Shown: one piece after another, positions 1 through 64,000 of the stretch
Position numbering within the stretch: position 1 is the stretch's first letter
Layout of the letters: each line of letters begins with the position of its first letter
NCBI GenBank assembly: GCA_016788565.1
Contig: JAEUSP010000052.1
Coordinates: 1-64,000, forward strand
DNA: 64,000 nt
From: Chlorobiota bacterium
Lineage (GTDB): Bacteria; Bacteroidota; Ignavibacteria; OLB7
Reading direction: 5' to 3'
The notes under the pieces: model-generated
Seen by the model: the letters and a program-made list of their open reading frames with translations, nothing else
What the model was told of the DNA's origin: nothing
Database searches by the model: none
Made by a program: the position numbers and the translations under genes

Positions 1-1
1 C

Positions 2-661
2 GTCACCTCCAACAGCGGCGCGTTGGAAACCAGAACCATTGCTTCGCTGACTGGCAGCATCGGCGTTTCTGTTGATTCCACCATCGTTGGTGATGGAACC
101 ACCGGAACCGCGCTCGGCGTTGATCTTTCAGAAACCAACACTTGGACGGGTGAGCAAACATTCCCAACCACTGCCGCTCAGGGTGATGCATTGGTTGCTT
201 CGGTGAACGCTGCGGCCACAACCATCAACGCTGCGCAGATTGGGAATGGGCTGACCGATGCACAGGTTGGCAACACGCTGACGTTGACTGGCGGCACGAT
301 TGATGGAGTTGCCATCGGCGGGACTACCGCTGCCAGCGGAAAATTCACCACGCTGACGGCAACGTCGGAGACGGTGTTGAGCCACGATAACAGCTTGGTG
401 GGTGATGTCAACGGGACCATTCCAAGCGGCACTTCGGTGGCAGTGATTACCAACGGAACCGCAAACAGCGATCCGACTGCGATCACCATCACCCTGCCAA
501 GCGCGGTGGTGGGACAAGTGCTGTGGGTTTACAACGCCGATGCCAACGCAACAGCAACCCTTTCGCCGGCCCCAATGGCCGGCGCAACAACGGTTGCCGC
601 CGGCGGCCGGCTGATGCTGATCTACGTGAACAACGGAACTGCTGGCTGGGTGGCGTGGTAG
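2..661 (+). CDS. C-terminal part of a fibre-like repetitive surface or phage-tail-like protein (5' end outside window)
   Basis: The frame is open from the first bases of the window, so this is the end of a longer gene. The visible 219 or so residues are rich in Thr, Ala, Gly and Val with almost no charged residues or cysteine. The stretch GTIDGVAIGGTTAASGKF (about residues 98-115 of the visible part) matches a repeat style that I know from phage tail fibres and from long repetitive surface proteins of environmental bacteria. The last 60 residues form a beta-rich end (LPSAVVGQVLWVYN...GWVAW) like the terminal knob of such proteins. No transmembrane segment or T9SS sorting domain is seen at the end. 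The exact role cannot be told from this fragment. Confidence 0.6.
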   Translation, partial: VTSNSGALETRTIASLTGSIGVSVDSTIVGDGTTGTALGVDLSETNTWTGEQTFPTTAAQGDALVASVNAAATTINAAQIGNGLTDAQVGNTLTLTGGTIDGVAIGGTTAASGKFTTLTATSETVLSHDNSLVGDVNGTIPSGTSVAVITNGTANSDPTAITITLPSAVVGQVLWVYNADANATATLSPAPMAGATTVAAGGRLMLIYVNNGTAGWVAW

Positions 662-1165
662 GGGTGGCACTGCGTAATTCTTCATCATTGCGAGAAGCGA
701 CGTGGCACCGCGAAGCCCCCACTCCGTCATTGCGATGAGCGACGAACCACCGCGCCCTCCTAAGTCATTGCGAGGAGCGATGAGCGACGAAGCAATCTCG
801 CGGCTGGCTGTGAGAAGAGTAACATCAGGGAAGCCCGCGAGATCGCTTCGTCGAAGACTCCTCGCGATGACATGGCGTTAGTTTGCCCGCATCCCTCTTC
901 GTCATTGCCAATGGCGACGCGGCTGGTACTCTGTCCGATGCTCTCTCAGCAACACGCGAGATCGCTTCGTTGAAGACTCCTCGCGATGACAGTGATGGAG
1001 GTTCGGTGCAATCCCTCTGCGTCATTGCAAGAAGCGATGAACGACGAAGCACCGCGAAGCAGCGGCGCAAGCCCATCTCGCGACTGGTAGTGCCAACAGT
1101 GACATCCGAAACCCGCAAGATCGCTCAACGTTCCTCCTCCATTCATTGTGCAGTCTGGAGACGCA
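662..1165. repeat. Intergenic block of interspersed repeats (family A)
   Basis: No gene is seen here. The block is made of several degenerate copies, in both orientations, of a repeat with the core GTCATTGCGAGGAGCGA followed by a CGAAGCAATCTCGCGG part (best copy 764-800). An inverted variant with core CGCTTCGTCGAAGACTCCTC lies at 837-871 and again at 957-991. Related copies occur at 3060-3165, 3600-3840, 7203-7239, 7993-8030 and 62640-62715. A GGAG at 1157-1160 is the ribosome binding site of the next gene. Confidence 0.8.
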
Positions 1166-2968
1166 ATGAACACGCTATCCTTCCAAGCAACAACAACCAT
1201 CGCGCAAAACGGAACCCGGACGCGAACCGGCCATGCCGCAGAAAGCCTGACCGACCACGCCTGGCCGGTGACGGCGGAGCATCTGGTTCCGATTGCTATC
1301 GGCATCACCGGGCATCGCGACCTTCGCCCGCAGGATATTCCGCAGTTGGAAGCAACGCTCCGGGGGGTGTTGCGTGAGCTTCGCCAACGCTATCCCTCCA
1401 CCCCGATCACCGTGGTATCGGCACTTGCCGAAGGGGCCGACCGCCTTGCAGCCCGAATCGCTTTGCAAGAAGGGGCACGCCTTGTTGCCCCACTTCCGAT
1501 GCGGCGCGAACTGTACGAAACGGACTTCCCCACCGAGGTATCACGCACCGAGTTTGCGGAGTTTCTCGCACGCGCGTGGTCCTGGTTCGAGCTTCCGTTG
1601 CTGCCGGGGGCAACCGAAGATGAGATCAGCATCTACGGCCCCGCCCGCGACCGCCAGTATGCGTACGTTGGTGCCTACCTTGCTCGCAACAGCCAAATGC
1701 TAATTGCAATGTGGGATGGAGTTCCGCTGGAGTTAGTTGGCGGAACAGCCTTCATTGCCGAGTTCCAGCTGAAAGGGATTCCGCCAACCTACATCCCACG
1801 CCACAGCATCTTCGAGCCGGAAGAAACCGGGCCGGTCTATCACATCATCACCCCAAGAATCCGAAACCAACAGCCGCCGGAAAATCCCTGCACGCTGCGG
1901 AAACTCTATCCCGAACGCTTCGGCAGCCAGGCCAATGGGGAGCGCGCGTTCCAGGAAATGCTGGCACGGATTGAGCGGTTGAACCGCGCGATTATCCAGC
2001 AAACACCACCAGGCCTACCGCAGTTTGCCAACCAACTACGCGACCCCGCTCACCACGAAGTCCTGCAGACCCTGCAACGATGCACGCTGATTGACCAGGT
2101 TGCCACCGCCGAGCAAGCCCGCGCTTCCCGAAAAACCGTTGCGTTATCCGCTGCCACCTTGCTGATGATTGTGACGATGAACGCGCTTGCGCTGATGCCT
2201 TTCTCTCTCTCCTCCATCTTTGTCTCCTACCTGCTTCCGTTGCTGCTGCTGCTCACCGCTGGCGGGTGGACAGCCTATCTGCTGCGTGGCACGTCGCCAT
2301 ACTTCGATTATCGCGCCCTTGCCGAGGGGCTTCGCGTGCGGACGTTCTGGCTGCTATCGGGAATTAACGAGCCGGTGGCCGAGCATTATTTGGGGAAGCA
2401 ACGGAGCGAATTGGATTGGGTTCGGCAAAGTCTGCGGGCGGTCACGCTTCCGATGATGCAGGGGAGCCGATGCTATCTATCCCCCTCCTTCCCAGCCAAC
2501 AGCACCGATTGGAGCATTGTTGAAAAAGAATGGATAGCCGTGCAAGAACGCTACTACACTGCCGCCGCAAAACGGGAAGAAGTGCTGGCACGGCGTGCGC
2601 GTGGCGTGGCGGTGCTGGTTCTTCTGAGCGGAGTTCTTGTCACCCTTTTGCAGCTGGCGTGGGGCCAGCCGCTGAACTACGCGCCGATTGCCGTCATCGT
2701 CTATGCCGAGTGGCTTCTGCCGTTGGTGGTGGGATTGCTGTTGATGCTGGTAATCCGCACCACCATGCAAGATTATGGCCGCCGCTACCAGCGAATGGCC
2801 ACCCTGTTCCAGCAAGGGGACCGCATCCTGCGCGACCTGCTATCGGGTCAAGAATATGAATCGGCGCGGCAGATGGTGACAGCGCTGGGAAAGGAAGCAC
2901 TGAACGAAAACGGCGAGTGGCTGCTCCGCCACCGAACCCGCCCCATCATCGTGCCGCATCGGGAATGA
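1166..2968 (+). CDS. SLOG-SLATT fusion protein, predicted nucleotide-sensing membrane effector
   Basis: 600 residues. Residues about 41-230 form a Rossmann-like SLOG/LOG-type domain: a hydrophobic strand leading into GITGHRDL (46-53), then a strand and helix with VSALAEGADRLAA (84-96). Two hydrophobic hairpins follow (about 324-343 with 350-373, and 480-499 with 505-530). Between and after them are the conserved SLATT features DYRALAEGLRVRTFW (381-395), KQRSELDWVRQ (411-421) and GKEALNENGEWLLRHR (575-590). In the families described by comparative genomics, SLOG domains bind or make nucleotide signals and SLATT domains are predicted membrane pores or disruptors in conflict systems. ATG 1166 is chosen because GGAG lies 5 bases upstream. 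It shares a strand with the STAND protein at 3893. The defence role is inferred. Confidence 0.8.
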   Translation: MNTLSFQATTTIAQNGTRTRTGHAAESLTDHAWPVTAEHLVPIAIGITGHRDLRPQDIPQLEATLRGVLRELRQRYPSTPITVVSALAEGADRLAARIALQEGARLVAPLPMRRELYETDFPTEVSRTEFAEFLARAWSWFELPLLPGATEDEISIYGPARDRQYAYVGAYLARNSQMLIAMWDGVPLELVGGTAFIAEFQLKGIPPTYIPRHSIFEPEETGPVYHIITPRIRNQQPPENPCTLRKLYPERFGSQANGERAFQEMLARIERLNRAIIQQTPPGLPQFANQLRDPAHHEVLQTLQRCTLIDQVATAEQARASRKTVALSAATLLMIVTMNALALMPFSLSSIFVSYLLPLLLLLTAGGWTAYLLRGTSPYFDYRALAEGLRVRTFWLLSGINEPVAEHYLGKQRSELDWVRQSLRAVTLPMMQGSRCYLSPSFPANSTDWSIVEKEWIAVQERYYTAAAKREEVLARRARGVAVLVLLSGVLVTLLQLAWGQPLNYAPIAVIVYAEWLLPLVVGLLLMLVIRTTMQDYGRRYQRMATLFQQGDRILRDLLSGQEYESARQMVTALGKEALNENGEWLLRHRTRPIIVPHRE

Positions 2969-3282
2969 GAGGGGAGTGTTGGAATGTCGAATGCCAAATG
3001 TCGAATGTCGAATGTCGAATGAAGGATGGGAAGCAACGTGGCGCGGTGAAGCACACAACTCTTCGTCATTGCGAGGAGCGATAGCAACGAAGAACCGCGA
3101 AGCCCCCTCTTCGTCATTGCGAGGAGCGATGAGCGACGAAGCAATCTCGCGGCTGGCTGTGAGAACAATGACATCCCAGTAACATAACGAATGAGCTTGC
3201 GCCCATGCTTCGCGATCCTTCGTCGGAAACTCCTTTGGAGTATAATTTGCCGTTGAGCAATTCAAAGTAATGGAAGCAGGAA
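2969..3282. repeat. Intergenic repeats: 9-bp tandem (family C) then family A copies
   Basis: No gene seen. At 2983-3021 the 9-bp unit ATGTCGAAT is repeated about four times with one variant unit. Between 3060 and 3165 lie two family A copies, one of them (3113-3165) nearly identical to 764-815. The last 80 bases before 3283 are AT-richer and hold the leader of the GIY-YIG gene. Confidence 0.75.
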
Positions 3283-3591
3283 ATGTCAAAACCCATGTAC
3301 ATCTACATCCTGACAAACAAGACGAAAAATGTCTTATACACTGGTGTGAGCAATAATTTATGCCGCCGAATGAGGGAGCATCGGAGCGATAGTATTGAGG
3401 GGTTTACAAAGCAGTATCATGTTCATCGGTTAGTGTATTATGAAGCACACGAGGATTCTTACACAGCAATTTCTAGAGAGAAACAACTTAAAGCTGGATC
3501 GAGGAAGAGAAAGGTGGAGTTGATTGAGTCTATCAACCCAGAGTGGAGAGACCTTTTTCAGGAGTTATGTGGTGATGATGATTACCTATAG
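3283..3591 (+). CDS. GIY-YIG nuclease domain protein, UPF0213/YhbQ-like
   Basis: 102 residues, a stand-alone GIY-YIG fold. The motif reads YIYILTNKTKNVLYTGVSNN (6-25), so YIY stands for GIY and YTG for YIG. The catalytic-type arginine follows in LCRRMREHR, and the typical second half YYEAHEDSYTAISREKQLK contains the conserved Glu. Small proteins of this kind are common near repeats and mobile DNA; their substrates are mostly unknown. GC is about 42% by rough count against about 60% in the flanking genes, and codon use differs, which suggests recent arrival. It lies between a SLOG-SLATT gene and a STAND NTPase gene, but repeat DNA on both sides makes a shared transcript doubtful. Confidence 0.85.
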   Translation: MSKPMYIYILTNKTKNVLYTGVSNNLCRRMREHRSDSIEGFTKQYHVHRLVYYEAHEDSYTAISREKQLKAGSRKRKVELIESINPEWRDLFQELCGDDDYL

Positions 3592-3892
3592 TCAGTCGGT
3601 GCCGTAAGCTGGCAGTGTGTCCGATGCTCTCCCAGAAACCCGCGAGATCGCTTCGTCGAAGACTCCTCGCGATGACAGTGATGGTGGTTCGGTGAAATCC
3701 CTCTTCGTCATTGCCAATGGCGACGAGGCTGATACTCTGTCCGATGCTCTCCCAGAAACCCGCGAGATCGCTTCGTCGAAGACTCCTTGTCATGGACCCC
3801 GACCCGTCGGGGCGATGACACCGCGTGAGTTTGGGAGAACAATTCATTGATTCTCTCAAACCCCTCTGTTCCAAGTATAACCAGCAACAACC
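3592..3892. repeat. 121-bp direct repeat pair (family A)
   Basis: No gene seen. Two near-identical units begin with GTCCGATGCTCTCCCAGAAA at 3618 and 3739, a period of 121 bases, each followed by the CGCTTCGTCGAAGACTCCT core. The same unit, diverged, is present at about 935-1030. The second unit breaks off into a GACCCCGACCCGTCGGGGCGATGA stretch that recurs near 62630. Confidence 0.8.
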
Positions 3893-6800
3893 ATGAATAC
3901 AGACGCAACCGAAACTAAATCCCCAGAAATTCGGGTCTTCATCAGCAGCACGTTCCGTGATATGCAGTTGGAGCGGGAATACCTAATCAAATATGTCTTC
4001 CCAGAAATCCGCCACGTCTGCCGCGAACGTGGCGTGGAGTTCACCGAAATTGACCTGCGCTGGGGGGTGACAAAGGAGGAGGCCGAGCAGGGGAAAGTGC
4101 TGAAAATCTGCCTTGATGAAATCGAACGCTGCCGCCCGTACTTCATCGGCATCCTGGGGGAACGCTACGGCTGGACCCCACGCTTTGAAGATGTCAGCAA
4201 GGATCAAGAATTGGTGCAGGATTACCCCTGGATTGAGCAGTGCATCGCCGATGGCATCAGCGTTACCGAGATGGAGATACTCTACGGAGTGCTGAACAAT
4301 CCTTCGATGCGGGAGCAAGCATTCTTCTACTTCCGCGATGCCGACACAACGCCGCACGAGTTCAAGGAAAGCGACCAGGACCCGATTGATAAACTGGCCT
4401 CGGTGAAGGATCGCGTCAGGGGGAGCAATTATCCCGTCCGCGAAAATTTTGCTTCCCCCGAAGAGCTTGGCGCCTGGGTCCGCCGCGACCTGCTGGCGGT
4501 GGTGGATGAGCTCTATCCTGCCGAGGAAGCCCCCACCCCGCTGGAACGGGAACACCGTCTGCACGAAGCCTTTGCGCTGACCCGCCGCCGCGCCTACGTT
4601 GCACGGGCAGAGTACCTTGAAGCCCTTGATGCCCACGCCAAATCGGAAGCCGGGCCGCTTGCGGTTGTTGGCGAATCGGGATCGGGGAAAAGCTCGCTTC
4701 TTGCCTTCTGGGCCGAACGCTACCGCCAAGCAAACCCAGATGTGTTTATCATCGAACACTACGTTGGAGCAACCTCCAGCGGCGGCGGCCACCCTGCCCT
4801 GATGCGCCGAATTATGGAGGAGATTCGCAGCCGCTACAACCTTGAGGAGCCGATTCCTTCAACGCCCGACGCAATCGAGCGTGAGTTCCCAACATGGCTG
4901 GCAAAAGTGCAGCACGAGCCGTTGGTTCTGCTGTTCGACGCGCTGAACCAACTCACCGGAAGCAGCAGCGCGCTCCGCTGGATGCCGCGCCGATTTCCGC
5001 CGAACATCCGCGTCTTCCTCTCGACCGTGGATGGGGAAACGTTGGATGCTGTGCGCCGCAACAACTGGCCAGAACTTCATCTGAACCTGCTGCACGAGAC
5101 CGAGCGGGATCAGTTGATCCAGCATTATTTGGGACAGTTCCGCAAAGCCCTTAGCCAGGAACAACGCGCCCGAATTGCTGGCGATGCAAAAAGTGCCAAC
5201 CCGCTCTTTCTGCGGACTGTGCTGGAGGAGCTTCGCGTGTTTGGATCGTTCGAGGGGTTGGATGACCGGATTGAGTACTACGTGACCGCGCGCGACGTTG
5301 GCGACCTGTTCCAACGGTTGCTGGCGCGGATGGAGGAAGATTACAGCCGCCACGTGGTGCAGCAGGTGATGACGCTGATTTGGGCTTCGCGGCGGGGCTT
5401 GGCCGAATCGGAAATTTTGGAGATCACTGGCCTTAGCCGGATTGATCTAAGCACCTTCCTTCTGGCATTGGAGTACCAGTTCATGCACCGCGATGGGCTG
5501 CTGGATTTCTACCACAACTTCCTTCGCGCGGCGGTGGAGGAGCGGTACATACGGGACGATAAAGACGAGACCGAGGCAGCATTGCACCTGCGGATTGCCG
5601 ATTACTTTGAACGCCGCCCAACCACCGCCCGCAAAGCCGATGAGCTTCCCTATCAGTTGCAACAAGCCGGGGCATCCGAGCGGTTAGAGCGTTGCATTGC
5701 CGACATCCCATTATTTCTGGAGTTCACCCACAGCGACAAGGAGTATGAGCTGATTGGATACTGGTTGGCCGTTGGGGAGTTAGCGCGGATGGAAGGGGCA
5801 TACCGCACATCGCTGGCCGCCTACGAGGAGCGCGCAACCTCTGCAGAATTACGCGCCCGCGCCCTGGGAGCAATCGGCGATTTCCTGATGAAAAGCGGAC
5901 GCTACCAAGCCGCCGAAGAACCACTACGCCGAGCGTTGGAGCTTACGGAGCAGGTGCATGGCTCCATCAGCCAACAATCGGCGGAGCGGTTGGACAGATT
6001 AGCCAAGTTGCTTTTCAACCGCGCCGAATACGATGCCGCTGAACCGCTACTGCAGCGTTCGTTGCAAACCCGCCAATCGCTTTATGGGGATAACCACGAA
6101 GAGACCGCAAGAGGACTCCATCAATTTGGGAAACTCTATCAGATGAAGGGGGAATACGACCGTGCGGAACCATTCTACCGGCAAGTTTTATCAATACGAG
6201 CAACAAGGTTAGGTGTACATCATCAGCTTGTTGGAAGCATTTTAGATACACTGGCTCTTGTGCTGAATGAGCAAGGGAAGTATGAGGAGGCAGAACCACT
6301 TCATCGGGAGGCTATTCGGATACTGGAAGGGACCTTAGGGCGCGGACATGAATGGACGGTAGATGCAATCTACAACTTGGGAATGCTGCTACAACAAAGC
6401 CAACGGAATGAAGAGGCAGAAGCCTTGCTGCGGGAATCCTTGGATGCAGCACGACTAACGTTTGGGGACGAACACCCAAAAACTGGCACTGCACTGAACG
6501 CCTTAGCCATCACCCTGCGCCACACCCACCGCTACGATGAAGCCGAGCAACTCTACCGCGAGGCACTTGTTGTGTGGGAAGGATTGTTAGGAGCCGAGCA
6601 CCCTTACACCGCCATCTCCATGTACAACCTTGCCGAGGTTTTGCAGGATCGAAATAACTACGAGACAGCCGAGCAGATGTACACCGAAGCGCGGCAAACC
6701 TTCGTGAAGGTGTTGGGGAACGACCACCCGCTAAACGGCCATGCTTGGTTTGGGCTTGGCACACTCTACCGCGACATGAACCAAACGGAGCGTTCAGCCG

Positions 6801-6967
6801 AGGCATTTCAACAGGCGTTGCAGGTGCGGCGCGCGGCATTAGGGGATCACCCCGAGACGGTGCAAACCATGGAGGCATTTGTGCCGGTGCTGCGAACCTT
6901 AGGCAAGAACAACGAAGCCGAAGCGCTGAGCGCAGAGATGGCTGCAATGAGGGGGCGGTTGGGGTAG
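3893..6967 (+). CDS. DUF4062-STAND NTPase-TPR protein (nephrocystin-3-like architecture)
   Basis: 1024 residues, no signal peptide or membrane segment. Residues about 12-110 are a DUF4062 domain (RVFISSTFRDMQLEREY at 14-30; LRWGVTKEEAEQGK at 55-68; FIGILGERYGWTP at 84-96). A STAND/NACHT-type NTPase follows with Walker A GESGSGKSS (260-268) and Walker B LVLLFDALNQL (344-354), then a helical arm. From about 640 to 1010 there are tetratricopeptide repeats of kinesin-light-chain style (EAEPLLRRAL, YDEAEQLYREAL and similar). STAND proteins are signal-driven switches in which the repeats sense and the N-terminal domain acts; many bacterial ones act in phage defence. A stretch around 6180-6430 falls to about 40-45% GC, unlike the rest of the gene. 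Partner, ligand and enzymatic output are unknown. Confidence 0.85.
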   Translation: MNTDATETKSPEIRVFISSTFRDMQLEREYLIKYVFPEIRHVCRERGVEFTEIDLRWGVTKEEAEQGKVLKICLDEIERCRPYFIGILGERYGWTPRFEDVSKDQELVQDYPWIEQCIADGISVTEMEILYGVLNNPSMREQAFFYFRDADTTPHEFKESDQDPIDKLASVKDRVRGSNYPVRENFASPEELGAWVRRDLLAVVDELYPAEEAPTPLEREHRLHEAFALTRRRAYVARAEYLEALDAHAKSEAGPLAVVGESGSGKSSLLAFWAERYRQANPDVFIIEHYVGATSSGGGHPALMRRIMEEIRSRYNLEEPIPSTPDAIEREFPTWLAKVQHEPLVLLFDALNQLTGSSSALRWMPRRFPPNIRVFLSTVDGETLDAVRRNNWPELHLNLLHETERDQLIQHYLGQFRKALSQEQRARIAGDAKSANPLFLRTVLEELRVFGSFEGLDDRIEYYVTARDVGDLFQRLLARMEEDYSRHVVQQVMTLIWASRRGLAESEILEITGLSRIDLSTFLLALEYQFMHRDGLLDFYHNFLRAAVEERYIRDDKDETEAALHLRIADYFERRPTTARKADELPYQLQQAGASERLERCIADIPLFLEFTHSDKEYELIGYWLAVGELARMEGAYRTSLAAYEERATSAELRARALGAIGDFLMKSGRYQAAEEPLRRALELTEQVHGSISQQSAERLDRLAKLLFNRAEYDAAEPLLQRSLQTRQSLYGDNHEETARGLHQFGKLYQMKGEYDRAEPFYRQVLSIRATRLGVHHQLVGSILDTLALVLNEQGKYEEAEPLHREAIRILEGTLGRGHEWTVDAIYNLGMLLQQSQRNEEAEALLRESLDAARLTFGDEHPKTGTALNALAITLRHTHRYDEAEQLYREALVVWEGLLGAEHPYTAISMYNLAEVLQDRNNYETAEQMYTEARQTFVKVLGNDHPLNGHAWFGLGTLYRDMNQTERSAEAFQQALQVRRAALGDHPETVQTMEAFVPVLRTLGKNNEAEALSAEMAAMRGRLG

Positions 6968-7012
6968 TGAGAAGCCGCTTGCAGCGGCGCAATGGAGCGG
7001 AGCCTCGCGCCT

Positions 7013-7074
7013 TCCGGTGGCTCCGCTCATACTTCGACGGGGCTCAGCATGAGCGGAGGGCGGCGTTCGGTGGA
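7013..7074. repeat. Family B REP-like palindrome, reference copy
   Basis: CTCCGCTCAT (7021-7030) pairs perfectly with ATGAGCGGAG (7049-7058) around a loop containing ACTTCGACGGGGCTCAGC. Other copies: 7312-7372, 8143-8205, 13498-13545 (inverted), 20068-20105 (partial), 22824-22868 (inverted) and 23088-23103 (partial). Many copies are edged by TTCGGTGG. Confidence 0.8.
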
Positions 7075-7199
7075 GTTTATACTCCAAACAGAGTGGTTTG
7101 CGAAAAACTTCATCACTGTCATTCCCGCGAAAGCGGGAATCCATACCACACATAGCTGAGTAGAATTTCGCAAACCAATTTGCGCCGAGTATACTCCAC
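7070..7199. mobile_element. Nested inverted-repeat, MITE-like element
   Basis: Three inverted repeats are stacked around one centre. The outer arms are GTGGAGTTTATACTCC (7070-7085) and GAGTATACTCCAC (7187-7199). The middle arms are TGGTTTGCGAAA (7094-7105) and TTTCGCAAACCA (7166-7177). The centre is ATTCCCGC-GAAA-GCGGGAAT (7121-7140), a REP-type hairpin. It has no coding capacity. A partial relative lies at 7928-7958 (TTTATAACTCCA, then TTGGTTTGCGAGA). The size and structure fit a MITE; target-site duplications are not clear because repeats flank it. Confidence 0.6.
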
Positions 7200-7458
7200 C
7201 CCGTCATCGCGAGGAGTCTTCGACGAAGCGATCTCGCGCATTGCTGGGATGGCATCGGACACCGTGCCACTCGCCGGATGGGCTTCGTCGCGATGACGGT
7301 ACTTCCCTGTTCGGTGGCTCCGCTCATACTTCGACAGGGCTCAGCATGAGCGGAGGGCGGCGTTCGGTGGTGACTCCAACATTCCCCACTTCCCATTCTT
7401 CACTCTTCCATTCGACATTCGACATTCGACATTCGACATTCGACATTCCACACTCCCC

Positions 7459-7893
7459 CTACTGCATTGCGGCCCACTCCTCAAATCGGATTCCTAACCC
7501 GGTAATCATGTACCGTTGCAAGGAATCTAGCCCCCACTGCCATCCTGTTTGCAGGTCATCGGCATCGTCGCAATGGATGTTCTCATGCAGCACCTGCACC
7601 ACTGTTGTCCCCTCTTCTTCCCCAGCGGAAATCTCCACGGTGACAAGGCTTCCCGGTGAGTAATCGGGCTGATCCCACGTGAACTTCAGGCGATGCGGAG
7701 ACTCCACTATCAGGTAGGTTCCTTCATCGCCATCGCTGTTGCGGTAACGGCCACCCACGCGAACATCTTGCTCGGCTTCTTCGGTGAACCAATGAGCAAT
7801 TTTCACCGAATCGGTCCACGCCCCCCAAACCTCCTCTGGCGTTCCGTGCACTACTCTCTGAACTTGCACGGTGTGATAATGTGATGTTTCCAT
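7459..7893 (-). CDS. SRPBCC/AHSA1-family protein
   Basis: 144 residues with the START-like SRPBCC fold of the activator-of-Hsp90-ATPase homologue family: RVVHGTPEEVWGAWTD near the start, then a beta sheet with GGRYRN and PHRLKFTWDQ, and a long C-terminal helix (WQWGLDSLQRYMITGLG). Such proteins bind small hydrophobic ligands or act as stress-linked accessory proteins; a specific ligand cannot be read from the sequence. It is full length and stands alone between two repeat blocks. Confidence 0.8.
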   Translation of the reverse strand: METSHYHTVQVQRVVHGTPEEVWGAWTDSVKIAHWFTEEAEQDVRVGGRYRNSDGDEGTYLIVESPHRLKFTWDQPDYSPGSLVTVEISAGEEEGTTVVQVLHENIHCDDADDLQTGWQWGLDSLQRYMITGLGIRFEEWAAMQ

Positions 7894-8271
7894 GGCTTGA
7901 TGATTGAAGATGTGAGCGGTGCTTGTGTTTATAACTCCAATGAAATTGGTTTGCGAGAATCAAGGAGTCGTCCTCCCAAACGTACGCCCCGTCGTCATCG
8001 CGAGGAGTCTTCGACGAAGCGATCTCACGCGTTGCTGGGAAGTCATCGGACACCGTGCTGGCCGCGGGATCGCCACGTCGCTATCGCTCCTCGCGATGAC
8101 GAATCGGAGTTTTTCGAACCTCCATCACGGTACTTCGTAGTTCGCTGGCTCCGCTCATACTTCGACGGAGCTCAGCATGAGCGGAGAGCTGGATTCGGTG
8201 GAGGTTCCAGCAGTTCCCACTCTTCTATTCGACATTCGACATTCGACATTCGACATTCGACATTCGACATT
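7894..8271. repeat. Repeat-filled gap with partial MITE relative and families A, B, C
   Basis: No gene seen. A partial relative of the nested element is at about 7928-7958, a family A copy at 7993-8030, a family B palindrome at 8143-8205, and at about 8227-8272 a 9-bp ATTCGACAT array of about five units that runs up to the lysA stop codon. Confidence 0.75.
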
Positions 8272-9588
8272 TCACCCCAGAACCTCTACTTGCAGCCTCA
8301 TCATATCCTCCAACGTCTCGCGGCGGCGGATCAGATGTGGCCGGCCGTTCAGCATCAACACCTCGGCCGGGCGTGCGCGAAGGTTGTAGTTGCTGGACAT
8401 TGCGTAGCCATACGCCCCAGCATTTTTCAACGCCAAAATTGTCCCTTCCTGCGCCTCCACCAATCGGCGATCAACGCCGAAGGTGTCGGTCTCGCAGATG
8501 CAGCCCACCACCGTGTAAATCCGCTCGGTCCCCTGAAGTTGGTCGGCGTTGATGATGCCGTGGTAGGAATCGTACAGCATCGGGCGGATCAAGTGGTTCA
8601 GCCCGGAATCGGTTCCGATAAAGACGCAGCTTGGGGTTTGCTTCAGCACGGTTGCCGTCACCAACAGGTAGCCCGACGCGCTCACCAGAAATTTCCCCGG
8701 CTCGAACCACAACTCCAACTCCCGCCCGTACTCCGCGCAGAACTCTCGGAATCGCGCCGTCATCGTCTCACCCAGGGATTCAACATCGGTAGCGATGTCA
8801 TCCGGTTTGTAGGGGACTTTGAACCCGCTGCCAAAATCAAGGAATTGAAGATCGGGGAACTGGAACGCGGCATCGAACAAAATTTCCGCGCCGGTCACGA
8901 ACGTCTGCGCATCAAGAATTTCCGACCCTGTGTGCATGTGCAATCCCACCACGTTCATCTGGTAGGCGCTCACAATCCGCAGGATGTGCCGCATCTGGTG
9001 GATGGAGATTCCGAACTTGCTATCAATGTGCCCGGTTTGGATATGGGCGTTGCCGCCAGCAAGGATGTGCGGGTTAATCCGGATTGCACACGGCTTGCTT
9101 CCCCCATATTTCTGGCCGAACCGCTCCAGCACGGAGATGTTGTCAATGTTCACCAGCACCCCCCGCTCGGCAGCATACTCAACCTCGCTGAAGGCAACAC
9201 AGTTGGGGGTGAACAGAATTTGGCTGGCCGGCACGCCACAGCGGAACGCAAGCTCCACCTCGTTGGCCGAGACCGCATCAATCCCCGCGCCAAGCTGGTG
9301 GATGAACTTGATGACCGCCACGTTGTTGTTGGCCTTGCAGGCGTACAGCAGCCGGTGCGGCACCCCCGAAAAAGCGTTGGCTAAACGTTGATAGTGCTGG
9401 CGGATAACTTCAGCATCATACACATACAGCGGGCTGCCGAATTGCTCCACTAATTGGCGCGCACTTTGGCCACCAATGTTCAGCGCGCTATCGGGCGAAA
9501 CCGCCACAGCAATTGGTTCTGTTTCCATCTCAGTTGTTTCCATCTCAGTTGTTTCCATCACGGTTGATCCCATCTCAGTTGTTTCCAT
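8272..9588 (-). CDS. lysA: Diaminopimelate decarboxylase
   Basis: 438 residues. It catalyses the last step of lysine synthesis, meso-diaminopimelate to L-lysine and CO2, with pyridoxal phosphate. The PLP lysine is K85 in YACKANNN, the glycine-rich phosphate site is in LDFGSGFK, and the CxxTDTFG motif near the end (GCICETDTFG) supplies the partner-subunit cysteine and acid of fold-type III decarboxylases. The first 22 codons are a 15-base tandem repeat coding METTE units that the enzyme fold does not need. The start at 9588 is favoured because a TATCTTTG box ends only 4 bases upstream, so the mRNA may be leaderless; start codons inside the repeat are possible. Confidence 0.93.
   Translation of the reverse strand: METTEMGSTVMETTEMETTEMETEPIAVAVSPDSALNIGGQSARQLVEQFGSPLYVYDAEVIRQHYQRLANAFSGVPHRLLYACKANNNVAVIKFIHQLGAGIDAVSANEVELAFRCGVPASQILFTPNCVAFSEVEYAAERGVLVNIDNISVLERFGQKYGGSKPCAIRINPHILAGGNAHIQTGHIDSKFGISIHQMRHILRIVSAYQMNVVGLHMHTGSEILDAQTFVTGAEILFDAAFQFPDLQFLDFGSGFKVPYKPDDIATDVESLGETMTARFREFCAEYGRELELWFEPGKFLVSASGYLLVTATVLKQTPSCVFIGTDSGLNHLIRPMLYDSYHGIINADQLQGTERIYTVVGCICETDTFGVDRRLVEAQEGTILALKNAGAYGYAMSSNYNLRARPAEVLMLNGRPHLIRRRETLEDMMRLQVEVLG
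9526..9588 (-). repeat. In-frame 15-bp tandem repeat at the lysA 5' end
   Basis: Units of ATGGAAACAACTGAG (read on the minus strand) occur four times with small changes and code for METTE. Each unit carries an in-frame ATG, so unit gain or loss would keep the frame and leave a start codon. Confidence 0.8.
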
Positions 9589-9592
9589 GCGG

Positions 9593-9600
9593 CAAAGATA
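9593..9600 (-). promoter_or_regulatory. Bacteroidota-type -7 box before lysA
   Basis: Read on the minus strand, TATCTTTG is followed by CCGC and then the ATG. The same 15 bases, TATCTTTGCCGCATG, precede the pseudouridine synthase gene at 25273-25259. No clear -33 TTG is seen at the ideal distance. Confidence 0.6.
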
Positions 9601-9830
9601 AAGTTGTCCGGCGGGCTGAGGTTGCCGGAAGAATGTATCAACCTAAGCCAGCAGGGAAGCGATGCGGGAACCATTGCCACCCCACAGAAAATGAGCAAAA
9701 AAAATCCAAAAATTTCCCTCGCTCCCCAGCCGTAAGACCTTGCTTCCCAGTTCATAAGATGCCGCCGATAGATTGTTCCCATTGCTTCAGTAGCAATCAC
9801 AACAACCTTCAACAATCTGGGAACATCACG

Positions 9831-10463
9831 ATGACCTTCACACTGAAACCACTGTTCGCTACGCTGGTGCTTGCCGCCAGTACCTTCCTGCTCACCGGCT
9901 GCGAGGCCTTGCAGTCGCTGGCTCCGGCGGTGCAAAATGTCCGATTTTTCAGCTTCTCTTACAAGGAACTTCCAAGCTCGATGACATTGGCCCAAGCAGT
10001 GGTAGAAATGAGGAATCACTCAGGGATGATGACCTCCAACACCACCGAGTACCATGGCAACAAGGAGAACAACACACAGTTTTTCCGGCTACGGATACTT
10101 CAACCCGGAAGCGGAGCAAGCCAGGGATTGTTGGAGATTAAAGTGCAAGATGCCACCACGCGAACCCTTGATCCGCAATTCTCCCCTGGTGTCACTGGGC
10201 TAGACCTTGATGTGATCCCTCTGCCCCAAATCGGTACGGAAGTGGAATTTGGCAACCTGCTGATGTCCTTTGTTCAGCAGAACACGAAGACAGATTTTGA
10301 GAACAACAACGATCCCAACAGTTGGTTCCGGCTGACGCTGACCGCCGTTGACCTAACCGCCAACACTGCATCGGGAGACTTCGAGGCGATTGTCCGCGAA
10401 CCTGTATCCGGCAGACTATTCGCCATCACCGATGGTGGGTTCCACATGACGATTAGCCAGTAA
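9831..10463 (+). CDS. Predicted lipoprotein of unknown function
   Basis: 210 residues. The N-terminus has a basic start, a hydrophobic stretch and the lipobox LLTGC (Cys at about residue 22), so the mature protein is probably anchored in a membrane facing the periplasm or cell surface. The rest is beta-rich with alternating hydrophobic residues and no cysteine; no family is recognised. ATG 9831 is chosen because it places the signal peptide at the N-terminus; the open frame extends upstream but without a sensible signal. A hairpin follows at 10514-10542. Confidence 0.75.
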   Translation: MTFTLKPLFATLVLAASTFLLTGCEALQSLAPAVQNVRFFSFSYKELPSSMTLAQAVVEMRNHSGMMTSNTTEYHGNKENNTQFFRLRILQPGSGASQGLLEIKVQDATTRTLDPQFSPGVTGLDLDVIPLPQIGTEVEFGNLLMSFVQQNTKTDFENNNDPNSWFRLTLTAVDLTANTASGDFEAIVREPVSGRLFAITDGGFHMTISQ

Positions 10464-10474
10464 GCAGGGCTTCT

Positions 10475-10508
10475 CTGTTGTTGCTGTTGTTGCTGTTGTT
10501 GCTGCTGC
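10475..10508. repeat. CTG/TTG trinucleotide microsatellite
   Basis: Twelve or so CTG/TTG triplets in pattern CTGTTGTTG lie directly downstream of the lipoprotein stop codon and outside any gene. Confidence 0.85.
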
Positions 10509-10513
10509 ACTAT

Positions 10514-10542
10514 CCGGGGGCATGGCATGGCTGTGCCCCCGG
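10514..10542 (+). terminator. GC-rich hairpin after the lipoprotein gene
   Basis: CCGGGGGCA (10514-10522) pairs with TGCCCCCGG (10534-10542) over an 11-base loop. There is no T run, so it may protect mRNA rather than end transcription. Confidence 0.4.
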
Positions 10543-10665
10543 GGATGCACGGCAACAAAAAGCTGGCTTCCGCGCCGGAACATCCTCCACCACCCCCCGT
10601 CACAACCGCAGAACTGCGCAAAAACCGCTTACCTATCACGCACTTTTCTGGAGGATTCCGACACC

Positions 10666-11997
10666 ATGACGCAACGACTTCCGATTCTGCTGGCCGCTGG
10701 AATGGCCTTTGGCGCACTCGCCATCCATGCCCAACAAACCGCTACCCCCCAGCTTGGCGTAGCCGACACCACCATCCGCACCGAACGCTTTAGCTGCAAC
10801 CTTTTCCCGATGACGATGCCGTTCGGCGGAGGAAGCTACCTGGGCGTTCAAATTGAAGAAGTGACCCCCGACAAAGCCAAAGAACTGGGGCTGAAAGAAG
10901 AGTACGGCGCGATTATCAACAAAGTGATGGAGGGAACCGCTGCCGAAAAAGCTGGATTGCTGGCCAACGATGTGATTGTTGGCTGGAATGGTGGCCGCGT
11001 GGAAAGCACCCGCCAACTAATCCGCCTGGTTCGCGAAACCCCGGTGGGGCGTGCCGTCCGCATCGAAATCCTGCGGAATGGATCGCCGATGACCATCAAC
11101 GCCACAATCGGCAAACAGGAGAATGAGATGTTTGAAGGATTCAACTCCACCATGGACTCCATGATGGATTGGAAAGGCTTGGAAGCGGTGGAGGGGATAG
11201 AAGGCTTGGAGGGACTGGAAGGATTTGAAGGGCTGAATCACTTCAACTTCAAAATGGATACCGCTTGGAGCTTCGACACCACAATGAAGGGGGACTGCCA
11301 CGGGTTCATCATTGGTGGTGAATCCAACATGAACTTGGGGATGCAACGCCCACGCTTGGGGGTGCAACTGCAAGACCTTACTCCACAATTGGCCAAATAC
11401 TTCGGCACCAACCAGAAGAGTGGCGCGCTTATTAGCGAAGTAGTTGGCAACTCAGCCGCCGAACGCGCCGGGCTGCAAGCTGGCGACATCATTCTTGCGA
11501 TTGATGGAAAAGAGGTTGGCGACCCCGGCGATGCCGCCCAGATGATCCGCGAGCACAAGGAAGGAACGGTGGAGCTTCGCATCCTTCGCGAGCGACAAGA
11601 ACAGACAATCACCGCAACGTTGGAGAAAGCCCCGGAAATGGGAACCAACCCAATGCTGCAACCCAACGGCGAACGGCAGATGCGCAAATTCCACTTCAAA
11701 GGGGGGAAAGGTCCGCGCCAGTTTGAGATGTTTTTCTTTGGGCCAGATATGCCACAGATGCAGGAGCAGCGCGACGGCGAAGCCCCAACCGCACCACAGG
11801 AGCAAATCGCCCCAACTCCAGAAAACAATGTGGAGTTCAGCAACATTATCCCCGGCGGGATGCTGAACCAGCTGGTGCAAAGCATGATGGCTCAAACCGC
11901 GCCGCAGTTTGAAGATGCCGAACTCCAATTTCCGCTGCCGCCAATGCCGCTGATGGCCCCACCAGCGGGGAAGCAGAGCAAAGCGGTGGCGTTGTAA
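10666..11997 (+). CDS. Exported tandem-PDZ protein without a protease domain
   Basis: 443 residues. A signal peptide (about 1-22, ending AIHAQ) is followed by PDZ1 (about 59-150, LGVQIEEVTP...AGLLANDVIVGWNG) and PDZ2 (about 231-321, LGVQLQDLTP...AGLQAGDIILAIDG). A short Glu/Gly repeat (LEAVEGIEGLEGLEGFEGL, 172-190) joins them, and a Pro/Gln-rich tail ends the protein. The PDZ domains look like those of HtrA/DegP proteases, but no Ser-His-Asp protease domain is present, so this is probably a periplasmic binding or scaffold protein. ATG 10666 is preferred: GGAGGA lies upstream and the signal peptide begins there. It ends at its own terminator. Confidence 0.8.
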   Translation: MTQRLPILLAAGMAFGALAIHAQQTATPQLGVADTTIRTERFSCNLFPMTMPFGGGSYLGVQIEEVTPDKAKELGLKEEYGAIINKVMEGTAAEKAGLLANDVIVGWNGGRVESTRQLIRLVRETPVGRAVRIEILRNGSPMTINATIGKQENEMFEGFNSTMDSMMDWKGLEAVEGIEGLEGLEGFEGLNHFNFKMDTAWSFDTTMKGDCHGFIIGGESNMNLGMQRPRLGVQLQDLTPQLAKYFGTNQKSGALISEVVGNSAAERAGLQAGDIILAIDGKEVGDPGDAAQMIREHKEGTVELRILRERQEQTITATLEKAPEMGTNPMLQPNGERQMRKFHFKGGKGPRQFEMFFFGPDMPQMQEQRDGEAPTAPQEQIAPTPENNVEFSNIIPGGMLNQLVQSMMAQTAPQFEDAELQFPLPPMPLMAPPAGKQSKAVAL

Positions 11998-12012
11998 AAC
12001 AAATCATGCCGC

Positions 12013-12065
12013 AAACCTTGCCAACGATTCCCAGAAATTGAGGTGTTGTTCCGGCAAGGTTTTTT
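12013..12065 (+). terminator. Intrinsic terminator of the PDZ gene
   Basis: AAACCTTGCC (12013-12022) pairs with GGCAAGGTTT (12053-12062), followed by a T run to 12065. The loop is long, about 30 bases. Confidence 0.65.
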
Positions 12066-12099
12066 CTGAGGGATTCCCCGCTCATCTTTGCCACCGTCT

Positions 12100-12266
12100 G
12101 AATTCCCATGCGCCCGATTTGGGACCTCCCTGTGGTTTGTAATTCACGGCTCCCTCCGGATCACCACAGGGAGGTACAAGGGTGGCGCGGCGGAAACAGA
12201 TTCATGGGCAACCACAGTTGAACAGGAGACGGCACCGGCGAACCAATCGCGGGTGCCGTTTTTTTT
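12100..12266 (+). ncRNA. Candidate stand-alone small RNA with terminator
   Basis: A perfect 12-bp stem CCTCCCTGTGGT (12125-12136) with ACCACAGGGAGG (12163-12174) is followed, about 55 bases on, by a terminator hairpin ACGGCACC/GGTGCCGT (12229-12259) and eight T. About 15 bases before the proposed start is CATCTTTG, one mismatch from the local promoter box. No protein gene lies downstream on this strand. It does not match tmRNA, SRP RNA, RNase P or riboswitches that I can recall; the 5' end is a guess. Confidence 0.35.
12229..12266 (+). terminator. Strong intrinsic terminator
   Basis: ACGGCACC (12229-12236) pairs with GGTGCCGT (12252-12259), followed by an eight-T run. Confidence 0.75.
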
Positions 12267-12420
12267 ATCACCCCGCCACCGCGAAGCAGCAGCGCAAGCC
12301 CATCTGGCGTGTAGGAGATCGGCATTCGCTGGAAATTCCAAATTCTTCATTCTTCATTCGGCATTCGACATTCGGCATTCGACATTCCACCGGCTCCCTT
12401 CGCTTGCTTACTCCAGCTTT

Positions 12421-13428
12421 CTATCCCGGCAACATCACCAAATCCCCCTCCCGTAGCTCACCTTCTTGCACGCCGGTTCGCGCCGCCAGCCCTTCTTGAA
12501 TCAGGGTGGCCAAGATTTCCAACCCGTCGCGTTCCTCTTTCAGTTTCATTTTTTTCTGATAGCCTAGCAGCTTGGCAGCCTCAGCCACAAGCTGGTGGGC
12601 CGGAACACCAGCTTTGGCGTGGCGCAAGGTTTCCACCATCTTCCCCCGCCAAAATCGCCGTGGGATTCCGCACAACGTTGGCTCGGGGGGGCGAACGTCG
12701 TCGGGGTGGAAGAGTGCCAGTTGCGAAATCGGCCCCGAGGCGCAGTTGCGGCGCGCCGGACAGACCGAGCAACGTGGCTTGCGTGCGGTGCAGATTGTGG
12801 AGCCAAGGTCCATCAACGCCTGGTGCCAACGGAAGGAATCCCCCGCCGGAAGAATTGCCGCAGCAACCGCCGCCACCGTTGCCGGCGGCATCACCTGGCG
12901 CGCCCCGTGGCAGCGAAACAGCAGCCGCGACAGCACCCGCTGGACGTTCACATCCACCACCGGAACATCCATCCCAAACGCAAAGCATTGGATTGCCGCA
13001 ACGGTGTATTCCCCCAACCCCGGCAACGCCCGCAACTGCTGGGCACTGCGCGGGAACACCCCGGAGTGATGCTCCAAAATCCCCCGCGCCGCCAGCTGCA
13101 ACCGAAGTGCGCGGCGGTTGTAGCCCAACCCCTGCCACGCCCGAAGCAAGTCCCCTTTGCTGGCCGCCGCCAACGCGGCAACGGTTGGGAACTGCCGCAA
13201 AAATTCCGGCAACCGCGCCGCCACCCGCGCCGATTGGGTTTGCTGCAACATCACCTCACTCACCAGCACCACATACGGGTCCACAATCACCGCGCCCCCC
13301 TCCTCCGGCTCCAGCCTTCGCCACGGGAACGATTTCGCTTCCTTTTGGAACCACGCCAGCAGTTGCTTGCGGATTGCGCGGTGAAAGCGGTGGAACGTGA
13401 CCGGGAGCAATGCGGAGTTTGAGGCCAT
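12421..13428 (-). CDS. mutY: A/G-specific adenine DNA glycosylase, short form
   Basis: 335 residues. MutY removes adenine mispaired with 8-oxoguanine. The catalytic Glu is E58 in VSEVMLQQTQ, the helix-hairpin-helix is LPGLGEYTVAA (135-145), and the catalytic Asp is D159 in VVDVNVQRV. The iron-sulphur ligands are C213-x6-C220-x2-C223-x5-C229. After the cluster, only about 100 residues remain and they contain IPRRFWRGKMVETLR followed by a small helical part; I see no NUDIX-like C-terminal domain of the kind that reads 8-oxoG in E. coli MutY. It may belong to the short MutY group known from other bacteria. Neighbours do not suggest an operon. Confidence 0.9.
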   Translation of the reverse strand: MASNSALLPVTFHRFHRAIRKQLLAWFQKEAKSFPWRRLEPEEGGAVIVDPYVVLVSEVMLQQTQSARVAARLPEFLRQFPTVAALAAASKGDLLRAWQGLGYNRRALRLQLAARGILEHHSGVFPRSAQQLRALPGLGEYTVAAIQCFAFGMDVPVVDVNVQRVLSRLLFRCHGARQVMPPATVAAVAAAILPAGDSFRWHQALMDLGSTICTARKPRCSVCPARRNCASGPISQLALFHPDDVRPPEPTLCGIPRRFWRGKMVETLRHAKAGVPAHQLVAEAAKLLGYQKKMKLKEERDGLEILATLIQEGLAARTGVQEGELREGDLVMLPG

Positions 13429-13836
13429 TGCAGAAAATACAGATGCTCATCTAAAGTTAGCGGGCAAAGTATGATCCGAGCTACCGACAAATAGAGTCCC
13501 CGCTCATGCTGAGCCCCGTCGAAGTATGAGCGGAGCCACCGAACTCGCGCCCCCCTGCTTCGCTCTGGCGAGCTTCGCGTCCCCCCAATTCTGGGGGGAA
13601 AGGGTGGAATAGCAACGATGTACGCACGCGCCCCCGCGCTAACTCGTGGGAATACGGAAGAGAAGCCACTCCCCTCCGCTTATGTTGAGTGTGCCGAAAC
13701 AGATGCTTCCTGCAACAACCACAACGTTGGCGGGCGTGGGGTCTGGGGGCTAAGTTTGCGGCTGTTTGCGTTGCAGGCATCGAAGGTTTGCAGCCAACTA
13801 CGCAGAGTGAGATCACGCAGAATTATCCTTCCCAAC
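13429..13836. repeat. Divergent intergenic gap with inverted family B copy
   Basis: The gap lies between divergent mutY and the cystathionine beta-synthase gene. A family B palindrome sits at 13498-13545. The sequence just after it (CGCCCCCCTGCTTCGCTCTG and on to about 13600) recurs in inverted orientation near 62765-62815. The open frame upstream of 13837 has no homology that I recognise and is probably not coding. Confidence 0.65.
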
Positions 13837-15198
13837 ATGCAAGTCATTAATTCGGTTGTCGAGCTTATCGGCAACACTCCGCTTCTGAAACTCAACAAGG
13901 TTATCGGCCCAACAAAAGGGACTGTGCTGGCCAAAATGGAGAGCGCGAACCCAGGCGGTTCAGTGAAAGACCGAATCGGCATCAGGATGATTGAGGCTGC
14001 CGAACGGGAAGGGAAAATAAAGCCAGGGGGATTGCTGATTGAGCCAACCAGCGGCAACACCGGAATTGGGATGGTGCTGGCCGCAATCCAGAAAGGCTAC
14101 CGCTGCCTGTTTGTGATGACCGACAAAGCCTCGGTGGAACGTGTCCGCTACCTGAAGGCAATGGGGGCCGAAGTGCTGATTGTCAGCAGCGCGGCAAAAG
14201 CAAGCTCGCCGGAATACTACTTCAACACCGCGCAACGCTTGGCCAGCCAGATACCAAACGCGCTGATGCTGAACCAGTACGACAACCCCGCCAACCCCGA
14301 AGCCCACTACTACGGAACCGCACCAGAAATTTGGGAGCAGACCGAAGGAACGATCACCCACTTTGTTGCCGGAATGGGAACCGGAGGAACCATCAGCGGA
14401 TGCGGCAGATTCTTCAAGGAGAAAAACCCCAACATCAAGGTGATTGGTGCCGACCCAACCGGCTCATCGCTGAAAACCTACAAGGAAACCGGGCGGCTGA
14501 TTGAAGCACTCCCCTACTTGATTGAAGGCGTTGGGCAGGAGCGAATCCCGGGAAATCTGAACTTCAACGTTGTGGATGAAGTCTTTAACGTGGGCGACCG
14601 CGAAGCCTTTGTGATGGCGCGCCGGCTTGCTCGCGAGGAAGGTATTTTCACCGGCGGCTCAACCGGAATGAACGTTGCCGCCGCCGCCGCAAAAGCCCGT
14701 GAACTGAAGGAGGGTGATGTGATGGTGGTGATTGTCTGCGACACCGGCGAGCGGTATCTGACCAAGCATCACTCCGACGAGTGGTTGCAGGAGAAAGGGT
14801 TTTTGGAAAGTGAAAAAATCACCCTGGGGATGGTGCAAGAACTGAAGGTGCGGCGCGAAGGGCGAATCGCAATGCTATCGGCCACGCCCGCGATGAGCGT
14901 GCGCGACGCGCTGAACCTGATGAACGCCCACGGGTTCAGCCAGCTGCCGGTGATGGAGGAAGGAACCCCCGTTGGCTCACTACGCGACAACCGCCTGATG
15001 GCCGCTGTGCTGGAAGACCGCGAGTTGCTGGATCGCGCCGTCAGTGAAGTGATGGAGGGTAGCTTCCCGGTGGTGAAACACACCACCGAAGTGAGCAACG
15101 CCATCCGCTACCTGAAAGATGCCCGCGCAATTCTGATCGAAGATTACGGTATGATTTCCGGCATTCTTACCCGGCATGATTTGGTGGAGTTTTCGTGA
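13837..15198 (+). CDS. Cystathionine beta-synthase with C-terminal CBS domain pair
   Basis: 453 residues. Residues 1-320 are a fold-type II PLP enzyme: ELIGNTPLL (9-17), the PLP lysine K44 in GGSVKDR, the substrate loop PTSGNTG and the phosphate loop GMGTGGT. Residues about 335-453 hold two CBS motifs ([20 protein letters not shown] and the following [16 protein letters not shown]...). The enzyme joins serine (or O-acetylserine) and homocysteine to cystathionine; the CBS pair binds adenosyl ligands and tunes activity. The length matches bacterial and yeast-like CBS without the heme domain. ATG 13837 is chosen because the conserved N-terminus starts there. Cysteine synthase with CBS domains is the alternative. 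A perfect hairpin follows. Confidence 0.88.
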
Positions 15199-15205
15199 GG
15201 TGATC

Positions 15206-15235
15206 GGGGGGCATGATTCAAACATCATGCCCCCC
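15206..15235 (+). terminator. Perfect 12-bp hairpin after the CBS gene
   Basis: GGGGGGCATGAT (15206-15217) and ATCATGCCCCCC (15224-15235) flank a 6-base loop. There is no T run after it, so it may be a transcript-end stabiliser. Confidence 0.6.
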
Positions 15236-15269
15236 ATCCATCCAGCACCTGTGACGATTATTTGGCGGC

Positions 15270-15301
15270 TTGGCGGCCCGGCCCCTGCCGTCGTATATTT
15301 G
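15270..15301 (+). promoter_or_regulatory. Promoter upstream of the lysine aminotransferase leader
   Basis: TATATTTG (15294-15301) is a perfect TAnnTTTG box; a TTG at 15270-15272 lies 21 bases upstream, as expected for Bacteroidota promoters. Confidence 0.65.
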
Positions 15302-15585
15302 CCCCGTGCGAATCAAAACCCTTCATAGCAGCAACCTGATGTCATCTACCGGGACCATTCGCGGGGGATCGTTCCCTTCGGCGATGCTCCTGGGCGAACG
15401 CCTGCGCCATTGGATTGCCACCGCCAGCGCACTCCCCCTCTCCGCCTGATTTTTTTCCACACGCTCCTCCTTTCCAAAATTGCGTAGCCAACGGGCGCAG
15501 GTGTTTTTTGCCTGCTTCCGCCACCTATGCTGCATCGTTAATCGCTGAACAAAAAATCAATCATCAATAGGAGAGATAGATCACC
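15302..15585 (+). other. Long 5' leader (about 280 nt) before lat
   Basis: If the 15294 box is used, the mRNA has a leader of about 280 bases. It contains a T-rich CTGATTTTTTTCC tract (15447-15459) and a GCAGGT...GCCTGC hairpin near 15497-15515. I recognise no lysine riboswitch consensus. A GGAGAGA ribosome binding site lies at 15570-15576. Confidence 0.4.
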
Positions 15586-16947
15586 ATGACTACATCAATG
15601 GAACAGGGAACCATGCTGAAAGCCGCCGGCAACATTGCCCCAAACGAAGTCCACCAAACGCTTGGCCGCCACATGCTGGCCGATGGATTCCAGATGGTGC
15701 TGGACCTTGAACGCAGCCACGGATCGTACCTGTACGATGCCATCACCGGCAACCGCTTTCTTGACTTCTTCACCTTCTTTGCCAGCAACCCGCTGGGGAT
15801 GAATCACCCCAAGCTGAACACACCCGAGTTCATCACCAAAATTGGGAAAGTGGCGCTGCACAAACCAAGCTGCAGCGACCTTTATACCGTGGAAATGGCG
15901 GAGTTCGTGGAAGCATTTTTCCGCGTTGCCGTCCCCTCCCATTTCCGCTACAGTTTCTTTATTGAAGGGGGCGCGCTGGCGGTGGAGAACGCGCTGAAAG
16001 TTGCCTTCGACTGGAAAGTGCGGAAGAATTTTGCCAAAGGACACACCCAGGAAATCGGCCAGAAAGTGATCCATTTCCGCCACGCTTTCCACGGGCGGAG
16101 CGGATACACGATGACCCTGACGAACACCGATCCGACCAAAACCGATCTCTTCCCCAAATTCCAGGGTTGGCCACGGATCACCAGCCCGGGCGCGACGTTC
16201 CCGCTGGAAGGGGATAACCTTCAGCGGACGAAGCAACTGGAACAGCAAGCAATCGCCGAAATTGAGGAAGCATTCCGCCAGAACCCGGACGACATCGCCT
16301 GCATCATTCTGGAGCCAATCCAAGCCGAAGGTGGCGATAACCACTTCCGCCCAGAGTTCCTTGCCGAGCTACGCCGCCTGTGCGACCAGAACGAGGCGTT
16401 GCTGATTTTTGATGAAGTCCAAACCGGCGTTGGAATGACCGGCACAATGTGGGCACATCAAGGCTTGGGCGTTCTGCCGGACATCATCACTTTTGGGAAG
16501 AAGACGCAGGTTTGCGGAATCCTTGTTGGGCCGCGTGTGGATGAAGTCCCCGATAACGTTTTCCACAAATCCAGCCGCATCAACTCCACGTGGGGGGGGA
16601 ATCTTGTGGATATGGTCCGGTTCACGAAGGTGCTGGAGATTATCGAGGAGGAGAATTTGGTGGAGAACGCGCGCCTGGTTGGCCAGCATCTGCTTGGCCG
16701 CCTGCATCAGCTTCAGCAGGAGTTCCCGAACCTTGTCAGCAACGTGCGTGGGCGTGGGCTGATGTGTGCCGTTGATCTGCCAACCGCAGAACTGCGCAAC
16801 ACCTTCCGCGAACAATGCTACGCCAACGGGCTGATGATCCTGGGCTGCGGCGATCACTCCATCCGGTTCCGCCCCGCGCTGAACATCACCGCCGAAGTGA
16901 TTGACGAAGGGTTGGAAGTGATTCGGGGGGTGCTGGCGGGGATGTGA
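15586..16947 (+). CDS. lat: L-lysine 6-aminotransferase
   Basis: 453 residues, class III aminotransferase. It transfers the epsilon-amino group of lysine to 2-oxoglutarate, giving aminoadipate semialdehyde, which cyclises to piperideine-6-carboxylate. Signature features: SFFIEGGALAVENALK (123-138), FRHAFHGRSGYT (164-175), IFDEVQTGVGMTG (274-286) and the PLP lysine in FGKKTQVCG (K305 or K306). The whole length matches lysine-epsilon-aminotransferases rather than ornithine or GABA transaminases. No partner semialdehyde dehydrogenase is seen nearby. The start follows a GGAGAGA site. Confidence 0.9.
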   Translation: MTTSMEQGTMLKAAGNIAPNEVHQTLGRHMLADGFQMVLDLERSHGSYLYDAITGNRFLDFFTFFASNPLGMNHPKLNTPEFITKIGKVALHKPSCSDLYTVEMAEFVEAFFRVAVPSHFRYSFFIEGGALAVENALKVAFDWKVRKNFAKGHTQEIGQKVIHFRHAFHGRSGYTMTLTNTDPTKTDLFPKFQGWPRITSPGATFPLEGDNLQRTKQLEQQAIAEIEEAFRQNPDDIACIILEPIQAEGGDNHFRPEFLAELRRLCDQNEALLIFDEVQTGVGMTGTMWAHQGLGVLPDIITFGKKTQVCGILVGPRVDEVPDNVFHKSSRINSTWGGNLVDMVRFTKVLEIIEEENLVENARLVGQHLLGRLHQLQQEFPNLVSNVRGRGLMCAVDLPTAELRNTFREQCYANGLMILGCGDHSIRFRPALNITAEVIDEGLEVIRGVLAGM

Positions 16948-16978
16948 GGAAGAAGAAGATAGGAAATAGGAAATAAGA

Positions 16979-17045
16979 ATAACCGAGGACGCAGAGAGAA
17001 CGTGTGAGATACCCGCTCTTCCCTGTGTCCTCTCTGTTTTCCCCC
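16979..17045. repeat. Family D inverted repeat (GAGGACACAGAG type)
   Basis: GAGGACGCAGAGAGAA (from 16985) and CCTGTGTCCTCTCTGTTTTC (from 17021) form inverted arms. Relatives: 19860-19975, 57828-57882 and 59970-60003. Confidence 0.65.
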
Positions 17046-17139
17046 TTTTCGGTTCACCTTCTCGCATCGGTTTCCCCCTTATATTGCGCCCCTTCGTTCA
17101 CAACAGTCCATCCAAAAAACGAACTGAACTAACCGACGT

Positions 17140-19818
17140 ATGGCAACTCCACGCTCCGAGGCCCCGCGCCGTTCCGCAGCGTCTTCCAGCAAGAAACCAG
17201 CACAGCAGCAGCTTGGCCCAGGGCGGTCGCCGTTTGCTGGGTTGGACCCTCGCGCCCAGTCGCTCCTGTTTGTGGGGGCAATCCTTCTTCTGCTTGTCCT
17301 GTTTTTCAGCAAGCAGATTTTTGGCGATATGCTGTTTGGCGCAAGCGACTTTGTCTCCTGGGAGAGCTTCCACCCCTACCTTCAGGCCCAAGATGCCAAA
17401 GGTGAACCCCCACTCTGGATTCCGTACATCTTCAGCGGAATGCCGGCCTTCGCCTCCTTTTTAGTGACCGGCGACCGCTGGTGGGATTTGACGATGAAGC
17501 TGTTTTACAGCAGCGAGCATATCGTTGGCTTCATCAACTATCCCGTCACCCGCGTGGTGTTCCACTACTTCCTGTACGGGGTGGGGATGTACCTGCTGAT
17601 GCGGACAAAAAAAGCTACCCGTGGGGTTTCGCTGTTCGTCGCGCTGGCGGCAATTTTCAGCACCTGGATCATCATCTACATTATGATTGGCCACAACACC
17701 AAAATCCTGGTGCTGATGACCTTCCCCTACATCTTCCTCTGTCTGGAAAAATTGATCCAACGCTGGAGCCTGCTGTATGCTGGGTTGCTGGTTCTGGCGG
17801 TTCATATCCTGTGGGAAGCAAGCCACATGCAAACCGCATTCTACGGAGCCTGCGCCGTTGGAATCTACCTGCTTGTTGAACTGATCGGCGCGCTCCGCCA
17901 AAAAAATCAAGACGCGGCAACATCAGGAACTCCTGCAACCGTGGGGGCAGCCATTGCCACGCTGGTCCTTGCCGGCGCGTTCGCCTACGGCATGGGGCTT
18001 GACCGCAACCTGGCCGTGCAAGAATACCTCCCCTACTCAACCCGTGGCGCGGCCTCCATCACCGCCGACCCAACTCACAAGGAAGGGGCAATGGAGGTTG
18101 GACAAGGGTGGGAATACTCCACCAACTGGAGCTTCTCGCCCCAGGAAATGGTGACGTTCTTCTCCCCCAGCTACTACGGTTTCGGGAAAATGGAGCTTCC
18201 GCGTGAGGTGGTTGCCAGCTTCAACCCGCAACTGCTTCAGCAAAACGGGATTGACCCGGAAGGGCACATGGCCACTTACTGGGGCCAGATGAGTTTCACC
18301 GATGCGGCCCACTACATGGGCGCGGTGGTGCTGGCGTTGGGATTGTGGGGATTCTGGATTAACCGCCGCAACCGCTTTGCACAAGCCTTGCTGGCAATCG
18401 GCCTGTTCGGGCTTGTCCTCTCCTTCGGGCGGAATTTTGACCTTCTCTACAAACTCTTCTACGACCTTGTTCCTGGCTTCAACAAGTTCCGCGCACCAAG
18501 CCAATCGCTGGTGCTGTTGGAGTTCGTGTTCCCGATTCTTGCCGGCTTGGGATTGAAGGAACTGATTGCCCGCCGCGAAGCTGGCGACACCACCGTCGTG
18601 AAAGGGATGATCGGCTGGATGGCCGGGTTTGGCGGGTTCACCCTTCTGCTTCTGCTGATCCTTTCTTCCGGAAGCAGCTACAACGAAACGGTCTCGCAAT
18701 CGGGGAAACTTCTTTCGGCAAGCGCGGAAGCCGCAAGCTACATGCACGGACGCGCCATGACCGACTTATTCCTGACGTTGCTGTTTGGTGTGGGGGGACT
18801 GGGACTTGCCTACTTCTACGCAAAAGGGCGCATCAGCAGTGTGGTGATGGTGGGCGCGTTGATTGCCCTTTCCACGGCAGACCTGTGGCGCATCGCCTTC
18901 ATCCCGATGGAGGGAACGCCAGCCAAAGAAGTGATGGCCCAGTTTGAACCCACCGACGTTGATCAGTTCTTGGCAAAGGACACCACGAAGTACCGCATCC
19001 TGAACCTTGCCACACAACCGAACTTCCCCGCACGGCATTTCCAGGAGCATATTCTGGGATACTCATCGGCAAAAATGCGGAGCTACCAGAACCTGTTGGA
19101 TATTGCCGGCAACGGTGACATCCCAACCTCACCGCTGGCGTGGGACTTGCTGAACACCAAATATCTGGTGATGCCGAACGAGCAGGCAAAATCGGCCCAG
19201 GGGATGACCCCGGTGTTCCAATCGCCACGCGGATTGACGGTGATGCAGAACACCAACGCCATGCCACGCGCATGGTTCGTGAACCGGGTTGAGGTTGCCA
19301 ACGAGAAAGCCATTCTGGAAATGATAAAATCGAACGGATTCGACCCCCGCGACGTTGCCTACCTTGTTGCCCCGCTGAAAGTGCAAATAGACCCAGTTGG
19401 ATTCTCGGCCGGGATGCAGGATAAAATGAAATTGGACTCCGCCGGAAACCTTGTGCCGGACACCACCGGAAGCACCGCGATCAGCGCGCCAAAAGGGAGC
19501 GTGGCAATCACGAAATACGAGCCGCACCACATTGCAATGGAGGTGGAGGCAACCGGGAACAACTTCCTGGTGATCAGCGAAATCCACTACCCGCCAGGGT
19601 GGCGCGCAACCATTGACGGCAAGGAAGCAGAGATTATCCAAACGAACTACCTGCTGCGCGGGCTGGTGGTTCCGGCGGGGAAGCACAAGATTGAGATGAA
19701 CTACGTCAGCGGCGGATTCGACACCGGAAAGTACGCCTCGCTTGGGCTGAACGTGGTGATGTTCGGAATGATTATCGCAGGGGCATTGATGGGGCGGAAG
19801 AAGGAAGAGGTAGTGTAA
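17140..19818 (+). CDS. YfhO-like integral membrane protein (GT-C-type)
   Basis: 892 residues. A basic Ser/Pro-rich N-terminus is followed by about a dozen membrane helices and a soluble C-terminal domain (about 620-850) before a final helix (VVMFGMIIAGALMG). The first loop has FVSWESFHPYLQAQ and IPYIFSGMPAF, typical of YfhO-family proteins with a GT-C glycosyltransferase fold, which are thought to move sugars from lipid carriers onto cell-surface polymers. The C-terminal part has the family pattern SEIHYPPGWRATIDGKEAEI and LLRGLVVPAGKHKIEM. A TATATTG box at 17080-17086 may be its promoter. Substrate unknown. Confidence 0.82.
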   Translation: MATPRSEAPRRSAASSSKKPAQQQLGPGRSPFAGLDPRAQSLLFVGAILLLLVLFFSKQIFGDMLFGASDFVSWESFHPYLQAQDAKGEPPLWIPYIFSGMPAFASFLVTGDRWWDLTMKLFYSSEHIVGFINYPVTRVVFHYFLYGVGMYLLMRTKKATRGVSLFVALAAIFSTWIIIYIMIGHNTKILVLMTFPYIFLCLEKLIQRWSLLYAGLLVLAVHILWEASHMQTAFYGACAVGIYLLVELIGALRQKNQDAATSGTPATVGAAIATLVLAGAFAYGMGLDRNLAVQEYLPYSTRGAASITADPTHKEGAMEVGQGWEYSTNWSFSPQEMVTFFSPSYYGFGKMELPREVVASFNPQLLQQNGIDPEGHMATYWGQMSFTDAAHYMGAVVLALGLWGFWINRRNRFAQALLAIGLFGLVLSFGRNFDLLYKLFYDLVPGFNKFRAPSQSLVLLEFVFPILAGLGLKELIARREAGDTTVVKGMIGWMAGFGGFTLLLLLILSSGSSYNETVSQSGKLLSASAEAASYMHGRAMTDLFLTLLFGVGGLGLAYFYAKGRISSVVMVGALIALSTADLWRIAFIPMEGTPAKEVMAQFEPTDVDQFLAKDTTKYRILNLATQPNFPARHFQEHILGYSSAKMRSYQNLLDIAGNGDIPTSPLAWDLLNTKYLVMPNEQAKSAQGMTPVFQSPRGLTVMQNTNAMPRAWFVNRVEVANEKAILEMIKSNGFDPRDVAYLVAPLKVQIDPVGFSAGMQDKMKLDSAGNLVPDTTGSTAISAPKGSVAITKYEPHHIAMEVEATGNNFLVISEIHYPPGWRATIDGKEAEIIQTNYLLRGLVVPAGKHKIEMNYVSGGFDTGKYASLGLNVVMFGMIIAGALMGRKKEEVV

Positions 19819-20121
19819 AAAAAATAGGCTCAACGAACGTTAGCCCCAAGCAACCCTCTCTTTCTTTCCTCTGTGCTCTCTGTGTCTCTGTGGTTCTTTC
19901 CCTTCTTCGCCACTGAAGAAAAAAAAAACACAGAGGCACAGAGGACACAGAGAGAGAAAAAAAGAGAGAGGAGACACCTCAACAACAAACAGCAAACCGG
20001 ACCGAAGCGGCTGGCATCGCAGCAAGTTTCTTGCAGCCGCCAGCCGCTTCTTGATTTTTTTCTACTTCGGCGAAGCTCAGCATGAGCGGAGGGCCAGGTT
20101 CGGTGGCCAACACTCTTGATC
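19819..20121. repeat. Convergent gap with long family D inverted repeat and family B fragment
   Basis: No gene seen. CTCTGTGCTCTCTGTGTCTC at about 19870 and its near reverse complement at about 19930-19970 form a long imperfect hairpin with a poly-A centre (19919-19929); it may end transcription in both directions. A partial family B copy follows at 20068-20105. Confidence 0.7.
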
Positions 20122-21840
20122 CTACTTCCTACTTCCTATTTCCCCCCGCCACAGCTCGAACGCCAGCCACCAATCTACCTCCCCCTCTGCCGACGGGTCG
20201 CCCGAACTCCATCGCCGAATTGCGTTGCCGATTGCGGCGTGGTCGTAGTGAGGGTAGGTGCGGACCTGCTGCGATTCCCACCGGTCCAAAATGAACGGGC
20301 GCATGGCCGCAAGAAAATCTCGGCGCAGCGTGTGTGGCGGTTCGGGACGGATCAGCTTTTTTGCACGAACCCACAGGTGCGCCCCAATCGTCCCCAACGG
20401 GTACGGGTAGGTTGTCACCCCTTTCACCAGCGGGAACCGCTCCAGCGAGGGGGCGGCGTGATGCAGCATCTGGCGGTACAGCCGCGCATTCCGGCGCAAC
20501 GGCTCGGGGGTGGCAAACACCGCATCCAGAAAATCGGGCTGGGCAAAGGGCATGAAGTTCACCGCAAGCGAATCCACCCGCGATTGCTCAATGCCGCCAA
20601 CGTTCGGGAACCGCGCCTGCACAATCCACAAATCCAGCAAGTTCCCAACCCCAAATTCTTTCACCCCCGGCGCGGCTTCCCACAGCGAACGCAACTGCTC
20701 TTTCACCCCCCGCATCATCACTTCGGTTGTTTCCTGGTTGAAGAGTTTTGCGCGATGCAGCCGCACAAACGGGAGCAGGGCATCGGGGTCGCCGGTGGCA
20801 AGCGCGTCGGTTCCCCCTTTCAGAAATCTTCCAAAAAATTGCCGCCGCCCAATCTCGCCGTAGCCCCCATCCACCAGCACCCAACGCTCCGCCGGAAGCT
20901 GCGGATAGTACCGAAGCCGCGACCACGTGGAGAGCGGCTCCACCACCATCGTCTGCCCGGCGTACTCCATCAGCGACGGGAGCGCGTGGGCGGGGTCATC
21001 GGGGGGAAGATCGAAATGGTGGCAGGCGATGCCGTGGGCCGCCGCAAGCTGCTTGGCAAGGGCAACATCCGGCTCGGTCGGCTGGCCAAACGTGTAGGTG
21101 GTGAAGGGTCCCTTCCGCTGCAACAACAACGCCAGCAGCAACCGCGAATCGAACCCGCCAGAAAGCCCCAGCGCAAGCTGGCGGCCATCGGGAATGTGCG
21201 GCTGCAGAAACCGCCCCAGCGCGTTTTCAACAGAGCTTGCTGGCTCCGTTTTTGGCAGATAGAGTTGCTCGGTCAGTCGCAACTTCCCTTCGCGGAAAAT
21301 CCCCCTTCCCCCCTGCCCCAGCCGTTCAACGCCCTCCACCAAGCTGCCGCAACGCCACTGGTTGAACGTCAGGAAATGCGGGCCGAAATTGTGGAAATTA
21401 ATCTGGGACAAACCGGCAACGCGGCAAAGGTAATCGAGCCGTGTGGAGAAGATGAGAGCATTGTTGTGGTGCGAAAAATAGAGTGAGCGAAGCCCAAGCT
21501 GGTCGTTGGCCGCAACTAATTCGTGGGCGTTCCACCGGAGGGTGAGGTAGTGGCCGTTCAGTTCGTGAAGCGGTGGTTCGGGTTGGCTCATCAGCCGGTG
21601 CCAATCTTGGGATTGCAGGATTCGGCAGCCGTTGTTTTCGCTGGCAATTCCCAACCCGCAAACAATCCAGCCGGAATGTTCCTGCGAGTGAGAGTGGCAA
21701 GTGAGTTCCGTTCCGCCGCCAACGGCCAGCATAGTTTCCTGGCTGATAGCGAACGATGCAACGCCGCCAGCAACAGCCTGGATTCGCTGCCGAACAACCC
21801 CGGTATCCCCCGTTGAAAAACAACCAAGTAGCCAGCCCAT
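20122..21840 (-). CDS. Asparagine synthetase-like protein without an N-terminal Cys nucleophile
   Basis: 572 residues. The N-terminal 190 residues resemble a glutaminase-like Ntn domain (NGHYLTLRWN, LGLRSLYFSHHNNALIFSTRL) but begin MGWLLG, with no Cys2, so glutamine use is unlikely. Residues about 240-400 form the ATP pyrophosphatase domain with the loop LGLSGGFDSRLLLAL (PP-loop). The rest is helical with many aromatic residues. Proteins like this are found with polysaccharide and antibiotic-like pathways as amide-forming enzymes. It is followed 21 bases earlier in the genome, and on the same strand, by an esterase gene upstream. The true substrate is unknown. Confidence 0.78.
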   Translation of the reverse strand: MGWLLGCFSTGDTGVVRQRIQAVAGGVASFAISQETMLAVGGGTELTCHSHSQEHSGWIVCGLGIASENNGCRILQSQDWHRLMSQPEPPLHELNGHYLTLRWNAHELVAANDQLGLRSLYFSHHNNALIFSTRLDYLCRVAGLSQINFHNFGPHFLTFNQWRCGSLVEGVERLGQGGRGIFREGKLRLTEQLYLPKTEPASSVENALGRFLQPHIPDGRQLALGLSGGFDSRLLLALLLQRKGPFTTYTFGQPTEPDVALAKQLAAAHGIACHHFDLPPDDPAHALPSLMEYAGQTMVVEPLSTWSRLRYYPQLPAERWVLVDGGYGEIGRRQFFGRFLKGGTDALATGDPDALLPFVRLHRAKLFNQETTEVMMRGVKEQLRSLWEAAPGVKEFGVGNLLDLWIVQARFPNVGGIEQSRVDSLAVNFMPFAQPDFLDAVFATPEPLRRNARLYRQMLHHAAPSLERFPLVKGVTTYPYPLGTIGAHLWVRAKKLIRPEPPHTLRRDFLAAMRPFILDRWESQQVRTYPHYDHAAIGNAIRRWSSGDPSAEGEVDWWLAFELWRGEIGSRK

Positions 21841-21861
21841 GGATCGTGATGATTTGGTGAT

Positions 21862-22671
21862 TTACCCCGCGCCCCAATGCCTCACAAACTGCGCAATCGC
21901 CTCCACCGTTGTGTCGCCGGTGGGGCCAAAACGGCGGACGATGGAGAAGTGGTCGCGGCCGCGAATACTGACGAACCGGGCTTCGTTTCCGGCTTCGCGC
22001 AGGGCGTTGGCAAACTGCTTGCCGCCGTCGCGCATCCGCTCCGGGTCTTGCTCGGCAACCATCACCAAAAACGGTGGATGGAACTGGCTGATATGATGCA
22101 CCGGCGAGGCTTCGTGCAACTCCTGGGCCGCTCCGCCAAACGCTTCGTGAATCAACTCCAAGCTGGTGAATCCGGGGCTTTCGGCGTGGGTGTTTAGGTT
22201 GTACACGCCACTGATGGCAACCACCCCGCGAACCGCTTCGGCAGGGAACTGATTGCGGGTTTGCAGATCGCTGTTCAAGGCAACAAACGCCGCAAGATGC
22301 GCCCCGGCGGAGTGCCCCATCAGGAAGAGTGAGTTGGGGTTTCCGCCAAACTGCGAAATGTGTTGATGAACCCACCGCACCGCTTGGGCGCAGTCATCGG
22401 CATGGGCCGGGTGCTGCACCGCCGGGGTCAGCCGGTAGTTGACCGTTGCGGCAACGATTCCCCGCACGGCAAAGGCGCGGCCAAGATGCTCGAACAACCG
22501 CTTGTCGCCGCTGCGCCAGCCGCCGCCGTAGAAGTAGATCACCACCGGAAGATTTTCAGCATTGGGCGGAGCGTACAGATCAAGGCGGTGGCGCGGCTCG
22601 GCGGAATCGGCCAGATATGGAATATCCCGCTGGATGCGGACATCGGCGTTGAAGAGTTCGGTGAAGGTCAT
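21862..22671 (-). CDS. Alpha/beta hydrolase, HSL/esterase-like
   Basis: 269 residues. The oxyanion motif reads YFYGGGWRSGD (near HGGG), the nucleophile serine is in LMGHSAGAHLA, the acid is in VMVAEQDPERM, and the histidine is in RGRDHFSIV. This is the hormone-sensitive-lipase or BD-FAE-like esterase group acting on small acyl esters. ATG 22671 starts the family-like MTFTELFNADV; an in-frame TTG upstream would add eight residues. The gene lies 21 bases upstream of the asparagine-synthetase-like gene on the same strand, so the two are probably cotranscribed. Confidence 0.82.
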   Translation of the reverse strand: MTFTELFNADVRIQRDIPYLADSAEPRHRLDLYAPPNAENLPVVIYFYGGGWRSGDKRLFEHLGRAFAVRGIVAATVNYRLTPAVQHPAHADDCAQAVRWVHQHISQFGGNPNSLFLMGHSAGAHLAAFVALNSDLQTRNQFPAEAVRGVVAISGVYNLNTHAESPGFTSLELIHEAFGGAAQELHEASPVHHISQFHPPFLVMVAEQDPERMRDGGKQFANALREAGNEARFVSIRGRDHFSIVRRFGPTGDTTVEAIAQFVRHWGAG

Positions 22672-23106
22672 GGCTGGTCCAGAGTGAGTGTGCAAAGTAT
22701 GATAGAGTTACCGAACATCGCCCCCGCCCATGCCGAGCCAGAGCGAAGAGTGAAGAGTGAAATGGGAAGAGTGAAATGAAGACAAAGCCAGCAACTCACC
22801 AATGACCACACCGCGAATCCAGCCCTCCGCTCATGCTGAGCCCCGTCGAAGTATGAGCGGAGCCACCGAGCTCAGCCCGCCGCTGCCTGCCCTCACCCCC
22901 CGCCCTCTCCCAAGTAGGTGAAGCTACTGCTTGCCTCACATTCGGCAGGTGGGAGAGGGAGCCAAAGCCGAGATGGAACCGAAGAGTGAAATGTGAGGTG
23001 GCACAGAATCTCCGCGCTGAAGCACGGAGCAATTTCAAAGAAAAGCCACCACTGACCACTGACCACTGACCACTGACCACCCCGCCCTCCGCTCATGCTC
23101 AGCCGG
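22672..23106. repeat. Repeat-rich gap between hydrolase and BaiN genes
   Basis: No gene seen. It has GAAGAGTGAA tandem units (22741-22777), an inverted family B copy (22824-22868), a CCCACCTGCCGAATGTGAGG-like stretch, a GACCACTGACCACT tandem array (23048-23078) and a family B fragment at 23088-23103. Confidence 0.65.
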
Positions 23107-24396
23107 TCATTCTTCTTTTTCTGGATTTGTGGCCGCCGCTTGCCCGGCGGCCCAGCCGGTGGAAAATGCGGCTTGCAGGTTGTAGCCGCCAACGCGCCCG
23201 GCAACGTCCAACGCCTCGCCGGCGAAGTACAAATTTCGCACCGATTGGGACCTCATGGTGGTTGGCCCCACCCCCCGCAGGGCAATCCCACCAGCGGTGA
23301 CTTCGCCCCGGTCAATCGGCACTTCCCCCACCGTTCCAACGCGCCATTGCTTCAGCGTGGCAATCAATTTTTCCCGCTCCTGGCGCCGCACCGCTCCAAG
23401 TTTTCTTCCCGACTCAATCCCCGCTTGCTCCATCACACTTTCCACAACTGCCTGCGGCACAAACCCGGCAACCAACGTTTGAATTTCGCTGGTGGGGGAT
23501 GCTTGCAGCCGATCCAGAAAAGTATCCAGAAGGTCCTGGTGGGTTTGCTCCGGGGCAACGTCGGCAATCAGGGTTGGGGTGGCTCCGGCTTCCTGGGCCA
23601 GGGCAACTGCACGGCTGATTTCCAACACCGCAGGGCCGCTTGCGCCGCGGTGCGTCAGCAGAAGGTCATCGCGCCAGGTTTGGTTGAAATGCTTTGCGTT
23701 CGGGATGCCCAGCGATTGCAGCGTTGGAGTAAACGTCAGCCGAACATCGCGCAGTGCAACCCCTTGCCAATGGGCCGGCGGCGGCGGGGAAAAGTAGATG
23801 GGGGCCAACGCAGGGCGCAGCGGAACCACCGGGATCCCCAGAGCTTCCCCCCAGCTGATTCCATCACCAGTAGTCCCAACTTTGCGGTAGCTGATTCCTC
23901 CGGTGGCAACAATCACCGCATCGAACGGCATGGCCTTGCCAGCAAGCTGAACCCCAACGGCAACTCCATCTTCAACAAGCACCGATTGGACGTGGGCGTT
24001 GGTGCGTACCTCAACATCGGCACGCCGAAGCATCCGCTCGAACGCGCTTAAAACATCATCGGCACTGCCACTAACGGGGAAGACGCGGCCGTTTGGTCGG
24101 GTGAAGGTTTCCACCCCTTCGGCATGGAGCATTGCAAGAAGTGAGTCGGCGGTGAGGGTGTGGAATGCGTAGCGGAGAAATCGTGCTTCGGGGGGGATGA
24201 AGCCTTGCTCCATTGGGCGGGGCAAGGCGTTGTGGGTGATGTTGCACTTGCCGCCGCCGGAGATCAGAATTTTGATGCCGAGGCGTTTATTCCGCTCGAA
24301 CAGGGTTGCGTGTTGGCCAGCCGCCCGCACCGCCAACGCCGCAAGCATCCCCGCCGCGCCGCCGCCAACAACGGCAATTCGTCTAAACGTCGTCAT
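23107..24396 (-). CDS. BaiN/HI0933-type FAD-dependent oxidoreductase
   Basis: 429 residues. The FAD Rossmann motif is VVGGGAAGMLAALAVR (9-24), followed by the family signature GIKILISGGGKCNITH and near the end YFAGEALDVAGRVGGYNLQAAF. The middle contains VIVATGGISYRKVGTTGDG. Members include the bile-acid-related BaiN and YhiN; the biological substrate of most is unknown. ATG 24396 is chosen because MTTFRRIAVVGGGAAG is the conserved beginning; earlier in-frame starts would lie far inside the upstream gene. Its first 14 bases overlap the end of the pseudouridine synthase gene, suggesting translational coupling. Confidence 0.88.
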   Translation of the reverse strand: MTTFRRIAVVGGGAAGMLAALAVRAAGQHATLFERNKRLGIKILISGGGKCNITHNALPRPMEQGFIPPEARFLRYAFHTLTADSLLAMLHAEGVETFTRPNGRVFPVSGSADDVLSAFERMLRRADVEVRTNAHVQSVLVEDGVAVGVQLAGKAMPFDAVIVATGGISYRKVGTTGDGISWGEALGIPVVPLRPALAPIYFSPPPPAHWQGVALRDVRLTFTPTLQSLGIPNAKHFNQTWRDDLLLTHRGASGPAVLEISRAVALAQEAGATPTLIADVAPEQTHQDLLDTFLDRLQASPTSEIQTLVAGFVPQAVVESVMEQAGIESGRKLGAVRRQEREKLIATLKQWRVGTVGEVPIDRGEVTAGGIALRGVGPTTMRSQSVRNLYFAGEALDVAGRVGGYNLQAAFSTGWAAGQAAATNPEKEE

Positions 24397-25261
24397 GCAG
24401 CTTAACCAATCGGCGAAGTGCGGAAATTTCGCGGCGGTCCAGGGGCCGCCACTCGCCACGGGCAAGCCCACGGACGGTAAGCCCGGCATACTGCGAGCGG
24501 TGAAGCCGCACCACCGTGTAGCCAAATTCTTCGAACAACCGCCGCACTTCGCGGTTCTTCCCTTCGCGCAGTTGGATGCTGAGAACGCGGGCATCGCGCT
24601 CCTCCACAAACAGTTCGCAGGGTTGGGTTTCCTCACCATTTTCAAACGTCACACCGGCGGCAATTTTTCGGGCGTGGCGGTTTTCCAGCGGCTTATCAAG
24701 CTCAACATCGTACAGGCGTTCAACGCCGTAGCGTGGGTGCATCAGGCGGTGGGAAAGGTCGCCATCGTTGGTCAGCAGCAGCACGCCGGTGGTGTTGCGG
24801 TCCAGGCGGCCAACGGGGTAGATGCGGTCGTGGTACTCCACAAGGTCCAGCACGGTCCGGCGGCCGCGCTCGTCGCTGGTGGTGGTGATGGTGTCCTTCG
24901 GTTTGTTCAGCAAAATGTACGAGTGACGCGGTGGGTCGCTGATCTGCTTGTTGTCAATCGCCACTTTATCGTTCCCCTGCACACGGGTCCCCAGCTCCGT
25001 CACCACTTTGCCGTTAATCTTCACCCGCCCCTCGCGGATGATTTCATCGGCCGCCCTGCGCGAGGCCACGCCGGAATCGGCAATCACCTTATTCAGCCGA
25101 ACCCCTTCCGACGTTGAAGCAGCTTTTGATCCGGCTTTTGAAGTTTTTGGAGCAGGCTTCGGCCCAGCTTTTGGAGCAGGCTTCGGCCCAGCTTTTGGAG
25201 TAACCTTCGGCCCAGCTTTTGGAGCAGAATCGTGCTTGGTTGTTGTGCGTTTGTTCATCAT
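24383..25261 (-). CDS. RsuA/RluB-family pseudouridine synthase
   Basis: 292 residues. After a Lys/Pro/Ala-rich tail (about 1-50, KAGPKPAP repeats) comes an S4 RNA-binding domain (VRLNKVIADSGVASRRAADEII), then the catalytic domain with ILLNKPKD and the catalytic aspartate in VGRLDRNTTG, and the late motif LREGKNREVRRLFE. Enzymes of this type isomerise uridine in 23S or 16S rRNA; RluB is the best guess. The promoter box TATCTTTG (25273-25266) stands 4 bases before the ATG, as in lysA, so a leaderless mRNA is likely. It overlaps the following BaiN gene by 14 bases. Confidence 0.88.
   Translation of the reverse strand: MMNKRTTTKHDSAPKAGPKVTPKAGPKPAPKAGPKPAPKTSKAGSKAASTSEGVRLNKVIADSGVASRRAADEIIREGRVKINGKVVTELGTRVQGNDKVAIDNKQISDPPRHSYILLNKPKDTITTTSDERGRRTVLDLVEYHDRIYPVGRLDRNTTGVLLLTNDGDLSHRLMHPRYGVERLYDVELDKPLENRHARKIAAGVTFENGEETQPCELFVEERDARVLSIQLREGKNREVRRLFEEFGYTVVRLHRSQYAGLTVRGLARGEWRPLDRREISALRRLVKLHDDV
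25120..25240 (-). repeat. 24-bp coding tandem repeat in the pseudouridine synthase N-terminus
   Basis: Units of GCTTTTGGAGCAGGCTTCGG (plus strand, about 25155-25202) repeat with neighbours in degenerate form and code the KAGPKPAP tail. They are in frame. Confidence 0.75.
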
Positions 25262-25791
25262 GCGGCAAAGATACCACGGGCGGCGGGGGAAGTCGGGAAA
25301 CGGAGAGTAATGGGGGGAGAATTTGGATGGAGGTGGCGAGAAACCGCGCCCCCCAGCTCCAAATCAGGCATCGCTCCATTCCCCTCCGGTGGAGGGGTGC
25401 CCGCCAGGGCGGGGTGGTTTCTTGGTAGTGTTGTTGCAGTTTCCTCATCCGTAGCCCCACCACCCCGTCAGGCTTCGCCTGCCACCCCTCCGCGGGAGGG
25501 GAATTTTTTCTTTCTCTGTCAGGCGGGGCCTGACATTCGTCAAGGCGATGACCCAATTCCCCTCCTGTGGAGTGAGTTTTGGATTCCCACTGATCCAGCC
25601 CTCGGTTCGTGCTGAAGCTGTCGCACCCAGTCCCGCTTCCCCAAAAAATTCCCCCGCAAACCTGACGTGCATCATGTTGAAAGAATCTCTTCGGCAAATA
25701 TGATCCATGTCACAAAACGCCAGCCCCCGGAAGGGATAGTTTGCGACCGCATTCTTGCCAGTTCAACAATCATTTTCAGGGGAATTGCACC
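25262..25791. other. Gap upstream of the oxidase operon, repeat-like, no gene
   Basis: No gene supported. From 25375 to 25570 it has palindromic GGAGGGG/CCCCTCC pieces and GCAGGCGAAGCCTGACG-like arms (CCCCTCCGGTGGAGGGG near 25381-25397; CCTCCGCGGGAGGGG near 25488-25502), an intergenic-repeat type distinct from A-D. The 90 bases before the first oxidase gene hold its leader; I see no certain promoter there. Confidence 0.55.
25266..25273 (-). promoter_or_regulatory. -7 box before the pseudouridine synthase gene
   Basis: Minus-strand TATCTTTG, then CCGC, then ATG. Identical in sequence and spacing to the lysA box. Confidence 0.6.
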
Positions 25792-25956
25792 ATGCAAAAC
25801 ACTCGGTTTGATTCCGGCGCTGCGGTCGGATCGAGCAATGAACAACAGGAGGAGAAGTTTGTGCCGAAAGGGGCCATCACCTTCTTTCTGCTGCTTCTTG
25901 TGACCTACGCGCTGATGTGGTTCAGCATCTACTTCGACATGCTTTCACGGAGGTAA
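25792..25956 (+). CDS. ba3-type cytochrome oxidase small subunit IIa
   Basis: 54 residues. A soluble N-terminal half ends in KFVPKGAITFFLLLLVTYALMWFSIYF, a single membrane helix that matches subunit IIa of ba3 oxidases (in Thermus a 34-residue peptide). ATG 25792 is the natural start; the open frame extends upstream but lacks similarity. Its stop is 2 bases before the start of subunit II. It probably packs beside subunits I and II and completes the membrane part missing from B-family subunit II, which has only one helix. Confidence 0.82.
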   Translation: MQNTRFDSGAAVGSSNEQQEEKFVPKGAITFFLLLLVTYALMWFSIYFDMLSRR

Positions 25957-25958
25957 CC

Positions 25959-26537
25959 ATGGACAAGTACGAACAACGTGCCGTGCTTGGCGGCAGCTTC
26001 CTGATGCTTGTTTTCTTTGTTGCCGTGGTGATTGCTACCACCGGGTTTGGGGTAACTGTCCCGACCTGTATCGTTGATGTAAAGCCGTTCAAGCATGGGC
26101 AACTGCTGAAGTTAGCGGATAAGCATTACGAGCTTCACGCCGTTGCCAAGATGTGGTCCTTCGACCCACCGGAAGTGACGATTCCCCCCGGAAGCCGTTT
26201 GGATATTTTCCTGACCTCGCCCGATGTTGCTCACGGCTTCAACATCGAAAAAACGAATATCAACCTGATGGCCATCCCAGGCCAAGTGACCTACGCCAGC
26301 GTAACGTTCGACCAGAACGAGTGGGGGAATTTTCGGCTGTTTTGCCATGAGTATTGCGGCATGAACCACCACGCAATGCAAGGGTGGATTAAAGTGTGGC
26401 CAGCCGCCGCGCTTGGTGCAACCAATCAACTCGCGCCGGTTGCGGCACAGCAACCCACGCCCGCACCTGCCCCAGCATCCGCCGAAAAACCCGCCGACAC
26501 CACAACCCAACAACCGAACGGAGGTGCGCAGCAATGA
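25959..26537 (+). CDS. ba3-type cytochrome c oxidase subunit II (CuA)
   Basis: 192 residues. One N-terminal membrane helix (about 12-32) is followed by the periplasmic CuA cupredoxin domain. The CuA ligands are the His of DVAHGFNIE, and C, E, C, H and M in CHEYCGMNHHAM. A Pro/Ala-rich tail of about 40 residues follows. It takes electrons from cytochrome c and passes them to subunit I. GGAGG lies 6 bases before ATG 25959. The stop overlaps the subunit I start (ATGA). Confidence 0.92.
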   Translation: MDKYEQRAVLGGSFLMLVFFVAVVIATTGFGVTVPTCIVDVKPFKHGQLLKLADKHYELHAVAKMWSFDPPEVTIPPGSRLDIFLTSPDVAHGFNIEKTNINLMAIPGQVTYASVTFDQNEWGNFRLFCHEYCGMNHHAMQGWIKVWPAAALGATNQLAPVAAQQPTPAPAPASAEKPADTTTQQPNGGAQQ

Positions 26538-28261
26538 GTCTTCGCCAAACAGTAATGACCCTTGACCGTGGGCTGAAACGGCTAACGCTGATCCAGCTTG
26601 GCGTGCCGATGTTCCTGCTGATTATCGGCATCGGCGGCGGCTTGCTTCAGACGCTGATGCGTGCCGGAATTATCAAATCTCCATCGGCACTGGGGCTGGA
26701 ATACTACCAGGGGCTGACGCTTCATGGGATTATCAACGCTATCGTCTTCACAACATTTTTTGCCGTGGCGTTCGGCAACGCAGTGGTGAGTTACTCGCTT
26801 CGCACGGCCATCAACCTGAAAGTTGCTTGGCTGGCAAATTGGCTGATGCTGGTCGGGACGGTGATGGTTGCCGTGATGGTATTTGCCGGGGAAGGCTCGG
26901 TGCTGTACACCTTCTATCCGCCGCTAAAAGCTCACCCGATTTTTTACGCTGGGCTTGCGTTGTTTGTGGTGGGAAGCTGGGTGGCGTTCTGGAACTGGAT
27001 TCCGCTGTACCTGCAATGGCGGCGCGAACACCCGGGCGAAAAAACCCCGCTGGCAGTGGTTGGCATTTTCACCACGTTCATCGTCTGGCAGATTTGCACC
27101 ATTCCGGTGGCGTACGAGGTGTTGGTGCTGCTGCTTCCGTGGTCGCTTGGTTGGACCGACACGATCAACATTGAATTTGCGCGCACGCTCTTCTGGTTTT
27201 TTGGCCACCCATTGGTCTATTTCTGGCTGCTTCCGGCCTACGTGATGTTCTACACGATGCTGCCAAAATTGGCCGGCGGGAAGCTGTTCAGCGACCGCGC
27301 CGGGCGGCTGGCGTTGATGATCTTTATCATCCTCTCCATTCCCGTTGGTGCCCACCACCAATTTGCCGAGCCGGGGATTGGCGCGCAGTGGAAATTGCTC
27401 CATTCCTTCCTGACGCTTGGCGTTACCATTCCCAGCTTTATCACGGCGTTTACCATGGCGGCTTCGTTGGAGTACGCCGGGCGGCAACGTGGCGCGAAAG
27501 GCTTGCTGAATTGGTTCGGGAAGCTCCCCTACTTCCAAGCCGATAACTACATGTTCGCCTATCTGTTCGTTGGGCTGGTGATCTTCTTTTTTGGCGGGAT
27601 CACCGGTATCATCAACGCCTCGTACAACCTGAACAACGTGGTTCACAACACCGCATGGATGCCGGGGCATTTCCACATGACGGTGGCTGGCCCGGTGTTC
27701 CTTGCGTTCATTGGAATGAGCCTGTACATGGTGGAAAAGATGACCGGGAAGAAAGTAAAAGGGAAGTTGGCCGTTGCCGTGCCGTACATCTGGATGGTGG
27801 GGATCGCAATCTTCAGCACCGGGCTGATGCGCGGCGGATTGCATGGCGAACCACGCCGCACCAACATGGGCCTAACCTATCTGAACCCAGAGAGCAGCCT
27901 GTACCAACCGGAGTGGAAGCTGTGGGTGATGATGACCGCGATTGGCGGAACCATCATGTTCCTGGCAATGGTGATCTACTTTGCCATTTTCTTCAAAACA
28001 CTCTTCAGCAAGAAGACCGAAGAGGAGGTGTTGGAGTTCCCGATAAGCGAAGCCTATCACGACGAGAAGCCGGGAATCTTTGCAAACTTCAAACCCTGGG
28101 TGATTGCTGCAATTATCCTGATTGTTATCAGCTACACCCCGGTGCTGATTGATGTGATGCGAAGCACCGCCTACACCGCCCCGCCGTACGACCCACACGT
28201 TCCGGTTCCGGCGCGCCAGTTCCAGCTGCCACCAAACGTGGTGATTGATAACACAAAATGA
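26534..28261 (+). CDS. ba3-type cytochrome c oxidase subunit I
   Basis: 575 residues with about 13 membrane helices. Heme and CuB ligands are visible: LTLHGIINA (low-spin heme His), FGHPLVYFWLLPAY (CuB His and the cross-linked Tyr), PVGAHHQFAEPG (two CuB His) and WMPGHFHMTVAG (heme His pair). The family-B (ba3) type follows from the absence of the D-channel NxxxxxxxxxxD motif of A-type oxidases and from the overall similarity to Thermus ba3. It reduces oxygen to water and pumps protons. The start overlaps the stop of subunit II; its stop overlaps the ATG of a short duplicated reading frame. Confidence 0.93.
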   Translation: MSLRQTVMTLDRGLKRLTLIQLGVPMFLLIIGIGGGLLQTLMRAGIIKSPSALGLEYYQGLTLHGIINAIVFTTFFAVAFGNAVVSYSLRTAINLKVAWLANWLMLVGTVMVAVMVFAGEGSVLYTFYPPLKAHPIFYAGLALFVVGSWVAFWNWIPLYLQWRREHPGEKTPLAVVGIFTTFIVWQICTIPVAYEVLVLLLPWSLGWTDTINIEFARTLFWFFGHPLVYFWLLPAYVMFYTMLPKLAGGKLFSDRAGRLALMIFIILSIPVGAHHQFAEPGIGAQWKLLHSFLTLGVTIPSFITAFTMAASLEYAGRQRGAKGLLNWFGKLPYFQADNYMFAYLFVGLVIFFFGGITGIINASYNLNNVVHNTAWMPGHFHMTVAGPVFLAFIGMSLYMVEKMTGKKVKGKLAVAVPYIWMVGIAIFSTGLMRGGLHGEPRRTNMGLTYLNPESSLYQPEWKLWVMMTAIGGTIMFLAMVIYFAIFFKTLFSKKTEEEVLEFPISEAYHDEKPGIFANFKPWVIAAIILIVISYTPVLIDVMRSTAYTAPPYDPHVPVPARQFQLPPNVVIDNTK

Positions 28262-28383
28262 GCAAGCAACCAACGCCCGTTGCACCGATGAATAATGGCC
28301 AAAGAAGGGGGAGCAGGAATGTGTGGGAATCCACACTGGCAGCGCTCCTGCTTCCCCTGATGGCCACACTGGTTTGGGGATGA
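28258..28383 (+). pseudogene. 41-codon duplicate of the SCO N-terminus
   Basis: The reading frame starts with ATG overlapping the oxidase subunit I stop (ATGA) and ends in TGA at 28381-28383, where another ATG (28380) overlaps. Its protein MSKQPTPVAPMNNG... ends with a membrane-anchor segment (LAALLLPLMATLVWG) and is a close copy of residues 1-41 of the SCO protein that begins at 28398. The two copies are 140 bases apart and about 85% identical in DNA. It could be a tandem-duplication relic or a tiny membrane peptide. Confidence 0.75.
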
Positions 28384-28397
28384 TGGATACCGCAAGC

Positions 28398-29042
28398 ATG
28401 AGCAAGCAACCAACGTTTGTTGCGCCGATAAATAATGGCTTATTAGGGGCAAGCAGGAATGTGTGGGAATCCACACTGGCAGCGTTCCTGCTTCCCCTGA
28501 TGGCCATTCTATTTTTTGGAGGATGCAGCAACTCCGTCGGGGAGACTTCGCGGGTATATAAACTGACCGATGAACGTGGCCGCACCGTCACCTTCCCCAG
28601 CGATTACCGGGGGCGGAAATTGGTGGTGAGCTACATCTACACCCACTGCCCCGATGTCTGTATCGTGACAACAACAGGGCTGGAGAAGGCCCGGAAACAA
28701 CTTGCCAAAAGCGATGATGTGACGTTCGTCTCCATCACCTTGGACCCACGCCGCGACGACACCACCGCACTGCGCCAGTACGCCGAACTTCGCGGGATTG
28801 ACACCAAGAATTGGCACTTCCTCACCGGCCCCGAATCCACCGTTGATTCACTGTTGGATGAGATGAGCCTGGTGCGGCGGCGGTCATTTATCGAACAATC
28901 CCAAACCGGGGGCGAACTCTACTTTATTGACCACGACGACCCCGTGGTGTTGTGGGATCGCAAAGGAGAAATCCGCGCACGTTTCAAAGGAACCGAACTG
29001 AATCCTGATGACGTTTCCCAAGCAATCAATGAACTACCGTAA
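28398..29042 (+). CDS. SCO1/SenC-family copper chaperone
   Basis: About 214 residues. An N-terminal anchor with a lipobox-like LFFGGC is followed by a thioredoxin-fold domain with the copper-binding CxxxC in YTHCPDVC and later the family patterns FVSITLDPRRDD and the residues LYFIDHDD. SCO proteins deliver or reduce copper at the CuA site of subunit II. ATG 28398 is chosen by comparison with the duplicated copy, which starts at the equivalent codon; an upstream ATG at 28380 is coupled to the duplicate's stop and would add six residues. It overlaps the next gene by 14 bases. Confidence 0.88.
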   Translation: MSKQPTFVAPINNGLLGASRNVWESTLAAFLLPLMAILFFGGCSNSVGETSRVYKLTDERGRTVTFPSDYRGRKLVVSYIYTHCPDVCIVTTTGLEKARKQLAKSDDVTFVSITLDPRRDDTTALRQYAELRGIDTKNWHFLTGPESTVDSLLDEMSLVRRRSFIEQSQTGGELYFIDHDDPVVLWDRKGEIRARFKGTELNPDDVSQAINELP

Positions 29043-29514
29043 CAGACAGGGATGGAGCCTGCGATTGGGGTTGCCGTTGCTGGCTCTGCTTGCTGCGTGC
29101 GCGGCCCCGGAGCAACCTCAGCTTCATCCAACCGGCGGCATCCGCATCACCGGAATGTGGGGAACGCCTGGGATTGCTGGGCGTGTGAGCGCGGCCTACG
29201 GAACCATCACCAACCACGGGACAGAACCAGATTCACTGGTAGCAATTTCCAGCCCGGCCGCCCCACTGATTGAAGTCCACCAAATGGTGGAGCAAGATGG
29301 GATGCTGCGGATGCGGGGAATGAAATTGCCCGTGGCCATCGCGCCCGGGGATTCGCTGGCAATGGCTCCGGGGGGAACTCACCTGATGTTAATGGAACTG
29401 CATCAATCGCTAAAACTTGGGGATAGTATCACCCTGCACCTTAGCTTTGCACACGCGGGCAAACAGGAAGTACGCTTCCAGATTGGGAACGAACAGAACA
29501 GACCGCAGAACTAA
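29029..29514 (+). CDS. PCu(A)C copper chaperone lipoprotein
   Basis: 161 residues. A lipobox (LLALLAAC) ends the signal peptide. The PCu(A)C family (DUF461) pattern H-x10-M...HxM is seen as EVHQMVEQDGMLRMRGM and THLMLM. Known members hand Cu(I) to the CuA site of oxidase subunit II, sometimes with SCO. Start ATG 29029 lies inside the end of the SCO gene (14-base overlap), so the operon is tight. The next gene follows after 13 bases. Confidence 0.85.
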   Translation: MNYRNRQGWSLRLGLPLLALLAACAAPEQPQLHPTGGIRITGMWGTPGIAGRVSAAYGTITNHGTEPDSLVAISSPAAPLIEVHQMVEQDGMLRMRGMKLPVAIAPGDSLAMAPGGTHLMLMELHQSLKLGDSITLHLSFAHAGKQEVRFQIGNEQNRPQN

Positions 29515-29527
29515 AAAAAACAACCAA

Positions 29528-30082
29528 ATGAAGAGCATCTCACACTACGCACTGATCGCGTTTGCAGCAGGAATGACCACAATAGTTGCGTGTGGCGGAG
29601 GGGATGAACCGAAATTCCACACACCATCGCCGGCAACACCGTCGGTTCCGCCATCGGTTACGCCAACTCCATCCGGCACCGAAGCACCAGCTACCGCCGC
29701 AACCACTGGCGATAGCGGAGCCGCAAAACCGGCTGCCGGAGCCGCCGGCGTAAGCGATGCAGTGCTGGCAAAAGGGGCCGAAGTGTACAAGGAGTACTGC
29801 CAAACCTGCCACATGGCTGGCGGCGAAGGAACCCCCGGCGTATTCCCCCCACTTGCCGGCTCGGACTTTCTGAAGGATAAAACGAAGTCATTGGATGCCA
29901 TCCTAAACGGCTTGCAAGGCGAGATCACCGTGAAGGGACAGAAATACAACAACGTGATGGTGAAGCTCCCCCCCAACTACGACAACGAAGCCGCCTCGGC
30001 AGTGATTAATTATGCAGTTCAACGCTTCGCCGCCGCTGCCTGGACTACCACCCCAGATGAGGTTGCGAAAACACGGAAGTAA
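29528..30082 (+). CDS. Lipoprotein cytochrome c
   Basis: 184 residues. Lipobox TTIVAC (Cys 22), a Pro/Thr/Ala-rich linker (about 25-75), then a class I cytochrome c with heme motif CQTCH and the distal Met in the region GQKYNNVMVKLPPNYDN. It is the likely electron donor to the ba3 oxidase encoded by the same operon. ATG 29528 starts the signal peptide; A-rich spacing upstream fits. A terminator follows, which marks the end of the operon. Confidence 0.85.
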   Translation: MKSISHYALIAFAAGMTTIVACGGGDEPKFHTPSPATPSVPPSVTPTPSGTEAPATAATTGDSGAAKPAAGAAGVSDAVLAKGAEVYKEYCQTCHMAGGEGTPGVFPPLAGSDFLKDKTKSLDAILNGLQGEITVKGQKYNNVMVKLPPNYDNEAASAVINYAVQRFAAAAWTTTPDEVAKTRK

Positions 30083-30094
30083 TCCAAAAACACT

Positions 30095-30135
30095 GAAGCC
30101 GGAGGCCTGATCGCTCAAGCCCCCGGCTTCATTTT
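30095..30135 (+). terminator. Terminator at the end of the oxidase operon
   Basis: GAAGCCGG (30095-30102) pairs with CCGGCTTC (30123-30130), with ATTTTC after it. Confidence 0.6.
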
Positions 30136-30227
30136 CAAAAACTCCCACTCTTTCCTCCCCTCTTCTTCGCGCCCTTTGCGTGCCTTTGCTTTGCGTCTTT
30201 GCGTGAACCTCTTCTCTTCCTCCCCCT

Positions 30228-33200
30228 TTACTTCTTCACCGTCAGCATCCTGGTTTTGCTCCAGGTGCCGCTGGTGAGGGTGTAGTAGTAGTTCCCCGAC
30301 GGCAGGTTCGTCACATCCACCGTGAGTTCGTAGAGGCCCGGTTTCTGGTATTCATCAACCAGTGTCTGGACCAAGCGGCCGTTGGCATCGTACAGCACAA
30401 TCTTGGTTGGCCCATCCAACCCCAGCGAGTAGCGGATGTTGGTCACGGGATTGAACGGATTGGGTGAGTTCTGATCGAGCGCGTAATCGCTTCCGGTTAG
30501 CTCAATCAGCCGCAGATTTAGCCCGCAGATTGGCGCAAGGCCAGTGGTTGCCGCGCTGGTTTTCACCACCGCACAGTTCACGTCGTTCAGTGTCACCTTC
30601 ACGTCCATGCTCCGCTCTGGGTCCTTGGTGAACATCACACCAAACGGCATCGTCAGCAGTTTTCCGGTTCCGGCCAATGGCGTTGGCGTGGCCACATCAA
30701 TAATCAACAACCCCGGCTTGCTGGCACTGTTCACCGTTGCGGTGGAACCCGCGGGGGTAAGTGCTTCCAGCTTGGCAAGCGTTGCCGGGCGCGATTGCAG
30801 CAGCTTGGGATCGTAGGTGAAGACCACCGAGTATTCTTTGGCGTTCAGTGCCGTCACGTCTTCGTTCAGCAGCACCGCCACATCCATCTCCTTCCCAAGC
30901 TCCACCGCGTTATCCTTCCCACGCCCAGTGATTTGGGTTGTGGTGGAAAGGTTCTGGATTGGAGCCGCGCTTCCGCTCACCTCCAACTCATACTCCGGCG
31001 CGCCGGGGATGTTTGTGGTGAACACAATGGTGTCGCGCTGAATTCCCCCCGCCTGCGTTGGTATGTAGCGAACCTGAATCAACCGGTTCTCCCCGGGCAA
31101 CACCGTGAACGTGAGTGCTGGGTTCGGATCGAGAATATTGAAGGGAGCGTTCCGTCCGCTTTTGAAACGCATCCCAACCACCTGAAGGTTTGCGGTTCCG
31201 GTGTTGGTGATGATTGGCGAAAGCAACGCGCCCACGGTATCGGTGATGCAGAGGTCGCGCACCGAATCGGTAACGCCACTGATTGCCGGGGTGAACAACT
31301 GCCCAACTCCAACCCAGTTGCTGGTTGCGTCCACGTTATCAGCAGTGATTGCGCGGATGCTGGCCCGCCGCGTGCCGATTGCTTGCGCGTTGAAGTATCC
31401 GGTGAACGTCAGTGTGTCGCTTCCCGGGCGAAGCACAATTGGGAAGGTGGTTCCCGTGTTCAGCGTGTAGCGGAAGTCGTCGGTGGTGCCGTCGTTATCG
31501 CTGGTGAACCGGAAGCTGGTGATTGCCACCGTGTCGCGGTACAGTGGGTCGCCCGGCATCCAGAATTTGATCTGCATCGCGCTGTCGGTGGTCTTCACGA
31601 TTCGCGTGCCAAAATCGTAATCCTGCGTGGCCAACCCTGTTTCGGTCCCAATCCCCGTCAGCACCGATTGCACCAGCTCGGTCTGGTTGGTGTTGTGGTC
31701 GTAGGTGATGGTGGCGGTGCGCGGGCCAATGGCGGTTGGCGTGAACTCCACTTTCACCTCCAACGAATCCCCCGGCCCCATATCCACATTCACAAACTGC
31801 CCAGGGTTCAAGATTCGGAAATCGCTGCTGTGCCCTGCCATTGGCTGCACCCCGGTCACACGCGCTTGTGTGGTTCCGGCGTTCTTAATCCAAACCGAAG
31901 CTGGATACGGCCCGGTTCCAACGCGGTGACGTGGCCAGTCGTAGCTGGTGGCAAACAAGCTGGCTTGTATCCCTTCCCCTTTGTGGATGGAGATGCTGTC
32001 GTTGTTCGGGTTTGCCGGCGCGTTGTGGCTGAAGACAATCTGGTCTTGGAACGGCCCAACGGCGTTCGGCTGGAACGTTGCGCTCACGGTGATAATCTGC
32101 CCTGCGTTCAGGTTCAGCGGGAAGGTCAAGTTGCCATGCTCGGAAGTGAAGATTGGCGGGGTGACGCCGGGATACGCCGAAAGCACCGTTCCCCCCGTGA
32201 CGGTCAGCATCCCACCATCGGTTGAGATATTCCGAATCTCGAACTGGCGGCGAGTCAAAGTTCCCACAAGCTGTTTGCCGTAATCAATATCGGTGACTTG
32301 GATGATGGGGGTTGCCGAGCTTCCCGTTACCAGCGCGATGTACCGTAGCCCGCAATCGTCGGCAACGCCAACGGAATCGCTGAAGCTGCCGCTGCGGTTG
32401 GCGGTGAACTCCACATCAATCGTCGCACTTTCGGTCCCGCTTCCGGCCGCGCCAAGCGTTGCCGGAAGGGAGAGGTTTTTGGTGATAACGAAATTGTTCG
32501 CACCACTTTTCAGCCGGACCTCGCGCAGGATTACGGGGCGGCTGTTCTTGTTGGTGATCGTCAAAGTTTTGGTTGATTTCCCGCCAAGAATCAGGTTGCC
32601 GAAGCTGAGTGGATTGGGCTGGATAGCAACATTCATGGAGGTATAATACACCGTGTCGCGGCGGAAATTGCCGGAGCGGTCGGTGGAGATCAGTACAGCG
32701 CGGGCATCTTTGGTTTTGTCAATCACCCGAAGCTGGAACGTGGTGGAGCGGTTGCCGGTCTCGAACGTTGTGGGGACAAACAGCTCGTAGTTATAGGTTT
32801 CGGTTGTGTCGGGGTCTAGCCAGATAAACGCAAGGTTTGCGCGTGCGGCTTCTTCGTCCGGCATATCGTTCACCACACCATCGGCCGTGCCGTCGCAGTT
32901 TTGTTTCAGGGTGACATCGGGCGCGACGGTATCCTTAATCCGGAGGTCGCCCAATGCAGCCGAGAGTGGATAGCCGTAGCTATCGAAGCTGCTGAAGCCG
33001 TACAGATAGCCAGCAAACGGGCTTGGGCCGCGCATTCGGTACGTTCCTGCTGGAATGGGGAACGTGGCCCCCATGTAGGTTTTCCCGTTCAACTGAGTTG
33101 CGTACTTACGAACAGTGGGCGCATACTTCGACATTACCAGCTCAAACTGATCGCTTCCGCCAGGGGCAATCTCAAGCTGGTATAGCCCAGCCGAATCCAC

Positions 33201-34391
33201 CGCAAGGTTGATGTAATTATCCTGGAAATCATCCTTGGGGGTGGTGAACACCAAATCGTTTTGGTACTGCTCAACGGGTGTCAGCACAAGGAAGAAGGGA
33301 TCGGTTGGAACGCCGTTGGTTCCTTCGTAATACTGGGAGGTGTTGTACTGCGCCACCATGATCGGCTTATCGGAGGAGAACTCCATCGGGATTGGTTCCT
33401 CGGGGCGGATTTCAAAGAAGCCATATCCAAGCTCACCCCCTTTTCCAGCAATCGTGCCGTAGAGTGTGCCGTTGATATAGACTTTTGCCCCAGGCTCGCC
33501 GGCAAAAATTCGGTAGATGGGACCTTTTGCGCGGGTCTTGATTGGCATTGCGTGATAGACCGTTCCCCAGGTGCTAATCGGCAAAAGCATCTCGGTGATA
33601 TGATCGCAGCAGCAATACTGGATTTCGTTGGGGATGTAGGTGCAGTTGTTCCCTGCCGTCACGCCAACCGGCTTGGTGGCATAGATGTAGCTTCCGGTAA
33701 GATCGCCACCATAGCCAATGGACATCGAGGAGAAGACATCGCCTTTATCAAGCGATATGGAGAAGGTGCTTCCGGCAGGGTGGTTTGGCGAACTCATCGG
33801 GTGGCTGATCGTCACCGAGGTGCCATCGTAGGGGGCAATAATCATATACTGCGACGGCAGTTTCTGCACATTGCCATCGGTCACTGATCCGTAGCTGGAG
33901 ACAATGTACTCCTGGCCCAATGCATTGACCGGCAATGCCAACAATCCGTCGCTGGAGTACTTCAGGCGGTTGATGCCATAGACCACGATGGGTGCTTCGG
34001 CCTCAATCCTCACCGCACGTTTTTTATAGACTTCATCGTCCGGCACATCAGTCTGGTCGTTCCGGACAAGGATTTGCCCTTCAATGTTATCAAGGTCCAC
34101 CGTGACGATATCGTAGGGGATGGTGTAGAACGTTTTTTTGAACTGCTGCCCCACCCACACATTCACCCGGGTGCGAACCCCCGAGGTGATGTAGAACCTG
34201 ATGTATTTCTCGCCACCGGGTGTTCCTGCTTCCCAGTTGGCTGGGAACGCAACGTAGAACTCCTTCCCAACGTTGTTCAGCCCAAACGGCACGGGGAATT
34301 TATTCCCACTTGGCGCGCCTTGCGCCTGAAGCTGCATCGTTCCGCCAATGCTCAGTAGCAGCAGAAGTGCAATGCGGATCACAAATCTCAT
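30228..34391 (-). CDS. Giant secreted T9SS protein: IgGFc-binding-like head, ASH repeats, cohesin-like domain
   Basis: 1387 residues. A signal peptide (about 1-25, ending LQAQ) is followed by an IgGFc-binding-like N-terminal domain (GKEFYVAFPANW, VYGINRLKYSSDG, region 40-420). The middle has several Hydin/ASPM-type or choice-of-anchor D modules (INPLSFGNLILGGK, DIDYGKQLVGTL, DYDFGTRIVKTTDS). Near the end a cohesin-like part (VELGKEMDVAVLLNEDV...FTYDPKLL) precedes a T9SS sorting domain (PNPFNPVTNIRYSLG ... GNYYYTLTSGTWSKTRM). It should be moved across the outer membrane and kept at the surface. ATG 34391 is used since it begins the signal peptide. Function of the exposed domain is not known. 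Confidence 0.85.
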   Translation of the reverse strand: MRFVIRIALLLLLSIGGTMQLQAQGAPSGNKFPVPFGLNNVGKEFYVAFPANWEAGTPGGEKYIRFYITSGVRTRVNVWVGQQFKKTFYTIPYDIVTVDLDNIEGQILVRNDQTDVPDDEVYKKRAVRIEAEAPIVVYGINRLKYSSDGLLALPVNALGQEYIVSSYGSVTDGNVQKLPSQYMIIAPYDGTSVTISHPMSSPNHPAGSTFSISLDKGDVFSSMSIGYGGDLTGSYIYATKPVGVTAGNNCTYIPNEIQYCCCDHITEMLLPISTWGTVYHAMPIKTRAKGPIYRIFAGEPGAKVYINGTLYGTIAGKGGELGYGFFEIRPEEPIPMEFSSDKPIMVAQYNTSQYYEGTNGVPTDPFFLVLTPVEQYQNDLVFTTPKDDFQDNYINLAVDSAGLYQLEIAPGGSDQFELVMSKYAPTVRKYATQLNGKTYMGATFPIPAGTYRMRGPSPFAGYLYGFSSFDSYGYPLSAALGDLRIKDTVAPDVTLKQNCDGTADGVVNDMPDEEAARANLAFIWLDPDTTETYNYELFVPTTFETGNRSTTFQLRVIDKTKDARAVLISTDRSGNFRRDTVYYTSMNVAIQPNPLSFGNLILGGKSTKTLTITNKNSRPVILREVRLKSGANNFVITKNLSLPATLGAAGSGTESATIDVEFTANRSGSFSDSVGVADDCGLRYIALVTGSSATPIIQVTDIDYGKQLVGTLTRRQFEIRNISTDGGMLTVTGGTVLSAYPGVTPPIFTSEHGNLTFPLNLNAGQIITVSATFQPNAVGPFQDQIVFSHNAPANPNNDSISIHKGEGIQASLFATSYDWPRHRVGTGPYPASVWIKNAGTTQARVTGVQPMAGHSSDFRILNPGQFVNVDMGPGDSLEVKVEFTPTAIGPRTATITYDHNTNQTELVQSVLTGIGTETGLATQDYDFGTRIVKTTDSAMQIKFWMPGDPLYRDTVAITSFRFTSDNDGTTDDFRYTLNTGTTFPIVLRPGSDTLTFTGYFNAQAIGTRRASIRAITADNVDATSNWVGVGQLFTPAISGVTDSVRDLCITDTVGALLSPIITNTGTANLQVVGMRFKSGRNAPFNILDPNPALTFTVLPGENRLIQVRYIPTQAGGIQRDTIVFTTNIPGAPEYELEVSGSAAPIQNLSTTTQITGRGKDNAVELGKEMDVAVLLNEDVTALNAKEYSVVFTYDPKLLQSRPATLAKLEALTPAGSTATVNSASKPGLLIIDVATPTPLAGTGKLLTMPFGVMFTKDPERSMDVKVTLNDVNCAVVKTSAATTGLAPICGLNLRLIELTGSDYALDQNSPNPFNPVTNIRYSLGLDGPTKIVLYDANGRLVQTLVDEYQKPGLYELTVDVTNLPSGNYYYTLTSGTWSKTRMLTVKK

Positions 34392-34640
34392 GCGTGGCTC
34401 CCTTCGGTAAGTGTTTTGTGTATTGCTGATTGCTTGGTTACGCGACGGATAGGACAGGGGGAAGAAGCGGGATAACGATGCCGACGGTGAGCAGAGGGGA
34501 AACACCCTTCTGGTTCGGTATCAACCGCTGTGCAATAGAGATTCCAACAGGGGTTAAGAAGTTACAACGATGCAAAGTAAGAGGGGGAAATTGGGGGGAA
34601 GGTAACAGCCCCCGCAGGCGGAGTTGCGATTACCCCTTTG

Positions 34641-35330
34641 CTACGCATCCACCACCACACCATCCTGCATCTGCAACACGCGGTCGGCGCGTTGGGCAAG
34701 GGCATCGTTGTGGGTGACGATGATGAACGTCCGGCGGTCGCGGCGGCTGATTGCCCACAACAGCGAATGCAGACGCTCGCCAGTTTCGGAATCAAGGTTG
34801 CCGGAAGGCTCGTCGGCAAGCACAAGCTGGGGCTGGGGGATTAATGCGCGGGCAACCGCAACGCGCTGCTGTTCGCCACCGGAAAGTTCGCTCGGTTTGT
34901 GGTCGGCACGCTCCTGCAGATCCACCAACCCCAAATACTCACCCGCTTGCGCCAGCGCATCCCGCATCGGCACCCCACGGATCATCAACGGCATCGCCAC
35001 ATTCTCCAGCGCGGTGAACTCCGGCAGCAGATGATGAAACTGGAACACAAACCCAACATTCCGATTGCGGAAGTCGGCAAGCTCCTTGGGGTTCATCCCC
35101 TGCAACCGCCGCCCAACAATCTCCACTTCGCCGCTGGTAGCTGTGTCAAGCCCGCCAATGATGTGAAGCAACGTGCTTTTCCCCGCCCCCGAACGCCCAA
35201 CAATCGCCACCACCTGCCCTGGTTCAATGTCCAACGTCACCCCACGAAGCACCGCCAGCGATTTCCCTTCAATCTGATATTCCTTTGTTACCTCACGAAG
35301 CCGAACAACGGGCGATGGATGATTGCTCAT
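34641..35330 (-). CDS. lolD: LolD-like ABC transporter ATPase
   Basis: 229 residues. Walker A GRSGAGKST, Q-loop, signature LSGGEQQR, Walker B LVLADEPSGNLD and the switch His in VTHND are all present. The length and the profile (FRNRNVGFVFQFHHLLPEF) fit LolD, which with LolC/E lifts lipoproteins from the inner membrane; the membrane partner is not in the window. A MacB-type role cannot be excluded. It is the last gene of a minus-strand run that begins with comEA-like at 37866. A TATCTTG box lies 5 bases before its ATG. Confidence 0.88.
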   Translation of the reverse strand: MSNHPSPVVRLREVTKEYQIEGKSLAVLRGVTLDIEPGQVVAIVGRSGAGKSTLLHIIGGLDTATSGEVEIVGRRLQGMNPKELADFRNRNVGFVFQFHHLLPEFTALENVAMPLMIRGVPMRDALAQAGEYLGLVDLQERADHKPSELSGGEQQRVAVARALIPQPQLVLADEPSGNLDSETGERLHSLLWAISRRDRRTFIIVTHNDALAQRADRVLQMQDGVVVDA

Positions 35331-35419
35331 GCGGACAAGATACAGCCAAAAATAGCGTAGATGGAAGAAGGCTCAACATTTCTGCTGCCCCGGGTAGCCA
35401 CGTGGCCAATGGGTTCACT

Positions 35420-36157
35420 TCACCCCCGCCCGGTTAGCGATGGAATGCCCTGCATAAATTCCTTCCAGACTTTGAACAACTCCCATGTTGCGTGCACATC
35501 TCTCATGCAATACTCGGCGATTGCTTGGTGCTGGCCGGCGGCGAACAATCGGGCAACATCGTTTCCGGTGATCCCTTCCTCCTTGGGTGAGGTAATGCCG
35601 AAGGCTTTGCAGTAGAAATCGAAATTCCACCGCCTGCTTGGGCCGGTTTTGTCGAACTCCTTGAACGCCAGCTCGGCTTGCAGATCAATGTGGCTCTCAT
35701 GGTTCCAGCGCGTTCCGGCCATCAGGTTCCGGCTGGGGCGCACCCGCAGCAGCCCAGAACGGAGCATCAGAAATGGGCAGTCGAAACTGCGCCCGTTGAA
35801 GGTGACGATGTTGATCCCACGGCCGGCAGATTTTTCGAAACGCTGCCACCACGCCTGCAAAACCTCCGCTTCCGGCATACAACGCCAAATGGAGCCATCG
35901 GGCAACTGCCCAATGTTGGAGGGCGTTGCACTGCTGGAAAAAATCATGGTTTTCGGTTCGGTTGTTGTGATGTCTTCGGCATACAACATCCCGATTGCCG
36001 CCACTTGGGCGGTTAGCGGGTTCAGGCTCATCTGGCGTTTCCGCTCCGCAATTTGGTCCTCCCCTTCGGCACCACGCAGCAGAAACTCCTGCTGCGAATC
36101 GGCCAACGAATCGAACGGGATGGCTGCGGTTTCGATGTCAAAAACTAAGTAGGGCAT
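35420..36157 (-). CDS. 3'-5' exonuclease, PolB-type exo family (DNA_pol_B_exo2)
   Basis: 245 residues of RNase H-like fold. Exo motif I is DIETAAIPFD (about 7-16), motif II is ITFNGRSFDCPFL-like (IVTFNGRSFDCPFLMLR), and motif III ends in YCMRDVHATWEL. These carry the metal-binding Asp/Glu residues. Predicted to trim single-strand DNA 3' ends; targets unknown. It lies between coaD and lolD with gaps of about 60 and 90 bases. Confidence 0.82.
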   Translation of the reverse strand: MPYLVFDIETAAIPFDSLADSQQEFLLRGAEGEDQIAERKRQMSLNPLTAQVAAIGMLYAEDITTTEPKTMIFSSSATPSNIGQLPDGSIWRCMPEAEVLQAWWQRFEKSAGRGINIVTFNGRSFDCPFLMLRSGLLRVRPSRNLMAGTRWNHESHIDLQAELAFKEFDKTGPSRRWNFDFYCKAFGITSPKEEGITGNDVARLFAAGQHQAIAEYCMRDVHATWELFKVWKEFMQGIPSLTGRG

Positions 36158-36214
36158 ACTGGCGGTTTGTTAGTGGTTCGGCATTCTTGGCACGGCGCTC
36201 TGGCCCGGCGTTCC

Positions 36215-36718
36215 TCACCCGGCATTTCTGGCGCGGAATTCCTCTTTCTTCATCAACGCATCGGCAACGATGGCTGGCACAAAATCGCGAATGGTTGGGG
36301 AACCGTAGCGGGCAAGCTCGCGGATGATGGAGGAATTCAGATAGGTGTATCGCTCGTGCGGCATCAGGAACATGGTGTTGATTTCCGGGATCATTTTTTT
36401 GTTCATCAGCGCCATCTGCAGCTCGTACTCAAAATCGCTAACGGCACGCAAACCACGGACAATCGCCACCGCGCCTTGCTGGCGTGCGAACTCCACAATC
36501 AACCCGCTGCAAAGCATCACCCGAACATTGGCGAACTGCCCTAACGATTGCGTGGCAAGCGCAAACCGCTCCTGTTCGGTGAACAATGTTTTTTTTGCGC
36601 TATTGACCGCCAAAGCAACAATCACCCAATCGAAGATCTGCGCGGCACGCTCGATGATGTCAAGATGGCCATTGGTGATCGGGTCGAAGGTTCCGGGATA
36701 AACTGCGGTTCGTTCCAT
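36215..36718 (-). CDS. coaD: Pantetheine-phosphate adenylyltransferase
   Basis: 167 residues. It joins ATP and 4'-phosphopantetheine into dephospho-CoA. Signature: VYPGTFDPITNGHLDII (nucleotidyltransferase TxxHxGH), RGLRAVSDFEYELQ (ribose/phosphate region) and the later YTYLNSSIIRELARYG (ISSTxVR site). Start ATG 36718 begins MERTAVYPGTF; an upstream TTG is less likely. Its gene lies 31 bases after rsmD on the same strand, a pairing common in bacteria. Confidence 0.95.
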   Translation of the reverse strand: MERTAVYPGTFDPITNGHLDIIERAAQIFDWVIVALAVNSAKKTLFTEQERFALATQSLGQFANVRVMLCSGLIVEFARQQGAVAIVRGLRAVSDFEYELQMALMNKKMIPEINTMFLMPHERYTYLNSSIIRELARYGSPTIRDFVPAIVADALMKKEEFRARNAG

Positions 36719-36748
36719 TGCAAGCAACTCGGTTCAGGTGTGAATTTT

Positions 36749-37303
36749 TCAGGTGTGATCTTTTTTTCGGTAGATGGAAACCCCGGTGTCGCCGAAGTGG
36801 CGTGTGGTTTCCAGCAGTGCAACGTCGGTGCTGCGCCCTTGCATAAAACCGGAATGTTCCAGCACCAACAGCCCGCCGCCACGGACGCGCCCAAGCGCGA
36901 ACAGGTCATGGACTAATCGGTCGAAAATTGTGGCCGCGTAGGGGGGGTCGGCAAACACAAGATCGTAGCTCTGCTCGGTTCCAACAACGTGGCGAAGCGC
37001 GTCGCGTTGCAGCACCGTGCCGCGGTCGCGCAGTCCAAGTTCGTTCAAATTTTGTTGGATGATGCTGGCGGCACGTCCGTTCATCTCCACAAAATCGCAA
37101 TGCTCCGCGCCACGGCTTAATGCCTCAATCCCCAAGGCCCCGGTTCCGGCAAACAAGTCCAACACCATCAATCCGCCGAAGGTGATTCGGGAATTCAGGA
37201 TGTTGAAGATGGACTCACGCACACGGTCGGTGGTGGGGCGTAGCCCTGGGCTATCAATGCTGCGCAGTTGGCGGCCGCGAAGTGTTCCGGCAATCACCCT
37301 CAT
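36749..37303 (-). CDS. rsmD: 16S rRNA (guanine(966)-N2)-methyltransferase
   Basis: 184 residues. It methylates G966 of 16S rRNA using S-adenosylmethionine. Start sequence MRVIAGTLRGRQL, SAM motif VLDLFAGTGALGIEALSRG and catalytic DPPY in VFADPPYA are diagnostic. The gene is followed closely by coaD and preceded by the comEA-like gene, all on the minus strand with about 30-base gaps. Confidence 0.95.
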   Translation of the reverse strand: MRVIAGTLRGRQLRSIDSPGLRPTTDRVRESIFNILNSRITFGGLMVLDLFAGTGALGIEALSRGAEHCDFVEMNGRAASIIQQNLNELGLRDRGTVLQRDALRHVVGTEQSYDLVFADPPYAATIFDRLVHDLFALGRVRGGGLLVLEHSGFMQGRSTDVALLETTRHFGDTGVSIYRKKDHT

Positions 37304-37332
37304 GGATTCATCTGCTTCATTTCACTGTTGGC

Positions 37333-37866
37333 TCATTTCACTTTCAGGAACGGGAGCATTTTTTCGTATTTCTTTGGGCCAATTCCTTTCACGTTCATAA
37401 TGTCGGCTGGGGCCGAAAATTTGCGGGCGTTGCGATGCCCGATAATCGCTTCGGCGGTTTTCTCACCCACCCCCGGCAGCCGCATCAGTTCGGCTTTGGA
37501 GGCTGTGTTGATGTTCACCGGGCCCGATGGAGGTTGCTTTTTTCCGCTTGAGCTTTTGGTGGCGGTTTTGGCAACGGAATCGGCGGCAAGGTCCTGGTCG
37601 GTTAGTGGATCCCACTGGCTAAGGCTATCGCTGCTTGCGCTGTCGGCCATGCCGCGGCGGATCTGCTCTGCGCGGTGTGCTGATTGGATAGAATCGTGCC
37701 GCTGGATTAACGCGGCGATGTCGTGCCGGGCGCGGTTCGGGTCGCGCCCGTCAAAAAATGTGGAGTAGCCCCAGCCCACCAACGCCCCACCGGCAACAAC
37801 CAACGCAACGGTGATATCCGTTTGGGTCAATGAAAGAAACGAAGCAATACGCGAACGGAAGCCCAT
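37333..37866 (-). CDS. ComEA-like helix-hairpin-helix protein
   Basis: 177 residues. A single membrane helix (about 16-38) anchors an acidic, Ser-rich linker and a C-terminal double helix-hairpin-helix: VNINTASKAELMRLPGVGEKTAEAII and FSAPADIMNVKGIGPKKYEKM. This is the DNA-binding unit of ComEA, which pulls DNA in during natural transformation, and of unrelated DNA-binding proteins. ATG 37866 begins the family-like part. It heads an operon with rsmD and coaD. Confidence 0.8.
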   Translation of the reverse strand: MGFRSRIASFLSLTQTDITVALVVAGGALVGWGYSTFFDGRDPNRARHDIAALIQRHDSIQSAHRAEQIRRGMADSASSDSLSQWDPLTDQDLAADSVAKTATKSSSGKKQPPSGPVNINTASKAELMRLPGVGEKTAEAIIGHRNARKFSAPADIMNVKGIGPKKYEKMLPFLKVK

Positions 37867-38035
37867 ACAATCAACCTCTCTCCTTCCCCCTGCCATTGTT
37901 CGGGAGAATATGGATGGATAAAAAAAAGCGGTGGCAAGATAGAGCCTTGCGGTGTTGGTAGCAAGGGGAGCGGCCAAAGATTCTGGAAGAACCGATGCTC
38001 CAATTTTGAAAAATGTAACCGGCAACAAAAGTCTG

Positions 38036-38065
38036 TTGGCCGGGGTTCTGGATACGCTATATTTG
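38036..38065 (+). promoter_or_regulatory. Promoter of tRNA-Thr
   Basis: TTG (38036-38038), then 19 bases, then TATATTTG (38058-38065): a textbook Bacteroidota primary sigma-factor promoter. The tRNA begins 12 bases after the box. Confidence 0.8.
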
Positions 38066-38077
38066 CAGCCCTTCAAC

Positions 38078-38150
38078 GCCCGTGTAGCTCAACTGGCAGA
38101 GCATCTGATTTGTAATCAGAAGGTTGCAGGTTCGATTCCCGTCGCGGGCT
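38078..38150 (+). tRNA. tRNA-Thr(TGT)
   Basis: Cloverleaf: acceptor GCCCGTG/CGCGGGC, D-arm with AGCTCAACTGGCAGAGC, anticodon stem TCTGA/TCAGA with loop TTTGTAA, so anticodon TGT (reads ACA), T-arm GGTTCGATTCC. CCA is not encoded. Confidence 0.95.
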
Positions 38151-38165
38151 CAAGATCATCATCAA

Positions 38166-38204
38166 AAAAGGGGATGCCGTCACAGCGGCATCCCCTTTTT
38201 TTTC
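38166..38204 (+). terminator. Terminator of tRNA-Thr
   Basis: AAGGGGATGCCG and CGGCATCCCCTT form a perfect stem over a short loop, followed by a T run. Confidence 0.9.
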
Positions 38205-38218
38205 TGGACACTTGGCAG

Positions 38219-38266
38219 ATAAAAAAAACGCCCGGCTTCATCTTGCAGAAGCTGGGCGTTTGTTGT
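38219..38266 (-). terminator. Terminator of the coiled-coil lipoprotein gene
   Basis: On the minus strand AACGCCCAGCTTC pairs with GAAGCCGGGCGTT (one G-T pair), followed by a run of T. Confidence 0.85.
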
Positions 38267-38282
38267 TCTTGCTGGGGAGAAC

Positions 38283-38951
38283 TTACTTGTTGGTGTTTGG
38301 TTTCAACGCACCTTCAACTTGCTTCTTGGCATCCTTCACTGCGGTCTCAACCTTCTTGGCACCATCGTTCACTGCGCCCTCAACCTTCTTGGCGGCTGCG
38401 TCAACTTTTTTGCCAGCTTCTTCCATCACTCCTTCTTTCTTGGCAGCACTGGTGTCGCCGGTTGCTGGGGCGGTGGTGGCGGCGGCAGCGGTGGCGGCGG
38501 AGTTCATGGTGGCTTCAATTTCGCTGTGTTGCTTCGTCAGCTCATCCAGATTGGCGTTCCATTTGGTGTAGTCGGCTTCGGCGGCTTTCCATGCGGTTTC
38601 AACATCGGCACGCTTTCCGGTTTTCACCACTTCGGCCATCTTGGCTTGCGATTCGGCCAGCTTGGTCTCGACTTCCTTCACGGTAGCCTCGTGGGCTTTG
38701 AACATCTGATCCATCTTGGCGCGGGTCTCGGCCATTGCGGTGTCGGCTGGGTTTGCCGAAGCCTTCATGGTCTCGAATTTTGTCACCAACGCGCCGTGGT
38801 GTGTCTTGAATTCGTTCAGCTTGGCGGTCAGCTCGGTAGCGGCTTTGGTCCAAGCGTCGCTCAGGTCGGTTACGTTCTCTTTGCCGCAGCCAACGATCGT
38901 CAGCGCAGCGATGGCCAGCGTCAGCATGGCCTTGTAGGTGTTGCGAATCAT
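38283..38951 (-). CDS. Coiled-coil lipoprotein of unknown function
   Basis: 222 residues. Lipobox ALTIVGC (Cys 22). Most of the rest is a long charged coiled coil (about 30-140: KFETMKASANPADTAMAETRAK and so on), then an Ala/Thr-rich hinge and a Lys/Ala repeat (AAKKVEGAVNDGAKKVETAV) of amphipathic LEA-like heptads. It may act as an envelope spacer or stress protein, like Lpp-type or LEA proteins; no enzyme fold is visible. Ends at a strong terminator. Nearest genes are tRNA-Thr (opposite strand) and xseB upstream on the same strand. Confidence 0.75.
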   Translation of the reverse strand: MIRNTYKAMLTLAIAALTIVGCGKENVTDLSDAWTKAATELTAKLNEFKTHHGALVTKFETMKASANPADTAMAETRAKMDQMFKAHEATVKEVETKLAESQAKMAEVVKTGKRADVETAWKAAEADYTKWNANLDELTKQHSEIEATMNSAATAAAATTAPATGDTSAAKKEGVMEEAGKKVDAAAKKVEGAVNDGAKKVETAVKDAKKQVEGALKPNTNK

Positions 38952-39051
38952 GGTTGTTACTCCTTATTGGTTTTAGTGGACGGTTTGTTGTTGTATTGCT
39001 GTCAAGAAAAGTTTGCCGGAATTGGCGGGGGGGTAGCGCACGGGTTGGCGA

Positions 39052-39279
39052 CTATCCATCAAACGGCTGCGTGCTGAGTTCTCCATCCATTCGCTCTTTC
39101 AGCTCCTCCACTTTCAACTCTGCCAAGCGTAATTCTTGGCGGCAGCTTTGCGCTAACAGTATCCCTTCTTCGTAGAGCTTCATGGCTTCCGAAAGTGGGG
39201 CGGCCTCGCTTTCTAACGTCTCCACAATCTGGGCTAATCGCTCCAGTGATTCTTCAAACGAACGTTGTTTTTTTGCCAT
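39052..39279 (-). CDS. xseB: Exodeoxyribonuclease VII small subunit
   Basis: 75 residues, the full family length. Pattern FEESLERLAQIVETLES...PLSEAMKLYEEGILLAQSCRQEL matches XseB, which binds the large subunit XseA to degrade single-strand DNA. XseA is not in this window, though the two are usually adjacent. The C-terminal tail is short. Confidence 0.92.
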   Translation of the reverse strand: MAKKQRSFEESLERLAQIVETLESEAAPLSEAMKLYEEGILLAQSCRQELRLAELKVEELKERMDGELSTQPFDG

Positions 39280-39453
39280 GGATGAAATCGCGATTGGCTT
39301 ATACGCGCCGCAAAATTGGGCGTTACCGGGCGCGGGGGGTGACCCGGAGAAGGGGTGAGAAATGATGTTGTTTAGCCAGACTCAGCATGGGGAATACCGG
39401 CTGATTGGTGGGGGAAAAGCAGAACAAGCCACCGGTCACGATGGCTTGTTCAT

Positions 39454-39529
39454 TGGTACCGCGTACGAGATTCGAACTCGTGTTACCGGCGTGAGAGGCC
39501 AGCGTCCTAGACCCCTAGACGAACGCGGC
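39454..39529 (-). tRNA. tRNA-Glu(CTC)
   Basis: Minus-strand cloverleaf with TCGTCTAGGGGTCTAGGAC D-arm, anticodon loop CTCTCAC between CTGGC and GCCGG (anticodon CTC), T-arm GAGTTCGAATCTC, discriminator A and an encoded CCA (TGG at 39454-39456 on the plus strand). First pair is G-U. Confidence 0.93.
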
Positions 39530-39570
39530 GGTTGGGGCAGGAAGAGAGTATCCCCGCCAGGAATGTGAAG

Positions 39571-39643
39571 TTGCCCCGCCAGGGCTCGAACCTGAACTCT
39601 TCTGATCCAGAATCAGACGTGTTGCCAGTTACACCACAGGGCA
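39571..39643 (-). tRNA. tRNA-Gln(CTG)
   Basis: Minus-strand cloverleaf with TGCCCTG/CGGGGCA acceptor (U1-A72, typical for Gln), anticodon stem TCTGA/TCAGA with loop TTCTGGA (anticodon CTG), T-arm CAGGTTCGAGCCCTG. CCA is not encoded. It lies 41 bases from the tRNA-Glu. Confidence 0.93.
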
Positions 39644-39825
39644 GTTGTTGCTGGGCTATCAATCCCCAACACACGGGTGGCAAACATAGGGAAGCCAGCT
39701 CCGGTGGGCAAGGGGTGCATTACTGGAATAACAGAATAATGCAAAGCTGCCAGCCTACGGTTGTCAAAAAAAAAAAACGAAGCGATACTCAGCAATTCAG
39801 CTTCCATCCCAGAAGCTACCACCAG

Positions 39826-39899
<74 letters not shown>

Positions 39900-40107
39900 G
39901 GCCTAAAAGGGAGACAAACATACGCCGACGGTGCGAACCGTGTCAAGCGTTGTGCCATTGGAAAGTGTAGCAGTGTATCGCCCCAACGGGGTTCCCCTGT
40001 TGCCAGCAACGGCAGGTTCAGTATGTTCGGCGGGAAAGGGATGCCGCCCCTTCTGGCTCCCCTTCTACGTTGCAGCTATCGCAATCATCAACAACAAACT
40101 TTCGCTC

Positions 40108-40500
40108 ATGGCTTCTTCTTCAACACACCCGACGACCGTTTTCACCGAACAAGCTCCGGCTCCAATCGGGCCGTACTCACAAGGGAAAGTGTTTGGCAAT
40201 CTGCTGTTTACTGCGGGGCAGATTGGCCTAACTCCAGCGGGTGAACTTGCCGATGGCCTTCAGGCACAAACCCGCCAGGCACTGGCAAACCTGAAAGCCG
40301 TGCTGGAAGCTGGCGGCGCAAGTTTTGGGTCGGTGGTAAAAACCACCATCTTCCTGAAAGACATGAACGATTTTGGAACCGTCAACAGCATCTATGCCGA
40401 GGCCTTCGGCGATTCGGCACCGGCGCGCTCAACGGTGCAAGCCGCACGGCTGCCGAAGGATGCCCTTGTGGAAATTGAAGCCATTGCCGCAGTAGCATGA
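40108..40500 (+). CDS. ridA: RidA-family reactive intermediate deaminase
   Basis: 130 residues, the usual size. [21 protein letters not shown] near the start, [21 protein letters not shown] in the middle, and the signature [24 protein letters not shown] with the catalytic Arg. RidA hydrolyses reactive enamines/imines formed by PLP enzymes such as threonine dehydratase. ATG 40108 begins the conserved region. The stop overlaps the start of the next gene (ATGA), so the two are coupled. Confidence 0.92.
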
Positions 40501-41042
40501 TCCGTTTGTTCCCACCCACCGTTTGCTTGCTGCTGCTGGCAGCCGCCACCGCAGCCGCGCAAAGTGATACGGCAATCGCCCCAGCCACGCTTCCCGATAG
40601 CGTTGCAGCATCCCCGCCACCCAACCAAACCAACCCGGGGGGGATGACCAAAAACCCAACAACGGCGGTGCTGTTATCGTTGATCCCTGGCGGGGGGCAG
40701 ATCTACAATGGGCAGTATTGGAAAGCACCGCTGTTTGCTGGGGCTGCGGGCTTTTTTCTTGTGCAAGCAATCCGCTACCACAACCTCTATCAGGATCAAG
40801 TTGATGTGGTGGCGGCCACCCCAGAAACCGATGCCGCCTACGCCCGGCTGAAACGAATCCGCGAGATTTACCGCGATGAGCGTGACTTGAACATCGCCTA
40901 CTATCTGGGCGTTGATATCCTTTGCATGGTGGATGCCTACGTTGGCGCACACCTGTTCGATTTCAACGTGGATGATGATCTTACTTCCCGCATCTGGTTC
41001 AACCCAGTTCGCCCCGGAATTGGCGTGACGTTGCAGTGGTGA
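40497..41042 (+). CDS. DUF5683-family membrane protein
   Basis: 181 residues. A signal peptide (1-22, ending AAAQ) and then [34 protein letters not shown], a hydrophobic hairpin with the GGGQIYNG signature of the Bacteroidota DUF5683 family. The end repeats a helix ([27 protein letters not shown]). Often found beside cell-division or envelope genes; function unknown. Coupled to ridA by ATGA. Confidence 0.82.
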
Positions 41043-41090
41043 TTCACCAGTTGTGAGTCATCATCCGACGGCTTGTATCACGCACTTGCA

Positions 41091-41849
41091 TCACCCGCCA
41101 TGCCGGGCCAACCAGCAAACCGCCTGCCGGAACAGTTGGGCGTATCCTTCCCATTCCACAAACTCTGTCGGGCACCAATGCGGGCCAATATCGCTGGTCC
41201 ACGCCAGCGTTCTGCCGCGGCCATACTCACCCACCACTAACAGCGGGTCATCACCAACCGAAGCCAGAACCGTTGCGTTATCCCGTGGCGTTACTTTGTT
41301 GTAGCCCAGCAAGTACGGCCACTCCCCTTCGATACCGGAAAGGATTGGGTGATCGGGGTGATGCACTGTAATGGCCGAGCCTTCCGGGTCTTCGGCTCTG
41401 TCATCATGCAGCGCAATCGTAACCGGCAAGGCTTCCTCCACCGGGGTTCCGCCGTAGCGTGCGCCAGCATGAAGCCCAGCAAAGCTGTAGTAGCCGCCAA
41501 TCATCGCCAATCCCCCGCCGGCAGCGGTGAACTCACGCAATACTTTCAGGCGGTTTGGCGTGCGTTTTCCATGCAGCCACGTGTCGGGGTGGAGCAGTAG
41601 TGTGTTGCTGCCAATATCGCTCAGCATCACAGCATCGTACTGCTGCAACTGCTGCAAGGTCATCGGGAAGTTGGCGGGGGCATCGTGGCCAGGAAGATAA
41701 TCGGCGGTGATTCCGGCATCACGCAGTGCTTTCAGCAGATCGCCGGCACCGCTATGGTAGGTGACGGTGCTGAACTGATCCCATCCTTTGTAGTGGGTGG
41801 CGTTGGTAATCCAGCTTTCACCGACAAGTAATAAGCGTGGTGTGGACAT
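41091..41849 (-). CDS. Glutamine-amidotransferase-like protein (DUF1355 group)
   Basis: 252 residues with a class I amidotransferase-like flavodoxin fold: LLLVGESWITNATHYKGW, DAVMLSDIGSNTLLLHP and FTAAGGGLAMIGGYYSFAG, where the nucleophile Cys of true amidotransferases is replaced (GGYYS), so amide transfer is unlikely. Family members of this group come from uronate and sugar-use clusters; role unknown. ATG 41849 begins the conserved N-terminus. A 17-bp hairpin lies just upstream. Confidence 0.75.
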   Translation of the reverse strand: MSTPRLLLVGESWITNATHYKGWDQFSTVTYHSGAGDLLKALRDAGITADYLPGHDAPANFPMTLQQLQQYDAVMLSDIGSNTLLLHPDTWLHGKRTPNRLKVLREFTAAGGGLAMIGGYYSFAGLHAGARYGGTPVEEALPVTIALHDDRAEDPEGSAITVHHPDHPILSGIEGEWPYLLGYNKVTPRDNATVLASVGDDPLLVVGEYGRGRTLAWTSDIGPHWCPTEFVEWEGYAQLFRQAVCWLARHGG

Positions 41850-41912
41850 GGTGTTGTGTGTGTGTTGGTTGTTGTTGCCGCTGGCTGAAAAATACCGGAG
41901 AAAGGAGAGAAC

Positions 41913-41951
41913 AACAGCGGGTTGCACCAGATTTTGGTGCAACCCGCTGTT
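41913..41951 (-). terminator. Terminator of the NYN gene, 17-bp perfect stem
   Basis: AACAGCGGGTTGCACCA (41913-41929) and TGGTGCAACCCGCTGTT (41935-41951) form a perfect stem over 5 bases. It follows the stop of the NYN gene (minus strand); the T run after it is weak. Confidence 0.75.
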
Positions 41952-41982
41952 CTGTTTTCGGTTGGGGGGAACGGTTGCTGTT

Positions 41983-43065
41983 TTATTCCTCGGTCATTTC
42001 TGTTGCTTCAGCGTCAACCTCTTCTTCCACCATATCATGGTCAATTTCTTCGATGTCGAACATCTCATCCTGCGGCTCCATTTCACCGCTGTTCTCTTCG
42101 TAGAAACCACGGATATTCGGATGGTTGCGGTTGATCAGAATGATAGAGTAATCGTGCGGTTCGCCATGCCGTTTCTCGATGCGGATTGCCCCGGCATCTT
42201 CCAACGTGTTCAGCATTGCCTTGCGTTCAAAATCATGAAGCTGTGGCAGCGCGTCGGAAAGTTTGCGAAGGAATGGGCTGATCCAGACTTCGGCATGGTG
42301 GCCGTAGTTTTTCAGCAGCACATCCACGCAGGTCTGTTCCTCATCGGTGGCCAGCTCGGTTGCGTCGGTGAAGCTGCCGGTCATCCCCTCGCTTACTTGC
42401 AGGCCGTTATCCCACCACTCACGTTCGGCACCGGGGACTTCGGTCCCGTGGCGTTGTTTGGAGCGTGGAGTATGGCGTGAAGCGGCTGCGGCCGCGGCGG
42501 CTTGTTCCATCTGGCGTTGGGCGTTCGGGTCGCCAGCAACGGCAAGGTCAATGAAGTGCGAGGCTCCAATGAACTGAAGCATATCTGGCGAGATACAGGC
42601 GCGGAAGGTCGCCAGCATCACCGTGCGCCCCTGGCGCTTGATATGCTGCACCAACGGGATGTAGTCCCGGTCGGCGCACACAATCACCAGCGTGGAAATA
42701 TCGGCGCGGGTGTACAGAAGCTCCAGCGCGTCAATGCTCAGTTGAAGATCGGCTGAGTCGTTCAACCCCGATGCCGCCACGTTGCGTGTCTCCACCCCCA
42801 TTTCGTACAGGGTGCTTTGGATGCCGTTGCGTAGCTCCTCGAAATCGGCATAGGCTTTTAACGTGATGGCGTTGTGGTTCAGTTTGCGGTCAAGCTGACG
42901 CTCGACCCCACGGATAATGTCGCCGATTGAATCAGGAACAAGGGAGGTCTCGTTCTGGCTGTTTTTCAAGTAGGCGAACAGGTTTCCGTAATCAACAAGG
43001 ATTGCTGCGGTTGCACGTGCGGCAGCGGCAGTGGCTGTGCGTGCGGCTGTGTTGTTGTTCATCAC
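41983..43065 (-). CDS. NYN/LabA-like PIN-fold nuclease domain protein
   Basis: 360 residues. Residues about 20-180 are a NYN domain with the acidic active-site set: ILVDYGNLFAYL (D), LNDSADLQLSIDAL (D,D) and VIVCADRDYIPLVQHIKRQG (D,D). After a linker comes a LabA-like or OST-HTH-like helical module (EEQTCVDVLLKNYGHHAEVWISPFLRKL) and an acidic C-terminus (EMFDIEEIDHDMVEEEVDAEATEM). NYN proteins are predicted RNases in RNA turnover. The N-terminus is Ala/Thr-rich and low complexity. Confidence 0.83.
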   Translation of the reverse strand: MMNNNTAARTATAAAARATAAILVDYGNLFAYLKNSQNETSLVPDSIGDIIRGVERQLDRKLNHNAITLKAYADFEELRNGIQSTLYEMGVETRNVAASGLNDSADLQLSIDALELLYTRADISTLVIVCADRDYIPLVQHIKRQGRTVMLATFRACISPDMLQFIGASHFIDLAVAGDPNAQRQMEQAAAAAAASRHTPRSKQRHGTEVPGAEREWWDNGLQVSEGMTGSFTDATELATDEEQTCVDVLLKNYGHHAEVWISPFLRKLSDALPQLHDFERKAMLNTLEDAGAIRIEKRHGEPHDYSIILINRNHPNIRGFYEENSGEMEPQDEMFDIEEIDHDMVEEEVDAEATEMTEE

Positions 43066-43299
43066 AGGCGGAAGAATAGATTGATGAAGAATACCGCAAG
43101 CACAACTAAAGCCTGCGGTAGTGTGTTGTCATAGTGACAATCGTCGGGAGCTTTCGGTTACAGGTTTTTTGGGGCGCAACGGGCTTGCTGACGGGTGAAC
43201 CAGATGCGGGCGCAAAATAGTTCCCACCCATGCTTGTGGGGATTGAGAGGAAGGTTATTTATGAAATTTTACAAGCCGTTCGGCTTCCTGCTGGCGGGG

Positions 43300-45219
43300 T
43301 CACAACATCCGCCGCAGCCGTGCCACGGGGATGTTCAACTGTTCGCGGTATTTGGCAACGGTTCGCCGGGCAATGTTGTAGCCAGCGTCGTGCATCCGGT
43401 GGCTGATTTCATCATCCGATAATGGAGTTTTTTTGTCCTCTTCCTCAATCATCTCCTTAATTTTTGCCTTCACAATTTTGTTGGCAACCTCCTCCCCGCT
43501 GGCGGTGTGAAGTTTCTCCGAGAAGAAGTATTTCAGCTCGAAAGTCCCGTAGTCGGTTTGCACGTATTTCCCATTCACCACGCGGCATACGGTGGAGATG
43601 TCCATCCCGATCCGTTCGGCAACGTCGCGGTAGATCATCGGTTTTAGTTGGTCGGGGCCGTACAGGAAGAACTCATGTTGCAAGTCCACAATCGCCCGCA
43701 CCACCCGCATCATGGTTTGCCGCCGCTGCTGGATAGAAGCAATAAACCACTTGGCCGCCTCCATTTTTTCCCGCAGAAATTTTTGCGCGGTGCGTTCGGC
43801 GCTGCTCCGTTTTTTGCCGCGCCGCATCAAATCCTGGTAACTGCTGCTGATCCGCAGTGCCGGGATATTCCGGTCGTTCGGGGTGATGACGATATCCTCA
43901 CCCTCCCGCTCAACAACAAAATCTGGAGTGATGTAGTTGGTTTCGGTGATCGTAAAGGAGCCTTCCCCGGGCTTCGGATTCAGCGACCGAATCGCCTCCA
44001 ACGCACGTTTCAGCTCTTCTTCGCTGCAACCGTGGCGTGCGCAGATTTTCTCGAAATGCTTGTGGGTGAACTCATTGAATGAGTCGCGCAGAATTGCGTA
44101 GGCAAGCGCGGGGCTGGGGGCATTGCTGTGCAGTTGCGGCTCCAGCTGAATCATCAAACACTCGCGAAGATTCCGCGCCCCCACTCCTAACGGGTCAAGC
44201 CGTTGGATACGGTGCAGCACTACTTCGGCTTCTTCGTAGGTGAACGCCGGCACGTTCGGAAGCGGAGCCAAGATCACCCCGGCAGAAGCGGCTTCTTCAG
44301 CAGAGGGCAACTGCCGCGCCGAGGTGGGAGCCGGTTGCGGTGGCGATGGCTGGGCCGAAGTCCCCATCTCCAAAATCTTCGCTAATTCCTCAATGGACAT
44401 CCGCGACATCTCCTCCAGCGAAATGGAGTCCACGCCACGGCGCGCTTCTGGTATCTCTTGCAGCTCCTCTTCTTCATCTTCTATTGCATCATCGGCAAGG
44501 CTGTTGGGCTGATAGAGTTCTTCATCAAGGTCGTCGTCGTCGTGATGCTCCAACTGTTCTTGCAGCCGCGCTTGGCGGATTTGCGCTGCAATCCGTTCGC
44601 GCCCAAAAGGTTGGTCGCTGGCTGGGGCTTGGTAGCTGTCAAAACGTCCATCGCCGATTGCGGTGTTCTCCACATACACCGTTTGGCTGGTCATGGCGAT
44701 GAACTTGTTCAGGTCATCCACCACCTCATCCAGGTCGCGCCGCAAATATCCGTCGTCGTCAATGTTCCCGATAATTTCCTCGGCCAACACCAAGTCGTTA
44801 TCGCTGATGGTTTGCATCCGCAGTTGCGCCAACAGTTGCTGGGCGAAGGTCTCGTAGGCGCGTTGTGGTTGTTCTTCGTAGTCGTCCCCTTCCTGCCCGG
44901 CAAATGTTGGTGCTTTGTAGCCTTCGTAGTCGTCGGTGATGTTGTAGTCAAGCTCGTCATCTGCCGACCGGCTGTCGCCTTCAAAGTCGTAATCATCATC
45001 ATCGTCGCTGGAACGTTCACGCTGTGCAAGGTCCTGCTCCGGCGTAAGGTCTAAATCTTGCTCGAAGATGGCGGCTTCTTCCAGCAAGGGGTTGGCTTCC
45101 AGTTCTTGCTTAATGGCTTGTTCCAACGCTGCGGTTGGCAACTGAAGCATCTTCAGATACTGGACTTGCTGCGGCGTGACCCGTTGCTGCTGTGTTAGTA
45201 TTGGGGAGAGCGTAATCAT
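43300..45219 (-). CDS. rpoN: RNA polymerase sigma-54 factor with large acidic insertion
   Basis: 639 residues against about 480 in E. coli. Region I is LSPILTQQQRVTPQQVQYLKMLQLP; the core-binding part starts at QQLLAQLRMQTISDNDLVLAEEIIGNIDDDGYLRRDLDEVVDDL (about 127-170) and resumes at EEAEVVLHRIQRLDPLGVGARNLRECL (329-356). The roughly 150 residues between, normally a short loop, are acidic and low complexity (HHDDDDLDEEL, EDEEEELQE, PSPPQPAPTS). The HTH and the RpoN box ARRTVAKYREQL (near 616) end it. It recruits polymerase to -24/-12 promoters; no enhancer-binding activator is encoded in the window. Confidence 0.93.
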   Translation of the reverse strand: MITLSPILTQQQRVTPQQVQYLKMLQLPTAALEQAIKQELEANPLLEEAAIFEQDLDLTPEQDLAQRERSSDDDDDYDFEGDSRSADDELDYNITDDYEGYKAPTFAGQEGDDYEEQPQRAYETFAQQLLAQLRMQTISDNDLVLAEEIIGNIDDDGYLRRDLDEVVDDLNKFIAMTSQTVYVENTAIGDGRFDSYQAPASDQPFGRERIAAQIRQARLQEQLEHHDDDDLDEELYQPNSLADDAIEDEEEELQEIPEARRGVDSISLEEMSRMSIEELAKILEMGTSAQPSPPQPAPTSARQLPSAEEAASAGVILAPLPNVPAFTYEEAEVVLHRIQRLDPLGVGARNLRECLMIQLEPQLHSNAPSPALAYAILRDSFNEFTHKHFEKICARHGCSEEELKRALEAIRSLNPKPGEGSFTITETNYITPDFVVEREGEDIVITPNDRNIPALRISSSYQDLMRRGKKRSSAERTAQKFLREKMEAAKWFIASIQQRRQTMMRVVRAIVDLQHEFFLYGPDQLKPMIYRDVAERIGMDISTVCRVVNGKYVQTDYGTFELKYFFSEKLHTASGEEVANKIVKAKIKEMIEEEDKKTPLSDDEISHRMHDAGYNIARRTVAKYREQLNIPVARLRRML

Positions 45220-45396
45220 CTACTCAGAAGAACATCAAAAAAATGTCAGGTTGATTCTCATCAGGTTGTTCGTTGCGCATCAGTTCGGCAGCGTGCGATG
45301 GCAGTGTAAAGCTCTGGTAAGACTGTGGCCAAATATACACACAAGGGGCCGACAGTTACTCACTTCCTTCGCTGGGTATTCCTTGCTTGCTGGCTC

Positions 45397-45972
45397 TCAC
45401 TCCCCTTTCTTTTTTTGGGTTGCCAAATGCTCGGCAAGCTGGGCGTAAAACTCTGGACCGAAAGCGCGGGTTAGGGCATCTTCCAGAAACCGATAGAGTG
45501 GGACACCTTGTTTCCGGCCAAGCAGAAGCGCGGGGCGGCACTCGCTAATTTTCTCATAACGGAGGTAGGTGGCACCGAACAGTTCTTCCACGCGGATTGG
45601 GAACAGGTGGCAACTGATTGGCTTGCGGAAACTGGTTTCACCGTTGAAGTAGGCCCGTTCGATGGCGCACTTGGCGATCCCTTCTTCACGATAGACGAAC
45701 ACGCAATCGCGTTCATCAAGGCAGGTGGTGGCGTAATCCCCCGGCTCCCCTTCCACCGCACCAAATGTTGCAATGGCAATTGCGTGTTCGGGCGGAAGGT
45801 AGGGAAGCGCGGCCGCAACCGATTGCTCGATTAGCTCAACCTCGCTATCCAGCACCGGCGCGCCCCGCCCGCCGGGCATGGTGCAACACGCGCCACGGCA
45901 CGCTTTCAGGTCGCAACTGAACTGGACACTGCCGATAGCATTATCGGCAACAGCATTGATGATTGTGAACAT
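45397..45972 (-). CDS. DUF3109-family cysteine-rich protein
   Basis: 191 residues. Cysteines: CDLKACRGACC near the start, CLDERDC, CAIER, SCHLFPI and SECRPALLL; this spacing is shared by DUF3109 proteins and suggests metal or Fe-S binding. Function unknown. ATG 45972 stands 6 bases after a TAATTTTG box (45986-45979), so this gene is probably also transcribed without a leader; a TTG three codons upstream would lie inside the box and is unlikely. Confidence 0.85.
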   Translation of the reverse strand: MFTIINAVADNAIGSVQFSCDLKACRGACCTMPGGRGAPVLDSEVELIEQSVAAALPYLPPEHAIAIATFGAVEGEPGDYATTCLDERDCVFVYREEGIAKCAIERAYFNGETSFRKPISCHLFPIRVEELFGATYLRYEKISECRPALLLGRKQGVPLYRFLEDALTRAFGPEFYAQLAEHLATQKKKGE

Positions 45973-45978
45973 GGGCAG

Positions 45979-45986
45979 CAAAATTA
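45979..45986 (-). promoter_or_regulatory. -7 box before the DUF3109 gene
   Basis: Minus-strand TAATTTTG, six bases before the ATG; matches TAnnTTTG. Confidence 0.55.
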
Positions 45987-46197
45987 CACGGCGAATCGGA
46001 AGTTGTAGAGGGACATAATGTTACTTGCAACAGAGGGGGATAATTGGCCAGATTCGCCTTCGGCTTGTGAGGCAATATACAAGCCACGCAACGGCTGGCA
46101 AGTGTACAGAATAGGAGTGGCGACAGGGCTTGTTCCCACGCCATTCGCGTACTCCGCTCCACTTAGTGCCGTTGCCTTCCCCCATCCATTACAACCT

Positions 46198-47019
46198 ATG
46201 CTTGAAAATATCGCGCAAATAACTACTGAGCTACTGGACGGACGCGACATTGCTGAACAAGTACTTGCCGTTTCGGAAGAACGGGAGTTTGCAGAAGTAG
46301 TCCCCGAATATCTACGCTCCGGCTATCGCTTGCTGATGGCTGGCGATGCGAACGCAGCCATTGCGTTGTGGCAGGAAATCTACCACCGCTATCCATCGGC
46401 AGAAATCTGCGGCCATATCTCCCGCGCCCACTGCTACCAGATGTTCTTCCAAAACCACTATCGCACCCCTGCCGACCGCACCCCTCACATTCGTGAAATG
46501 CGAAGCTGGGCCGAGCGGGCACTGACGCTGAACCCCAATTCCTCCATTGGCCATGCGATGCTCTCGTTTGCCATTGGCCAGGAAGCGCTGATCGTCAGTT
46601 CGCAACGGAAAATTCTTGCTGAAGCCTCGGAAATCCGCCACCATGCCGAACAAGCGGTGCTGATTGACAACAACTGGGTGGGGCATTTTGCGCTTGGCAT
46701 TTGGCACCGCGAGCTAGCCGGGATTAACCCTGCGCTGCGGGCAATCGCACGGTTTTTTGTGCAGAAACTTCCCCGCGCCAGTTATGCGAAATCTATCGAG
46801 CATTTCCAGCAGGTGCTGAAGCAGTATCCAGAGAACAATTTCATCTATGCCGAAATGGCATACACGTACGAGCGGATGGGGGATATGCGGCAAGCCTGCG
46901 CCATGTACAAGCGCTGCATCACCATGCCGCTGTTTAAGCACCCCGTTGCCGAACAGATGACCCGTATCGCTGTGGAGCGAATGGGGAAGAAATGCCGCAA
47001 GGCAACGGCAGCTTCCTAA
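46198..47019 (+). CDS. TPR-like protein (RMD-type helical repeats)
   Basis: About 273 residues from ATG 46198. Helical repeats: GDANAAIALWQEIYHRYPSA, RSWAERALTLNPNSSIGHAML, VGHFALGIWHRELAGINPALRAIARFF and FIYAEMAYTYERMGDMRQACAMYKRCI. This pattern resembles proteins related to eukaryotic RMD1-type TPR proteins that are common in Bacteroidota. An open frame extends upstream to 46018 but its residues have no repeat pattern, so the later ATG is preferred. Partner unknown. Confidence 0.72.
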   Translation: MLENIAQITTELLDGRDIAEQVLAVSEEREFAEVVPEYLRSGYRLLMAGDANAAIALWQEIYHRYPSAEICGHISRAHCYQMFFQNHYRTPADRTPHIREMRSWAERALTLNPNSSIGHAMLSFAIGQEALIVSSQRKILAEASEIRHHAEQAVLIDNNWVGHFALGIWHRELAGINPALRAIARFFVQKLPRASYAKSIEHFQQVLKQYPENNFIYAEMAYTYERMGDMRQACAMYKRCITMPLFKHPVAEQMTRIAVERMGKKCRKATAAS

Positions 47020-47154
47020 CATCACGGCATCACACTTTGCCAGCAATCGTTCCCGGCGCGAAGGCTTCATCAGCTTCCGCGCCGGATCTGTTTTTTCTGC
47101 CGCCGCAATCGCCACAGTAATCATTGCAGCAATCACCAACCACAATTCTCGGCA

Positions 47155-47162
47155 TATCTTTG
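47155..47162 (+). promoter_or_regulatory. -7 box before the TauE-family gene
   Basis: TATCTTTG at 47155-47162, about 34 bases before ATG 47197. A -33 TTG at the ideal distance is not evident. Confidence 0.5.
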
Positions 47163-47196
47163 CGGCCAACACAATCACTTTGGATGCAGCCACAGT

Positions 47197-48033
47197 ATGA
47201 ACTTTCAGTACGCCGAAATCGCGCTTGCAGCGTTCATTGCCGGGACAATAGATACCGTTGTCGGATTTGGCGGGGGGCTGCTGCTGCTTCCCATTTTGGT
47301 GCTGGTTGTGGGGACGTTCGACGCGGTGATGCTGACGGCACTGATACCGCTGGGGTGGAACATCCCCCGCATCGTGCTGCTGCGCGACTGGATTGATTGG
47401 GAGAAAACCTTGTGGTTTGCGGCTGGCATCCTTCCGGGCGCGCTGCTTGGCGGCCAGTTGCTTGGCCAGATAGATCACTCGGCGGTGCGGATTGGAATTG
47501 GATGCGTGATGATCCTGTTTGGCGGCTACTACATCCTGCGGCTGTATGTGGATTTGCCCGGCGAACGGATTCCCGGGCTGTGGGTTCTGGCGGTTGTTGG
47601 GCTTCTGACCGGCGGGGTTAGCGCATGGCTTGGCGCGGGGAATGGGCCGTTGCAAACGTGGGCGCTGGATGCTTCCGGGCTGAATGCCCACCAAGCCGCC
47701 GCCACCAACGGCGCGTTGGGGGGAATCACCGCCGCCGCACGCTGCCTGGCCTACGGGCTTGCCGGCGAACTTCACGCTGGGCTGATCCCCACCGCAGCCG
47801 CCGGAATTGCTGGGGCCGTGGCCGGCGCGCTGATTGGCGTGCGCTACGCCCGCCGTGCAAAAGATTCCACGCTGGAGTTGGTGGTGGGGCTTGCAATTGT
47901 TCTGGCTGGGGTTCGGATGTTTTTCAGTTTTGGCGGGGCATCGTCACACACGTCACCTCACCCTCCGGTTCCGGTGGCAGCCGTTTGGCAGATTGAGCAT
48001 ATCTCACAAGAAAAATTCCAGAACGGGGATTAA
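47197..48033 (+). CDS. TauE/SafE-family anion exporter-like permease
   Basis: 278 residues, about eight membrane helices in two similar halves. First half: FIAGTIDTVVGFGGGLLLLPILVLV; second half: VVGLLTGGVSAWLGAGNGPLQTWAL, the paired GFGGG/GxGG motifs of the family that moves sulphite, taurine-derived or other organic anions. Its last 4 bases overlap the end of the convergent Schlafen gene, so the 3' ends are interlocked. Substrate unknown. Confidence 0.85.
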   Translation: MNFQYAEIALAAFIAGTIDTVVGFGGGLLLLPILVLVVGTFDAVMLTALIPLGWNIPRIVLLRDWIDWEKTLWFAAGILPGALLGGQLLGQIDHSAVRIGIGCVMILFGGYYILRLYVDLPGERIPGLWVLAVVGLLTGGVSAWLGAGNGPLQTWALDASGLNAHQAAATNGALGGITAAARCLAYGLAGELHAGLIPTAAAGIAGAVAGALIGVRYARRAKDSTLELVVGLAIVLAGVRMFFSFGGASSHTSPHPPVPVAAVWQIEHISQEKFQNGD

Positions 48034-48692
48034 CTGAGCGTGTAGTAATCCTCACTCTGGTTAGTGAACAACCGGATTAGCCCGGCACGCACCAGCCGCA
48101 CAAGGCTTCGCGAGGCACGGCGTTCGGAGATGTTCACCAGCTTGCGGTACTGTTGCAGGGTGATCCGCCCGTGCCGGCCCAGATATTGAAATAACGCCTG
48201 CTCAATATCCCCAATTTGCAGCCGGAGCGGCGGGGAATCGGGGCCGCTGGCGGCAAGCACTCGGGCAACCTCACGGCTGGCCGCCACGCTTCGCTCCCCC
48301 TGGCGGATATACACGCCAACCTCGAAGCCAATCTGCCGAAGGTCCTTCTTCTGCATATTTTCTAACAGCCGATGCGGCTTTACGGGGCTTTCGGGGATGC
48401 GGAGCACAATGACATCGCACAGCTCCACCTGCACGATATCAACGTCGTACTCAATCGGCGGGTCGCTGTAGAACTCAGCGGCTGTGGTGATAAGGTCAAT
48501 CTCGGATTTCTCGCTCTCCACCCCCACAATCGTGCCGTCGTCATCAACGCCGACGATCAGATACCCCCCGCGTGTATTGGCAAGCGCGATCATCTCGCGG
48601 GCGATTTTCTCAAAACCTGAGAATTTCCGCTTGAACTCGACGGTATCCGACTCGCCAAGCTCGATAAGCGAACGAAGTTTCTTGGGACTCAT
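48030..48692 (-). CDS. Schlafen AlbA_2-domain protein
   Basis: 220 residues. ESDTVEFKRKF (about 13-23), IALANTRGGYLIVGVDDDGTIVG and the following helix and strand are the AlbA_2 (Schlafen core) domain, which binds nucleic acid in known relatives. A C-terminal winged-helix segment (QALFQYLGRHGRITLQQYRKL...ERRASRSLVRLVRAGLI) follows, so it is likely a DNA-binding regulator. Convergent with the TauE gene, with 4 bases of overlap. Confidence 0.82.
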   Translation of the reverse strand: MSPKKLRSLIELGESDTVEFKRKFSGFEKIAREMIALANTRGGYLIVGVDDDGTIVGVESEKSEIDLITTAAEFYSDPPIEYDVDIVQVELCDVIVLRIPESPVKPHRLLENMQKKDLRQIGFEVGVYIRQGERSVAASREVARVLAASGPDSPPLRLQIGDIEQALFQYLGRHGRITLQQYRKLVNISERRASRSLVRLVRAGLIRLFTNQSEDYYTLS

Positions 48693-49000
48693 GTGGTGTC
48701 AACAAAATGCCGATGGCCATGCTGCGCGTGCTGGCCCCGCGTTGGCTGATGCTCCCCGGGTCAAAATGGGGTTTGGGCTGTGGGCTTTGGCGGCCAACAG
48801 GTTCGGTGAAAATACAAACTTCCGATTGCCGTCACAGCGGGGAAGTTGTGGCAACAACACGCTGGCAAGCAATCAACCCGATTGCCCCAGAAGAGCAAAC
48901 ACCTTGTTGCTAACCTTTGGAGTAACGTCCCCGAACCAACCGCCTGTAAGCCCAACTACTCACAGTGCCCAGGCGATTTCTACCGACTTCCTTTTCCTGA
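48693..49000. other. Gap before the PASTA gene, no repeat copy recognised
   Basis: It lies between divergent genes. I see no gene, no family A-D repeat and no perfect TAnnTTTG box. Confidence 0.5.
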
Positions 49001-49978
49001 ATGATGCCGTTGAACCAGAACGATACTGAACCCAAAACCTATCCCTGGCGAATCCCCCCCCAGGCCGACGAGCCAGCCCCCCAGCCTGGCACGCCAGCCC
49101 CCGAAGAAGAGAACGACCGAATCCCCTGGCGCAAACTGCTGAAGTATTTGCTGATTGGCCTTGTGGGGATGTTCCTGCTGTTGGTGCTGTTCGATAAAAT
49201 TATCATGCCGTGGTATGTGAAGCTGGGGGATGTGGAGACTGTCCCGAACGTCGTTGGGCTTCCGTTCGATTCAGCTAAAGTGAAGTTGGAGGAACGGGGG
49301 TTTGAGGTCCGCAAAGGAGAATCACGCAATGATGACAAATACCCCGCCGGAGCGGTTGCCCAGCAACTCCCCTACGGCGGCGCGGAAACCAAGCATGGCC
49401 GCCGGGTCTATCTCACCATAAGTTTGGGGACCGAGATGATCGCCATGCCGAACATGGTGGGGATGCAAGTTCGCGAAGCGCGAATCACCCTGATGCGGGC
49501 CGGGTTGGACATTGGCGAGATCACCTACGAGTACAACGACACGGTTATCCGTGATCTAATTTTTTCGCAAAGCATCCCCCCGCAAGTTGGCGCACGCCCT
49601 GGGTCGCTGATTAACGTTGTTGTCAGCCGTGGCCCAACAACCCGCTACACGCTGATGCCCAGCCTTGTCTCGTTAGATGTTGAGCAAGCCCGCACCCGTT
49701 TGGAAAACGCTGGGTTGGTGTTGGGGGTGGTTCGCTACAAGGAGGATGGCGGGTGGGCACCGAACATTGTGTTGGAGCAATCGGTTGCCCCCTACGCCAA
49801 AGTGGCCGAACGCGCCGCCATTGATGTTGTGGTTGCCGCCGCCCCCGGAAGCATGGGCCCAACCCCACAAGGGGATGAAGCCAGCCAACCCGATGAGCCG
49901 ACCGTGAAGAACGTTGATGAAGGTGAGAAAAAGCCGACAAACGAAAAGAAGCCAGCTACCGAGAAGAAAAAAAACTGA
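49001..49978 (+). CDS. Membrane-anchored PASTA-domain protein
   Basis: 325 residues. A Pro/Gln-rich cytoplasmic N-terminus (about 1-47), one membrane helix (KYLLIGLVGMFLLLVLF) and three PASTA modules (VPNVVGLPFDSAKVKLEERG, MPNMVGMQVREARITLMRAG, MPSLVSLDVEQARTRLENAG), then an acidic/Lys tail. PASTA domains bind peptidoglycan or muropeptides in kinases and penicillin-binding proteins; here no kinase or transpeptidase is attached, so it is a possible cell-wall sensor or anchor, as in other Bacteroidota. Its last 23 bases overlap the convergent gluQ end. Confidence 0.85.
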   Translation: MMPLNQNDTEPKTYPWRIPPQADEPAPQPGTPAPEEENDRIPWRKLLKYLLIGLVGMFLLLVLFDKIIMPWYVKLGDVETVPNVVGLPFDSAKVKLEERGFEVRKGESRNDDKYPAGAVAQQLPYGGAETKHGRRVYLTISLGTEMIAMPNMVGMQVREARITLMRAGLDIGEITYEYNDTVIRDLIFSQSIPPQVGARPGSLINVVVSRGPTTRYTLMPSLVSLDVEQARTRLENAGLVLGVVRYKEDGGWAPNIVLEQSVAPYAKVAERAAIDVVVAAAPGSMGPTPQGDEASQPDEPTVKNVDEGEKKPTNEKKPATEKKKN

Positions 49979-50927
49979 GCGCAGAGGCATCCAGCCAGGT
50001 GGCTTCGCGGGTGATACTCTGCAGGCTGAACTCCCCGATTAACTCCATTGCGGTTGCCGGCTCCGGGCGGTCAAGAATTCCGCAACTCCAGGCCAGCCAG
50101 CCAACAAGCTGCTTGGCATTAATCCCCGATTCCCGAAGCTCACGCAGCGCGACCGCCCCATGCCGTTTTGCCAAGCGAACTCCATCTTCCCCAAGAATCA
50201 GCGGGACATGGGCAAACGTTGGCGGGGTTGCGCCAAACGTCCGGTAAAGCAATATCTGGCGCGGTGCCGAGCCAAGCAGGTCATCCCCCCGCAGAACGTG
50301 AGTAACCCCCATGGCAAGGTCATCCACTACCACCGCAAGCTGATAGCTTACCACACCATCGGCACGGGCAACGATAAAGTCGCCGGTGGTTTGGGCAACA
50401 TCCTCACGCTGCAATCCGGCAACTTCGTCATGTTGCTCCACCACTGTTCCCTGGCTCACCTTACATCGGAAGGCTGGGGATTTTTCTTGGCTTCGTTGTT
50501 GCTGTTGCGCTTGGGTAAGCTGGCGGCAGGTTCCTGGGTAGATTGGGCCATCGCTTCCGTGAGGCGCGCTGGCAATGGAGCGGAGTTCCTTGCGCGAGCA
50601 GAAGCAGGGATAGATCAATCCACGCTCCTGCAAGGTGGCCAACGCCTGCTGGTACATGGGGAATCGGTTCGACTGGAAATAATCCGGGGTTAGTTGGTTA
50701 TCCCAATCCAGCCCAAGCCAGCAGAGGTCGCGCACGATTTGCTGGGCGGCATTGGGGGCGGCGCGTTGGGTGTCTAAATCTTCAATCCGCAGGATCACCC
50801 TCCCCCCCATGTTCCGCATCTGCAGCCATGCCAGCAGGAAGCTGCGGGCGTTGCCAAGATGCAGGTATCCGGTGGGGCTTGGCGCAAGCCGCCCGCATGG
50901 CCGCGGCGGCGGTTCAGAACCGGCCAT
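49956..50927 (-). CDS. gluQ: Glutamyl-Q tRNA(Asp) synthetase
   Basis: 323 residues, catalytic core only, without the anticodon-binding domain of GluRS. HIGH-type motif: RLAPSPTGYLHLGNARS; KMSKS-type: RLAKRHG. Zinc-type cysteines in YPCFCSRKEL and YPGTC, as in E. coli GluQRS. It attaches glutamate to queuosine at position 34 of tRNA-Asp. The start overlaps the end of the RraA-like gene (14 bases), so expression is coupled. No tRNA-Asp or queuosine synthesis gene is in the window. Confidence 0.93.
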   Translation of the reverse strand: MAGSEPPPRPCGRLAPSPTGYLHLGNARSFLLAWLQMRNMGGRVILRIEDLDTQRAAPNAAQQIVRDLCWLGLDWDNQLTPDYFQSNRFPMYQQALATLQERGLIYPCFCSRKELRSIASAPHGSDGPIYPGTCRQLTQAQQQQRSQEKSPAFRCKVSQGTVVEQHDEVAGLQREDVAQTTGDFIVARADGVVSYQLAVVVDDLAMGVTHVLRGDDLLGSAPRQILLYRTFGATPPTFAHVPLILGEDGVRLAKRHGAVALRELRESGINAKQLVGWLAWSCGILDRPEPATAMELIGEFSLQSITREATWLDASALSFFSSR

Positions 50928-51573
50928 ATTCCTGGAACAATTTCTGCGCCCCTTCCCCCGATGTCAGCCCGCGGTGGGTGGCGGCTTCTTCGGCGCAAGC
51001 GCGGTCAAGCTCGGCATAGATTTCATCGAACCGTTCCTGGGGGATCACAATCACCCCGTTGGCATCGCCAAAAACGATGTCGCCCGGGCGGATCGGAACT
51101 CCATCCATCACCACCTGGGTGTTGAACGCAGCCATGTACCCCCGCCGGCGAATATCCTTGATGCACCGCCCGGTCCCGAACACCGGGAATTGTAGCGATG
51201 CAATCTGCTCAAGGTCCCTCACCCCACCGTTCACAACCGCCGCAACCGCGCCCCGTGCTTGGGCGCGCGCGCTCATCATCCCCCCCCACAACGCTGCGTC
51301 AACGTTGGAATCGGCGGCAACTACCACGAAGGCTTCTTCGGGGATTGCATCAACCATCTGCAACAGTGTTGTGATCTCCACATATTGGTCGGTGGCGGCC
51401 ACACGGCAGGGGAAGGCAACGCCACAAACTTTCAATGAAGGATCGGTGAAAGTCTGCTGGATGCTGTGATGCAGCGCGGTGCTGGCGATTCCAAGCCGCT
51501 CCATCGTGTCGGAGATCAGCGGCGAATAGAACCGGAGCATTCCGGCAAGCTGTTCTGTTCTGGTGTTCGGCAT
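50914..51573 (-). CDS. RraA/HMG-aldolase-family protein
   Basis: 219 residues. SDTMERLGI, GGMMSARAQARGAVAAVVNGGVRDL and RRRGYMAAFN are the swivelling-domain hallmarks; GVRD contains the metal-binding Asp of active aldolases (G-x20-R-D). Two roles are known in the family: aldolase on 4-hydroxy-4-methyl-2-oxoglutarate and RNase E inhibition (RraA). With no RNase E partner in view the aldolase role is more likely. Second gene of a three-gene minus-strand run (SDR, this, gluQ). Confidence 0.85.
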   Translation of the reverse strand: MPNTRTEQLAGMLRFYSPLISDTMERLGIASTALHHSIQQTFTDPSLKVCGVAFPCRVAATDQYVEITTLLQMVDAIPEEAFVVVAADSNVDAALWGGMMSARAQARGAVAAVVNGGVRDLEQIASLQFPVFGTGRCIKDIRRRGYMAAFNTQVVMDGVPIRPGDIVFGDANGVIVIPQERFDEIYAELDRACAEEAATHRGLTSGEGAQKLFQEYGRF

Positions 51574-51620
51574 GGCTGCGCGGCAATGGTGAGTAAAAAA
51601 GTTGTGGAGAACGTGTGGCG

Positions 51621-52367
51621 TTAATGCCTTGCCACCCCACCATCCACGTTGATTGTTTGCCCGGTGATGATGGAGGAAGCTGGCGAGGCAAGGAAGGCAA
51701 CAACCTCGGCGATGTCGTCCGGCTCGTCGCCCCGTTGCACCGCTTGCTGGGGAAGCAGGTGTTCCAGAATGGAGCCAACCAACTTTTCGTTGGCCGGGCG
51801 TTGGGTTGCCGTCAGCCCAACAGTGATGGCATTGACGGTGATGCCGTACTTCCCAACCTCGCTGGCCAACGAGCGGACGAATCCAACCACCCCCATTTTT
51901 GCGGTGACGTAGTGGGTGAGGTATGGAGTTCCCAGCCAGATCGTGTCGGAGCTAAGGGCGATAATTCTTCCGAACCCGTTTTCTTTCATGGAAGGGAGGG
52001 CGTACTTGGTGGTGAGGAACAGGCTATCAAGGTTCACCGACAGCATCCGTTTCCATTCGTCGAAGCCGATCAGCTCGAACGGTTCTTCGTGATACAGCCC
52101 CACGTTATTGACCACAATGTCCACCTGGCCATATTTTCGGAGAGTTTTTTGGAACACCTTCCGCACCTGTTCTTCATCGGTGACATCGGCGCGGGTTGCA
52201 TCAATTTCGCCACCAATTTCCTGGACGCTGGCCATGGCTTCGCCGGCATCGGCGATGTCGGCAATCATAATGCTGGCCCCTTCTTGGGCCAATCGGCGGC
52301 AAAAGGCTTGTCCGTTCCCCACCGCCGCCCCGGTGACAATGGCGACTTTATCTTTCAGACGCTGCAT
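51621..52367 (-). CDS. Short-chain dehydrogenase/reductase (FabG-like)
   Basis: 248 residues. Cofactor site VTGAAVGNGQAF (about 11-22), D in IADIADAG at the strand end, NNVGL (NNAG type), catalytic Ser in ALSSDT and YVTAK (Y-x3-K), C-terminal INVDGG. Classical SDR acting on 3-oxoacyl, sugar or steroid-like substrates; the exact one is unknown. The Asp after the second strand suggests NAD preference. It heads the SDR/RraA-like/gluQ run with a 47-base gap. Confidence 0.87.
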   Translation of the reverse strand: MQRLKDKVAIVTGAAVGNGQAFCRRLAQEGASIMIADIADAGEAMASVQEIGGEIDATRADVTDEEQVRKVFQKTLRKYGQVDIVVNNVGLYHEEPFELIGFDEWKRMLSVNLDSLFLTTKYALPSMKENGFGRIIALSSDTIWLGTPYLTHYVTAKMGVVGFVRSLASEVGKYGITVNAITVGLTATQRPANEKLVGSILEHLLPQQAVQRGDEPDDIAEVVAFLASPASSIITGQTINVDGGVARH

Positions 52368-52753
52368 GGTTCAATGCACAAAAATCGTTTGTTGATTTCC
52401 CAACAACCATTTGGGGTTGTGGCGGCGGCAACTTACACACAGGGTTGGGGGCTATGGCAAAATTCGGGTGTTCCCATTTGTTTCCCGGAAGGCGGGAGGA
52501 ATGGATGCTCATGCTTTGAACGCTAATGATAGATGCTCCAGCTCCTCTTGTTGCCGTTCCACACTTGCAGAAGTGGGCAGGGGAAGCGATGTTTGCCGTG
52601 GCTGGTGGAGTAGTTGCGCGGGGATTTGCGTTTCGGCAATCGTGATTACAGTATCCCCCGGCTTTGTTCGTCATGGCGAACGGACTGAAACGCACAATGT
52701 GGGGTGAGGTTATCACAGCCCGCAGAAGTATCAACTTTAGAGTATCAACCAGA
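52368..52753. other. Divergent gap upstream of the IscA-type gene
   Basis: No gene supported. Minus-strand GATTTTTG, one mismatch from the -7 box, lies upstream of the SDR gene. I see no repeat family copy. Confidence 0.5.
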
Positions 52754-53128
52754 ATGGATGACGTAATCGCTGCCGAGCCGAACGTTGCCACGGCTCCTTC
52801 GCCAATCACCATCACCGAGAAGGCGTTGGCGGAAGTACAAAAAATTAAAGAGCAAAACAGCATTCCCGACAGCTACGGGCTTCGCGTTGGCGTGCGTGGC
52901 GGCGGCTGTTCGGGGCTAAGCTACACCCTGACGTTCGATGCCGAGATGCGCGAAGGGGACAAGGAAGTTCTGCTGGAAGGGGTGCATCTGTTCATTGACA
53001 GCAAAAGCCTGTTCTACTTGATGGGAACCGAGCTTGACTACACCGACGGCCTAAACGGGCGGGGCTTTGTGTTCAACAACCCCAACGCCATGAAAACCTG
53101 CGGTTGCGGCTCCAGCTTCGGCGTGTAA
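52754..53128 (+). CDS. IscA/ErpA-family iron-sulphur carrier
   Basis: 124 residues. ITEKALAEVQKIKEQN, then the three conserved cysteines: GGGCSGLSYTL and the C-terminal CGCGSSF. A-type carriers hold and pass Fe-S clusters. ATG 52754 starts the family-like chain (MDDVIAAEP); an earlier in-frame start at 52664 adds unlikely residues. A good terminator follows. No SUF or ISC gene is adjacent, so it is an orphan like ErpA. Confidence 0.93.
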   Translation: MDDVIAAEPNVATAPSPITITEKALAEVQKIKEQNSIPDSYGLRVGVRGGGCSGLSYTLTFDAEMREGDKEVLLEGVHLFIDSKSLFYLMGTELDYTDGLNGRGFVFNNPNAMKTCGCGSSFGV

Positions 53129-53154
53129 TCGCCCTGATGTTCCCGCACGATCAT

Positions 53155-53207
53155 CGCCGGGAAGGGAGCAAGTGCCACGATGCGCGATTCCCTTTCCCGG
53201 CGTTTTT
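53155..53207 (+). terminator. Terminator of the IscA-type gene
   Basis: CGCCGGGAAGGGA (53155-53167) pairs with TCCCTTTCCCGGCG (53189-53202, one bulged T), then TTTTTC. Confidence 0.85.
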
Positions 53208-53255
53208 CTCCACAATCCATATTCCTTCCGACGTAACCAGCCTTCCCGCTTTCGC

Positions 53256-53654
53256 ATGGAATCAACACAACGCCCCCTTGCCAACAACCCGCAAGCCAAC
53301 CAGCATTTGGATAACGATCCGAACTACGACGTGCTGGTGGATAAACTTCACACCCGCACGGTGGAGCGGAAAATTATCTGGGAGTTGGGGGATGAGTCTG
53401 ATGAATACATCGCCACCCTGAAAGGGAAATCCTCCTTCACCATCCGCCGCATTAAGGAGAACTACAAGTACGTCCTGACGATGCGGAACGAGACGGGTGA
53501 GGTGGTCTTCCGAATCTCGCACGATAACTTGGAGGCCTCCAGCAGCGAGGCCCTGCTTCGGCTGTACAAACTTGCCGAGCGGATTGCAAAGCAGATAGAT
53601 GAAGAGGTTGATAAAGCCATTCATCTGCTGGACGATTTGGGGGATGATGAGTAA
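53256..53654 (+). CDS. Hypothetical charged protein
   Basis: 132 residues from ATG 53256. No signal or membrane segment. A predicted beta-rich core, ELGDESDEYIATLKGKSSFTIRR and YKYVLTMRNETGEVVFRI, is followed by a long C-terminal helix with heptad hydrophobics (LLRLYKLAERIAKQIDEEVDKAIHLLDDLGDDE). I do not recognise the family. Regular codon use and a clean start suggest it is real. Partner genes do not hint at a function. Confidence 0.65.
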   Translation: MESTQRPLANNPQANQHLDNDPNYDVLVDKLHTRTVERKIIWELGDESDEYIATLKGKSSFTIRRIKENYKYVLTMRNETGEVVFRISHDNLEASSSEALLRLYKLAERIAKQIDEEVDKAIHLLDDLGDDE

Positions 53655-54136
53655 ACGGGGTGCTGCGTGAACGTGCGCGACCAAACGTTCACAATGCTTG
53701 TCACAATGCTTGGTGTGCGCGCACCTTCCGCCCCTTTCGGCGGCAACGGAGTACGGGCAATTGGCCACGCGGCGGCGGGCTGACTTCTCGGTTTTTGCTA
53801 TTTCGCCCCCTGCCGTTCATCTGTCCTAAGCATCCCCTGAAAAATGCCGTTGCCAGAAATCCTTCTATCCCCTATTATCGCACCCGTTAGAACCTTCCCT
53901 GCGCCCCACCCTGACTGAAACTTTTGGCTGTTTTGCGGTGTTGTTTGCCGGATTACGGCATTCCGTTCATCAGCAACCCCAAACCTGAGTGAACCCATTG
54001 GGAACTGTATCGGCTTCGTTGAAGCGCGGTAGTTCCTTTTCAGGCTTGGCAACAGCATTTCGTTACGTGCTTCCTTCTTGGCAACCTGCTTCTCCAAAAA
54101 CATACACACTAACCTCACCAACCTGAGAGTGTTTCC
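53655..54136. other. Gap before the kelch protein gene
   Basis: No gene, repeat copy or clear box seen in about 480 bases. GTTCACAATGCTTGTCACAATGCTTGG near 53687-53714 repeats the 9-mer CACAATGCT twice. Stop codons are frequent in all frames. Confidence 0.45.
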
Positions 54137-56914
54137 ATGACAAACTTGTACACACGATGGAAGGGCCGCCTGCTTTCAGCCGCGATGCTCTTCGTACTGT
54201 GCTTCGGCACAACACAAGCCCAGTGGGCAGAACTGCCAGCGTTGAGCGACCAAATAAATTTTGGCATCAATGCCCTTTTCAACGGTAAACTTTATACGTG
54301 GGGCGGGGCAACGTCAAACCAGTATCTGCTTGGCGGCCAATCGTTGGACATTGCCAACGGTTCAAGCTGGGTAACCGGGGTTGTTGCTCCGATTGAAGAA
54401 CCTAAAATGGGTGGATATGGTGGTGTGGTCAACGGTAAAATTTACCTGATGGGGGGAACCTACACTGCAAATCAGAATGGGCAGAACGTAACGGCTGCGT
54501 CCCCGAAGGTCTATGAGTACGATCCTGCATCGAACACCATGACCACAAAAACCCAAGGCCCAACGTGGTGGTGGAACGGAGCCGGAGCTGTTGTGGAAGG
54601 AAAAATTTATCTAATGGCTGGGCTTAGCGTAGCGAACAATCAGATGGTGTATAACAACACCGTCCATGTTTACGACCCACAAACCAATACCTGGTCAACC
54701 GCAGGCAATGGCCCGTACATTGCCCAGTATCCTACGGCCACCGCAATCGGGAACACCATCTATTTAATCGGTGGTGCTAATAATTCCGGGAACTTGGCGA
54801 GCGCTTATAAAGGAGTTGTCTCCGGTGGCACAATTACTTGGACAGCGATCGCTAACTACCCGGTTGCTGCTCAACGCTCCGGTGCAGGCGTGCTTGGCGG
54901 TAAAGTCTATGTAGCTGGCGGCGCAAGCACCGAAGAATTGGACGCTGTGTACAAGTACGACCCAGCAACCGATAAGTGGGGTGCCGATTACGCTCTTCCG
55001 GTCAAGACCTACAACGTGAACACCATGCCAAGCGATGCCAACTCCCTCTACTGGATTGGTGGCTTGAACAATCCTAAAGCCTTCCAGTTCACAGCGGGTG
55101 CGCAAGTTGCCGTTGCATCGGTTGACCAAACCAACTTTGTGGTGACGGTGAACAAGGGGGACAACAAAACCATTAACGTCCCCGTGACCAACCGCGGCGT
55201 TATTGACCTAACCGGCTCCGCCACCGGCGCAATGCCCTGGCTAACCGCTCCGCAGCCGCTAACGGTGGCACCGGGCGCAACCACCAATTTGGTGCTCAGT
55301 GTCAACTCCTCAACGCTCTCGGTTGGCAAGCACCAAACCACTGCCACGCTAACCACCAACGATGCCAAAAACAAAACCATTACCATCAATGTGATGGTGT
55401 GGGTTGTTGAGAACCTTAAAACCCAACCGTTCACCGCAGTTGTTGAAGAAGGTGGTGGATCGTGGTGCCCGCCATGCTTTGCTGGGATTCAGGAGTTAGA
55501 GTCCATTAAGCAACAACTTGGCGACCGCGTTTTGGTTCTTTCCTACCACGGCAATCAAGGGGGTTCTTCCACCAACAAGGACCCGATGCACTTCCCAGAA
55601 GGAATCAACACCATCCAAAAACTTGGCTTAAACGGCTTCCCGAACGCAGCATTCCAACGCCGCGTGTTCAAGGGTGAGCAATATCCAATGATCGGGCTTG
55701 GTTCATGGGCAGATGCTCTGAACACACTGTTCGCCGAGCGCGACGTGGCCGCTGCCGCGATTGACATTGACGAAAGCAGCTACGATGCCAACACAAAAAT
55801 GGTCACCGCAAACGTGACCGTTACCACTGCCGAGGCTATCGAGATGAAAGCCGGGCGCACGCTTCGCCTGACAGGGTTGGTGATCCAAGATGGTATCGTC
55901 TATCACCAAGCGGCTTCCCAAACACGGCTATGGACATTCCATGACGCTGTTCGCTCGATGGGGCCAACGATTGATGGAGCCCAACTGACCGTTCCCCAGG
56001 GAATGCTTGTGGAAGGGAATATCCTGCCACCAGGAAGCGTCCTGAAAGGAAGCGTCACCTTTAAAGTGACCAACGAAAATGACCAGGGGAAGCTGCCGGG
56101 CGACGATAGCTATCCAGAGATCACCTTCGATGCCAACAACAAGCTGCCAATCAAACTTGAGGACTGCCACTTGGTGGTGTTGGCCCACATCAACGACGGC
56201 AACAACTACGGCGAAATCCTTCAGGGGGTGAAAGCTCCGTTCCCAACGGGTGGCCCGGCTGGCGCAACTATTTCGCAAACCACCAGCAAATGGCAAGCAA
56301 CCATCAAGCCAACCGAGACGGCCAGCTACACAACAACAATCAAGAACCTGACGGATGCTCCGCAGGAACTGACCGTGACGCGGACCCAGAACAACATTCC
56401 AACTGGCTGGAGCAGCTACATGAAACTTGGCAGCACCCAGCTTGATCCGAACACACCGTCGGGCAACCTGACGCTTCCACCGGGTGCTTCCATTGCCGTG
56501 CAACTGTACGTCACCGGAACAACGGAAAAAGCCAACGGAACCGTGACGCTCCAGTTCAAAGCCGGAGCAACCACGCTGGACCAAAACTACACGACCACAA
56601 CCACCACGAACGAGCCTTCGACCGGTGTGGACGATGCGCCAGTAACGGGCGTTGGAATGAGCCTTTCGGCAAGCCTGCCGAACCCAGCCAACACCAGCAC
56701 CACGTTCAGCTACTCGCTGCTGCAAAGCGGCCAGGTGACGGTGAGCGTGACCGGAATCAACGGCGAGAAAGTGATGGATCTGGCTCCAGGCTTTGCCGAG
56801 GCAGGAATGCACACCTTCCGCTTGGATGTCAGCACGCTTCCAGCAGGCAACTACGTTGTCACGCTGAACAGCAACGGACGTTCGGTCAGCCGCCGCATGG
56901 TGATTGTCCACTAA
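54137..56914 (+). CDS. Secreted T9SS protein: kelch repeats plus Omp28/thioredoxin-like domain
   Basis: 925 residues. A signal peptide (about 1-28, TTQAQ) is followed by kelch-type beta-propeller repeats (about 30-310: GGATSNQYLL, MGGTYTANQN, GGKVYVAGGAS). A BACON/Ig-like part (WLTAPQPLTVAPGATTNL) comes next, then a thioredoxin-like Omp28-type domain with CPPC (VVEEGGGSWCPPCFAGIQEL, about 430-450), an Ig-like region, and a C-terminal T9SS sorting domain (LPNPANTSTTFSYSLLQSG...). The CPPC pair is redox-like, possibly a disulphide catalyst or just a structural site. A strong hairpin follows. Confidence 0.85.
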   Translation: MTNLYTRWKGRLLSAAMLFVLCFGTTQAQWAELPALSDQINFGINALFNGKLYTWGGATSNQYLLGGQSLDIANGSSWVTGVVAPIEEPKMGGYGGVVNGKIYLMGGTYTANQNGQNVTAASPKVYEYDPASNTMTTKTQGPTWWWNGAGAVVEGKIYLMAGLSVANNQMVYNNTVHVYDPQTNTWSTAGNGPYIAQYPTATAIGNTIYLIGGANNSGNLASAYKGVVSGGTITWTAIANYPVAAQRSGAGVLGGKVYVAGGASTEELDAVYKYDPATDKWGADYALPVKTYNVNTMPSDANSLYWIGGLNNPKAFQFTAGAQVAVASVDQTNFVVTVNKGDNKTINVPVTNRGVIDLTGSATGAMPWLTAPQPLTVAPGATTNLVLSVNSSTLSVGKHQTTATLTTNDAKNKTITINVMVWVVENLKTQPFTAVVEEGGGSWCPPCFAGIQELESIKQQLGDRVLVLSYHGNQGGSSTNKDPMHFPEGINTIQKLGLNGFPNAAFQRRVFKGEQYPMIGLGSWADALNTLFAERDVAAAAIDIDESSYDANTKMVTANVTVTTAEAIEMKAGRTLRLTGLVIQDGIVYHQAASQTRLWTFHDAVRSMGPTIDGAQLTVPQGMLVEGNILPPGSVLKGSVTFKVTNENDQGKLPGDDSYPEITFDANNKLPIKLEDCHLVVLAHINDGNNYGEILQGVKAPFPTGGPAGATISQTTSKWQATIKPTETASYTTTIKNLTDAPQELTVTRTQNNIPTGWSSYMKLGSTQLDPNTPSGNLTLPPGASIAVQLYVTGTTEKANGTVTLQFKAGATTLDQNYTTTTTTNEPSTGVDDAPVTGVGMSLSASLPNPANTSTTFSYSLLQSGQVTVSVTGINGEKVMDLAPGFAEAGMHTFRLDVSTLPAGNYVVTLNSNGRSVSRRMVIVH

Positions 56915-56929
56915 AAACGCTTGCAAAAA

Positions 56930-56960
56930 CTACGCGCCCCGGCTGCTGCTTGGGGCGCGT
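56930..56960 (+). terminator. Terminator between the two T9SS genes
   Basis: ACGCGCCCC (56930-) and GGGGCGCGT (to 56960) form a hairpin followed by GGTGGTTTTAATTTTG. Confidence 0.7.
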
Positions 56961-56968
56961 GGTGGTTT

Positions 56969-56976
56969 TAATTTTG
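56969..56976 (+). promoter_or_regulatory. -7 box before the small T9SS protein gene
   Basis: TAATTTTG matches TAnnTTTG and lies 29 bases before ATG 57006. A TTG at 56950-56952 is 16 bases upstream, shorter than ideal. Confidence 0.5.
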
Positions 56977-57005
56977 CGCAACACAACTAACCGAGGGTGA
57001 TACTT

Positions 57006-57734
57006 ATGAAGAGATTCCTTTCTGCAACTCTGCTCCTTCTTGGCGGGCTATGCCTCCTATCGGCCAACGCTGCCGCACAAAGCTTCAGCGTGGCCATGGA
57101 AGAACCGCACGTGACGGTTTTTAAGGAGTACAACGTAATTACGATGGACTACATTTTCCATGTGGTCAATACAACAGCCAACCCATTAGCGCTTGTTGCT
57201 TCGCGCACCAAGAACCAATTGCCAAATCCAGAAATATCCACCACGGTGGTCTGCTGGGGCGACCTTTGCTACGATGCCAAGGAAAGCATCTACAACGCCA
57301 ACATCGTCAAGCCGGGAAAATCGCCATACTGCAAAGTGACGGTGACGCTGCCGATTGGCGAAACCAACTGTGCCGACGTTCAGATGACGTTTGGCGTTCA
57401 GTTCACCGAGGAGTCAACGGTGCGCGACATCACGGCTTGCGCACCAACCGGTATCAGCAGCGTTGATGAGGGGAACCTGGTGACCGGCGTGAAAATCGCA
57501 CCAAACCCAGCCACCATTAACCCAACCATGACGCTCCCAACCGAGCTGCAAACCGCAGGCGAACTGACGCTGAATTTGTTCACCGTAAAAGGGGCAAAAG
57601 CCAGCGAACAGCATTTCCCAGCCGGAAGCGAATCAGTAGTGGTAAACACCAGCGGGCTTCCCAACGGAGTCTATTTCTACCAGATTGCTGGCGGCCAGAA
57701 AGAAGCACGCGGAACCATGGTTGTGGCGAAGTAA
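57006..57734 (+). CDS. Small secreted T9SS protein
   Basis: 242 residues. Signal peptide (1-22, ANAAAQ), one Ig-like or beta domain with four cysteines in pairs (VVCWGDLCYDAKE, SPYCKVTV, NCADVQM), and a T9SS C-terminal domain (VKIAPNPATINPTMTLP...GVYFYQIAGGQKEARGTMVV). It is exported and likely surface bound. ATG 57006 begins the signal; an in-frame GTG three codons upstream is less likely. It shares its arrangement with the kelch protein gene, from which it is separated by a terminator. Confidence 0.82.
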   Translation: MKRFLSATLLLLGGLCLLSANAAAQSFSVAMEEPHVTVFKEYNVITMDYIFHVVNTTANPLALVASRTKNQLPNPEISTTVVCWGDLCYDAKESIYNANIVKPGKSPYCKVTVTLPIGETNCADVQMTFGVQFTEESTVRDITACAPTGISSVDEGNLVTGVKIAPNPATINPTMTLPTELQTAGELTLNLFTVKGAKASEQHFPAGSESVVVNTSGLPNGVYFYQIAGGQKEARGTMVVAK

Positions 57735-58037
57735 ATCGGGAACCCCTCAGAGATTCATCCTCAAGACGTTAGTAATGGGATGCAGGCCAATGGCTTGCAT
57801 CCCATTTTCTTTCTGCTCCCTCTCTCTTTCTTCCCTCTGTGCCCTCTGTGCCTCTGTGGTCCTTTCTCTTCTTGGCAACAATCGAGAATGAGCAAGCAAT
57901 CGGGCAACATTTTCTTACCCCACCCCCTTCTGCTGCATCAAAAAATTCGGCAAGTTACCGGCCCTTCGGTGGAGCGGCTTTGCCAAAGCCTATCCGCCGT
58001 CTAACAAGCTATTCACACACTACTTCCAAACAGCACA
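57735..58037. repeat. Gap with terminator and family D copy
   Basis: No gene. CTCTGTGCCCTCTGTGCCTC (57836-57855) is a family D copy (57828-57882). The remaining 150 bases before 58038 are unassigned and contain the leader of the superoxide dismutase gene. Confidence 0.65.
57776..57808 (+). terminator. Terminator of the small T9SS gene
   Basis: TGGGATGCA pairs with TGCATCCCA over a GGCCAATGGCT loop, followed by TTTTC. Confidence 0.8.
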
Positions 58038-58667
58038 ATGGCATATCAATGGGAATTTCGTCCGCGTCCGTACACCGATGCTGAAGCCGCCGACCTTCTT
58101 GCTCCGGTGATTGATGCCGAGACCGCCGATTGGCACTACAACAAGCACCACAAAGGCTATGTGGATGCCATGAACAAAATTGAAACCGAGCTTGAAACCG
58201 CCGACCGCGCCGCCGCCAACGGCAACTACTCCAACGTTGGCGAACTGAAACGCCGGTTCACCTGGAACCACGCCGGCTCGTTGCTGCACGATGTCTATTG
58301 GGAAGTGATGGGGGGCGATGGCGACCCAACAAAAGGACCAGAAATTAAAGCGGCTATCGAAGCTGAGTTCGGTTCGTTCGAAGCCTGGCGCGCCGATTTC
58401 AAGGCCGCTTGCATTGCCGCTAAACTCTCCGGTTGGGGGGTGCTGGCCTACGACCAACTTTACTCCGGTCGCTTAATCAACCTGCAAGTGGATGAACACC
58501 ACTACGGCGCGATGTGGGGCGGAATCCCGCTTATCGCCTGCGACGTGTTCGAGCACGCCTACTACCACAAAGATGGCTGGGCACGCGCCGCCTACGTGGA
58601 AAATTTCATCAACAATCTGAACTGGGAACGGATCAACGCCCGCTACCTGAAGTTTGTGCAGAAGTAA
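58038..58667 (+). CDS. Fe/Mn-family superoxide dismutase
   Basis: 209 residues. Metal ligands visible: His in HYNKHHKGYVDAMN, His in FTWNHAGSLLHDVYW, and Asp plus His in IACDVFEHAYYHKDG. It turns superoxide into oxygen and peroxide. The outer-sphere residues after the second ligand (GSLLHDVYW in place of the usual FYW) are unlike E. coli SodA/SodB and fit an environmental subgroup, so metal use (Fe or Mn) is not called. It ends at a perfect terminator. The N-terminus has an unusual MAYQWEFRPRPYT start. Confidence 0.88.
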   Translation: MAYQWEFRPRPYTDAEAADLLAPVIDAETADWHYNKHHKGYVDAMNKIETELETADRAAANGNYSNVGELKRRFTWNHAGSLLHDVYWEVMGGDGDPTKGPEIKAAIEAEFGSFEAWRADFKAACIAAKLSGWGVLAYDQLYSGRLINLQVDEHHYGAMWGGIPLIACDVFEHAYYHKDGWARAAYVENFINNLNWERINARYLKFVQK

Positions 58668-58678
58668 GGCTATTTGCC

Positions 58679-58720
58679 AGGGCGGAGCCGGACAGATGGT
58701 TCGGCTCCGCCCTTGTTTTT
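58679..58720 (+). terminator. Terminator of the superoxide dismutase gene
   Basis: AGGGCGGAGCCG (58679-58690) and CGGCTCCGCCCT (58702-58713) form a perfect 12-bp stem, then TGTTTTT. Confidence 0.9.
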
Positions 58721-58770
58721 ATTGCTCACCGCGAACTCACACACACACTCTCCCTCTCAACATCGTTGCT

Positions 58771-59400
58771 ATGCTGATTGGCCTGTTCCCCCTCAACATT
58801 GTGCTGTTCCCCGGCTCACTCTATCCATTGCGGATTTTCGAGCCGAGGTACAAGCAGTTGATCCGTGAAACGATTGATAGCGATGGGGCTTTTGGCATCA
58901 ACCTTGTGGAAGAAAACAAGATGGCCAACGTTGGATGTTTGGCCAAAGTGGATAAGGTGGTTCACGTCTATCCAGATGGCAAAATGGAGATTGTGGTGAT
59001 CGGCACCGAACGATTCCGGATTGATAGCTACCACGATGGCGACAAGCCCTACCTTGTTGCCGAAGTGAACACGTTCGACGACGAGGCCAACGCCCCACCC
59101 GATTTTGAACTGCTGGAAAACACCATCCGTTTGTACAACCAACTTGCCGAAGTTGTCTATGGTGAAGCCGAGCCACTGTTAGAGCCATCGCAATGGATTA
59201 CCGGCGGCGCGGCCTTCCGTATGGCGCAGAAATCTGGGCTGGACCTTAGCCTGCGGCAGAAAATGTTGGAGATGCTTTCCGAAGATGAGCGGCTTTCCTT
59301 CCTCCACAAATACCTAACAGAGCTGGTTCCAAAGGTGAAAGAGTACGAAACGATGCAGGCACTTAGCCGGAACGATGGCTACCTGCGCCAGGGGCCGTAG
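58771..59400 (+). CDS. Lon N-terminal substrate-binding-domain protein
   Basis: 209 residues. LFPLNIVLFPGSLYPLRIFEPRYKQLIR (5-32) is the start of the Lon-N domain, followed by GRF-like FRIDSYHDGDKPYLVAEV. There is no ATPase or protease part. Such single-domain proteins occur widely in bacteria; they may bind unfolded or oxidised proteins. ATG 58771 begins the conserved part. It is followed by a GNAT gene 6 bases later, probably in one transcript. Confidence 0.85.
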   Translation: MLIGLFPLNIVLFPGSLYPLRIFEPRYKQLIRETIDSDGAFGINLVEENKMANVGCLAKVDKVVHVYPDGKMEIVVIGTERFRIDSYHDGDKPYLVAEVNTFDDEANAPPDFELLENTIRLYNQLAEVVYGEAEPLLEPSQWITGGAAFRMAQKSGLDLSLRQKMLEMLSEDERLSFLHKYLTELVPKVKEYETMQALSRNDGYLRQGP

Positions 59401-59406
59401 CCTCCC

Positions 59407-59934
59407 ATGATGATTCTTGAAACAGAGCGATTGATCCTGCGGCAATGGGAACCGGATGAACTTCATCTGGTTCATGGCATCGTTGGCCACTTGCCAACAA
59501 TGCAGTTCTGGCCCGCGCCGTTCACGATTCAGCAAAGCGAAGGCTGGCTTCGCCGGTGCCTTGAAACCTACGCGGCAACCGCCAACACCCTGGGCCGTTG
59601 GGCAACGGTGCTGAAAGAATCAGGCCGGGTGATTGGTGATTGCGGGCTGATGATTTCGGAGGTGAACGGCGTGGCCCAGAACGACCTGGGCTACATCATC
59701 CATGCCGACCATTGGCGCAACGGCTACGCAACCGAAGCCGCCGCAGCAATCCGCGATTATGCTTTTTTGAGGTTGAAGCTGCCGCGAATCGTGGCCAACA
59801 TGGCCTGCGACCACCACGGCTCGGCAAGGGTAGCAGAGATCATCGGGATGACGTTGGAGGCCGAGTTTCTGAACCAGAAGAATCGGGGAATCCGGACGTT
59901 CCTCTACTCCATGCAACGGGGATCGTTCCAATAG
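59407..59934 (+). CDS. GNAT-family N-acetyltransferase
   Basis: 175 residues. LETERLILRQWEPDELH starts the RimJ/RimL-like group; the acetyl-CoA loop is seen as LGYIIHADHWRNGYATEAA, and NMACDHHGSARVAEIIGM ends the domain. It acetylates an amine of a protein, tRNA, antibiotic or polyamine; the target is unknown. It overlaps neither neighbour but begins 6 bases after the Lon-N gene. Confidence 0.87.
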   Translation: MMILETERLILRQWEPDELHLVHGIVGHLPTMQFWPAPFTIQQSEGWLRRCLETYAATANTLGRWATVLKESGRVIGDCGLMISEVNGVAQNDLGYIIHADHWRNGYATEAAAAIRDYAFLRLKLPRIVANMACDHHGSARVAEIIGMTLEAEFLNQKNRGIRTFLYSMQRGSFQ

Positions 59935-59969
59935 CTGGCCTGTTTGTAACGTCTACCGTCTCCCACAAA

Positions 59970-60003
59970 AAAGAACCACAGAGACACAGAGGGCACAGAG
60001 GGA
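59970..60003. repeat. Family D repeat before mnmA
   Basis: AACCACAGAGACACAGAGGG and the following GCACAGAGGG match the reverse arm of the family D elements at 19930-19970 and 57828-57882. Confidence 0.65.
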
Positions 60004-60040
60004 AGAGAGAAAAGAAGAAGTATCATTATCCAGAAAAGCC

Positions 60041-61138
60041 ATGAGCAAGCGCGTTATTGTTGGGATGTCGGGCGGGTTGGATTCATCGGTGGCGGCTGCG
60101 CTGCTGGTGGAGCAGGGGTATGAGGTGATTGGGATCACTATTAAGACTTACCGCTACGAGGATGTTGGCGGCAACGTTGGCAGCGACACCAGTTGCTGCT
60201 CGCTGGATGGCATCAACGATGCACGGCGCGTTGCAATGGCCCTGGGAATCCCCCACTACGTGTATGATTTCACCGAGACCTTCGGCAGGGAAATCATTGA
60301 CTACTTCACCGCTGGCTACCTTGCCGGCGACACCCCGAACCCCTGCGTGATGTGCAACCGGAAGATCAAGTGGGCCGAGATGTTGCGCCGCGCCGACGCG
60401 CTGGGGGCCGACTTCATCGCCACCGGCCACTACGCAAAACTTCGCCAGGATCCCGCCAGCGGCCGGCATATTTTAAGCCGTGGGAACGACCGTGAAAAAG
60501 ATCAATCCTACGCGCTGTGGGCCGTTGAGCAAAGCGCGCTTGCCCGCACACTGTTCCCCCTTGCCGATTTAACCAAGCCGGAATCCCGCGCCATTGCTCA
60601 TCGGCTGAACCTTCCGGTGGCGGGGAAACGTGAGTCGTACGAAATTTGCTTCATCCCCGATAACGACTACAAGCGGTTTTTACGGGACAATGTGGAGGGG
60701 CTAGAGGATCAGGTTGCGGGGGGGGAGATTGTTCGGGATGGTGAGGTAATTGGCAAGCACAACGGCTATCCGTTTTACACCGTTGGGCAGCGGCGCGGGA
60801 TTGGGGTTGCTGCCCCCGAACCGTTGTTTGTGATCGGTGTGTTTCCGCAAAACAACCAGGTGGAAGTTGGGACTGCCGACCAGCTGATGCACCAGGGCCT
60901 AACCGCCGACACCGTCAATCTTATCAAGTACGATTCCCTTCCCCAACCAACGCGGTTGATTGCCAAAATCCGCTACAAGGATGAAGGGGCAATGGCCACC
61001 GGCCACACCACCCCCGATGGAATCTTGCATCTACGGTTCGACGAACCACGCCGCGCAATCACCCCGGGGCAATCGGTGGTGCTGTACGAAGGGGACGATG
61101 TTGTGGGTGGCGGAATAATTCGTGCTTGGAATGATTGA
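60041..61138 (+). CDS. mnmA: tRNA-specific 2-thiouridylase
   Basis: 365 residues. It thiolates U34 of tRNA-Lys, -Glu and -Gln. PP-loop GMSGGLDSSV (8-17), catalytic cysteines C102 in NPCVMCNRKIK and C203 in YEICFIPDND, and the persulphide-region GTVGQRRGIG-like VGQRRGIGVA are all present. It follows a family D repeat and starts with MSKRVIVGMS. Two tRNAs that it would act on (Glu and Gln) are encoded in the same window at 39454-39643. Confidence 0.95.
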   Translation: MSKRVIVGMSGGLDSSVAAALLVEQGYEVIGITIKTYRYEDVGGNVGSDTSCCSLDGINDARRVAMALGIPHYVYDFTETFGREIIDYFTAGYLAGDTPNPCVMCNRKIKWAEMLRRADALGADFIATGHYAKLRQDPASGRHILSRGNDREKDQSYALWAVEQSALARTLFPLADLTKPESRAIAHRLNLPVAGKRESYEICFIPDNDYKRFLRDNVEGLEDQVAGGEIVRDGEVIGKHNGYPFYTVGQRRGIGVAAPEPLFVIGVFPQNNQVEVGTADQLMHQGLTADTVNLIKYDSLPQPTRLIAKIRYKDEGAMATGHTTPDGILHLRFDEPRRAITPGQSVVLYEGDDVVGGGIIRAWND

Positions 61139-61248
61139 TCGTAACGGTTTTGCTGTGTAGTTTACGGGTGCAATTCTGTCATCGGCAATTCTTGCTTTGA
61201 TGATGCCCACACAAGCCTTCCGGCGATTACTGCCCAACCGTTCTGCAC

Positions 61249-62565
61249 ATGCCTGAATCCACACCTGCTACGCTCGACATCCAAAAAACAATCCTTGACC
61301 TGCAAGACGCGATTGAGTTCGTCAACAAGCGGGTTATCAACCGAACCGACATCATCGAGCAGTTGTTCTGTGCCATCCTTACCGGCGAACACGCTCTGAT
61401 CCAAAGCCGCACCGGCGTTGGCAAAACGCTTCTGACCGAGCAGATATTTCTGATGTTCAGCGGGGCACGCTACTTCAAGGTGCAAGCCTCCAAGGAGCAG
61501 CAACCCGACACCTACTTCGGCGGCTTAGATGTTGAAGAACTGAAGCGGGGCCGCATCATCCACAACACCGCTGGGTCGTTGGTGGAAAGTGAGTTCGGTT
61601 TTATTGATGAGATTTTCGATGCCAACGACTTCACCCTGCGCGCACTGTTATCGTTGCTGAACGAACGCCGTTTGGTGTTGGGGGTGCAGCAGCAGAAGTC
61701 GGTAATCCACACCGTTCTGGCCGCCACCAACTACCTTCGCATCACCGAAATCACCGAGGCGTTGCTGGATCGTTTCATCTACCAATCTGTTGTCTTCCCC
61801 GATAAGGACCCCTTCGTCCAGTACCGCATCTCGCAGCAATATCTGCAGCATGGCGGGCAGCCAGCCGAGCCTCCAAAAAAAATCTCGTTCGCGGTGCTTC
61901 ACCAAGTCTGGCAGGTTTGCACCGGCATCAGCCAGCAGCACTCCATCAACATCGCCCCCGACGTGACCTACTACACCAACTTGGTGATCCGCTACTACGA
62001 AGAACTGCGCAACCGCCAGCTTGCACAACGCCCCGATGTGATGCCAGGCCGCGATTTCTACATCTCACCCCGCCGCCAGATGAAGGCCTTCGATCTTCTG
62101 CGCGCCATCGCCTTCATGCACGGACGCAGCAGCGTCACGTTGGAGGATATCGAGAAACTCTACGTGCTGTTCACAACTGTTGGGATTGAGGAAGAGCGGC
62201 AGATTTGGAACAAGGCCTGCTCCACACTCAGCCACCAATTTGGCGCAACCCAAGCATTCGAGCAACTGCGGACTCTGCTGGATTTCAAGACGTTGTTGGA
62301 CGAACTGCGTGCGCACCCCGAACTGATGCAACAGCCGATCACCTCCATCGAGAATATCAGCGTGAAGCGAACCCTGCGCGAGTGGGCACGCGAGACCTTT
62401 GGCGCGGCCGAGATGCAAGTAGAAAACAACCGCAGGCTTATCACCGAGTTCCTGGAAAAATTCCAGCCCGCCACCGACGAAATCCGCGACCTACGCCACC
62501 AACTTCAGCACGAAGCATGGATACTTTTCCACGCCAACGCGGGGCCGGGGTCGGCGTTTAAGTAA
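61249..62565 (+). CDS. MoxR-type AAA+ ATPase (RavA-like)
   Basis: 438 residues. Walker A SRTGVGKT (53-60), Walker B FGFIDEIF (116-123), sensor 1 AATNY, arginine finger region DRF. A helical lid (about 230-340) and a charged C-terminus follow. MoxR ATPases work with VWA-domain partners as chaperones that insert cofactors or remodel enzymes. The next gene on the strand is such a VWA protein, as in RavA-ViaA and related pairs. The target is unknown. Confidence 0.85.
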   Translation: MPESTPATLDIQKTILDLQDAIEFVNKRVINRTDIIEQLFCAILTGEHALIQSRTGVGKTLLTEQIFLMFSGARYFKVQASKEQQPDTYFGGLDVEELKRGRIIHNTAGSLVESEFGFIDEIFDANDFTLRALLSLLNERRLVLGVQQQKSVIHTVLAATNYLRITEITEALLDRFIYQSVVFPDKDPFVQYRISQQYLQHGGQPAEPPKKISFAVLHQVWQVCTGISQQHSINIAPDVTYYTNLVIRYYEELRNRQLAQRPDVMPGRDFYISPRRQMKAFDLLRAIAFMHGRSSVTLEDIEKLYVLFTTVGIEEERQIWNKACSTLSHQFGATQAFEQLRTLLDFKTLLDELRAHPELMQQPITSIENISVKRTLREWARETFGAAEMQVENNRRLITEFLEKFQPATDEIRDLRHQLQHEAWILFHANAGPGSAFK

Positions 62566-62909
62566 GGCAGGGTTATGGCTCTCCATCAACCTCAACCTCA
62601 ACCTCAACCTCAATCTCCGTCATCACCCCGTCATCGCCCCGACGGGTCGGGGTCCTTGACAAGGAGTCTTCGACGAAGCACCGCGAAGCAGCGGCGCAAG
62701 CCCATCTCGCGGCTGGCGAAAAAGCAATCGGACACGCTCACACACTCACGCTTCCCCTTTTCCCCCAAACCTTGAGGGGACGCAAAGCTCGCCAGAGCGA
62801 AGCAGGGGGGCGCGGGTTCGGCGGCTTAGCATAAGCGGAAGGCAGCACCCAATGAACCTTTCTTCATTCGGCATTCGGCATTTGACACTCGACATTCCAA
62901 CCAGCCTCC
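62566..62909. repeat. Repeat block between MoxR and VWA genes
   Basis: No gene. CTCAACCTCAACCT tandem hexamers (62585-62616), a family A copy (62640-62715), a GACGGGTCGGGGTCCTTGACA stretch that recurs near 3790, and family C (62866-62900) fill it. It separates the two genes by about 340 bases, so they may be transcribed apart. Confidence 0.7.
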
Positions 62910-64000
62910 ATGAAACATGATGTCCTAAAACATAGCTCCTTCTTCCAGCACATGGAGGAGTTTGGATACATGCGGGATATCACCGAACTACTGCCGGAAG
63001 ATTTCACGGCAGTGTTCGAGATTGCCCGTGTGCTGGAGGACCCCAACGCACCGCTCTTCAAGGCAATCGAGCCGGCCATGACCGTTGCGCCGCAAGCCGC
63101 CGTGGAGAAGCGGCTGAACGACCGCGAATGGCAGCCAAACCGGAACGTCTCGCACGGGGAAGAGTACGAGGCCGCGCTGATGCAAAGCTACACCGACCTG
63201 AAACGGATTTTCCCCCACCAGTATCTGCTGCCGGAAGAAGTGTTCATGGAGCGGTATGCGCGGCGCAGCCTCTGGATCAACATCCCCCGCTCGCCGATGA
63301 TCGTGCCGTTCGGCAACAGCAGTAGTGAGTACTCGCCGAACAACTTCAAACAGAAGGTCTATTTGCTGCTGGACACCAGCACCTCGATGGCCTCGCACCA
63401 CCGTTTCCAGATGGCCAAAGCGGTTGCCTACGTCTTCCTGAAACGGAATTTGAAGGAGCTTGGGCACATCTATCTGCGCACGTTCGACACCGATCTTGGC
63501 CCGCTGCAAACGGCCATTGATGCCCCAAGTTTGCAGAATCTTCTTCACTACGTGATGCGGCTTACCAAGCTGGGAAACGGGACGGTGTTGGAGCGGGCAA
63601 TCCTGCAAGCCGCTGCCGATATCCGCGTCAGTGCCGCCCTTTCCGGGGCCGAGATGCTGATCGTCACCGACGGCGCGGCGCATCTGGATGTTGATAAAAT
63701 CCGCGAGGCGTTGGGTGGGGGCATTCGGATCAACACCATCAAAATTGGCGATGCCGTACTCTATCCCGACGAAAAACTTCTCTCCGACCTTGCCTCGCGC
63801 GGGGCAACCCCACGCCAGCGGGATTTGAAGAAATTGGAAGAGGAAATCGGCACCATGCAGCGGCAGCTTACTTCGGCAGGATTCGAGCGGGAGAAAGGGC
63901 GGCTGAAATCGCACCTGCAGACGCTGACCCAGCGGGCAGCAACCTTGCGTGGCGAAATTGTGGAGGGGTTGCGCCAGTGGTATGGCCGGGAGATTGAGCA
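62910..64000 (+). CDS. VWA-domain protein, partner of the MoxR ATPase (3' end outside window)
   Basis: About 363 codons visible and the frame is open at the end of the window. A helical N-terminus (FFQHMEEFGYMRDITELLPED) and then a von Willebrand A domain with MIDAS residues D155-x-S-x-S in LLLDTSTSM, the Thr in LGNGTVLERA and the Asp in IVTDGAAH. A coiled-coil-like region (KLEEEIGTMQRQLT) follows at about 315-335. The VWA domain binds a metal-dependent partner; the MoxR ATPase next to it is a likely one, as in RavA-ViaA. ATG 62910 is preceded by CTCC only; there is no good Shine-Dalgarno. Confidence 0.82.
   Translation, partial: MKHDVLKHSSFFQHMEEFGYMRDITELLPEDFTAVFEIARVLEDPNAPLFKAIEPAMTVAPQAAVEKRLNDREWQPNRNVSHGEEYEAALMQSYTDLKRIFPHQYLLPEEVFMERYARRSLWINIPRSPMIVPFGNSSSEYSPNNFKQKVYLLLDTSTSMASHHRFQMAKAVAYVFLKRNLKELGHIYLRTFDTDLGPLQTAIDAPSLQNLLHYVMRLTKLGNGTVLERAILQAAADIRVSAALSGAEMLIVTDGAAHLDVDKIREALGGGIRINTIKIGDAVLYPDEKLLSDLASRGATPRQRDLKKLEEEIGTMQRQLTSAGFEREKGRLKSHLQTLTQRAATLRGEIVEGLRQWYGREIE

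Follow-up and report, generated by a model that had tools for sequence, protein, structure and literature searches.

The nested palindrome at positions 7078–7193 of the analysed stretch of DNA, which is 64,000 nucleotides long and is referred to as the window, is very probably an IS630-type MITE that was moved in trans and carries a captured CGTC-1 REP as cargo. It would be a non-autonomous miniature transposon of the IS630 type (bacterial Tc1/mariner-like), whose 28-bp ends presumably serve as recognition sites in trans for a transposase encoded by an IS630-family element of the same genus. Comparison of sites shows that it inserts at TA and duplicates this dinucleotide. An ancestor of the element probably captured the CGTC-1 REP hairpin at its centre, and the REP copies of this genome, which are found in association with the MITE, would have multiplied mostly as its passengers. 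The exactness of the core next to diverging and reassorting arms probably reflects recombination between copies together with some constraint on the hairpin sequence.

An alignment of 30 copies showed agreement from TATACTC to GAGTATA and immediate divergence outside of these motifs, which places the borders of the element at 7078 and 7193. The complete MITE, with terminal inverted repeats TATACTC...GAGTATA and including the TA target duplication, spans 116 bp on the plus strand. Its left terminal inverted repeat (TATACTCCAAACAGAGTGGTTTGCGAAA, 7078–7105, plus strand) is identical to the left end of an IS630-family element at 23 of 28 positions, and the right terminal inverted repeat at 7166–7193 reads TATACTCGGCGCAAATTGGTTTGCGAAA on the minus strand. 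Together they form the middle inverted repeat of the palindrome, 28 nt long and 79% complementary. Between them lie, all on the plus strand, a left arm leading from the terminal repeat to the core (7106–7117), the invariant 26-bp CGTC-1 REP core GTCATTCCCGCGAAAGCGGGAATCCA (7118–7143, assigned by the family definition in PMC3733652), whose TGTC tag is completed by the T at 7117, and a right arm leading from the core to the other terminal repeat (7144–7165). Both arms differ among copies. In being short, without coding capacity, high in copy number and bounded by 28-bp ends, the element agrees with an IS630-mobilised MITE.

The first-pass annotation of this DNA had described three nested palindrome levels of MITE-like design. 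The MITE-like character is borne out by the terminal repeats, the many copies and the TA duplication, and the inner and middle levels stand as well. The inner hairpin ATTCCCGC-GAAA-GCGGGAAT was found exactly at 7121–7140, the one match in the window at up to 3 mismatches, with 0.02 expected. The outer level, however, is site-specific target flank. The outermost left arm GGTGGAGT (7069–7076, plus strand) lies outside the element, and the outermost right arm ACTCCACC (7193–7200, plus strand) is flank except for the terminal A. The flank differs at every MITE copy, and over 67 copies its palindromy showed no excess (2.75 matches of 10 versus 2.74 in shuffles), which rules out a third palindrome level as part of the element. 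As to the nested origin suggested in the same place, the best reading is that a REP sits within a MITE, with two levels in the element instead of three.

Roughly 150 copies of the MITE are present in this genome (G000). A first blastn search of the window's genome yielded 73 matches, 40 of which covered the whole element, and 311 MITE ends were detected in the genome at up to 2 mismatches, with 0 in the control. A search of the genome and its relatives for copies had been advised at the outset, and the proposal was to be given up if a single copy without related ends existed; the 311 related ends dispose of this objection. In about 1.17 Mb of the genome we found 59 end pairs, mostly enclosing 116 bp, with variants of 95–157 bp and a few of 231–299 bp. 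About a quarter of the genome was sampled for the detailed copy analysis, and most of the collected copies come from contigs picked for carrying a match. The sister species (G001) contains 11 ends by the strict pattern and 112 by a looser pattern, the latter mostly of other subfamilies. Strict MITE ends are essentially absent in the sampled other genomes of the same class, and viral contigs gave no exact end match, so that phage-borne copies were not found. At one locus of G000 (C38:62529-62706, L318) part of another element abuts a 116-bp MITE, the TATA at the junction being common to both.

Nearly all copies retain the TA on both sides. Joining the flanks of an element with one TA and searching the sampled DNA revealed empty sites that have a single TA. 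Contig C113 of G001 aligns without interruption, and with one TA, to the flanks of the element at C86:33844, and positions 13430–13544 of the window align in the same way to the flanks of the element at C27:13532. These empty sites are few and their flanks have diverged. The copy at 7078 itself yielded no clean empty site, its best unoccupied relatives reaching 74–75% with gaps at the junction. The single-TA empty sites nevertheless confirm a target-site duplication, one of the checks that had been proposed for this element.

The nested palindrome folds far better than its shuffled versions, with a z of -7.0 as DNA and -7.3 as RNA. One might therefore regard the element as an RNA or DNA structure, for example a terminator, an mRNA stabiliser or a protein site, which is maintained as such and whose copy number reflects selection for function. 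Besides the strong fold, the exact conservation of the core and the scarcity of copies inside ORFs (11/54 versus 88% of random points, based on naive gene calls) would suit this view. We consider it very unlikely, since compensatory changes were observed in 0 of 32 predicted pairs, neither a terminator-like site nor an Rfam match was found, and the intergenic copies showed no preference for convergent genes (10/41). Moreover, the insertions are precisely bounded by TA, which shows that the MITE moves.

An IS630-family element whose ends match those of the MITE is the most likely mobiliser. In G000 the left ends of IS and MITE agree at 23/28 positions, a value reached by 0 of 100000 shuffles. 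The assembled IS ends match the MITE ends at 23/28 and 21/28, which is good, not perfect; going by the end sequences, a near relative of the assembled IS may be the actual driver. In the sister species the IS end and its small MITE agree at 29/30 end bases. A bridging element of 145 bp (C77:46580-46724) has a left end of the IS type, a right end of the MITE type and a long core of the CGTC type.

A profile search with PF13358 (DDE_3) found no gene in the G000 or G001 assemblies and thus no complete transposase, so that only the ends of the partner are known in these two genomes. Both ends, the transposase C-terminus and the start of the IS630-family element remain in the draft; its body is missing, since many contigs are interrupted some 125–141 bp into it. 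Overall, many contigs start or stop 90–147 bp within an element whose ends are those of the MITE. In G000, contigs C105, C78, C36 and C35 start at base 1 inside the IS right end and contigs C47, C63 and C10 start inside the IS left end; in G001 more than 20 contigs likewise break inside such an element. Breaks of this kind arise at an IS that is present in many copies and exceeds the assembly word in length, and we therefore ascribe the missing body to the draft. The apparent absence of IS630 from the genome is accordingly put down to an assembly gap. The readable transposase C-terminus is FREAILNFFKNIGNYRTELESLLTLNFHIP, and contig C30 supplies the upstream part NLLERLWKFMRKK. These short fragments from G000 gave no match to Pfam DDE_3 and nothing useful from NCBIfam or Pfam. 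Degenerate relatives with the same motifs in genome G103 match Pfam DDE_3 at 3.3e-11. At DDE_3 loci in G002–G004 and other genomes a regex search detected no TATACTC ends. In the sister species there are two or more IS630-family elements whose ends are related, in numbers high enough to break the assembly (contigs C10, C20, C21, C22, C64, C75 and others).

The central hairpin TGTC-ATTCCCGC-GAAA-GCGGGAAT-CCA fits the definition of a CGTC-1 REP (PMC3733652), having a TGTC tag at 7117–7120, an 8-bp stem starting with AT, a 4-nt loop and a CCA tail. Head-head dimers, which are common among CGTC-1 REPs though not strictly defining, are not seen here, each 116-bp element containing a single unit. 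The first-pass comparison of the hairpin with dRS3 was apt, as dRS3 is a CGTC-1 REP in PMC3733652. A REP at the centre raises the question of a RAYT, a gene for which a search had been recommended. A Y1 tyrosine transposase could have recognised the inner hairpin, which would then have been inserted separately into each older palindrome. The core is indeed a REP and the most conserved part of the element, core variants of different length occur with several arm types, and one Y1_Tnp gene is present. However, this gene (C137:35586-35927 in G000, L031), the only one found in the genome, sits among the different palindromes GCCCTGAAGGGGC and CCCAGGGCGTTGCCCTGGG and is not flanked by the REP of the MITE. 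The tag is TGTC and not GTAG, and the cores lie nearly always between the same IS630-like ends. A phmmer comparison of the local RAYT with the ORFs at 80 loci that carry the core in other genomes, some of these loci being short, gave no relative, and CGTC REPs have been reported without a dedicated transposase (PMC3733652). Separate insertion by a RAYT is hence highly improbable. The sole Y1 transposase, with its own unrelated palindromes, is probably not the mobiliser of a MITE whose ends match an IS630-family element; its locus looks like a separate, genuine REP/RAYT system.

In the sampled part of the genome 49 of 55 cores are located between MITE ends, with about 2.4% expected by chance per side; four free cores were found in the G000 sample. 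In three genomes of the same class (G083, G072, G085) the core is free, as no common arms are seen in its flanks. When up to 3 mismatches are allowed, 52 of 296 genomes in this phylum contain it. Among the matches listed, the exact 26-mer was present in contigs labelled with many phyla, often as an inverted pair 40–80 bp apart (L153–L232). Since most sampled cores lie between MITE ends while the core is free in related genomes, the plain reading is that an IS630-type MITE captured a CGTC REP specifically in this lineage and that the REP then multiplied as its cargo.

A related element of a second type is found at 7931–8110 (plus strand). It is decayed and has a similar left end, a centre in which a different CGTC-type REP forms an inverted pair (GTCATCGCGAGGAG...CTCCTCGCGATGACG) and a right end that is not recognisable. 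A decayed end of the same type lies at 3852–3879 (minus strand), and when intact, as at C47:12541, the element measures 231 bp. The partial relative noticed earlier at 7928–7958 is real and represents a single decayed end of this second type. Because the second type carries another CGTC-type REP, MITEs of this group seem to have captured REPs on more than one occasion. The events could also have taken the opposite order, IS630-type elements having collapsed into free CGTC REPs and arms having formed around pre-existing REPs several times. Several arm families and the second MITE type carry different CGTC-type REPs, and MITEs of G001 with other ends carry long CGTC-like cores, in line with this order. 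It is unlikely all the same, as most copies have nearly identical arms, which indicates that amplification followed one or a few captures.

All 66 collected copies of 116 bp share an identical 26-bp core. Their remaining 90 positions show 25 singletons, and against about 7 expected in the core 0 were seen (P about 7e-4). The invariant core is also carried by 49 of 49 copies that were found by their ends alone, and the 17 copies on wholly read contigs show the same invariance. Variation does occur in medium and long cores. Among copies, reassortment of arm types with core types is seen, short, medium and long cores being found with several arm types. Four-gamete rates amount to 73% across the core versus 53–56% within the arms, so that reassortment is general. 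The core as a special exchange point was rejected, the excess being modest. The invariant core and the reassortment would be explained by gene conversion among copies, by a constraint on the hairpin or by the two together.

CGTC REPs are widespread, and the question of their mode of movement has been open; Di Nocera et al. proposed that a wide range of transposases may move them (PMC3733652). In the concrete case described here nearly all sampled REP copies travel inside an IS630-type MITE, which makes this idea testable and suggests one route by which hairpins lacking an enzyme can spread. The 66 copies with an invariant 26-bp hairpin and varying neighbours further allow one to ask what keeps such hairpins exact. 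More tentatively, and with considerable doubt, CGTC REPs may in general spread by capture into the centre of MITEs that are moved by ordinary transposases, IS630 among them; an active process, either conversion or the binding of a conserved host factor, would keep the core exact, and the core would be exchangeable between MITE families.

By analogy, the closest functional counterpart is RUP of Streptococcus pneumoniae, which was proposed to be mobilised by IS630-Spn1 (PMC2229807). Like the present MITE, RUP is short (about 107 bp), occurs in about 108 copies, targets TA and has IS630-like terminal repeats; host and end sequence differ, and a CGTC REP at the centre of RUP is not described in PMC2229807. 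The Correia/NEMIS elements of Neisseria resemble the MITE in size (107/155 bp), TA termini and an optional internal segment, but have other ends, and a CGTC core is not described for them in the same paper. The core itself shares the TGTC/CGTC tag, the 8-bp stem starting with AT, the 4-nt loop and the CCA tail with the CGTC-1 REPs, which include Neisseria dRS3 (Di Nocera et al. 2013, PMC3733652). Most CGTC REPs in the literature form head-head dimers with diverse flanks (PMC3733652), whereas here a single unit is fixed in a MITE in 49 of 55 sampled cases. The nesting of REPs in palindromes has precedents in PMC3733652: in Anabaena variabilis GTAG-15 dimers lie inside TATAGGA...TCCTATA palindromes, and in H. 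neapolitanus CGTC-1 dimers lie inside 41-bp palindromes. Both resemble the present case in that REPs are regularly nested in a longer palindrome, with TATA ends in A. variabilis, and differ from it in carrying dimers and in having no tie to a transposase there.

Further repeats were noticed in the neighbourhood of the MITE. Inverted pairs of the other CGTC-type REP (GTCATCGCGAGGAG...) are located at 7201–7299, directly adjoining the MITE, and at 7992–8102 of the window, and occur in about 15 copies per Mb. Palindromes of a third family, CTCCGCTCATACTTCGACGGGGCTCAGCATGAGCGGAG, are likewise abundant and are found at 7021–7058, 7318–7355 and 8149–8186; its core occurs about 42 times per Mb and often adjoins other repeats. 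Intergenic tandem 7-bp repeats, (CATTCGA)n, are present at 7409–7450 and 8232–8269 and recur in the genome. The minus-strand ORF at 8272–9588 has the N-terminus METTEMGSTVMETTEMETTEMET, a short tandem repeat, perhaps owing to a wrong start codon.

What the first reader, a model, noticed from the sequence alone, without database searches (positions are those of the whole stretch)
28258..28500. Tandem duplication of the SCO N-terminus inside the oxidase operon
Seen: a 41-codon frame from ATG 28258 to TGA 28381 repeats the first 41 codons of the SCO gene (from 28398) with about 85% DNA identity, and both ends overlap neighbouring start/stop codons (ATGA). So the ribosome could pass from subunit I through the short frame to SCO. 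It may be neutral, or make a small membrane peptide that controls SCO levels.
Basis: seen in the sequence. Interest (0 to 1): 0.55.

Follow-up and report, generated by a model that had tools for sequence, protein, structure and literature searches.

The report
Duplicated RNA hairpin before copper chaperone
In this bacterium the start of a copper-chaperone gene has been copied in tandem right behind an oxidase subunit gene, and what the copy mainly carries is a very strong RNA hairpin, of a kind that also sits at the same gene border in related bacteria and may set how much chaperone is made.

Summary
Window 28258-28385 repeats 28398-28525 at 108 of 128 bases. The short frame (41 codons, TGA 28381-28383) overlaps the coxA stop (ATGA 28258-28261). 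Its own stop overlaps two in-frame upstream ATGs of SCO (28380, 28383). The only other held species of the genus (G001) has a single copy, and its SCO starts at the coxA ATGA, so the duplication is most simply derived in the window species.

The peptide is not the best-supported point. The copies differ by 10 replacement and 2 silent codon changes. What all three sequences keep is a large imperfect hairpin (about -43 to -46 kcal/mol, z -4.6 to -7.0). In this class, SCO starts lying directly behind this coxA carry unusually stable hairpins: 10 of 12 beat synonymous-codon shuffles at z <= -2, against 3 of 41 other SCO starts. The sequences differ between genera, and one genus (g3) lacks the hairpin.

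Best reading: an intra-operon hairpin that lowers SCO output relative to oxidase, doubled here and combined with a reinitiation leader ORF. Function is inferred. The comparison covers only five genera, and a neutral duplication remains the main rival.

The parts
26534..28261 (+). coxA, haem-copper oxidase subunit I (575 aa); its stop overlaps the short frame
   Evidence: Pfam PF00115 E 1.4e-85
28258..28383 (+). copy 1: 41-codon leader frame (MSKQPTPVAPMNNGQRRGSRNVWESTLAALLLPLMATLVWG)
   Evidence: no Pfam match
28258..28385 (+). repeat copy 1 (128 nt, 84% identical to copy 2)
28398..28525 (+). repeat copy 2 = SCO N-terminus: long n-region, hydrophobic stretch, lipobox-like FFGGC (lipobox reading recalled, not a tool result)
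28296..28366 (+). hairpin 1: TGGCCA / 13-pair stem / GTGTGG-GAAT-CCACAC inner stem
   Evidence: -43.0 kcal/mol, z -4.6
28433..28508 (+). hairpin 2, same position in copy 2, with a longer outer stem
   Evidence: -45.6 kcal/mol, z -7.0; rank 3 of 12784 GC-adjusted 90-nt windows
28512..28517 (+). run of six T just 3' of hairpin 2 (terminator-like; absent after hairpin 1)
   Evidence: sequence
28380..28385 (+). two ATG codons in frame with SCO that overlap the leader stop TGA 28381-28383
28398..29042 (+). SCO/SenC copper chaperone (214 aa from ATG 28398)
   Evidence: Pfam PF02630 E 5e-23

Best explanation
A 140-nt tandem duplication copied the coxA tail and the SCO start. Its main cargo is a hairpin that already sat inside the first ~110 nt of SCO, directly behind the coxA stop. 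I propose that this hairpin is an RNA element that lowers SCO output relative to the oxidase subunits, by protecting or trimming the coxBA mRNA at its 3' side and/or by partial termination or slowing of expression past it. The window species now has two such hairpins in series, plus a 41-codon leader frame that ribosomes must pass by termination-reinitiation (coxA ATGA leader ATGATG SCO), which should cut SCO further. Shown: the duplication, the single-copy state in G001, the hairpins, and their recurrence at coxA-SCO borders. Inferred: that RNA (not DNA) is the acting form, that it affects expression, and the direction of the effect.
For: G001 has one copy with SCO at the coxA ATGA. The hairpin is kept in both copies and in G001: 97.3% of cells paired, against 39-51% with slid partners. 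A 55-nt core has 1 of the 20 differences between the copies (P 0.0016 by random placement). Same-amino-acid degenerate codons between copy 2 and G001 differ at 4 of 28 in the N-terminus against 46 of 138 in the rest of SCO. Synonymous shuffles as stable as native: 1/1000 (copy 2), 2/1000 (G001). Across the class, SCO starts behind this coxA: dinucleotide-shuffle z <= -3 in 6 of 9, against 11 of 122 other SCO starts (these 122 also hold loci from other phyla); synonymous-shuffle z <= -2 in 10 of 12 (median -2.93) against 3 of 41 (median -0.14), Mann-Whitney P 8e-6. Genus g22: 55 of 56 inner stem cells canonical in four species, one pair going U-G / G-C / C-G. G391 lacks that 5' arm and forms a different hairpin using an insertion of its own. 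G197's hairpin looks like a textbook intrinsic terminator, GC stem then CTTTTTT.
Against: No expression data. The 12 loci come from only five genera in four families, so the P values overstate independence. g3 (same family) lacks the hairpin (z -0.1), and G205 is weak (synonymous z -0.44). Copy 1 alone is only marginal against synonymous shuffles (63/1000). Covariation within g1 is not beyond shuffles (180/500). Sense-strand hairpins are not more strand-biased than control windows (P 0.26), so RNA action is not shown. A U-tract follows only G197's hairpin and copy 2, so plain termination is not general. Among 26 close same-strand junctions in three regions, 7 had z <= -3 (one of them the G001 hairpin itself), so structured junctions are not rare.
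Confidence: 0.5

Rival explanations
1. Neutral slippage product: the palindrome provoked a tandem duplication during replication, the upstream copy is harmless because SCO kept its own start, and nothing is regulated.
For: The congener lacks it; the leader frame shows no protein-level constraint; stops arise at once at the junction. Palindrome-promoted slippage is recalled general knowledge.
Against: The copies are 84% identical, close to their 80-81% identity with G001, so the doubled state is probably old (unless the copies were born diverged by import from a relative); exact tandem repeats of this size are normally lost quickly (recalled; a literature search for rates gave nothing usable). 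Divergence avoids the hairpin core.
Confidence: 0.3
2. One reading: the 41-aa product is a small membrane peptide acting on SCO or the oxidase.
For: It keeps a basic n-region and a hydrophobic C-terminus, and the frame is open.
Against: 10 of 12 changed codons are replacements; absent from G001; no family match. The hydrophobic stretch is only about 15 residues, at the very C-terminus.
Confidence: 0.06
3. Attenuator-like switch born by duplication: arms A1-B1-A2-B2 can pair 1:2 and 3:4 or 2:3, with translation of the leader frame deciding and hairpin 2 plus U6 acting as terminator.
For: B1 (28346-28357) and A2 (28447-28458) are 92% complementary; without A1 and before B2 is made the region folds at -52.5 kcal/mol through that pairing; U6 at 28512-28517.
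Against: Mutual complementarity follows automatically from duplicating a hairpin; no regulatory codon run in the leader; 3:4 lies inside translated SCO.
Confidence: 0.1
4. Composition artefact: Leu-rich signal-peptide codons pair by accident with Ser/Arg/Gly codons nearby.
For: All are signal-peptide-like regions; g22 arms lie over the hydrophobic stretch and the linker.
Against: Synonymous shuffles remove it, and other SCO starts do not show it (3 of 41).
Confidence: 0.12
5. DNA-level element: mobile palindromic repeat or operator.
For: GTGTGGgaatCCACAC is a near-palindrome present in both copies and G001; strand bias does not favour RNA.
Against: Model R1 finds the element only at this locus in G000 and G001, and no strong match in the other 389 of 391 class genomes; the core palindrome elsewhere is near the count of its reversed control.
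Confidence: 0.06

Closest known systems
Rhodobacter puf operon intercistronic hairpin (segmental mRNA stability)
   Same: [quoted passage not shown] Klug 1987 seen only as a citation there).
   Different: Here the hairpin lies inside the next reading frame and is duplicated; no decay data.
mgtQ short ORF between mgtC and mgtB (Salmonella mgtCBRU)
   Same: Short ORF between two operon genes with alternative stem-loops 1:2, 3:4, 2:3 (PMC8092293, abstract and one results section seen).
   Different: mgtQ is 8 codons and frees a sequestered ribosome site; ours is a 41-codon duplicate of the next gene's start, and no ribosome site is visibly sequestered.
ATGA/TGATG termination-reinitiation gene pairs
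   Same: Same stop-start overlaps (PMC6728339, abstract and passages seen).
   Different: Here two overlaps in series with an inserted duplicate frame.
Internal-operon terminators lowering downstream genes
   Same: Differential expression within operons of complexes (PMC10450193, abstract seen; an archaeon).
   Different: Only G197 and copy 2 look terminator-like here.

Membership tests
Termination-reinitiation coupled gene pair | Stop and start codons overlap (ATGA or TGATG) | tested here: met
   ATGA at 28258-28261; TGA 28381-28383 overlapped by ATG 28380 and ATG 28383
Termination-reinitiation coupled gene pair | Translation of the downstream gene depends on the upstream one | not testable with these tools
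   needs reporters
Intercistronic stabilising hairpin (puf-like) | Stable stem-loop at the border of two operon segments | tested here: met
   recurrence at coxA-SCO borders
Intercistronic stabilising hairpin (puf-like) | Unequal decay or abundance of the two mRNA segments | not testable with these tools
   no RNA data
Intrinsic terminator | GC-rich stem followed directly by a U run | tested here: inconclusive
   copy 2 has U6 after a 3-nt spacer; copy 1 and G001 lack it; G197 has it
Transcription attenuator with leader peptide | Leader ORF with regulatory codons and mutually exclusive hairpins | tested here: inconclusive
   exclusive pairings exist; no run of one regulatory codon in the leader
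Interspersed palindromic element (REP/MITE-like) | Many copies in the genome | tested here: not met
   only the tandem pair in G000 and one place in G001
Rfam RNA family | Match at gathering score | tested here: not met
   one chance-level match, 21 bits against a gathering score of 191

The most novel reading that the evidence does not exclude
An attenuator-like switch caught in the making: tandem duplication of an existing border hairpin supplied, in one step, a leader reading frame, two stem-loops and the competing 2:3 pairing, and copy 2 then gained a U-tract, so that translation of the leader after coxA could decide whether SCO mRNA is finished.
Probability: 0.1. Interest if true: 0.75.

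Novelty: new variant of a known kind. Interest (0 to 1): 0.48.

Why it matters
How one operon makes much subunit and little assembly factor is a general question. If the hairpins at the oxidase-SCO border do this, their sequence changes freely while a structure at the same place stays, and one species has doubled it. That would give a compact natural experiment on dosage control and on how leader ORFs and attenuators originate.

Tried and rejected
Mobile palindrome or operator: rejected as an interspersed family; one search used a pattern with one N too many and is void. RNA against DNA by strand asymmetry: no difference from controls; a first, biased comparison had suggested one. Covariation within g1: too few sequences. 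Frameshift from the leader into SCO: considered from the sequence only, no slippery heptamer seen. Rfam: nothing. The first junction scan left minus-strand loci unflipped and is superseded; one search stopped on an error. MAFFT put one g22 species (G371) out of register, so its pairs were counted by arms in a script. In one search the window row was scored from a GTG at 28323, not from ATG 28398; one search has the right starts. Literature: three searches on oxidase/SCO operons with coupling or hairpin terms showed no description of this feature in their listings; searches were general.

Full report
Observation. The repeat is real: 28258-28385 and 28398-28525 match at 108 of 128 positions, 140 nt apart. 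The short frame is ATG 28258 to TGA 28381-28383. coxA (PF00115), SCO (PF02630), PCuAC (PF04314) and a cytochrome c lie in this order. The coxA stop overlaps the leader ATG. The leader stop overlaps ATG 28380 and ATG 28383, both in frame with SCO. The sequence before copy 2 resembles the coxA tail, so the unit was probably copied from there to the SCO lipobox region.

Age and direction. The family holds five species in the collection. G001, the only congener, has one copy, with SCO starting at the coxA ATGA. G003 has a 12-nt gap and an unrelated, shorter SCO N-terminus. Identities are 84% copy 1 to copy 2, 81% copy 1 to G001 and 80% copy 2 to G001. Informative sites: 15 group the copies, 13 are private to copy 2, 7 to copy 1. 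The duplication is therefore derived (or lost in G001) and not recent, unless one copy was imported.

What is constrained. Between copies, 12 of 41 codons differ, 10 by replacement; NG86 dN 0.16, dS 0.21. SCO beyond the N-terminus has dN 0.10, dS 0.71 against G001. The 20 differences avoid a 55-nt core (1 inside; P 0.0016 by random placement, a post hoc segment). The core and its flanks form a long hairpin in copy 1, copy 2 and G001 (-43.0, -45.6, -43.4 kcal/mol; z -4.6, -7.0, -5.6; no shuffle of 200 as stable in any). Corrected for GC, copy 2 ranks 3 and copy 1 rank 30 of 12784 90-nt windows on both strands. Of the other top-ranked ones that I looked at, several lie between genes and look like terminators. 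Against synonymous recoding, copy 2 is extreme (1/1000) and G001 too (2/1000), but copy 1 only marginally (63/1000). The pair counts on three sequences are not beyond shuffles.

Wider comparison. A covariance model of the hairpin finds only these three places at high score in 391 class genomes; the next best is E 0.02. So the sequence is genus-specific. At the level of structure the picture widens: among 131 usable SCO loci of 132 (L154 dropped for masked bases), the nine that lie directly behind a relative of this coxA have mean z -4.1 near the SCO start, 6 of 9 at z <= -3, against 11 of 122 other SCO starts (class loci and the 80 named loci together); within SCO bodies 3 of 18 and 24 of 244. 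With synonymous shuffles, 12 coxA-SCO loci have median z -2.93 (10 at <= -2) against -0.14 (3 of 41) for other SCO starts of the class. The 12 are G000, G001, G003, G197, G181, G205, G028, G142, G171, G371, G380 and G391, that is genera g1, g3, g107, g101 and g22; six are g22. The two clear failures are G003 (-0.13) and G205 (-0.44). Some 'other' starts may be miscalled.

Turnover. In g22, four species share a register with 55 of 56 inner cells canonical and one pair showing U-G, G-C and C-G. G142 appears to use a shifted register (my reading). G391 lacks that 5' arm, and an insertion of its own pairs with the 3' side. G197's hairpin is GGCGACCGGGG / CCCCGGTCGCC followed by CTTTTTT, inside SCO. 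This is what selection for 'a hairpin here' rather than for a sequence would look like, but it rests on few lineages.

Mechanism. I favour dosage control: oxidase subunits are needed in bulk, SCO catalytically (established roles, recalled). A stem-loop just behind coxA can guard the coxBA segment or thin out expression beyond it, as in the puf operon (PMC6238624, passages). In the window species a second hairpin and a leader ORF add a further step. Termination-reinitiation at ATGA pairs is documented, and Bacteroidetes hardly use Shine-Dalgarno motifs there (PMC6728339, passages); whether this class behaves so is not known to me. The four arms also allow a 2:3 pairing, which dominates when arm 1 is removed and arm 4 not yet made. 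mgtQ shows such logic between two genes of an operon (PMC8092293). That reading is kept as the bold case.

Results against. Strand asymmetry does not favour RNA over DNA (P 0.26). Close gene junctions in three regions (the window, L127, L129) are often structured: 7 of 26 at z <= -3, of which one is the G001 hairpin and two (58654, 41942) look like terminators with miscalled starts. No expression data exist here. Neutral persistence remains possible.

Verdict. Observation confirmed. The peptide idea is weak. The better finding is a hairpin at the oxidase-SCO border, recurrent in four of five genera examined, and duplicated in this species.

Noticed in passing
25792-25956 (+): 54-aa frame with one hydrophobic stretch at the head of the oxidase operon, no Pfam match; perhaps a small oxidase subunit.
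   Followed up: no
30094-30131: 17-pair stem with a T-rich tail behind the cytochrome c gene, a likely shared terminator of two convergent genes.
   Followed up: no
L181 (G197), SCO start: Terminator-like stem and U-tract lie inside the SCO reading frame just behind the coxA stop.
   Followed up: partly
L175 (G391), SCO start: Extra codons, seen in this species alone of six in its genus, create a new hairpin arm.
   Followed up: partly
19861-19950 (-): Long imperfect palindrome of CTCTGTG-like repeats, GC-adjusted strongest fold of the window.
   Followed up: no
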